A stretch of 24,965 nt of DNA from a virus. Within the stretch, counting starts at the first letter, position 1. Each line of letters starts with the position of its first letter. The DNA lies in the IMG/VR virus record IMGVR_UViG_3300050821_001307, positions 1 through 24,965 of that record; one strand, given 5' to 3'. The notes under the pieces are model-generated. The model was not told the DNA's origin. It did not search any database and saw nothing but the letters and a program-made list of their open reading frames with translations. The position numbers and the translations under genes were made by a program. Below are positions 1 to 24,965 of the stretch, in pieces.

Positions 1-31
1 GGCTGCACAAGCTTGATGAGGTTGTGCCGCA
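1..31 (+). repeat. 31-bp direct repeat, copy 1
   Basis: Bases 1-31 are identical to 658-688. The identity may continue to the left beyond the window edge. Both copies sit in the 3' end of a coding frame in the same phase. Confidence 0.95.
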
Positions 32-62
32 GCCTATGTCCGCGGTGTCGAATGGACAATGA
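1..62 (+). CDS. 3' end of a small gene, paralogue of the gene at 423-701 (partial)
   Basis: The window opens inside a reading frame (codons from base 3) that ends LHKLDEVVPQPMSAVSNGQ and stops with TGA at 60-62. Its LHKLDEVVPQP segment is identical to the C-terminal part of the protein encoded at 423-701, and the first 31 bases are identical at DNA level to 658-688, so this is probably the tail of a duplicated copy of that gene. The stop overlaps the next start as ATGA, which suggests translational coupling. Only about 20 residues are visible, so the function cannot be read. The 5' part lies outside the window. Confidence 0.55.
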   Translation, partial: LHKLDEVVPQPMSAVSNGQ

Positions 63-412
63 GCATGGTCAGAATACCGCGACCCCGATATTACATGATA
101 CCCGACTCCGATGAAAAGTTTCCGAGCATCGCTGCGGCGGAACGGGCTCTGGACAGGCGCGAGGCATTAATGAACCACAAAACCACACAGGGTCCGTTTA
201 TGAACCAAGAGATAGAAATGATGAGGGCTCGCGTCGAACTACTCCGCGAGGCTCATCAATTGGCTAATCAAGCGCTGCGGTCAGCGTGGGCCGTCGCTGA
301 GCGCGATGGCAAGGACACCAATTGGCCCGGTCATAGAGAGCAGTTGCGGGAGTCGTTGGAAGCATCTCACGCCGCGATGGCCGCTCTCGATTCGGCACCT
401 CCCTGGTCCTGA
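59..412 (+). CDS. Hypothetical protein, helical, 117 aa
   Basis: I do not recognise this protein. It is 117 aa, charged and mostly helical in appearance. A basic N-terminal segment (VRIPRPRYY) is followed by a long heptad-like stretch (about residues 49-110) rich in E, R, A and L. There are no Cys residues, no signal peptide and no membrane segment. The ATG at 59 overlaps the stop of the upstream partial gene by 4 nt (ATGA); a second ATG at 65 is possible, and neither has a strong Shine-Dalgarno sequence, so coupling probably drives initiation. The next gene starts 10 nt after its stop, giving a compact three-gene plus-strand operon that runs towards the convergent lysis block. It is probably an early or accessory phage gene; that role is inference from position only. 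Confidence 0.6.
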   Translation: MSMVRIPRPRYYMIPDSDEKFPSIAAAERALDRREALMNHKTTQGPFMNQEIEMMRARVELLREAHQLANQALRSAWAVAERDGKDTNWPGHREQLRESLEASHAAMAALDSAPPWS

Positions 413-422
413 GCAGACAGCG

Positions 423-701
423 ATGACTGAATGTCCGTACTGCGGTGGCGACGAATCGAAGTGCAATTTTTCTTTTGAAACAGAGGAGTGCGATCAGATG
501 CCAAAAGGACCAGCGGTCCCGATAATGGGGATTTGGCTGCGGCGCGAAGGCGATTGTGCAGTCGTCTATGTCGAGAAAGACGGTAAGCGGTACGAGGCGA
601 TCCGCGAATATTACGACGGCGCTTTCAGCCACCACATCAGCGAGCATGGTTTGGCAGGGCTGCACAAGCTTGATGAGGTTGTGCCGCAACCACAGTGCTA
701 A
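423..701 (+). CDS. Small Cys-rich protein, possible zinc-ribbon, 92 aa
   Basis: The 92-aa protein starts MTECPYCGG, with Cys at residues 4, 7, 14 and 23. The CPYC knuckle plus two more Cys is consistent with a small zinc-binding N-terminal domain, though the spacing of the second pair is not a classical ribbon. The rest is a small soluble domain (GIWLRREGDCAVVYVEKDGK) ending in LHKLDEVVPQPQC. Its C-terminus repeats the sequence of the partial gene at the left edge, so the two are likely tandem paralogues separated by the 117-aa gene. The start at 423 was chosen because it opens directly on the CPYC motif and lies 10 nt after the previous stop; longer in-frame starts would overlap that gene. 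Function is unknown. Confidence 0.6.
   Translation: MTECPYCGGDESKCNFSFETEECDQMPKGPAVPIMGIWLRREGDCAVVYVEKDGKRYEAIREYYDGAFSHHISEHGLAGLHKLDEVVPQPQC
658..688 (+). repeat. 31-bp direct repeat, copy 2
   Basis: Identical to bases 1-31; after one mismatch the next two bases also agree. It lies at the 3' end of the 92-aa gene. Confidence 0.95.
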
Positions 702-951
702 GCGAACACCCGCCATGTGCAGCTCCGCAAAGAAAAATAGCGATGCACCCTGAAGAAACAGTCTGTAACCGTGTCCGTGATACGTTGGTTCGCAAGTCGA
801 GCCCGGCCAGCAGGTGCAGGGGCACTCTTGAACCGCTTGAGCAGCGGAATGGCGAGAGAGGAGAGCCGCGGAGGCCCATCGTGGCTGAGCCGGTCGGGAG
901 GAAATGCCCGTCGAACAGCGGCACCACTACTCAGTTCTGGGCAATCACCGA
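702..951 (+). other. Convergent intergenic region, no gene supported
   Basis: About 250 bp lie between the end of the plus-strand genes and the end of the minus-strand lysis block. Two overlapping plus-strand frames stay open here (a frame with ATG at 743 ending at 955, and one with GTG at 771 ending at 965). Both give Arg/Ser/Gly-rich protein without recognisable features, and neither has a convincing Shine-Dalgarno sequence, so I do not call either as a gene. A convergent junction should hold a terminator, but I see only a 5-bp stem at 833-847 without a T-tract. Confidence 0.5.
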
Positions 952-1086
952 TTAGGCCGGGCTGAACCTGATATTAAACGGCGAGAACAGGATCAGCGCG
1001 GCAAGGGCTAACACTGAAATCCATGTGATGATCAGGCTGATCCGGCTGAGTATTTGCGCTATTTCTATTTTCCGCTCTTCCGTCAT
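952..1086 (-). CDS. Very small membrane protein, 44 aa
   Basis: This 44-aa protein starts MTEERKIEIAQ and has one clear transmembrane segment (about residues 17-37, SLIITWISVLALAALILF). It ends with a short polar tail (NIRFSPA). The ATG at 1086 overlaps the upstream stop by 1 nt (TGATG), so it is probably translated by re-initiation. A longer frame to 1146 exists but would run into the preceding gene. It is the last of three consecutive tiny membrane proteins at the end of the lysis block. The family is unknown; a holin/antiholin or envelope accessory role is inference from location and topology. Confidence 0.55.
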   Translation of the reverse strand: MTEERKIEIAQILSRISLIITWISVLALAALILFSPFNIRFSPA

Positions 1087-1205
1087 CAAGGCTGCCAGTG
1101 GATCAAAGCGAGCATCACCACGATCACGACCACGCAAGCGGCCCATAGCACAGCCCTCTTCCAGAATACCGGCGGCTCGTCGTTAGGACTGCGCCAATGG
1201 GTCAT
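1086..1205 (-). CDS. Very small membrane protein, 39 aa
   Basis: Starts MTHWRSPNDEPPVFWKRAVL, followed by a single strongly hydrophobic segment (AACVVVIVVMLALI, about residues 22-36) and the end HWQP. The start is supported by a GAGGAT Shine-Dalgarno sequence about 8 nt upstream of the ATG at 1205. A longer open frame extends upstream to 1439, but it is Arg-rich and runs through the neighbouring 53-aa gene, so it is not used. The stop is coupled (TGATG) to the 44-aa gene. The positive charge before the membrane segment suggests N-in topology. It is probably an accessory lysis or membrane protein, unassigned to a family. Confidence 0.55.
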   Translation of the reverse strand: MTHWRSPNDEPPVFWKRAVLWAACVVVIVVMLALIHWQP

Positions 1206-1324
1206 CTCAACATCCTCTACAAATGCTGGGCGGCGAAGGTTCGGCTGGCGGCAGCGCAGCACAATCCACCGCACCGTTGATACGGTTGCAACTCGGTGCG
1301 GGAACGTCCGAACCCGCCTCCGCG

Positions 1325-1486
1325 TCAGTGAAACACTCGGCCGAGTCCACCGATCAGCTCGGATGCGATCCAACACGCCACTGCCAGAGAGAGAAAATGC
1401 ACACGCCCTGCCGACGGGATGGAAAAGGCCGCGATGCAAGCAAACACGAAGGCAAATGCTAGAAAAATCAGTCCAATGTTCTGCAT
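1325..1486 (-). CDS. Very small two-TM membrane protein, 53 aa
   Basis: Translation from the ATG at 1486 gives 53 aa beginning MQNIGLIFLAFAFVFACIAA, with a second hydrophobic stretch around residues 31-47 (FLSLAVACWIASELIGG). The two segments are separated by a short loop containing a positive charge (PSAGRVH), a hairpin-like topology. A good Shine-Dalgarno sequence (GAAGGA, about 8-9 nt before the ATG) supports the start. It follows the TM plus coiled-coil gene by 19 nt and precedes the 39-aa gene by 119 nt, in which I see no further gene. The two-TM layout is holin-like, but with a better holin candidate at 2387-2725 this may be an antiholin or accessory protein (inference). Confidence 0.6.
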   Translation of the reverse strand: MQNIGLIFLAFAFVFACIAAFSIPSAGRVHFLSLAVACWIASELIGGLGRVFH

Positions 1487-1505
1487 GTTAAGTATCCTTC
1501 AGTTG

Positions 1506-1859
1506 TCACGCCCCATATTCTCGTTCAATACCGCGGGGCCCTTGAACGAACCCGCGGCCGTGGCGCATCTCGCGAACGTCGTCCTCGAGATGAATGATGC
1601 GGCGATTCTGGTCGGCCTGATTGATCAGGACTTCACCGATTTTTTTTATCTCGATTTGCATTTCAACCATCGATTCCTTGGTCTCAAGCTTGCTGTCCTT
1701 GATCTCTTCTTTCAGAGCCTCCAATGTGGCTGCGATCTGGGCATCGGTGCCGCCGCGCCGATAGAGGAACGCCGCCGCAACGGACAATCCGCCGGCCAGC
1801 GCGCCGACGAACGTCAGGAGATCGCCAGCGCGAAAGGACCATTCGAAAGCAAAACCCAT
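1506..1859 (-). CDS. Membrane-anchored coiled-coil protein, 117 aa
   Basis: One N-terminal membrane segment (about residues 13-32, LLTFVGALAGGLSVAAAFLY) is followed by RRGG and a long charged coiled coil (about residues 38-98: ALKEEIKDSKLE, EMQIEIKKIGEV, HLEDDVREM). A short glycine- and arginine-rich tail follows. This shape is common among small phage proteins of lysis modules and resembles inner-membrane spanins in outline. However, the RR after the membrane segment favours a cytoplasmic C-terminus by the positive-inside rule, which argues against a spanin. No outer-membrane lipoprotein partner gene is seen nested in it. It starts 3 nt after the stop of the exported 175-aa gene. Confident gene, uncertain role. 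Confidence 0.75.
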   Translation of the reverse strand: MGFAFEWSFRAGDLLTFVGALAGGLSVAAAFLYRRGGTDAQIAATLEALKEEIKDSKLETKESMVEMQIEIKKIGEVLINQADQNRRIIHLEDDVREMRHGRGFVQGPRGIEREYGA

Positions 1860-1862
1860 TGA

Positions 1863-2390
1863 TCAAAGGCCAGGAACCAGTGTTGCCAATCCGGCGCCAC
1901 CGCTGATCACAAGTCCCATAAAGCCAGCGATATCCTTCCGAACCATCGAGGCAACCGGCGAGCACTTGATCATGAACGGGCTTTCCGGCTGCAGCGCGTT
2001 CCGGAGTTCGACAATCTTTTCAAACTCGGTGATCACATGTGGGTCAGGCATCGGCAGCGCTTGTGGCGGCGTCTGGCTATCCATCACGGCGCCTTGCTGC
2101 GTGGTGATGATGTCGATCCATGCCTGATAGCAGTCGGCGGTGATGGTGTTCTTGGAGGCCGTCGCCAGCTTCAGAGCATATTGAAGGTCCGGTAGGAATT
2201 TTGCGTTCATGAAGTTCTGCAAGTCCGTCACGGGTGCTCCGGTAACCGTATGCCCGGTTGCCGCCGCGATGTCGTTCACGATGTTGCCCGTCAGCTTCGG
2301 TGGCGGTCTAAGCGGAGTTTGCGCCTGAGCCATAGCCACAGGAAAGGACAGCACCAAAACGGCCAGGAGGATGCGGACGATGACATTCAT
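1863..2390 (-). CDS. Exported protein of the lysis module, 175 aa
   Basis: A classical signal peptide begins MNVIVRILLAVLVLSFPVAMAQAQ, with an AQA-type cleavage site near residue 23. The mature part has two Cys (ADCYQAW and MIKCSPV), consistent with one disulfide in the periplasm. The last 20 residues (GFMGLVISGGAGLATLVPGL) are hydrophobic, so the protein may be held at a membrane by its C-terminus. An exported N-terminus with a C-terminal membrane segment recalls single-molecule spanins, but there is no lipobox Cys, so this is only a speculation. The ATG at 2390 overlaps the holin stop by 4 nt (ATGA). I recognise no family. Confidence 0.75.
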   Translation of the reverse strand: MNVIVRILLAVLVLSFPVAMAQAQTPLRPPPKLTGNIVNDIAAATGHTVTGAPVTDLQNFMNAKFLPDLQYALKLATASKNTITADCYQAWIDIITTQQGAVMDSQTPPQALPMPDPHVITEFEKIVELRNALQPESPFMIKCSPVASMVRKDIAGFMGLVISGGAGLATLVPGL

Positions 2391-2725
2391 TTCGGCACCA
2401 CTTTCATGTCGGCGGTCGTGCTGACGTTCGCAGGCAAGGAATCGGCCAGCGCTTTTTCCTGCGGCGGCAAAACGATCTGCGGAGCAGGTGCATTCGGTGT
2501 CACTGGCTTTGCCGCTGCCGCCATGATCGAGGCGCGCGAGTTAGCGATCGCGGACCAGACTGCAACGATCACGTAGGCAATAGGACCAACCGATGCTAGG
2601 GCGATCTGCGTATAGCTGCCAGCGTCAGCCTGCGAGACGCCGAGCGCAGTGACGATCGTGCCGAGGGCCGGAATGATGACGCGCAGCTGGCCCATGACCT
2701 GATCTTGAGAAGGAATATAACTCAT
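2387..2725 (-). CDS. Putative holin (Pam3-gp28-like), 112 aa
   Basis: Starts MSYIPSQDQVMGQLRVIIPAL. It has two hydrophobic segments (about residues 15-30 and 41-61, the second containing ASVGPIAYVIVAVWSAI) separated by a short loop (SQADAGSY), followed by a hydrophilic tail rich in Ala and Pro. Size, two-TM layout and the N-terminal pattern resemble the Pam3-gp28 type of putative class II holins. It would form inner-membrane lesions that release the endolysin at 2945-3523. The ATG at 2725 has a strong AGGAG 7 nt upstream, so I prefer it to the longer frame starting at 2797, which would overlap the upstream gene. It is coupled to the downstream exported protein by ATGA. The family assignment is from memory of the pattern, not a search. 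Confidence 0.65.
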   Translation of the reverse strand: MSYIPSQDQVMGQLRVIIPALGTIVTALGVSQADAGSYTQIALASVGPIAYVIVAVWSAIANSRASIMAAAAKPVTPNAPAPQIVLPPQEKALADSLPANVSTTADMKVVPK

Positions 2726-2735
2726 TGAATTTCTC

Positions 2736-2948
2736 CTATTGAACGGGAGCGAAGCAAACGATGCCGCCCCACCAAAAATGACAAGCAAGAAAGCCAACGA
2801 TCAGCCCGCATACAAACGGATATGGCGGCCACGCCTTGCTGACTTCCCACGTCCAGCGAGAAAGCGTCTTACCGCCAGTCTTGAGCGCGTACCCTTCCAT
2901 GATTGCGAAGGTGACCGCGATTGTGAGAAGCCAGAGCGCCCAGGTCAT
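2736..2948 (-). CDS. Two-TM membrane protein of the lysis module, 70 aa
   Basis: The 70-aa protein has a first membrane segment at about residues 2-19 (WALWLLTIAVTFAIMEGY), a central amphipathic region with TLSRWTWEVSKAWPP, and a second segment (FVCGLIVGFLACHFWWG). The ATG at 2948 overlaps the endolysin stop as ATGA and has a GGGGAG sequence 8 nt upstream; a GTG at 2957 is less well placed. The aromatic second helix and the position directly after the endolysin suggest a lysis role (second holin, antiholin or envelope accessory), which is inference. Confidence 0.65.
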   Translation of the reverse strand: MTWALWLLTIAVTFAIMEGYALKTGGKTLSRWTWEVSKAWPPYPFVCGLIVGFLACHFWWGGIVCFAPVQ

Positions 2949-3523
2949 GGACGCCACTCCCCAGGGATTGAGCGGTCGATTAGAGACATGCGCGCAAGCA
3001 ACGCCGCGCAGCCGATCTGGTGATCAATAGCGTTCGGGTCAAAATGCCCGTCCGCAATGTACTTGCCTTTGACGTACTGATTAGTGCTCGCCCAAAGATA
3101 CGGGCTCGGCAGTCCCATGTTGGCGTAGCCGAGGCCGTTGTATTGCTCGAGCAACGTCAGGGCGCCGCCGATGGTCCAGTCGTGCCACTCCGCGGCGTGA
3201 GGCGGACAGACGACCAGCGCATCCTCGGCCGCGGATTCCCATGACGTGAACGGGCCGCGGTGCGCGGGAACGTGGATCGAGGCTTTGTTCCACGGGTCGC
3301 CTTGGGCCAGCGAGGCCAGCCAGCTTTGCGAAGATTCGCGCTCGTGGATGACGGCGATCACCGCCCATGGAACGCCGGTCTGCGTCTCGACCGCCTGATA
3401 TCGATCCTTGGCGTCGGTCAGCCGATGCGAAATCCCGTCGATCGTGGAGATCAGCCCCGGCGTCACCGAAGCGGCATTCCAGCGGACCAGGTTGGCGGCC
3501 TTGAGTTTTGCGAGGTCGACCAT
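2945..3523 (-). CDS. Endolysin, lysozyme/transglycosylase-like, 192 aa
   Basis: Predicted muralytic enzyme that cleaves peptidoglycan glycan strands at the end of infection. It shows the lysozyme-like pattern: a helix ending in AVIHERESSQSW (Glu61 and Glu63; one is the probable catalytic acid), then GDPW, VHVPA-type IHVPAHRGPFTSWESAAEDAL, LLEQYNGLGY, PYLWASTNQYVKGKYIADG and a C-terminal GCAALLARM. There is no signal peptide, so release should depend on a holin. The ATG at 3523 is used because the protein then starts MVDLAKLK; it lacks a clear Shine-Dalgarno sequence and sits inside a 6-bp hairpin. A GTG at 3550 would add nine residues. It is the first gene of the lysis block and is coupled by ATGA to the next gene. 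Confidence 0.85.
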   Translation of the reverse strand: MVDLAKLKAANLVRWNAASVTPGLISTIDGISHRLTDAKDRYQAVETQTGVPWAVIAVIHERESSQSWLASLAQGDPWNKASIHVPAHRGPFTSWESAAEDALVVCPPHAAEWHDWTIGGALTLLEQYNGLGYANMGLPSPYLWASTNQYVKGKYIADGHFDPNAIDHQIGCAALLARMSLIDRSIPGEWRP

Positions 3524-3536
3524 GGAAAAACCATGG
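3520..3536 (-). promoter_or_regulatory. Hairpin over the endolysin start codon
   Basis: Two CCATGG hexamers separated by five A (plus strand) make a perfect 6-bp stem with a 5-nt loop. On the minus-strand transcript the loop is U5 and the second hexamer contains the proposed ATG of the endolysin (3521-3523). Such a hairpin could limit endolysin translation; this is inference from sequence only. Confidence 0.4.
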
Positions 3537-3553
3537 CGGCCGTGTGGCACGGT

Positions 3554-3563
3554 CGCAACGCAC
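3554..3563 (-). repeat. Junction motif, copy C (GTGCGTTGCG on the minus strand)
   Basis: Ten-base word shared with 6325-6334, 16505-16514 and 24605-24614. This copy lies about 30 nt upstream of the endolysin ATG, in the gap between endolysin and the orphan plus-strand gene. Confidence 0.85.
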
Positions 3564-3571
3564 CACGGGGC

Positions 3572-3599
3572 TTGCTCGCGGTCAGGTTGTGGGTATAGG
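3572..3599 (+). promoter_or_regulatory. Possible sigma-70-like promoter for the orphan gene
   Basis: TTGCTC at 3572-3577 and TATAGG at 3594-3599 are separated by 16 bp and lie 30 bp upstream of the ATG at 3629. Both boxes are only partial matches, and the host's promoter consensus is unknown, so confidence is low. Confidence 0.3.
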
Positions 3600-3628
3600 G
3601 TTCCGCCCCTTCAGCCAGGGAGTCAGAA

Positions 3629-3808
3629 ATGTTCGAAGCGTGGTTGTCCGAGTGCCGATCGATCCTTTCGGCGACGCTCCATTTAACCGAAACGAAGGCC
3701 GCGGCAATGATCCAAGGCGCCGGAATTGCGGTCTATCTGGCGAAGTTCCAGCGCGGATTTACCCCGCAGCAATGCGTCGATGACGAGTTGGTCTGCTGGA
3801 ACGAGTAG
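3629..3808 (+). CDS. Orphan plus-strand small protein, 59 aa
   Basis: A 59-aa protein starting MFEAWLSECRSILSATLHLT, containing AVYLAKFQRGFTPQQCVDDE and ending CWNE. It is acidic and soluble, with three Cys. The start has a good Shine-Dalgarno sequence (AGGGAG, 6 nt upstream). It stands alone on the opposite strand, between the tail fibre (whose stop is 5 bp away, convergent) and the endolysin (divergent), with a possible promoter of its own at 3572-3599. This is the classic arrangement of a phage 'moron': an independently transcribed cargo gene inserted in the late operon. I recognise no family; a regulatory or host-interaction role would be a guess. Confidence 0.6.
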   Translation: MFEAWLSECRSILSATLHLTETKAAAMIQGAGIAVYLAKFQRGFTPQQCVDDELVCWNE

Positions 3809-3813
3809 ATCGA

Positions 3814-6312
3814 TCAGCCCATAATTTCGGTCAAGAACATGATGCCCTTGTTGGTCGAGCCTCCCGTGGAGTTCGCCGGCCAGGCGCAGTTGGCAACGGC
3901 GGACGATCGACGTTGACCTGCATAGGTTTGCGAGCTTGCCGTGTTTGGAAAATCAATTACTTTCAAATATCCTGCCGCTGTCGTTGAGGCTCCGTTGTTG
4001 AATATCAACGCCACCGCACCGATGATGTTGGTGTTCGCGGTCGTGCCCCGGCTGATCGCAGCATCGCATTCGTTGGCGGCGGTGCTCTGAATGGCGCCTT
4101 GCATCTCCACCATGATAAGATTGGCGGCGGACGTCGGCGTGATGCTGATTTCCTGGTTGGTGTTGACTACAAACGATGTGCTCGTGGTCGGTGTGTCAGC
4201 GGTGGCATTAAGCGCCTGAGTAAATTGGACCGGCTCGCAAGGCTTATGAATGCCAGGGCCAAAGCTTTCGACAAAATTAGGTCCGCTGGCATAGGTGCCG
4301 GCCGTTACAAGGCCGGTCGAATTGTATTCGACATAGCCGAGGATCTTGATCGCCTTGCTGGTTAGCGTCGTGCCGTTCGGGGTGTAGTACACGCCCGCGC
4401 TGGTCGCGCTTCCGGAGATGGCTACACTGGTTTGAACAACCCGCTCATTGATCGTCGTGCATTGCGACGTCGTCGGGTTGACGGCGTTGAACAGCGACAG
4501 AACAACCGTGCCCGCATTATCGAAGGCAACTACCCACAATCTGAATGCTGAGTTGTTCGCCGAGCCTAGCGTCGCGCCCGTGGCGTTGGTCGTGATCGAA
4601 AGCGCCGCAGTGACGCTGTCGATAGACCATGATCCGGTTGAGGCGGTGGCGCTTCTGAAAGCGATGCGACATGGCGAGGTCGCAGAGGGATCGGCGCCCG
4701 TGTTATCCTTCAGCGCTACGGTAAGGATGCTCGAGCCGACGCTTGCCGCGAGCGAGCAATTCTCAAAGGCGAATGGTTCGGGGCAAACGCCGGCCGCCGT
4801 GATAGCCAAGCCGTTACAGGTAACGGACGTCACCGTGCCGGTGCCGGCGCCGCCAGCGCCCCAGACAGGATTGTTAGCCGCGCCCTGCGTGATCAGGAAT
4901 TGGCCGTTCGTACCGGGGCCGAGCGCGGACCATGCCGACGCACCGCGATAGATGATCGATCCCTGAGTGGAACCGAAAACCGAATCCATGATGGCGGTTA
5001 GCGTATTGTCCGAATCGTTGCTGGTGCCGCCGGAAATGTTCGACTTGACGGTGTTGTTTCCGGCAGTCGCGAGGTTGGAATTCGCGACCGTATTGGCGGC
5101 GATGTTGGTGCCGGTTATCGCGCTGCCGTTCCAGACGCCGGCCGTGATCGTACCGAGCGAGGTAATGTTACCCTGGACGGCCGTGGGCAGCGTGGACGAG
5201 ATCGAGGGAATGCCGGTCGTTCCGTCGGTGATCAGCGTGCCGTTCGTGGCCGTCGCCAGTCCAGCGACGACATTGGCGCTGCTCGAATAGAGCAGTTGAT
5301 TGAGAGTTGTCGTCGCGGGCCAAGTAGCAGTGGACCATGCTGGCGCTGCACTGGCGCCGGATTGCAGCATCTGCCGCGCGGTCGCGGTGCCCGAAAGGAT
5401 CTGAAGGCCGGCAGCATCCGAATAGGCGACGCCGCCGTTTGAGGCCGTAAGGCTGTTGTTCGTGCCTCCACTCGTGAGCGGAATAGTGGCCGGGCTATCC
5501 TGCAGGACAAGGCCGCTCGTGCCGTTCCATTTGGCAAATCCGCCATTGGTCGAACTGACCGGGCCCGTGACCGTGCCGGTGCCGGGCGAGCCGCCGTCGA
5601 CCAGGATTCGGCCGGTTGTGCCCGACCACAGCGCGATATGACCATTGGTCGAAGTGTTGGGACCGACGACGTTGCCACTACCGATGCCAGGCGCGCAGGC
5701 CAGCGGGATCAGGCCGGTGGCGTCCCAGCAAATGAAGCTTGAGGCCCGCGAGGCGGCGGATGGAAGCTGCGCGATGGCCTCGCCGGGCAGGCCGAGAATG
5801 GCGCGGCCGGTAACGTCGTTGGTCTTGTCCCAACTCTCGCGCATCTGCGCAATGACGTCGGTGAACGCCTGGTTGAGGTCGCGCGCCGCAACGCCGCGGT
5901 TTTCCTGGAATTGCGTGGTCCGCCGCGGCCGCCGGGCGCCGACGATCTGCACCGTGGCCGTCAGGGAATTGGTAAACGTCAGCACCCCATCGGTGATCGG
6001 GCGCGGGATTGTCGAGAGCGGGCCGGTCGGACTGGTCAGTGCCCAGCCAAAGGTCGGGTCGGTCGACAGCTTGCGAACGCCGTTGACCCAAACCTGAATC
6101 CAGTTGTCGACGTCGGTGGAGTCGCCATAGATGGCGAAGTTGACCGCGCAGGCGCAGGTCGTTCCGGAGACGCTATAGGAGGTTCGCCGTTCGGTATCCG
6201 GCAGCGCCGGCACAGGCGGCGGCGGGGCGGCAAAAGAGATGGCCGGGGCAAGCCCGACCATCAAGGCGGCAGCGAAGAGGATACGGCGAAGCATAGGCGG
6301 CAGAATGGCCAC
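3814..6312 (-). CDS. T7-type tail fibre with an N-terminal signal-like sequence, 832 aa
   Basis: Residues 44-166 match the T7 gp17 N-terminal virion-anchoring domain in order: YSVSG, IQVWVNGVRKL, TVQIVGARRPRRTTQF, AARDLNQAFTDVIAQMRESWD. Residues about 210-520 form a Gly/Thr/Asn/Ser-rich shaft with repeats such as STNGHIALWSGTTG and STNGGFAKWNGTSG, and the C-terminal ~300 residues are a beta-rich, presumably receptor-binding part. Unusually, the protein begins with a signal-like sequence (MLRRILFAAALMVGLAPAISFAA from residue 7) before the anchoring domain, and the remainder has 12 Cys. The GTG at 6312 has a GGGAG sequence 8 nt upstream; the ATG at 6294 has none. The gene is bounded on both sides by the CGCAACGCAC junction motif, which may mark an exchangeable cassette. 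Confidence 0.88.
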   Translation of the reverse strand: MAILPPMLRRILFAAALMVGLAPAISFAAPPPPVPALPDTERRTSYSVSGTTCACAVNFAIYGDSTDVDNWIQVWVNGVRKLSTDPTFGWALTSPTGPLSTIPRPITDGVLTFTNSLTATVQIVGARRPRRTTQFQENRGVAARDLNQAFTDVIAQMRESWDKTNDVTGRAILGLPGEAIAQLPSAASRASSFICWDATGLIPLACAPGIGSGNVVGPNTSTNGHIALWSGTTGRILVDGGSPGTGTVTGPVSSTNGGFAKWNGTSGLVLQDSPATIPLTSGGTNNSLTASNGGVAYSDAAGLQILSGTATARQMLQSGASAAPAWSTATWPATTTLNQLLYSSSANVVAGLATATNGTLITDGTTGIPSISSTLPTAVQGNITSLGTITAGVWNGSAITGTNIAANTVANSNLATAGNNTVKSNISGGTSNDSDNTLTAIMDSVFGSTQGSIIYRGASAWSALGPGTNGQFLITQGAANNPVWGAGGAGTGTVTSVTCNGLAITAAGVCPEPFAFENCSLAASVGSSILTVALKDNTGADPSATSPCRIAFRSATASTGSWSIDSVTAALSITTNATGATLGSANNSAFRLWVVAFDNAGTVVLSLFNAVNPTTSQCTTINERVVQTSVAISGSATSAGVYYTPNGTTLTSKAIKILGYVEYNSTGLVTAGTYASGPNFVESFGPGIHKPCEPVQFTQALNATADTPTTSTSFVVNTNQEISITPTSAANLIMVEMQGAIQSTAANECDAAISRGTTANTNIIGAVALIFNNGASTTAAGYLKVIDFPNTASSQTYAGQRRSSAVANCAWPANSTGGSTNKGIMFLTEIMG

Positions 6313-6324
6313 CCAGCCCGCTCC

Positions 6325-6334
6325 CGCAACGCAC
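6325..6334 (-). repeat. Junction motif, copy B
   Basis: CGCAACGCAC on the plus strand, within the 27-nt gap between the 805-aa ejection gene and the tail fibre. It shares 13 bases (6324-6336) with copy A at 16504-16516. Confidence 0.85.
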
Positions 6335-6339
6335 CCCGG

Positions 6340-8757
6340 CTAATGACCGATCGCGGAGCCGAGATTAGGGGCGCGCTGAGGGCCAGATTCGCCCGGTCCC
6401 CACCAGTAGCCCGAGCCCTGCTTTTTGGCGGCCTGCTCGGCCCGCCGGAACGACTGCCGATAGTTCGGATCGACCAGCGTTTGCAGCTTTTCCCAGAACA
6501 TCCGGTCGGTCGCCAACTTCGTGTAGAAGGTGGCCGGGCTGTGCCGCTGCAGCCCTTGAACGGCCTCCTTGGCGAAGCTGCCCTTGGAAGGTTTGCCGGA
6601 CTCGTCCAGCACGTTCCGCAGTGGCGCGGTGGCGGCGGAGAAGATGTCCGCTCCCATGCCCGGAATCGGTCCCGCCATCTGGCCGATCATGCTTGCCGGG
6701 CCTCGGTCGCCGTGGATGGCGGCCCCGAGCACGTCACCGTAGATGCCGCCGGCGCCGCCGCGCGCGAAGGCTTCCGCCCAGAATTTTGGGCTTTTCATGT
6801 CCAGCGGGTCTTTGCCGCCCACCACGGCCGCGGCCTGCAGCGACACCGCTCCGGCGGCCATACTCAGCCCCGTGAAGGCCAGCCCGCGCGCGACCCGGTT
6901 TTCCACAGGGCCATCGGTGAATATCCGCATCAGATGCGTCGTCATGCGCTCCATGGTGAATTGTTTATACTGGCCGAGCATCATCTGGAGCTCGCCGCCG
7001 ACCGATCCGGCCTGCGCACCGCCCCGCATCAGGGCTTGCGTGCGCGCGTCCGGCTGGTGGAACGCGAAGGCGGATTGCTCCTTGATCGCCGCCATCAGTC
7101 GCTCGGAAAGCGGCCGGTCGATCTTGGTGACGTCGAGATACTTTGCCCCGTTCGGCGCTATCCACGGATCGACCTTCCGCATCCTCTCCCATTCGTCCGC
7201 GGTGAAGCCGTAGCGGCCGAGGAAGTTATCGCGGAGCGTTGGTTCGAGATCGGCGAATTTCGATTTGGTCGCGTCCTGTAGCATGTGGAGATAGGAGATT
7301 TGCGCCCCGAGCCGGCCATTGGTCGTCCACCAATCCGCGCCGGTGGCCTTCACGATCTGACGCGAGACCTTCCGGACCAGGCCGGAGACGTTCAATTGAT
7401 CCTCGTATTTGCGCACGTTGTTGTTGATGAACTCGCCATAGCCGCCGGCTGAGACCTGAAGATGCTGCGCCACCTCGCGGGTCATCTTGCCGTCGAACAC
7501 ATGCGAGAGGATATCAAAGCCGGACATGCCATTGAAGTTCGCTGACATGAACGACATCGCGGTGTCGCCGGGAATGATGGTGATCGGCAGGTTGCGCAGG
7601 GATGCTACGCCTACAACCTCGCGCGCGCCGGCAAAGAATCGGGCATAGGCTTCATTGGCAACCGGGCTGCCGCGACCGCTGAGATTATCATAGGTCAGTT
7701 GCAAGGCGCGCGAGCTATCGAGCCATTTCACGCCGCGCGGCAGTGATGATCCCTCGCCTTCCTTCACCTTGCGCATCAGGGCGGCAAAGGTCGAATCCGG
7801 GTTCGGGCCGTAAATCTCATGCATGGCAATCGTGCGCGCCATGTTGTTGACGTGCTGGTCGACCGCGCCCATGATCTCGTTGCCGACGCCGTACTTGCCT
7901 TGCAGCTTCAGCCACGAATTTGCGCCCTCCGCTCCCGGCTGGAACTGGAACGTGCGCGCGTTCTTGGAGAATGGACCGTCATCGGCGCCGCCGGTCTTGA
8001 TGTCCGACCACGCCTTGCGCAGCATTTCGGAATAGTCTTGTGCGAAGGCGTAGCGGTTGGTTTCCTTGTCGAACAGTTTCAGGCCGCCGCTTGCGATCTC
8101 GTTGAGATGATCTCGGACATATTCGTCTTGCGAGAATTGCGCGACGCGGCTTGGCGACCAGTGCTGCGGCAATCGCCAATCTTCCAACTCGGCAAAGACT
8201 TTCCCGGCCATCCTCGCGCGATCCGTTCCCGCATCGATGACCTTGCCAAAGCCATCGGATACCGCCTCGGACAATTTGTCGCCGGTATCGACGCCGAACC
8301 GTTCCTTGATGAAGTTCGTCGCGCTCGTAAGAAGCTGATTGTCCTTGAAAAATCCCGTCTTGAATTTTTCCATCTCCGGGCCGAGCATTCCGAACAGCCA
8401 GTCTTTGACCGCCTTGCCCTTGTAGTCGATGTTCTCGCCCCGCGTTGCATCGCCGCGGGCGGTCTTGGTCAGCGTCGCCATCACGGTCTCGTTGATATTC
8501 TTGCCGGCGGCGACCCGACTCTCCAAATTCTGCCACGTCTTGACGCTTGCCGCGATCGCAATCTGCTTTTCGATGGCCTTGTCGCTCATCGCCTTGGCGG
8601 CGATCTGCGCGGCTGCTGCGTCGGCGCTTGCAGGACCTGCGACGGATGAATATTCAGCCTTGCTACGCTTGAAAGTCTCCAGCGCCTCGTCGGCGATCTT
8701 GCGCGTGATCTGCCCGGCAGCTACCAACTTCTCGATACATTCGGTGACGTTAGCCAT
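6340..8757 (-). CDS. Large putative internal virion/DNA-ejection protein, 805 aa
   Basis: A long, mostly helical protein with one Cys near its start (TECIEK). N-terminal helices lead into a large central helical region, then near the C-terminus hydrophobic Gly/Ala-rich stretches (GLAFTGLSMAAGAVSLQAAAVVGG; GPIPGMGADIFSAATAPL) that could insert into a membrane. This matches the last protein of podovirus ejection sets (position of T7 gp16), though sequence homology to T7 is not visible. The ATG at 8757 overlaps the upstream stop by 1 nt (TAATG); a longer start at 8790 would overlap that gene. It would be packaged in the head and delivered into the envelope at infection (family knowledge plus position). 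Confidence 0.75.
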   Translation of the reverse strand: MANVTECIEKLVAAGQITRKIADEALETFKRSKAEYSSVAGPASADAAAAQIAAKAMSDKAIEKQIAIAASVKTWQNLESRVAAGKNINETVMATLTKTARGDATRGENIDYKGKAVKDWLFGMLGPEMEKFKTGFFKDNQLLTSATNFIKERFGVDTGDKLSEAVSDGFGKVIDAGTDRARMAGKVFAELEDWRLPQHWSPSRVAQFSQDEYVRDHLNEIASGGLKLFDKETNRYAFAQDYSEMLRKAWSDIKTGGADDGPFSKNARTFQFQPGAEGANSWLKLQGKYGVGNEIMGAVDQHVNNMARTIAMHEIYGPNPDSTFAALMRKVKEGEGSSLPRGVKWLDSSRALQLTYDNLSGRGSPVANEAYARFFAGAREVVGVASLRNLPITIIPGDTAMSFMSANFNGMSGFDILSHVFDGKMTREVAQHLQVSAGGYGEFINNNVRKYEDQLNVSGLVRKVSRQIVKATGADWWTTNGRLGAQISYLHMLQDATKSKFADLEPTLRDNFLGRYGFTADEWERMRKVDPWIAPNGAKYLDVTKIDRPLSERLMAAIKEQSAFAFHQPDARTQALMRGGAQAGSVGGELQMMLGQYKQFTMERMTTHLMRIFTDGPVENRVARGLAFTGLSMAAGAVSLQAAAVVGGKDPLDMKSPKFWAEAFARGGAGGIYGDVLGAAIHGDRGPASMIGQMAGPIPGMGADIFSAATAPLRNVLDESGKPSKGSFAKEAVQGLQRHSPATFYTKLATDRMFWEKLQTLVDPNYRQSFRRAEQAAKKQGSGYWWGPGESGPQRAPNLGSAIGH

Positions 8758-10049
8758 TATTCCGCTGCCTCTTGAACCGGGTTGGCGCACGCCTGAATCT
8801 GTTCGGCGACCTGCTTATACTTGTCGACCTCGTCCACAGCCTTGTCGACGCTCATCATGACGTGGTTTCCATTCTCGTCCATGCCCGGAACCTGCACGTC
8901 GCCCATCGCGCGAGCCCGATCGATGTCCGCCCGGATCGCCTCTTGATGGTCCGGCGCGGTCAGCGTCTCGCGCATCTGGTCGGGCGTTTGCGTGATCGGC
9001 TGCGGGCCCTCCGGCGCTTTTACCTTGGGCGCGGCGGGCGCTTCAAAATCCAGCGGCAATTGTTCCGTCGGCATGCCTGATGGCGCTTCAAGGACGCGCG
9101 TGGCCTCGGCTGCCGCCTGCTGCAACTCCGGTGTGATTTGCACACTGACGTCAACCGGCCGCCCCGCCAGGATATCGTCGATCGTCTTGACCAGCGCTTC
9201 CCGGTGCGCGACCTCGCCCTCGACACCGGGGAACGGATTGGTGCTGGCGACGTTCGCCTCGCTTTCAATGACGTTTCCTGCGTCGCGGACAGACGTCGGC
9301 CAGGCCCCGGTCTTGACGCGGGTCCATGCGTTGCCGAGCGCCTTGGTGCCGCCGCCGAGGACCGCGCCACCGAGAAATGCCCCGCCGATCTCCTGCAATG
9401 GTGCGCCGCTTTCGGTATAGCCGGGCTGCACCTGTTCCTTGAAACTGTCGCTGGATGCCTCGATAGCCGCCTGCGAGGTGCCCGCCAGCGCGCCCCAGCG
9501 CAGCGCCGTGCCGAGGATACTGGCGCCGCCGGTTTCCGGAGCCACGGCCAGCGCGAGGATGTTGATCGGGTCCGCCGCGGCACTACCCGCGCTGCCGAGG
9601 AACGAACCGACCGAGCCGCCAAAGGTCTTTTCGCCCGCGCTCAATTGCTGATAGGTCCGGTGCGCAGCCTGAGATTTGGCCACCGCGCGCTTGTCGATCT
9701 CGTCCTCGCTCAAGGGGTTAAGGTCGAGATCCGGGTAGCTTTCCTTCAACTTGGCGACGCGCTCATTGGCGGCGTCAAAATCCGTCACCCCGGTCTGCCC
9801 GCCGCCCGCCACGTCCGGAGTGAATTCCTTGGAAAGATCGTTGCCGGTTTTCTGCCTGATCTCGTCGATATAGTCGCCGAGCACGGCCGACCGCGCATTG
9901 CTCCGCGCGATCGACTGGGAAAATAGCTGGCCGTCGCTCCACGCCGCGCGCAGGTTTTCGTCAAAGCCGGACGGCAGACGTGTTCCCTCGTTCGGCTGGA
10001 TCTTGGCCGCCTGATCCTGATCTCCCTGATAGAGATCGAGGAAACTCAT
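8757..10049 (-). CDS. Putative internal virion/ejection protein, 430 aa
   Basis: Starts MSFLDLYQGDQDQAAKIQP. A soluble helical N-terminus (residues 1-145) is followed by a long Gly/Ala-rich hydrophobic region (about 145-245: GSVGSFLGSAGSAAADPINILALA, GGAFLGGAVLGGGTKALG) typical of ejection proteins that line or cross the envelope. A Pro-rich linker (about 340-360) and an acidic helical tail ending VQEAAE complete it. It overlaps the upstream gene by 4 nt (ATGA) and the downstream gene by 1 nt, so the ejection genes are translationally coupled. No enzymatic motif is seen. The role is inferred from the gene order nozzle, gp14-like, lysozyme-containing, this gene, 805-aa protein. Confidence 0.75.
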   Translation of the reverse strand: MSFLDLYQGDQDQAAKIQPNEGTRLPSGFDENLRAAWSDGQLFSQSIARSNARSAVLGDYIDEIRQKTGNDLSKEFTPDVAGGGQTGVTDFDAANERVAKLKESYPDLDLNPLSEDEIDKRAVAKSQAAHRTYQQLSAGEKTFGGSVGSFLGSAGSAAADPINILALAVAPETGGASILGTALRWGALAGTSQAAIEASSDSFKEQVQPGYTESGAPLQEIGGAFLGGAVLGGGTKALGNAWTRVKTGAWPTSVRDAGNVIESEANVASTNPFPGVEGEVAHREALVKTIDDILAGRPVDVSVQITPELQQAAAEATRVLEAPSGMPTEQLPLDFEAPAAPKVKAPEGPQPITQTPDQMRETLTAPDHQEAIRADIDRARAMGDVQVPGMDENGNHVMMSVDKAVDEVDKYKQVAEQIQACANPVQEAAE

Positions 10050-12961
10050 GGTTGAACCACGGGCGACGATGGCGGCGTGGCGCCGAGCGGCCGGTTGCGC
10101 AGGTCAAGCATGAACTTCGTCGGGGCTTCCGTATTCGCGCCCTGATAGGCGTAGACCGGCCGCATCGGGTCGTTGCCGAGCTTTACGTAGTAGCGGCCAT
10201 CGCCGACGCTTTCGAGGGTGGCGGCATTGCGCAGATAGTTGGCGTCCACCTTCTCGCCGTTGAGCGTCGACACGCCGGCCAGGTCTGTGTCCGTCAGACC
10301 GTACATAGTCTTATCGAAGATGGCCTGCGGCATTCCGCGTTGCGGTGCGATCAGTTTGCCGCCGTTGTGCTCGAGCACGCCGCCGGTGACGTCGTCGACG
10401 GCCCGCTGCAATCGGTCTTTGTCGAGTTTACCTGACGTATCAGCGGCTTGCGCGGACAGGTCGGCATAGCGGGCCTTCACCATGCCCTGCGCCACGGCAT
10501 AGGGTCCGGCCGTGTCGGTGCGCGCGGCGAGCCCGAAGGTGGAGGCTGGGACGCGCTTGTCGAATTCCTGGTCGAAGGCTGTGGCCTCCGCGCCCTTGGC
10601 TGGGATGTAGCCCTTATCGAGGGCGATCGCCGACTGCCCGCGGAAGATGCTGGCGCCGATCTCCGGGGCGGTTTTCATCATGCCGCCGGCCGCGGCCCCG
10701 ACCATCATTTGCGGGCTGTCCTTGCCGATCGCAGCCAGGGTCGCGTTGCGGGTTTCCTCCGGCAATTGGGCGATCGCGCCGTAAATCCCGGCCTTGACGG
10801 CTGGATCCGGATTGGCCAGCGCAACCTTCGCCTGCGCCACTTCCTGGCTATCCAGCGCCGACAGCGGGCCGGTTTGCCAGTTCGCCGCGCCGGTCTGGGC
10901 GATCTGGGCCCGCATCTTCAGGCCGGCAATCAGGTTGTCCGGATGGGCGAAATCCAGCGGCGCCGGCGTCTTGAACTTGTCCGGAAAGTTGGCAACCGTG
11001 GTGGCGACCGGGTCGCTTTCGAGCCCCTTCTGGATGGCCTGCGTCTTGGCCTGAAGCTGTTTTTCCACAAGTTCGGCGCCGGGCGTGGCCGTCCCCGCGG
11101 CCTGCTGCCGGCGCAGCTCGAGTTCGAGCGATGCCTGCTGGGCGACCGGAAGCTGGCTGATGCGCTGGACCTTATCGATCACGTCCATGTCGCGAGCGAT
11201 CTTGGCCTGCAGGTCGATGTTGTTCGTGGCGCGCGCCGCGTCCAAAACCTTGGTGACCTGATCGTTGGAGGGTCCGCCGCCCTTCCCGGACGACCAGTCG
11301 TCCATGACCTGCTTCCATTCCTTGGTTGCGGCTGTGCTTTCCGCGGCCGTCCGGTTGGCGATCAGCCATGAATTCACGCCGGGCCCACCGGAACCATCCG
11401 TCGCTTGGCCGGCAAAGACACTGCGCGCCAAGGCCTGCCGCTGTACGTAGCCGAGTCCGCCGGCGGGGTTTTGTGGGGTGTAGCCCGCTGGACGCTCGTA
11501 ATTGATGAACGCCTGGGCGGCCTCCTCTGGCGTCCGGGCGCCCTGCAATTTGGCCAGCGTCGCCGCCTCCGGGCCATGCAATTCCCGGTCGATGAACTCG
11601 AGTTGCGTCTGGAAATCCCCGGCCGGCTTGCCGACCGAAGCCGCATATTGCCGCAGTGCGGTAAGACGCTCATTGTGGAATTGGGCAAGCCCCGCTGACG
11701 TGCCGCTGTCCCCGACCGCGAGGGGGTTAACGCCGGACTCATGGGCCAGGTTTCCGACGATGCCGGCCGCCTGTTCGGAGGTGTAGCCCTTGCCGGTGAA
11801 GAACTGATAGGCCGATTTGGCAGCTGCCGCGCCCCGGATGCTGTTCAATTCCTGGGTCTGCTGGTCCAGCGGCATCCGGCCGAAATCGTCGTGCAGATCC
11901 TTGTGGGCAAAGGCCGCGTCGACCATGGCGATGCCGGCGGGGTAATTGGCCGCCTTGAACGCCTGCCGGACGCTCTCGACCTCGTCGGGCTGGATGCGCT
12001 GGCCGAGGCTGGCGGCTGTGGATAACTCTCGAAACGCAGTGCGCGCCTCCCCAATATCCTGATGCCGGATCGCCTCGTTCGCCCGGATCTCGCCCATAGC
12101 GTGGCTGAAAAAGCCCTGCCGCTGCGCCTGCGTCAGCTTGTAATCCGGGTTGGTCAGGACGTCCTTGGCGGCGTCGACCGCCGGCTGGTAGCCCTGTTGC
12201 TTGTAGACTTGGTCGACGTGATAGAGGTTCCGCGCCCCGGCCAACTCTCCCTGGAACTGTGCAATATCAAGATCGTGTTGTTCCTTGGTGTAGGCGAGGC
12301 GCGGATTCTGGAGCTTCTCGTCGAGCAGCGTCGTGTACTTGCCGAGCAGCCCTTTCATGTCGGGCGAGTTCATGTCGACGCCCTGCCGGGCGAGCGCGAC
12401 CGCGTCGTCGGTGGCCGAATTGATCTGCGCCGTGATCGCGCCGTCGGCCTTCTTCAGGTCGAGGCTTTCCTTCTCGTTGAGCAGCCCCTTGTAGGTTTGC
12501 GTCGTGGTGCGGTCGATCACCCTGCCCAAAGCCGTCCCAACTTCAGGCCCGGCCGCGTTGGTCATCTGCTCGATTTGCTTGCGCTTGAAGCTGTCGGCCG
12601 CCGTCAGGTAGCCCTGCGGATCGTCACGGAATTTCGTCCGCAGTTCGATGTCGGCCCGCTGCGCCGCGCCATCGGCTTCCGCCAGTGCCCCGACCTTGAC
12701 CGCGCGCGCGTAAGCCTCGCCGGCCGGGCCGAAGATCGGCGCCTTCTCAACCTGGATATTGCCCTGATCATCACGGGTGACGGCCTTGGCGCCGGCCTGT
12801 TCGGCTGCTGGGATGGAGACCGCCTCAAGCCCCTGACCGAGCTTGTCTAGGCCGCGGGCCAAACTCTCATAGGGCTGCGCGATGTCGGCACCGGACAGGC
12901 GAGATTGCGGCGCCTCCGATGTGACGATTTTCTCCGTCGATGCCGGGATAAGGCTTGCCAT
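10046..12961 (-). CDS. Virion ejection protein with central tail-lysozyme domain, 971 aa
   Basis: Residues about 382-510 form a phage tail-lysozyme-like domain: AYQFFTGKGYTSEQAAGIVGNL, then AHESGVNP with Glu408 as the likely catalytic acid, SAGLAQFHNERL, and FIDREL. It probably opens peptidoglycan during genome entry. The flanking regions (1-380 and 520-971) are long, helical and coiled-coil-like, and I see no Cys in the protein, in contrast with the exported block. This agrees with internal virion proteins that carry a muralytic domain (T7 gp16 carries one, at its N-terminus rather than in the middle). The ATG at 12961 overlaps the upstream stop as TGATG; the GTG at 12964 would be one codon longer. 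Coupled by ATGA to the 430-aa gene. Confidence 0.85.
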   Translation of the reverse strand: MASLIPASTEKIVTSEAPQSRLSGADIAQPYESLARGLDKLGQGLEAVSIPAAEQAGAKAVTRDDQGNIQVEKAPIFGPAGEAYARAVKVGALAEADGAAQRADIELRTKFRDDPQGYLTAADSFKRKQIEQMTNAAGPEVGTALGRVIDRTTTQTYKGLLNEKESLDLKKADGAITAQINSATDDAVALARQGVDMNSPDMKGLLGKYTTLLDEKLQNPRLAYTKEQHDLDIAQFQGELAGARNLYHVDQVYKQQGYQPAVDAAKDVLTNPDYKLTQAQRQGFFSHAMGEIRANEAIRHQDIGEARTAFRELSTAASLGQRIQPDEVESVRQAFKAANYPAGIAMVDAAFAHKDLHDDFGRMPLDQQTQELNSIRGAAAAKSAYQFFTGKGYTSEQAAGIVGNLAHESGVNPLAVGDSGTSAGLAQFHNERLTALRQYAASVGKPAGDFQTQLEFIDRELHGPEAATLAKLQGARTPEEAAQAFINYERPAGYTPQNPAGGLGYVQRQALARSVFAGQATDGSGGPGVNSWLIANRTAAESTAATKEWKQVMDDWSSGKGGGPSNDQVTKVLDAARATNNIDLQAKIARDMDVIDKVQRISQLPVAQQASLELELRRQQAAGTATPGAELVEKQLQAKTQAIQKGLESDPVATTVANFPDKFKTPAPLDFAHPDNLIAGLKMRAQIAQTGAANWQTGPLSALDSQEVAQAKVALANPDPAVKAGIYGAIAQLPEETRNATLAAIGKDSPQMMVGAAAGGMMKTAPEIGASIFRGQSAIALDKGYIPAKGAEATAFDQEFDKRVPASTFGLAARTDTAGPYAVAQGMVKARYADLSAQAADTSGKLDKDRLQRAVDDVTGGVLEHNGGKLIAPQRGMPQAIFDKTMYGLTDTDLAGVSTLNGEKVDANYLRNAATLESVGDGRYYVKLGNDPMRPVYAYQGANTEAPTKFMLDLRNRPLGATPPSSPVVQP

Positions 12962-13455
12962 CACGCCGCCGCCGTTCCGCTGCCGCCGCCCTTGAACAGG
13001 CCGGCAGCCCCACTGATGCCCTTCAACAGCGTCCCGGCGATGCCGAGATCGCCGCCGAGCAGAGCGTCGCTCGAGGCCTTGCGCAGATAGGCGGCATTGC
13101 TTTCATCGGTGCGGGCCTGCTGCATGATGTTATCGACCGTGATGTCCTTCTGCTCGGTGCCGACCTCTTCGACAAAATCATGCACCGCGTTCCCGCTTGG
13201 CGAGTTCGGATCGGTGCGGTTGGCCGCCCTCACGGCATCGATATTGCCGAGCGTCATGGTCAGGTTGCGCGTCATCTGCGCATTGGTCTGCGTCGCCTTG
13301 AGCTCGCCATAGGTCGCGGCCTGCTCAAGCTGCTGAGCCTTGAAATTGTCGGCGGTGGCCGTTCCCGCCGCAGCCACGCCCTGACTGGCCGCAGAAAAGC
13401 CGGCCGAGGCTATCGATGTCGCGGCAGCAATGCCGAGGGTTACTGGATCGCCCAT
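12961..13455 (-). CDS. Small internal virion protein, gp14-like, 164 aa
   Basis: Starts MGDPVTLGIAAATSIASAGF. A short Ala/Ser/Gly-rich hydrophobic N-terminus is followed by a helical coiled-coil-like body (QQLEQAATYGELKATQTNAQ; EEVGTEQKDITVDNIMQQ) and a Gly-rich C-terminus (LFKGGGSGTAAA). Size, composition and position between nozzle and lysozyme-bearing ejection protein agree with the smallest member of podovirus ejection complexes (T7 gp14). The ATG at 13455 has a GAGGAT Shine-Dalgarno sequence 7 nt upstream and begins 10 nt after the nozzle stop; the longer frame to 13494 would overlap the nozzle gene. No Cys. The role is inference from order and composition. Confidence 0.75.
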   Translation of the reverse strand: MGDPVTLGIAAATSIASAGFSAASQGVAAAGTATADNFKAQQLEQAATYGELKATQTNAQMTRNLTMTLGNIDAVRAANRTDPNSPSGNAVHDFVEEVGTEQKDITVDNIMQQARTDESNAAYLRKASSDALLGGDLGIAGTLLKGISGAAGLFKGGGSGTAAA

Positions 13456-13465
13456 TAGATGATCC

Positions 13466-15718
13466 TCATATGCTTGCCTCAATTCCGAATTCACTGATTT
13501 GAAGCGGACCCGGAGTATCCTTGATGACCGCGACGCGCGGATCGAAATAGCGGCCGAGCGGGCGCCAGCGCTGCGCCTCCTCGCGCTGAAACGGCGCCTT
13601 GGTCGGATCGTCGTCCTGGTTATAGGTCGTGACGCGATGCTGGTTCATGATGGTCCCGAGCGCGGGCTGGTTTGGCCCGACTGGTCCGGAGAACAGCCGC
13701 GCCATCAGGAAGCCCGTCGAGTTGACGACATAGACCGCCATCCGCGACACCCGCCGCTTGAACATCCGCTGATGCACGCTCTGACCGGGTTGCGCGTCGG
13801 GTACGAACGGCTCCAGCGTCGATGTCCATGGCTGTCCCGCAGTCAGCGTCGCCACGGTGAAGTCCTCGCCCGCATTGTTCTGCGCGATCAGGTTTCCATT
13901 GGCGTCGATCTGATAGGTGCCTAACACACGCGTAGCCTGGTCCATCAGCGTCACCGTCTGCGACGGGATGAACCATAACGGACCCTTGCCGCCCGGTGGC
14001 GTAAACGCCGACGGCAGGTTGTTCACGAGCAGCGCGCTATCGAGAAATTGCCCATCGTCGAGGATTTCGCAGATGCCGGTTCCGAAATAGCTGGAGGAGA
14101 AAATGACGTCGGACCCGAGCGCGGCTACCCAATTGACCGTAGCCCCGCCCGACCACGGCGCCCATCCGACGAGCGAATCGTTCTCGACCCCCTTGGCCGT
14201 GTACTTGCCAACCGCGATCGAGCCGTTGCTGTTGAGCACGTAGGCATAGCGCCCGGTGAACGTACCGTCAGCATTCGGCGCGGCGATGGTGACAATGCCG
14301 GGGAATAGATGGCCGTGGAACTGGCTGATCGATCGGGTGTTGAACGGCCTCTGATAGGCGCCCGTGGCAATGACGGCCATCATGCTGATGCCGCCGGCGC
14401 CAGCATACAAAATCAATTCCTGCGCCGCTCGCGGCTGCACCGCGGCCGATCCATCGCTCGACAATATCTGAAATGAAACGCTGCTCGGCGTCAGCGGATT
14501 GGTGGCGTTGATCGGAATATAATAAACCTTCTTGTCGCAGAAAACGAATTCCGAACTCTCCGGGCCGGGCACGACATAGCGCACCTGCACCTTGTCCGGA
14601 GCAATCTCGAATATGGAATTGGAAGGCAGCGCGCCGGTGAACAGATCGGTCGGATTATTGATCGCCGACCATACGATCGCGCCGGGCACGCTCGGAAAAT
14701 CGCAGAAGCCGAGCCGGAATTGATCGACGAAACACGACGCCGGAAATCCCCGGAACGTGTTCATCACCTCTTCGTCCCATAGCGGAATAGCTTGGGGTGT
14801 GATGCCAACAAAGCCAGTTGCAATCGCAGAACCGGACGGGCCAACAATGCGCTCGGTTGTGAAACCTGAATTGTTGATATAGGTGACGTTGATGGCATTC
14901 GGCGGGGACAGGGCAGCAATATATGCTTGAGCGCCCGAGACCGCGCCATTAACTACCTCGCCAATCCGGAATGAATTTGTGACATCGACGCCGAACTGAA
15001 TTTGAATGGATTGAAGAAAAGGTTCTTCGACCGTCACGACGCCGACCGGGTTGATCGACCCTCCCCCGTAATTGGTAATGAGGCATTGCCTACCGTTGAA
15101 TCTCAGTCTCGACCCGATCATGGCGGCGGTGAAATAATTCTGCGAAGCAGTCAGGTTGACGCTGCCAGTCAATCCGGCCGGCTGCATCGTGACGCCCTGC
15201 GCGGAGATGCGAAAAAACGGTGTTCGCTTCTGGTTTGCGATCAGCGCCTCGTTGTAGTCGGCAATGCTCCATGTCGAGGCACCGTCCCACGTCACGACCT
15301 GGGGCCGCATCGAATGGCCGAAGCAGATGTAGATCGACAGATTGAAGATCGCAAAGACGATGGTGTTAAGGTTGTTCGACGCCCATGGCAGCGCCGCGCC
15401 ATTGCCCTGCAACGTGAATGTCTGTACGACCGCGCCGGAGGAATTGACGACCTGAAGTTTGCCGGCGGAAAAAACCAACTTGAAGATGGCGCCGGCCGTC
15501 ATCGTCACTTCATCGACGCGGCTAACGGCGGCGGTCAACGGGAACAAGGCGGTCTTGCCAGGCCTGTTCTGCACGGCGTTGGAATTGAGGATGCGCCAAT
15601 TCTGCATCTGCCGCATGCCGCGCTGGCGGGCGACATTCTCGTCGGCGCGCTTTAGCGCAACGTCGATCTCACCCGCGGAGAAATCTCGCTGCGCGCCCGT
15701 GATTTTCGGGATGGCCAT
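13466..15718 (-). CDS. Tail nozzle protein (T7 gp12/tail tubular B-like), 750 aa
   Basis: The N-terminus shows the signature of podovirus nozzle proteins: FSAGEIDVALKRAD, then NWRILNSNAVQNRPGKTALFP, where an early 'FsaGe..' motif and a 'RPG' loop open the beta-propeller. The remainder is beta-rich and includes DQFRLGFCDFPSVPGAIVWSA (typical 'R..f...p..i..S...n..d' propeller blade) and RPLGRYFDP at the end. It would form the hexameric nozzle below the adaptor ring. The ATG at 15718 has a GGGGAGG sequence about 5-6 nt upstream. The gene follows the gp11-like adaptor by 15 nt, the usual order. Assignment is from motif pattern and gene order. Confidence 0.85.
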   Translation of the reverse strand: MAIPKITGAQRDFSAGEIDVALKRADENVARQRGMRQMQNWRILNSNAVQNRPGKTALFPLTAAVSRVDEVTMTAGAIFKLVFSAGKLQVVNSSGAVVQTFTLQGNGAALPWASNNLNTIVFAIFNLSIYICFGHSMRPQVVTWDGASTWSIADYNEALIANQKRTPFFRISAQGVTMQPAGLTGSVNLTASQNYFTAAMIGSRLRFNGRQCLITNYGGGSINPVGVVTVEEPFLQSIQIQFGVDVTNSFRIGEVVNGAVSGAQAYIAALSPPNAINVTYINNSGFTTERIVGPSGSAIATGFVGITPQAIPLWDEEVMNTFRGFPASCFVDQFRLGFCDFPSVPGAIVWSAINNPTDLFTGALPSNSIFEIAPDKVQVRYVVPGPESSEFVFCDKKVYYIPINATNPLTPSSVSFQILSSDGSAAVQPRAAQELILYAGAGGISMMAVIATGAYQRPFNTRSISQFHGHLFPGIVTIAAPNADGTFTGRYAYVLNSNGSIAVGKYTAKGVENDSLVGWAPWSGGATVNWVAALGSDVIFSSSYFGTGICEILDDGQFLDSALLVNNLPSAFTPPGGKGPLWFIPSQTVTLMDQATRVLGTYQIDANGNLIAQNNAGEDFTVATLTAGQPWTSTLEPFVPDAQPGQSVHQRMFKRRVSRMAVYVVNSTGFLMARLFSGPVGPNQPALGTIMNQHRVTTYNQDDDPTKAPFQREEAQRWRPLGRYFDPRVAVIKDTPGPLQISEFGIEASI

Positions 15719-15733
15719 TTAGCCTCCCCGATC

Positions 15734-16474
15734 TCAACCTGGAAGTCCGCTGCCGCTGCCGCTTCCCCATGACCCCGTGCCGATCGGCGGCCAGGGGCGG
15801 CGAATGCGTCGGGAAGCAGCCATGCGCGAGTTGAAAAATGCTCGCTTAGGCTTCTGCTGGTCGTAACGGGTACGGGCCTCCTGTAGCAGCATCCGGGCTG
15901 CCTGCTCCTCTTTCGTCGCCTCGACAGGATCTTCGTGCAGGCCGCGATAGATGCCGGCGATGACGAAGCGCTGCAGTGCGGTGACAAAGGTCGGCGTGCC
16001 GCTGGTCGAATCGCATAGTGCCCCGGCGTTCGAAATATACTTGACCGTGAGTTGCGCCGGGGTGACCGGAGTAGACGGCGGCGGCGGTCCGCCCTGCGAA
16101 TTGACGAGCAGCAAGGGACCATTTGCCGATCCCTGGATGTCATAGGTCGTAAGCTGCGAGGTCGTGGAATTCGGATTGGAGGTATTCTGATTGAGCTTGG
16201 CCCAGATCAGGAAAACCAGGTCGCTCGGCAGCGGATAGGCCGTGTCGAAATCGGTGTCGGTTGGCGCGGTCGGGCTCGCCGGCAGGATCTTGACGATCGA
16301 CGCAAAGCCCCAGGAATGGCTTTCCGCCATGTAACCGAGCGCGGTCTCATAGGCCGCCGAGCACACCAGCCACTCGTCGGAGCCATCGTCGGCAACATTG
16401 ACGACGTTATCCCCGCACGCCAGCAAGGCGCTGTTGATCGTGTCGAGCTTGTCCCTTGGGAATTCGAAGGCCAT
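15734..16474 (-). CDS. Tail adaptor protein (T7 gp11/tail tubular A-like), 246 aa
   Basis: The N-terminus (DKLDTINSALLACGDNVVN, then WLVCSAAYETALGYMAESHSWGFAS) fits the helical opening of podovirus gp11-like adaptors, which bind the portal ring and connect it to the nozzle. C-terminal helices (ALQRFVIAGIYRGLHEDPVEATKEEQAARMLLQEART) also match. In the middle is a Pro-rich insertion (PPPPSTPVTPAQ, about residues 128-140), and the end is Arg-, Gly- and Ser-rich. There is no Shine-Dalgarno sequence near the ATG at 16474; instead a 28-nt hairpin lies just upstream (16483-16510). It directly precedes the nozzle gene. Confidence 0.82.
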   Translation of the reverse strand: MAFEFPRDKLDTINSALLACGDNVVNVADDGSDEWLVCSAAYETALGYMAESHSWGFASIVKILPASPTAPTDTDFDTAYPLPSDLVFLIWAKLNQNTSNPNSTTSQLTTYDIQGSANGPLLLVNSQGGPPPPSTPVTPAQLTVKYISNAGALCDSTSGTPTFVTALQRFVIAGIYRGLHEDPVEATKEEQAARMLLQEARTRYDQQKPKRAFFNSRMAASRRIRRPWPPIGTGSWGSGSGSGLPG

Positions 16475-16482
16475 ACAGGCAG

Positions 16483-16510
16483 GTTGCGGGCAGGATTAAC
16501 CTACCGCAAC
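16483..16510 (-). promoter_or_regulatory. Hairpin upstream of the tail adaptor gene
   Basis: An inverted repeat with a 7-bp stem (GTTGCGG at 16483-16489 with CCGCAAC at 16504-16510), a small bulge, a 3-bp inner stem (AGG/CCT) and an ATTAA loop. It lies in the 42-nt gap before the adaptor ATG and overlaps the junction motif. No T-tract follows, so it is not a typical terminator; RNA processing or translation control are possible (inference). Confidence 0.5.
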
Positions 16511-16514
16511 GCAC
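16505..16514 (-). repeat. Junction motif, copy A
   Basis: CGCAACGCAC (plus strand) between the stop of the GH16-like gene and the adaptor gene. Bases 16504-16516 are identical to 6324-6336. Confidence 0.85.
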
Positions 16515-16516
16515 CC

Positions 16517-17545
16517 TCAAGCAGTCCAAACGGCAACATAATCAACCAAGATCGGCCAACCCAGCGCGCCAAAGATCAGCAGCGAATTAAGCTGGCTATC
16601 GAGCGTTGAAAAAATTCCGTTTGAGTTTGTCCCGTTGATACTATTTCCCCCGTTGGGAAAGGTCGCTGGGCCTGTTGCCGTGTACTCTACGAATATAACT
16701 GGTATCTCTACCCAACTTGGGCTTCCGCCTTGAACAACGAAGCGGCGCGTGTAGCCAGTCCCGCCATTCTGCGCCATGGGCACCCAGAGAGTACCCATTG
16801 TCTGCATGTTGTTCCAGTTTTGCCCGTTAGTCTGCACACCGCCATTGACGTTTATTCCGCCGTTGATTGTGTTGAGATTGGTAGCTCGATAATTCAGGTT
16901 AAACTGTTTATTTGTGTGCGCAGTTGGAGCAGAATTATTTCCTTGGCATGCTGGCAATGCCCCTACGGCGCATGGTGGTCCTTCGTAAAGATCAAGCTCA
17001 GTGTCGGGGAAAACGCCATTCACAAAACCTGCAAAGTTTTGCACGGCAAATGATGGCCAAGCCGCATTTCCTGCCGAGCCCGGCGCTAGGCTATCATCAT
17101 AGCGGAAACTAAATTGGAAGAACGCGCCGTTTGTGAAAACTTGCCCGTGTTTCAACGTTCCATCATTCTTAAAAACCGCCGAAACGATAGGTTGGAATCC
17201 GTCATTACCAGCGGTGTTTTGTAGCGAAAGAATTGAATTTGATACGCTGCAAGCAGCCGATGTAATCGGCGGCGCAAGGTCGCCGTTCGTATAACCGCGC
17301 CCATTCGTAAAATCGACATACCAGTTGAAGCCAGCGTTGCCGGTGTTGCTTAGATCTATTGTCGACGCAGACAAAAAATCATCATAGAACGCGAGCCGAT
17401 TGTAGCCGACAGCCGCGGCGGGCGATGGGACCGAAAGAGGATTACCGTGAGTCCAAGCGCGTGCGGGTTCTATGATATTCCTAGACGGAAGCCATAAAGC
17501 AGGCGCAGCGAGAGATGCCCTAAGTAAGTTTCTGCGTGACAGCAC
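16517..17545 (-). CDS. Tat-exported GH16-like glycosidase or lectin, 342 aa
   Basis: The N-terminus MLSRRNLLRASLAAPALWLP carries a twin-arginine pattern (SRRNLL) followed by a weakly hydrophobic stretch and a PARA cleavage-like site near residue 30, as in Tat signal peptides. The mature part looks like a concanavalin-type beta-sandwich: FFQFSFRYDD, AWPSFAVQNF, then DTELDLYEG. Residues E183-L-D-L-Y-E188 fit the GH16 catalytic ExDxxE motif (nucleophile, auxiliary Asp, acid/base). The predicted role is cleavage or binding of a surface polysaccharide. A GTG start at 17545 has GGGAGG 4-5 nt upstream. The gene is visibly richer in A/T than its neighbours (23 of 60 bases G/C in 16861-16920), which suggests recent acquisition. 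The family call is motif-based only. Confidence 0.6.
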   Translation of the reverse strand: MLSRRNLLRASLAAPALWLPSRNIIEPARAWTHGNPLSVPSPAAAVGYNRLAFYDDFLSASTIDLSNTGNAGFNWYVDFTNGRGYTNGDLAPPITSAACSVSNSILSLQNTAGNDGFQPIVSAVFKNDGTLKHGQVFTNGAFFQFSFRYDDSLAPGSAGNAAWPSFAVQNFAGFVNGVFPDTELDLYEGPPCAVGALPACQGNNSAPTAHTNKQFNLNYRATNLNTINGGINVNGGVQTNGQNWNNMQTMGTLWVPMAQNGGTGYTRRFVVQGGSPSWVEIPVIFVEYTATGPATFPNGGNSINGTNSNGIFSTLDSQLNSLLIFGALGWPILVDYVAVWTA

Positions 17546-17557
17546 AATGCCTCCCTG

Positions 17558-18289
17558 TCACGGCGCACATTTAATGGCGACACCGATTCCACCGTTGGCA
17601 TTTCCTGCACCCGTGGTCTGAGTTAGACTTAGACCAGATTGCGTTGAAGTGACTACTACGAATTCGGTTAGCGAGAATCCGGCTGCCGGAGCCGATATCA
17701 ACGTGAAGCCCGAGCCGACAGTTGGGCTACCTACGCTGCTTTCGCGATAGGTCGCAAAAATGAAATCGGTGGCGTTGGTCGTGGATATTGACAGAGGATC
17801 AGGATGGCCGGTGACTGCAGACCCGTCTAGCGGTGAACTGGTATTCGCGCCGCTCACGGCCCAAACAAACATTATCACGCCACTTGCACTGGTTTGATTT
17901 ACCGTGATGGTGATGCTGCTGGCGGCAATTGGTGACGCGGCGACGGCAAACCATGTCTTTATAGGATTTCCTACTGCTCCATCGGTCGCGATCGCCGTCC
18001 ACGCTGATAGCGCGCCCGCGCCATTGTCAGAAATTGTTGTGAAAGGACCGCCGTTCCCGTTAGCGGAAACAAATATGAGATCATTGGAATGAGTTGTCTG
18101 ACCAATAGTTACGTTTGTAGTAGCTCCACCATTTGATCCAGATGCCGGGGTTCCATCAAGCGCTGGCGTCGCCGAGCAACTACCACCGCCACCGGCCGCA
18201 GGGGCTCCCGCCCCGAGCAATGACATCGTTCCTGCAAATGCGGGCGTCAGCCCAAGCCAGAGCGCAAGGAAAATTCGGAGAAAAGGCAT
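17558..18289 (-). CDS. Exported beta-rich protein, 243 aa
   Basis: A signal peptide (MPFLRIFLALWLGLTPAFA, cleavage after AFA near residue 19) precedes a Gly-rich spacer (GAGAPAAGGGGSCS) and a Thr/Ser/Gly-rich beta-sandwich-like domain (TNVTIGQTTHSNDLIFVSANG; WFAVAASPIAASSITITVNQTSASGVIMFVW). The mature part has exactly two Cys, one just after the spacer and one in the last four residues (KCAP), which could tie the N- and C-termini together. The ATG at 18289 is 7 nt after the upstream stop, with GAGG about 5 nt upstream. Like the downstream GH16-like gene, it is somewhat A/T-richer than the tail genes. The function is unknown; it may be a surface-binding or virion-associated protein. Confidence 0.75.
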   Translation of the reverse strand: MPFLRIFLALWLGLTPAFAGTMSLLGAGAPAAGGGGSCSATPALDGTPASGSNGGATTNVTIGQTTHSNDLIFVSANGNGGPFTTISDNGAGALSAWTAIATDGAVGNPIKTWFAVAASPIAASSITITVNQTSASGVIMFVWAVSGANTSSPLDGSAVTGHPDPLSISTTNATDFIFATYRESSVGSPTVGSGFTLISAPAAGFSLTEFVVVTSTQSGLSLTQTTGAGNANGGIGVAIKCAP

Positions 18290-18296
18290 TTGCGCC

Positions 18297-18968
18297 TCAC
18301 TGATCGACGGTGACTACGGCACCTGAAAGCTGCACCGTCCCGCCGTTGGTGATGCAGATGTCCGTGTTGACGGTGTTGGTGGCTGCGATCGCAGCGGCGC
18401 CATTACCCGCCACGAAGCCGGCCGTGGCTGTTGCTAGGAAGCCCGTCGCCGTCGTATGGCCGCCGAAGATATCAGCAGCGGCGGTCGCGCAAGACGTGCC
18501 CGTGGTCGCCTGATACACAGCGAAGTTAACCGCCGCGCCGGGATAAATGAAGATGTAGCAGATGTATTTTTTCTTCGCCGATACGCCCGCGATGATCGTG
18601 TTGTTCGCCGTTACCGTGTTGATCGGCGTGTAGACCTTAGCGGCGGTCTGGCATGGGTCGGCGATAGAAGCGGTCGATCCGTATTGAACGGAGACCGCAT
18701 TCGTCGTTCCCGGCGTTGTCTGGTCGACGCCTACCTTGCCGATTAGATTGGTGCCGGCCGGGACCGCAGCCGTGAGATCGGTATGAAGCTGAGAGGATGT
18801 ATCCGCGTCGATGTAGGTTTTGCAGTTGCCATCCCCGGCGGTCGCGGAGGAAATGCTCTGCGTGTTTCCACCCGCGTCCTTGATGGTCAGCGGGATCGCG
18901 CCACATGTGGCAAATGCGCTTCCAGAAACCAGCGACAATGCAGCAACTAGCAGAAGTTTCCTGAACAT
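18297..18968 (-). CDS. Exported Cys-rich protein, 223 aa
   Basis: Signal peptide MFRKLLLVAALSLVSGSAFA with cleavage after AFA (residue 20). The mature protein has six Cys spread along the chain (TCG, NCK, PCQ, ICY, SCA, ICI). The segment IKDAGGNTQSISSATAGDGN followed by SSQLHTDLTAAVPAGTNLIGKVGVDQT resembles small phage structural or decoration proteins that present a 'KDAxG' beta strand early on; the C-terminal half is beta-rich with AAAIAATNTVNTDICITNGG. The ATG at 18968 has AAGGGA 7 nt upstream and fits the signal peptide; the longer frame to 19046 would overlap the 71-aa gene. Role unknown. Confidence 0.75.
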   Translation of the reverse strand: MFRKLLLVAALSLVSGSAFATCGAIPLTIKDAGGNTQSISSATAGDGNCKTYIDADTSSQLHTDLTAAVPAGTNLIGKVGVDQTTPGTTNAVSVQYGSTASIADPCQTAAKVYTPINTVTANNTIIAGVSAKKKYICYIFIYPGAAVNFAVYQATTGTSCATAAADIFGGHTTATGFLATATAGFVAGNGAAAIAATNTVNTDICITNGGTVQLSGAVVTVDQ

Positions 18969-18979
18969 TTTGCCGTCCC

Positions 18980-19195
18980 TTAGTGAATAAGCGGAATGTA
19001 TTGCGAGTTGCAGGCTACGTTGAAGAGGAGCCCAGTTGGCGTACATCCACCGCCGCCGCCGCCACCGCCAGAACTTGCCTTGCTAACCAGCGGACCAAGG
19101 CCGGACATGCCGCCGATCGACTGCGCCTGCACGGCAGTAGCCAGCGCGGCGAAGATGAAAATGATAATCGCCCGCTTCACCGCGCGCGACGGCAT
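18980..19195 (-). CDS. Small exported Gly-rich protein, 71 aa
   Basis: Signal peptide (VKRAIIIFIFAALATAVQAQ) followed by a short mature peptide with a run of eight Gly directly before Cys (GGGGGGGGCTPTG) and a second Cys near the end (NVACNSQ). The mature chain is about 46 residues with two Cys. Two starts are possible: ATG at 19195, and GTG at 19180, which overlaps the upstream stop as GTGA and would begin right at the signal peptide (66 aa). Neither has a good Shine-Dalgarno sequence. The poly-Gly then Cys resembles the 243-aa neighbour's spacer. Function unknown. Confidence 0.6.
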   Translation of the reverse strand: MPSRAVKRAIIIFIFAALATAVQAQSIGGMSGLGPLVSKASSGGGGGGGGCTPTGLLFNVACNSQYIPLIH

Positions 19196-19989
19196 CGCAA
19201 GTTGCCGTATCCCTTGTTGGTCGAGGCGGTGAACGTGTCATCCTGCAACAGGAAAATGTTGGTCGTCGCCGAAAGGCTTTCGCGCACGGGACCGACATAC
19301 TGTGAATTGTCCGCCGCCATGACGTTCGCCGCGGTTGAGAATTGCGACATCGTCCCCGTGACCAGCGAGCCATCGGCGATCGATGTATTGAGGGCTGTCT
19401 TGAGCAGGGTGACGGACGTGCTAGCACCGAGGCCGCGGACGAGTTCGCCAACGCAATCCCAATCGCCTGCGGTCAGTGGCAAGCCCGTCATGCCGCTCGC
19501 GACAGTCGTGGCGGCCGTGGCGCCGGCAGTCCCCGTCTGCGTGCCGGATTGCGTGCCGGTCGTCGTCACCGACGTTGCCGCCAGCGCATTGGCAATCGTG
19601 GTCGCGATCTGGAACGTGTTTGTCGTGATGCTCGACGGCACCACCCAGTAGACGGTGCCAGAGGTAATGCCGGTTGGCAGCGCGCCCGAAGTCGTGAAAA
19701 CAACCGGACAGGTGTCCTCGTGCGGTAATGTGTTCGAGAAGCCGTGAGCCGTCCAGGTGATGACGGCCGGCGCCGCGATCGTCATGGTGACGGTTGCGGT
19801 TGTGGTTGGACCCGCACAGGTCGAGACCAGGAACTCGCCGACGTTGCCGGCGCTGGCGTTGTCGTTCGTCGTGGTGCCTGGAAGCTGACCTGCGGGAACG
19901 CCCGCGGTTACGATGCCGTCCGCCTGCGCGCCAAGCGAGATCGCGAGCGCGAGGAAGAGGCCTAGCATGACCCTATTGAGTATCGACAT
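19177..19989 (-). CDS. Exported Thr-rich protein, 270 aa
   Basis: Signal peptide within MSILNRVMLGLFLALAISLG with cleavage after AQA (about residue 23). The mature part is very rich in Thr, Ala, Ser and Gly and looks beta-structured. It contains a segment VITWTAHGFSNTLP followed by GALPTGITSGTVYWVVPSS, a pattern often seen in phage tail and fibre-like proteins ('GlxxGt.Yyv'). Four Cys occur (STC, DTC, WDC, LRC). The ATG at 19989 overlaps the upstream gene by 17 nt; an ATG at 19968 (MLGLFLALA) avoids the overlap but has poor spacing to its GGG. Function unknown, possibly virion surface or secreted binding protein. Confidence 0.7.
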   Translation of the reverse strand: MSILNRVMLGLFLALAISLGAQADGIVTAGVPAGQLPGTTTNDNASAGNVGEFLVSTCAGPTTTATVTMTIAAPAVITWTAHGFSNTLPHEDTCPVVFTTSGALPTGITSGTVYWVVPSSITTNTFQIATTIANALAATSVTTTGTQSGTQTGTAGATAATTVASGMTGLPLTAGDWDCVGELVRGLGASTSVTLLKTALNTSIADGSLVTGTMSQFSTAANVMAADNSQYVGPVRESLSATTNIFLLQDDTFTASTNKGYGNLRCRRAR

Positions 19990-20332
19990 AGAGGGTGTCC
20001 GATGTGGTCACGCAGGTTGCCTGTATGGCGTCGGAGGGAACGTAGGGGTAATAGCGCTGATAGCTGCCGCCCTGGCCGAGCAGGATCGACGTCGCCTTTG
20101 TGGCCGCGCCGCCGCCGATGAAAACCCAGCAATTGTCGCCGTTGGTGTTGTTGTTCTGAATGGTCAGGGAGCGGCGCTGCGCGGGAGATACGCCGAGCGC
20201 GCTAACGGCCGTCTGGAACGTGTTGCCCGTGGCAATCGTCACCGAGCCGTTGGTCGTCGCCGCATTGGTCTGGGCAAGGGCGGGAAACGCCACGCAAACG
20301 GCAAGAATAGCTATCAGCGCGCGCTTCATCAT
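19973..20332 (-). CDS. Exported small beta protein, 119 aa
   Basis: Signal peptide MMKRALIAILAVCVAFPALA (cleavage about residue 20), then a single small domain: FQTAVSALGVSPAQRRSLTIQNNN, NCWVFIGGG, QGGSYQRYYPYVPSDAIQATC. The pattern of 'sLtIqNn...', a central Gly-rich turn and 'yyPyvPsd.i.at' is typical of small jelly-roll-like phage proteins. Two Cys (NCW and ATC) could form one disulfide. It overlaps the downstream gene by 17 nt and follows the 68-aa gene by 20 nt. The start lacks a clear Shine-Dalgarno sequence; the MM doublet makes it uncertain by one codon. Function unknown. Confidence 0.72.
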   Translation of the reverse strand: MMKRALIAILAVCVAFPALAQTNAATTNGSVTIATGNTFQTAVSALGVSPAQRRSLTIQNNNTNGDNCWVFIGGGAATKATSILLGQGGSYQRYYPYVPSDAIQATCVTTSDTLYVDTQ

Positions 20333-20352
20333 GGCTGGTGGTCCATTGCATA

Positions 20353-20559
20353 TTAGGACGAATTGACAGGCGTCCAGCTCATGGTGCCGGCCGAATTGCC
20401 GAAGCGGTCGTTGAGCGAGACCGTGGTCTTGTGCGCCGACACCAGCACTTGCAGACCGCGCTGCACCATCTCCTGAATTTCGGAGACCTCGGAACGCTTC
20501 GAGCCGCCGATATTCAGGATGCTGAGGTTCGAGATGGTGACGGAAAATGATCCGGACAT
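20353..20559 (-). CDS. Small conserved-looking protein without signal peptide, 68 aa
   Basis: MSGSFSVTISNLSILNIGGS, then KRSEVSEIQEMVQRGLQVLV and a short beta end (GTMSWTPVNSS). It looks like a small alpha/beta protein with an amphipathic helix in the middle. No Cys, no signal peptide and no membrane segment; it is the only gene between 21211 and 16517 that does not look exported. The ATG at 20559 has GAGG 5 nt upstream and lies 7 nt after the upstream stop. Frame upstream of that (to 20655) is an Arg/Ser-rich shadow of the 214-aa gene. Function unknown; perhaps a minor virion protein or a chaperone for its exported neighbours (speculative). Confidence 0.65.
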   Translation of the reverse strand: MSGSFSVTISNLSILNIGGSKRSEVSEIQEMVQRGLQVLVSAHKTTVSLNDRFGNSAGTMSWTPVNSS

Positions 20560-20566
20560 ATCAGCC

Positions 20567-21211
20567 TCAATAGTAGGCGTAGAGGATCGAGATGTTGATC
20601 GAGCCCGAGTTGCAGGAGGTGTGGCAGGCGACGAGGATCTGATCCGCTGACACAACGCCGGAGTTCGAAAATACCCGCGTCAAAGCGGAGTCCGCGACAA
20701 CCACAGTAGCGTTCGCGGCCAGCGCCACGGCCGAAGCAAAGCGGGTCGCCGAACCGGAATCGCCGATGTCGACGCCGCCGGTGATGGCGTTGCCCGCGGT
20801 CTCTTCGAGGACGACCGCAAGGATCATACCGTAGGCCGGAAGCGTGATGGTCGACGTGGTCGAGGTAGTCGTGGCGGTCATCGCCTGCTGCTGCAGGACA
20901 AACATGTTGGGGCCGTAGAAGAAGCCCTGGCTCAGGAAGAAGCCGATGTCGGACGCCGCGATGACGGCGCAGCCATCGCCGTTGAGGGTGTAGGACGGCT
21001 GCGGCGAGGCCGTCGATGACGTATTGACGACGCGGGCCGGGCCGCCGGTTCCCACGGATGGGGCAGCGCGGCACAGGAAAGCGTGCGTGGTCTGCGTGGT
21101 CGCCGCGGCGTGCGCCGGGGTAATCGGCAGGCTGAAGGGCAGGACCGCCAGCGAGGCGATCAGAAGCGCGCGCGTGGTGGCGAGCAGCGACGTCAAAAGA
21201 CGGGACTTCAT
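20567..21211 (-). CDS. Exported beta-rich protein, 214 aa
   Basis: A long signal peptide (MKSRLLTSLLATTRALLIAS... ending in THAHA-type AHA near residue 35) precedes a Thr/Ala/Ser-rich, beta-structured mature part with SYTLNGDGCAVIAASDIGFF, FFYGPNMFVLQQQ and SGSINISILYAYY. Four Cys are present (FLC, DGC, VAC, TSC). The ATG at 21211 has GAGGAG 8 nt upstream and overlaps the upstream stop by 4 nt. This is the first gene of the exported block. Its last residues (ISILYAYY) look like a final beta strand. The fold pattern is like a capsid or tail decoration protein, but the export signal is strong; function unknown. Confidence 0.75.
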   Translation of the reverse strand: MKSRLLTSLLATTRALLIASLAVLPFSLPITPAHAAATTQTTHAFLCRAAPSVGTGGPARVVNTSSTASPQPSYTLNGDGCAVIAASDIGFFLSQGFFYGPNMFVLQQQAMTATTTSTTSTITLPAYGMILAVVLEETAGNAITGGVDIGDSGSATRFASAVALAANATVVVADSALTRVFSNSGVVSADQILVACHTSCNSGSINISILYAYY

Positions 21212-21666
21212 GAATGGTTCTCCTCGACAACGGGGTCAGGCTTGGTTTTGCTGGCGCTCTGCTCCGCTCTGCGCTCGCCCATCAGCCGCGCAATGGCGAC
21301 CTTTCGGTCGGCGGCGTTTTGAGGAGCGGCGGCGGCGGCGGCGCGGGCTTCCTGGATTTTCTTGACCTCGGCCTCGACAGCGGCTTCGTCGAGATCGATC
21401 GGCTCGATCGTGTAGCGATCGTCGTCATTGAGAAGCGCCTGGCCGGCATCGGCCGCATGCATGGTGACCGGAAGTGGCGGGACATGGGCCTTGTTCCACG
21501 CTTCCGCGTCGGCTTCAGCCTTGTCGTGACGGACCTTGAAATCCTCGTCGGATTCGCCGCGCTTTTGTTCCGGAAGCTGCGGACCATGATCCCAGATCGT
21601 GACGTTGCCCTGCGCATCGACATCGGATGGGATGATATTGCGTCGCACCGTCTTTTCGTCACTCAT
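21208..21666 (-). CDS. Hypothetical acidic protein, 152 aa
   Basis: Soluble and charged: an N-terminal region with QGNVTIWDHGPQLPEQKRGE, a helical segment with KVRHDKAEADAEAWNKAH, and a C-terminal coiled-coil-like Ala/Glu-rich helix (DEAAVEAEVKKIQEARAAAA). No Cys, signal or membrane segment. The start ATG at 21666 has AGGAGA 7 nt upstream and overlaps the 178-aa gene by 4 nt; its stop overlaps the next start by 4 nt, so it is translationally coupled on both sides. It lies between the head genes and the exported block. I do not recognise it; it might be a head- or tail-assembly accessory. Confidence 0.7.
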   Translation of the reverse strand: MSDEKTVRRNIIPSDVDAQGNVTIWDHGPQLPEQKRGESDEDFKVRHDKAEADAEAWNKAHVPPLPVTMHAADAGQALLNDDDRYTIEPIDLDEAAVEAEVKKIQEARAAAAAAPQNAADRKVAIARLMGERRAEQSASKTKPDPVVEENHS

Positions 21667-22199
21667 GCGCGTGTCTCCTGTCCGAACACTGGATCGGCCT
21701 TCAAGGCCGCAACAAATTCCTTCTCGCCGGCCAGCTGGCGCTCGATCGCGGCCTGGTGGCCGTGGCCGGGCTTCTGGCCGAGCGGCAGTCCTAAATTCTT
21801 GAGCTTGTCGTAGCCGCGGGTGCGCGACGACAGATGCCAGCGTGGCTTGGTCTGGCGGCCTTCGGTCACGGCGAGCGCGTCATATTTGAGCGTGTCGCGG
21901 GCATCGCAGGACCATTGAATGACTTCGATCGGGCCGCCGTAACGCTTGGTCCAATCGGCATACTCGGCAGAGTCCCGTTCGAACTTCAGCAACGCCTGCT
22001 CATAGGCCGCGAGCTTGCGCTTGTATTGCAGCCGCGCGAGGTCGAGCGCAGGGCCATCCTTACCCGACGGCATTTCCGGAGTGTCCGGCATGTCCGGTTC
22101 CTCCGGTCCGCAGTCCCACAGCCACACCTTCATGTCCGCGTGCGCGTCGATGAGGTTGCTCCGGAACCTGGAGAACTCGCCGGTCTGGACTTCGGCCAT
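21663..22199 (-). CDS. Hypothetical phage protein, 178 aa
   Basis: Starts MAEVQTGEFSRFRSNLIDAHADMKVWLWDCGPEEPD... in two blocks: an N-terminal basic/acidic part, a Pro-rich acidic linker (PEEPDMPDTPEMP), then a long helix (LARLQYKRKLAAYEQALLKF) and a compact C-terminal part with YGGPIEVIQWSCDARDTLKY and RWHLSSRTRGYDKLKNLGLP. Two Cys and no export signal. The ATG at 22199 follows the cement gene by 4 nt with AGGGA 8 nt upstream. Similar proteins are expected next to capsid genes in BPP-1-like phages, but I cannot name a family. A head-completion or virion-associated role is inference from position. Confidence 0.7.
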   Translation of the reverse strand: MAEVQTGEFSRFRSNLIDAHADMKVWLWDCGPEEPDMPDTPEMPSGKDGPALDLARLQYKRKLAAYEQALLKFERDSAEYADWTKRYGGPIEVIQWSCDARDTLKYDALAVTEGRQTKPRWHLSSRTRGYDKLKNLGLPLGQKPGHGHQAAIERQLAGEKEFVAALKADPVFGQETRA

Positions 22200-22203
22200 T
22201 CAA

Positions 22204-22731
22204 TTATTCCCTCGGCAGGACGGATGCGAACGAGATGAACGTGATCGAGCCGAACGTGCCGGTGATGTACATCGAGATGAACTCGTAGGGCGTGCCCTGG
22301 TACTCGTTGGTGAACAGCAACTCGTACTGGTCGCCGGCCGGGAACTTGCCGGCGCCGGCGGGCGCGTGAGAGTTGGCCCCGTTGGTGATGTCCATGTTGG
22401 CGCCCTCGCCAAACTGGAGCATGCCAAGCAGCACGTTCGAGGAGTTGACGCTGGCGTTGTTCGATCCGACGACGCCGACCTTGTAGACGTCGGAACCGGA
22501 GATGGTGATCGCTGAGATGTATATCACCGCGACCAGATCGATGCGGGCCTGCTGCGGCGTGATCGTCGAGGAGTCCGCGATCGACGGCAGGGTGATGGTG
22601 ATGCCCTGATTGCCACCGAGATCGAGGATCGACTGTGCGCCGCCAACCTGGGCATAGCCGGCCGCCGTGTAGGCCGCCCCGCCGTCGGAAAGCTGCATGT
22701 TGGCGTCGAAAGCGTAATTCCTGCGTGCCAT
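22204..22731 (-). CDS. Bbp16-like capsid cement protein, 175 aa
   Basis: MARRNYAFDANMQLSDGGAA, then GYAQVGGAQSILDLGG, a beta-rich body (ARIDLVAVIYISAITISGSD, SSNVLLGMLQFGEG) and the end GTFGSITFISFASVLPRE. This pattern ('d....LSdG.A...sg......iLDLG') is what I know from the Bbp16 family, the cement protein that decorates and stabilises the capsid of Bordetella phage BPP-1. No Cys and no signal peptide. It follows the major capsid gene by 15 nt, with GGGGA 8 nt before the ATG at 22731. It supports classifying the head module as BPP-1-like. Recognised from pattern and neighbourhood, not by a search. Confidence 0.8.
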   Translation of the reverse strand: MARRNYAFDANMQLSDGGAAYTAAGYAQVGGAQSILDLGGNQGITITLPSIADSSTITPQQARIDLVAVIYISAITISGSDVYKVGVVGSNNASVNSSNVLLGMLQFGEGANMDITNGANSHAPAGAGKFPAGDQYELLFTNEYQGTPYEFISMYITGTFGSITFISFASVLPRE

Positions 22732-22746
22732 GTGAGCTATCCCCTA

Positions 22747-23700
22747 TCAGGCAACAATGGCTGCGTTCGTCCAGCTATCCATGCGGGCGAAGCAGTATTT
22801 GTGTTCGTCGACGATCGAGACGTCCCACGAGATATGCGTGCGGTAGGTCTTGCGGTCCTGGAGAATGCCGACATCCTCCGGCGTCAGGTTGCGCACATAG
22901 ATGCCGCGCAGCATGCCTTCGCCGAGGCTCATGACATAGAGCGATGCGGTGACGGCCGAGCCGCCGCCGTTGCCGGTTTCGGTGAATTGCAGGACCGGCT
23001 GCTGGTCGTCCTTCGGATAGCCCGACAGGAGACGGTGGCCGCCGTAGGAAATCTTGGGCATGCCGACCTCGTCCCAGGTCTGCATGACGAAACCGGACAG
23101 GGTCGTGGTGCGGGCGGCCTGAATCCACAGCGGCAGCGAGACGAAGGGCACGAAGATGTAGGTGGTGCCGCTTTTCTTGGAGACGTTGTTGATGACCTGG
23201 TCGAGATTGAGCAGCGATAGCGCAGCGCCGCCGGAGGCCGTCGAGTTGTGATAGAGCCGGCCGAACGAGGTGGCGCGGACGTTCAAGCCGTCGAATACGC
23301 GCGGGTTGGTCGAGCGGTCGCCCTTGACGAAGGTGTCGACCCAGAGCCGGGCAAAGGCGGTGATGCCCATGCGCTCCTCGTAATTCCGGCGCTCCGGGCC
23401 GTGGCGGTCGACGATGGCGCGGTCGATGTCGATATCGTGGTCGATGATCGCGGTCGCCTCATCGAAGGGCTGGATGATGCCATGCCCGGACGAGGACGAT
23501 TCATTGATGGCGCGGAACTGGGGCGAAGCAAGTGCTGCCTCGCGGAAGCCGACATACTTGGAGCCGCGCAGGCCCTCGAACGGCATCACCTCGAAGATGT
23601 CGCTGTACTGCGTGAACATCTCGATGATGGTGCGCCGGATGTCCTCGTTGGAGAACCCCTTGGCGTATTCCGGCAGCGTGATCAGGTTCGAAACGGCCAT
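22747..23700 (-). CDS. Major capsid protein, 317 aa
   Basis: The product of the gene after the scaffold, 317 aa, of typical major capsid size for a BPP-1-like HK97-fold phage. Features: an N-terminal arm (LPEYAKGFSNEDIRRTIIEMFTQYSDIF), an acidic stretch with IIDHDIDIDRAIVDRHGPERRNYEERMG, a Gly/Ser-rich central loop, FVPFVSLPLWIQAARTTTLSG and YVRNLTPEDVGILQDRKTYR near the end. It would build the icosahedral shell with the cement protein. The ATG at 23700 has AAGGA 9 nt upstream, following the scaffold stop by 17 nt. One Cys. Assignment rests on gene order, size and general pattern. Confidence 0.85.
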   Translation of the reverse strand: MAVSNLITLPEYAKGFSNEDIRRTIIEMFTQYSDIFEVMPFEGLRGSKYVGFREAALASPQFRAINESSSSGHGIIQPFDEATAIIDHDIDIDRAIVDRHGPERRNYEERMGITAFARLWVDTFVKGDRSTNPRVFDGLNVRATSFGRLYHNSTASGGAALSLLNLDQVINNVSKKSGTTYIFVPFVSLPLWIQAARTTTLSGFVMQTWDEVGMPKISYGGHRLLSGYPKDDQQPVLQFTETGNGGGSAVTASLYVMSLGEGMLRGIYVRNLTPEDVGILQDRKTYRTHISWDVSIVDEHKYCFARMDSWTNAAIVA

Positions 23701-23717
23701 TGCTCAAAGTCCTTCTG

Positions 23718-24536
23718 TTAGGCCGCGCGGCCGTTGGTGAATTGCTTCTGGTCAAAGGTGCGCGCGTAATCGAGACGCTGGGCGTGGGTCATCTTGGCGT
23801 ACTGCTCGTCGCTGACGCGGCCCGGCGCCGGCGGCGGTTCGCGGCCATTGCCCTTGAAGGTGGCGCCGCCCTGCGAGGTGACCTTGGCGACGATCTTTTC
23901 GAGGATCTGGACATCGCTGGCGGTGAAGGCGCGAGACATCAGTTGCTTGCCCTCGGCCTCGCTGAGATAGGACTTGAAGAAGGTGTCGAGTGCATCGACG
24001 CGGGCGGTCCCGGTGGGGCCTAGCTTGGCGATCTCCGCGTTCTTGGCCGCGGTGACCTGCTGGGCGGTGGCAACCTGCGAGCCGGCGTAAAGGCCGAGCA
24101 GCTTGGAAAATCCATCCTGGGGAATGCCAAGCTCGTGCGCGATGGTGCGGGCTTGCGCGAGCAGCGGATCGTCCGCCCTGAATTCGTACTTGATGCCTTC
24201 CGGTGCCTTGAAGTCGGCGGGAAGCTCGACCTTGTATTCCTCGGCCTTCTGCGGCAGCGACAGCTTGCGGCTGTCGTCGGCGGCAACGCGCACGGCATAT
24301 TCGTTGAACTTCGCGACCAATTCCTCCGGTGCCTTGAACGATTCAGGCAACCAGGTGGGACGGTCAGTTTGTGCCTGCTGGCTTGTCTGCTGGGTTTGTC
24401 CCTGCTGAGAAGTCTGGCCGCTCTGGCCATTCGCTTGGTTGGCTTGCGAGGTATTCGCGGATTGACTGCCGCCGTCCTGCGCTTGCTGCGTCCCGCCTTG
24501 CGATGACGACTGGCCGCTCTGTGCTTCGTCCGCCAC
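23718..24536 (-). CDS. Scaffold protein, about 272-278 aa
   Basis: A Gln/Ser/Asn/Thr-rich low-complexity N-terminus (about 55 residues, many SQ/TQ/QQ repeats) is followed by a helical body: PTWLPESFKAPEELVAKFNEYA, PQKAEEYKVELPADFKAPEGIKY, and a basic C-terminus ending FDQKQFTNGRAA. This matches podovirus scaffolds that guide capsid assembly and then leave. Position just before the capsid gene fits. Two GTG starts are possible: 24554, with a stop two codons upstream and no good Shine-Dalgarno sequence, and 24536, which has GAAGGAA about 10 nt upstream and is preferred. The low-complexity N-terminus is encoded out of frame within the end of the Bbp19-like gene (overlap 24364-24536). Confidence 0.78.
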   Translation of the reverse strand: MADEAQSGQSSSQGGTQQAQDGGSQSANTSQANQANGQSGQTSQQGQTQQTSQQAQTDRPTWLPESFKAPEELVAKFNEYAVRVAADDSRKLSLPQKAEEYKVELPADFKAPEGIKYEFRADDPLLAQARTIAHELGIPQDGFSKLLGLYAGSQVATAQQVTAAKNAEIAKLGPTGTARVDALDTFFKSYLSEAEGKQLMSRAFTASDVQILEKIVAKVTSQGGATFKGNGREPPPAPGRVSDEQYAKMTHAQRLDYARTFDQKQFTNGRAA

Positions 24537-24735
24537 TTGCGTCGATTCCTTCACCCATCAGGGTCATCAGATCGGACGCGAACCTGCGACGGCCGTTGTG
24601 CTCTCGCAACGCACTGTCATTTGGAGGGCTGGCCACTTCGAGGGCAACCTGCTGGAGATAGCGGTAAAAAATCTCTCCATCGGCCGTGCGCGCGACCCGG
24701 TCGATTGCTTCCTTGAAATCCTTTTCTTCGATCAT
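24364..24735 (-). CDS. Bbp19-like phage protein, 123 aa
   Basis: MIEEKDFKEAIDRVARTADGEIFYRYLQQVALEVASPPND... followed by ALREHNGRRRFASDLMTLMG resembles the Bbp19-like family, small proteins between portal and capsid genes of BPP-1-like podoviruses: a '.rvf.t.dGe.fl.yL' helix and an 'EGrR.....l..lm' helix. Their role is unclear (head assembly). The conserved part ends near residue 70; the remaining 50 residues are Arg-, Ser- and Pro-rich and overlap the scaffold gene in another frame. The ATG at 24735 overlaps the portal stop by 4 nt and has AGGA 8 nt upstream. Because the tail overlaps low-complexity DNA, its sequence there is likely dictated by the scaffold frame. Confidence 0.75.
   Translation of the reverse strand: MIEEKDFKEAIDRVARTADGEIFYRYLQQVALEVASPPNDSALREHNGRRRFASDLMTLMGEGIDASGGRSTERPVVIARRDAASAGRRQSIREYLASQPSEWPERPDFSAGTNPADKPAGTN
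24605..24614 (-). repeat. Junction motif, copy D (coding)
   Basis: CGCAACGCAC (plus strand) inside the conserved part of the Bbp19-like gene, encoding the S-A-L-R segment. Unlike the other three copies it is not intergenic, so it may be chance. Confidence 0.6.
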
Positions 24736-24965
24736 GCGGCCGGTCCTGGAGGCGGTGCTCCGCCGGGCTGTGCGGGCACAGGACGGTCGCCCATCACCTT
24801 CGATATCTGTTCAATCGCCGTTTTGATTTCATCCTGCGAGCGGAACTTGAATAGCGTCGAGCGCGATTTATCGATGATGTTTTTCATCGTCGTCTTGCCG
24901 TCGATCATGATCTTGAATTCTTCCGGAAAGGTCTGCGCCAGATAGGTTGCAAGCTGCATCGTCTT
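24732..24965 (-). CDS. Portal protein, C-terminal end (partial)
   Basis: An open frame continues through the right edge of the window and ends at 24732. The visible 77 residues (KT MQLATYLAQTFPEEFKIMID...) contain AQTFPEEFKIMIDGKTTMKN and VMGDRPVPAQPGGAPPPGPAA, a Pro-rich end. Together with the next genes (Bbp19-like, scaffold, capsid) this fits the C-terminus of a podovirus portal/head-to-tail connecting protein, which often ends in a Gln/Pro-rich tail. The apparent ATG at 24959 is internal, since the frame is open to the edge. The stop overlaps the Bbp19-like start as ATGA. Confidence 0.6.
   Translation of the reverse strand, partial: KTMQLATYLAQTFPEEFKIMIDGKTTMKNIIDKSRSTLFKFRSQDEIKTAIEQISKVMGDRPVPAQPGGAPPPGPAA

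Follow-up and report, generated by a model that had tools for sequence, protein, structure and literature searches.

Tailed phages are taught as being built wholly in the cytoplasm. Filamentous phages possess coat proteins that are virion proteins with Sec signals, some with disulfides, but these particles are assembled within the membrane and leave by extrusion, whereas the phage considered here is of the lytic podovirus type, with heads filled in the cytoplasm. The host Sec pathway is used before lysis by exported lysis proteins such as endolysin Lys44 of phage fOg44 and the SAR endolysins (PMC6116005), and Lom is a phage-encoded exported envelope protein (PMC12309495). One study counted the absence of signal peptides in favour of variable target proteins being of phage origin (PMC6199706). 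Two described virion components resemble proteins of the present locus: the podoviral tail fibre of the T7 gp17 type, with counterparts in LME-1, HRP29, P-SCSP1u, Kp7 and Kp9, and the capsid cement protein of the type found in cyanophage Pam1, GP4 and KHP30, which is Ig-like and trimeric (PMC9698820). For an exported tailed-phage fibre, no precedent was found in the open-licence PMC literature; subscription papers and preprints lay mostly outside this scope.

The locus lies in a viral window (the whole stretch of DNA analysed, 24,965 nucleotides), in which a block of genes at 16517-21211 encodes proteins that appear, like Lys44 and the SAR endolysins, to pass through the host Sec machinery before lysis. 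Those proteins are lysis enzymes, while the proteins predicted to be exported here are surface proteins of virion type. All eight open reading frames that the first-pass annotation had placed in the block were found on the minus strand at the same positions. The features discussed are as follows.

22747..23700, minus strand: major capsid protein (phrog_212, E = 2.9e-41), no signal, 1 Cys
22204..22731, minus strand: 175-aa protein without signal or Cys, encoded beside the capsid gene, probably the ordinary cement protein
20567..21211, minus strand: g214, decoration (cement)-like protein and conserved first gene of the block, predicted Sec signal at about residues 1-35, 4 mature Cys
20353..20559, minus strand: g68, small protein, 0 Cys, no signal, as in its homologues in L002 and L023
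19973..20332, minus strand: g119, 119-aa protein with predicted export and two invariant Cys, C68 and C107, in the mature part
19177..19989, minus strand: g270, predicted exported protein with a tail-protein segment, Sec signal score 4.34, 4 mature Cys
18980..19195, minus strand: g71, short Gly-rich predicted exported protein, Sec signal score 5.4, 2 mature Cys
18297..18968, minus strand: g223, predicted exported protein, Sec signal score 4.62, 6 mature Cys
17558..18289, minus strand: g243, predicted exported protein, Sec signal score 4.0, 2 mature Cys
16517..17545, minus strand: g342, protein with a Tat-type leader (SRRNLLR; the leader begins MLSRRNLLR), 3 mature Cys
15734..16474, minus strand: tail adaptor/tubular A-like protein (phrog_394, E = 7.9e-18), which lacks a signal and marks the block's downstream border
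3814..6312, minus strand: g832, tail fibre in which a podoviral anchor domain follows a predicted Sec signal (score 4.58), with 12 Cys in the mature part
1863..2390, minus strand: 175-aa predicted exported lysis-region protein, signal score 5.34, 2 mature Cys

Signals were sought with a rule-based finder written for this analysis, which looks for a charged n-region, a hydrophobic h-region and an A-x-A cleavage box; it is our own rule and not SignalP, with a threshold set by us, and it accepted 9/9 known E. coli signals. As had been claimed from the letters alone, seven of the eight block genes have signal-like N-termini by this rule (six Sec, one Tat-like), the 68-aa gene being the sole exception. 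Beyond the block, the rule found signals in the tail fibre and the lysis-region protein, and in none of the 15 other window genes tested from their assigned starts. Spurious open reading frames matched at a background rate of 7/114, at which, by our arithmetic, seven or more signals among eight genes would arise by chance with P of about 2.5e-8. Scores of the window proteins were mostly 4-5.5, compared with 4.83 for E. coli OmpA.

The major capsid protein served as the anchor for finding relatives. Across 37 loci, signals were called in 82 of 236 genes between the capsid and tail genes, against 9 of 417 genes lying upstream and downstream. The possibility that signals merely reflect position in the locus was rejected, as one relative (G009) carries a similar signal-bearing set behind its lysis genes; the same protein families bear signals across relatives, whatever their position.

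The cysteine content of the predicted mature proteins provides a second line of evidence. A recount agreed with the 4, 2, 4, 2, 6, 2 and 3 mature Cys first given for the seven signal-bearing block genes, and with the values for the fibre (12), the lysis-region protein (2), the capsid protein (1) and the protein at 22204-22731 (0). Parity was then counted per family over 14 related genomes and other loci: among families with any Cys, the count was even in 49 of 57 signal-bearing families and in 153 of 374 others (Fisher p = 6.5e-11). Evidence to the contrary comes from g342, with its odd count, and from large Cys-rich block proteins of some relatives (L058, L061) in which no signal was called. 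The suggestion in the first-pass annotation that the signals are likely used is supported by this family-wide parity and by pairwise gain and loss of Cys, and chance hydrophobic N-termini were rejected on the basis of the background rates and the parity. Disulfide pairing in these proteins is a prediction, strongly inferred from sequence.

Cys parity also implies that the functional form is oxidised, which argues against only partial export, whereby a cytoplasmic fraction would build the virion and an exported fraction would, for example, block receptors on the producing cell. Such dual pools would reconcile the signals with cytoplasmic assembly, and partial export of proteins with weak signals is established in general. 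The signals found here look strong, with scores near that of OmpA, and we give this explanation only slight credence.

The clearest case within the block is g214. Its mature part matches the Pam1 cement protein (PDB 7eel_H) by profile (E = 1.9e-5), and Foldseek with the AF2 model (pLDDT 79.5) returned the same chain as best match (E = 3.2e-5, TM 0.32/0.45). The part resembling Pam1-type cement is the C-terminal mature part; g214 differs in having a signal peptide and, on its N-terminal side, an additional region that holds an invariant pair of Cys. Its gene is the fourth after that for the capsid protein and follows another that likely encodes cement. That neighbour, at 22204..22731, is probably the ordinary cement protein, an inference from position, and a profile search of the PDB gave no match for it. 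All 25 aligned g214 homologues have a signal, unlike a cytoplasmic, signal-less cement protein, even though the signal part is just 32% identical pairwise. C47 and C81 are invariant among these homologues, while a second Cys pair occurs at four alternative positions, with both partners present or neither and never a single one. The Pam5 cement protein has no signal, and G310 encodes a 141-aa signal-less protein with the same cement segment, placed after a 398-aa putative capsid gene. Assignment of g214 as a spanin was set aside: three of the 25 members matched phrog_20969, at best with E = 2.8e-6, but none of the seven members scanned singly did so. Profile and model support a virion-type decoration domain in g214; its presence in the virion is inferred, and trimers on the capsid surface would follow only by analogy with Pam1-type cement.

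A comparable arrangement is found in g832, which shares with podoviral tail fibres the predicted anchor fold, a long variable fibre and a place in the late virion module. The 12-Cys fibre had served only as a comparison in the first-pass annotation, yet it has a clear Sec signal itself. The AF2 model of residues 27-210 (pLDDT 75.4) matched LME-1 (E = 6.9e-6), the T7 tail (9.3e-3) and the gp17 N-terminus (8.7e-2) in Foldseek, as well as fibre or tail chains of HRP29, P-SCSP1u and Kp7/Kp9, and ranks 1-17 were all phage tail or fibre chains. These matches are modest: TM-scores for the anchor were only 0.3-0.47, and 0.3-0.5 for fold matches overall. Neither g832 nor the anchor-domain alignment matched a Pfam or PHROG tail-fibre family, and the link to T7 gp17 was seen by fold only, as sequence search gave none. 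In contrast to gp17-type fibres, a Sec signal stands ahead of the anchor domain in 20 of 21 related fibres, and the related fibres contain 8-18 Cys, mostly an even number; both Cys of a CxC pair occur together in some homologues and are missing together in others. Evidence to the contrary is one fibre homologue, L093, which has the anchor domain but no signal. That g832 carries a virion-type fibre domain is supported by modelling, while its presence in the virion is inferred.

Two further fibre types, in unrelated phages, have a signal added ahead of a fibre domain at which cultured homologues directly start. In the G020 fibre, the signal occupies residues 1-20 and the tail family phrog_1640 begins at residue 23, while eight distant relatives all lack a signal. 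In the L201 collar fibre (Collar PF07484), the N-terminal domain begins at residue 37 behind the signal, compared with about residue 9-16 in cultured homologues. Besides the anchor and cement domains, signals thus stand directly ahead of these other tail-fibre N-terminal and collar domains, and they are also borne by proteins that resemble various tail fibres, among them a Pam5 tail spike.

These comparisons bear on whether the N-termini are export signals at all, or rather uncut hydrophobic segments anchoring fibres in the tail, or chance leaders. In favour of the latter readings stand the lack of cleavage data and the detection of the block by a rule of our own making; we hold them to be very improbable, as the n-h-c layout and A-x-A box are retained in 25/25 divergent g214 homologues, fibre cleavage is typically predicted before Q-A-P, the mature parts show Cys parity, and homologues without a signal begin straight at the domain. 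Export of the block and fibre proteins is strongly inferred from sequence, without experimental data on cleavage or export.

The remaining block genes are less readily assigned. The g119 family was found at 35 loci, nearly all with a signal and exactly two mature Cys; its resemblance to the GP4 gp77 fibre-tail adaptor (PF23148, E = 0.15, in 1/5 members) is weak and below cut-off. PDB matches of g119 to importins (E = 0.0015) were set aside as low-complexity pieces, and a decoration-protein match (9nx3_A, E = 0.048) was too weak for use. Residues 79-126 of g270, which has homologues in L016 and L155, resemble putative Rhizobium phage tail proteins (E = 5e-5); g223 has signal-bearing homologues in G001 and G009, and g243 a partial one in L018. 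A profile of cluster C3 found no match in the PDB. The leader of g342 scored 16.5 bits against Pfam TAT_signal (E = 0.0079), below the cut-off of 22.7 bits. Its sequence includes ELDLYE, an ExDxxE motif as in GH16 enzymes; GH16 identity is unproven, with no Pfam GH16 match and no PDB or PHROG match. A DNA-level search of phage records returned almost nothing, and matches were found in only three host genome contigs, two from Rhizobiales assemblies, so that the host of this phage group remains a guess.

Block content varies greatly among relatives, and g119-type genes are found in several phage types. Together with the GH16-like motif of g342, an arabinofuranosidase domain in a block relative (L017:15563-17617) and the precedent of Lom, this would fit proteins that act on the envelope or surroundings of the infected cell, in exclusion, coating or polysaccharide cutting, and never enter the virion, their virion-type domains having been re-used. 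The first-pass annotation had left two options, action on the host envelope or joining the virion. The latter is favoured because the signals directly precede virion-type domains (fibre anchor, Pam1-type cement, collar); in addition, inspection of G009 revealed no signal-less tail-fibre candidate that could serve as its receptor-binding protein. Envelope action as the general explanation is unlikely in our judgement, although it remains possible for single members such as the 342-aa protein.

We therefore prefer, with somewhat more confidence than doubt, a scheme in which the block and fibre proteins are surface proteins exported from the cytoplasm, oxidised in the periplasm and docked on particles at or after lysis. 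Profile and fold matches support virion-type domains in g214 and g832; for several block members, the support comes from family matches in relatives. The surface proteins would be synthesised with export signals that can be cleaved off (Sec, in one case Tat-like) and leave the cytoplasm during infection; in the periplasm, freed of the signal, they would fold and become disulfide-bonded. Head and tail-tube assembly and DNA packaging would meanwhile proceed in the cytoplasm. Holin and envelope proteins would open the cell and mix the cytoplasmic and periplasmic pools, whereupon the fibre anchor and decoration domains could dock onto finished particles. Docking at or after lysis is inferred because podovirus heads assemble in the cytoplasm, and no experimental data bear on this timing. 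Docking within a diluted lysate could be inefficient. Against the scheme stands the lack of any experiment on cleavage, export or virion presence, its support being sequence and models.

Whether this amounts to an undescribed route of tailed-phage assembly, in which a cytoplasmic core is joined at lysis by exported, disulfide-locked fibres, adaptors and decoration proteins, having arisen in several phage lineages of soil bacteria and spread as interchangeable exported surface cassettes, is a question on which we are evenly balanced. If true, final assembly would take place at or after lysis, and intracellular particles would be immature and unable to bind. Different phages in one lysate could, in principle, draw on each other's surface proteins, and the disulfide-rich, hardened fibres of soil phages would be explained. 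Carrying a signal peptide would then not disqualify a phage gene's product as a virion protein.

The late module of a podovirus lies on the minus strand of this 24,965-base IMG/VR virus fragment and comprises the following:

Capsid protein, minus strand (phrog_212, E 2.9e-41)
Tail A and tail B proteins, minus strand (phrog_394 and phrog_376)
Large internal proteins, one with a tail lysozyme domain, together with the fibre and lysis-region genes, minus strand

Searching with the capsid gene retrieved relatives at 47-96% identity from 70 loci on viral contigs, as well as three genome contigs, two of which belong to Rhizobiales assemblies. The host is likely, but not shown, to be an alphaproteobacterium.

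Export signals were called by a rule-based finder written for this analysis, which accepted 9/9 known E. coli signals. The eight ORFs of the block between the capsid genes and tail A (16517-21211) exist as the first-pass annotation described, and its claim that seven of them carry signals was borne out. The finder was also positive for the fibre (g832) and the 175-aa lysis-region gene. Another 15 window genes, each scanned from the start assigned to it, gave no hit; background among spurious ORFs was 7/114. Across the 37 loci with both capsid and tail A matches, signals occur in 82/236 genes between the two versus 9/417 genes up- and downstream.

Cysteine parity was counted per protein family over 14 genomes plus additional loci. 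Even counts were found in 49 of the 57 signal-bearing families with Cys versus 153 of the 374 remaining families (Fisher p 6.5e-11); by inspection, Cys-free signal-bearing families are mostly short single-helix proteins. Alignment of 25 homologues of the block protein g214 revealed an invariant Cys pair, a second pair at four alternative column sets (in 6, 3, 1 and 1 sequences), and no lone extra Cys in any of them. Among fibre homologues, the C-x-C pair of the fibre domain either occurs or is missing as a unit, and nearly all proteins of the g119 block family (35 loci) have exactly two mature Cys; some that the finder rejected (e.g. L186, L194-L196, L199) have a clear leader by eye. Such pairwise patterns in g214, the fibre domain and g119 are a direct sign of what are still predicted disulfides. 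Export of the signal-bearing proteins is inferred, and we regard it as very likely; that the leaders are simply unused seems highly improbable. Separately, g119 also turns up in numerous soil phages of different types (loci L181-L213), beside further signal-bearing proteins whose Cys counts are mostly even (27 even against 3 odd across the eight loci read).

Several of these proteins resemble virion components. A profile search of PDB sequences matched g214 to the capsid cement protein of Pam1 (7eel_H, E 1.9e-5), which was again the top Foldseek match (E 3.2e-5) of its AF2 model (pLDDT 79.5), and the gene's position immediately behind the capsid-side genes is constant among relatives. At L076:12949-13569, a 206-aa gene directly behind g214 in the block is GIY-YIG-type homing nuclease-like by eye. 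The fibre g832 had no match in sequence libraries; phage tail or fibre chains took ranks 1-17 for its modelled mature N-terminal domain (AF2, pLDDT 75.4), including T7 gp17 and the fibres of LME-1, HRP29, P-SCSP1u, Kp7 and Kp9, with modest TM-scores of 0.3-0.5. A Sec signal immediately precedes this domain in 20/21 homologues; without a signal, L093 and Microcystis phage Mwe-JY08 have it from residue 1. There are also independent cases. In G020, a phage without the capsid type of the window, a 657-aa signal-bearing fibre aligns to the phrog_1640 tail family from residue 23, directly after the signal, and its eight distant relatives have no signal. In yet another phage (L201), an 887-aa signal-bearing protein with a collar domain has an N-terminal domain from residue 37 that is common to cultured phages; in the annotated genes of four cultured homologues, this domain starts around residue 9-16. 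Because of these three cases, the signal looks like an addition placed before N-termini of virion type, a pattern seen in three or more types of fibre.

Among the relatives' other signal-bearing proteins, there are matches to a Pam5 tail spike, to tail structural and fibre proteins, and to a Gly-rich domain; a 684-aa block protein (L017:15563-17617) matches an alpha-L-arabinofuranosidase catalytic domain (PF09206, E 5.6e-11). An envelope or secreted role for the signal-bearing proteins as a whole, in place of one on the particle, remains conceivable and is considered unlikely. Near the fibre of two relatives lie signal-bearing, Cys-free proteins of 260-273 aa that by eye are like small outer-membrane beta-barrels, possibly exclusion proteins:

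G001 (L100) 4915-5736, minus strand, beta-barrel-like protein
G003 (L106) 3697-4479, minus strand, beta-barrel-like protein

Block content varies in relatives from not one additional gene to several kilobases. In one genome (G009) a similar signal-bearing set sits behind the lysis genes, and no signal-less fibre candidate was seen there; in another (G013) fibre and block both lack signals. Some relatives mix both types, and therefore not all surface proteins are exported in every relative. Dual pools of these proteins are a further alternative, to which we give little credence. Within the block, g342 and g243 (16517-18289) lie where GC is lowest (about 0.53-0.56). They also fit poorly to the phage codon model, under which g243 went uncalled and g342 was called for only part of its length; together this suggests recent acquisition. 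g342 contains ELDLYE, a GH16-like motif. Adjacent signal-bearing genes overlap by 17 bases (19973-19989) and 19 bases (19177-19195), which suggests that the block is translationally coupled. Tat-like leaders (RRxF/LxxGL...APAIVRA...LMPVR) are found repeatedly on small genes of the relatives:

L076 1619-2283, Tat-like-leader gene
L056 1534-1788, Tat-like-leader gene
G011 29981-30205, Tat-like-leader gene
G013 23286-23657, Tat-like-leader gene
G012 16745-18088, Tat-like-leader gene

The signals, Cys pairing and virion-type domains are established from sequence. We propose a model whereby the surface proteins would be cleaved, exported and oxidised, each step being inferred, and, by further inference, would dock onto particles when the envelope opens; the whole chain, from export through docking, is judged moderately probable. 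Export of phage lysis proteins via Sec is already known (PMC6116005), and the searchable open literature yielded no case of a tailed phage that exports its fibres or decoration proteins. These would be variants of known virion proteins in an exported form, and possibly represent a new assembly route.
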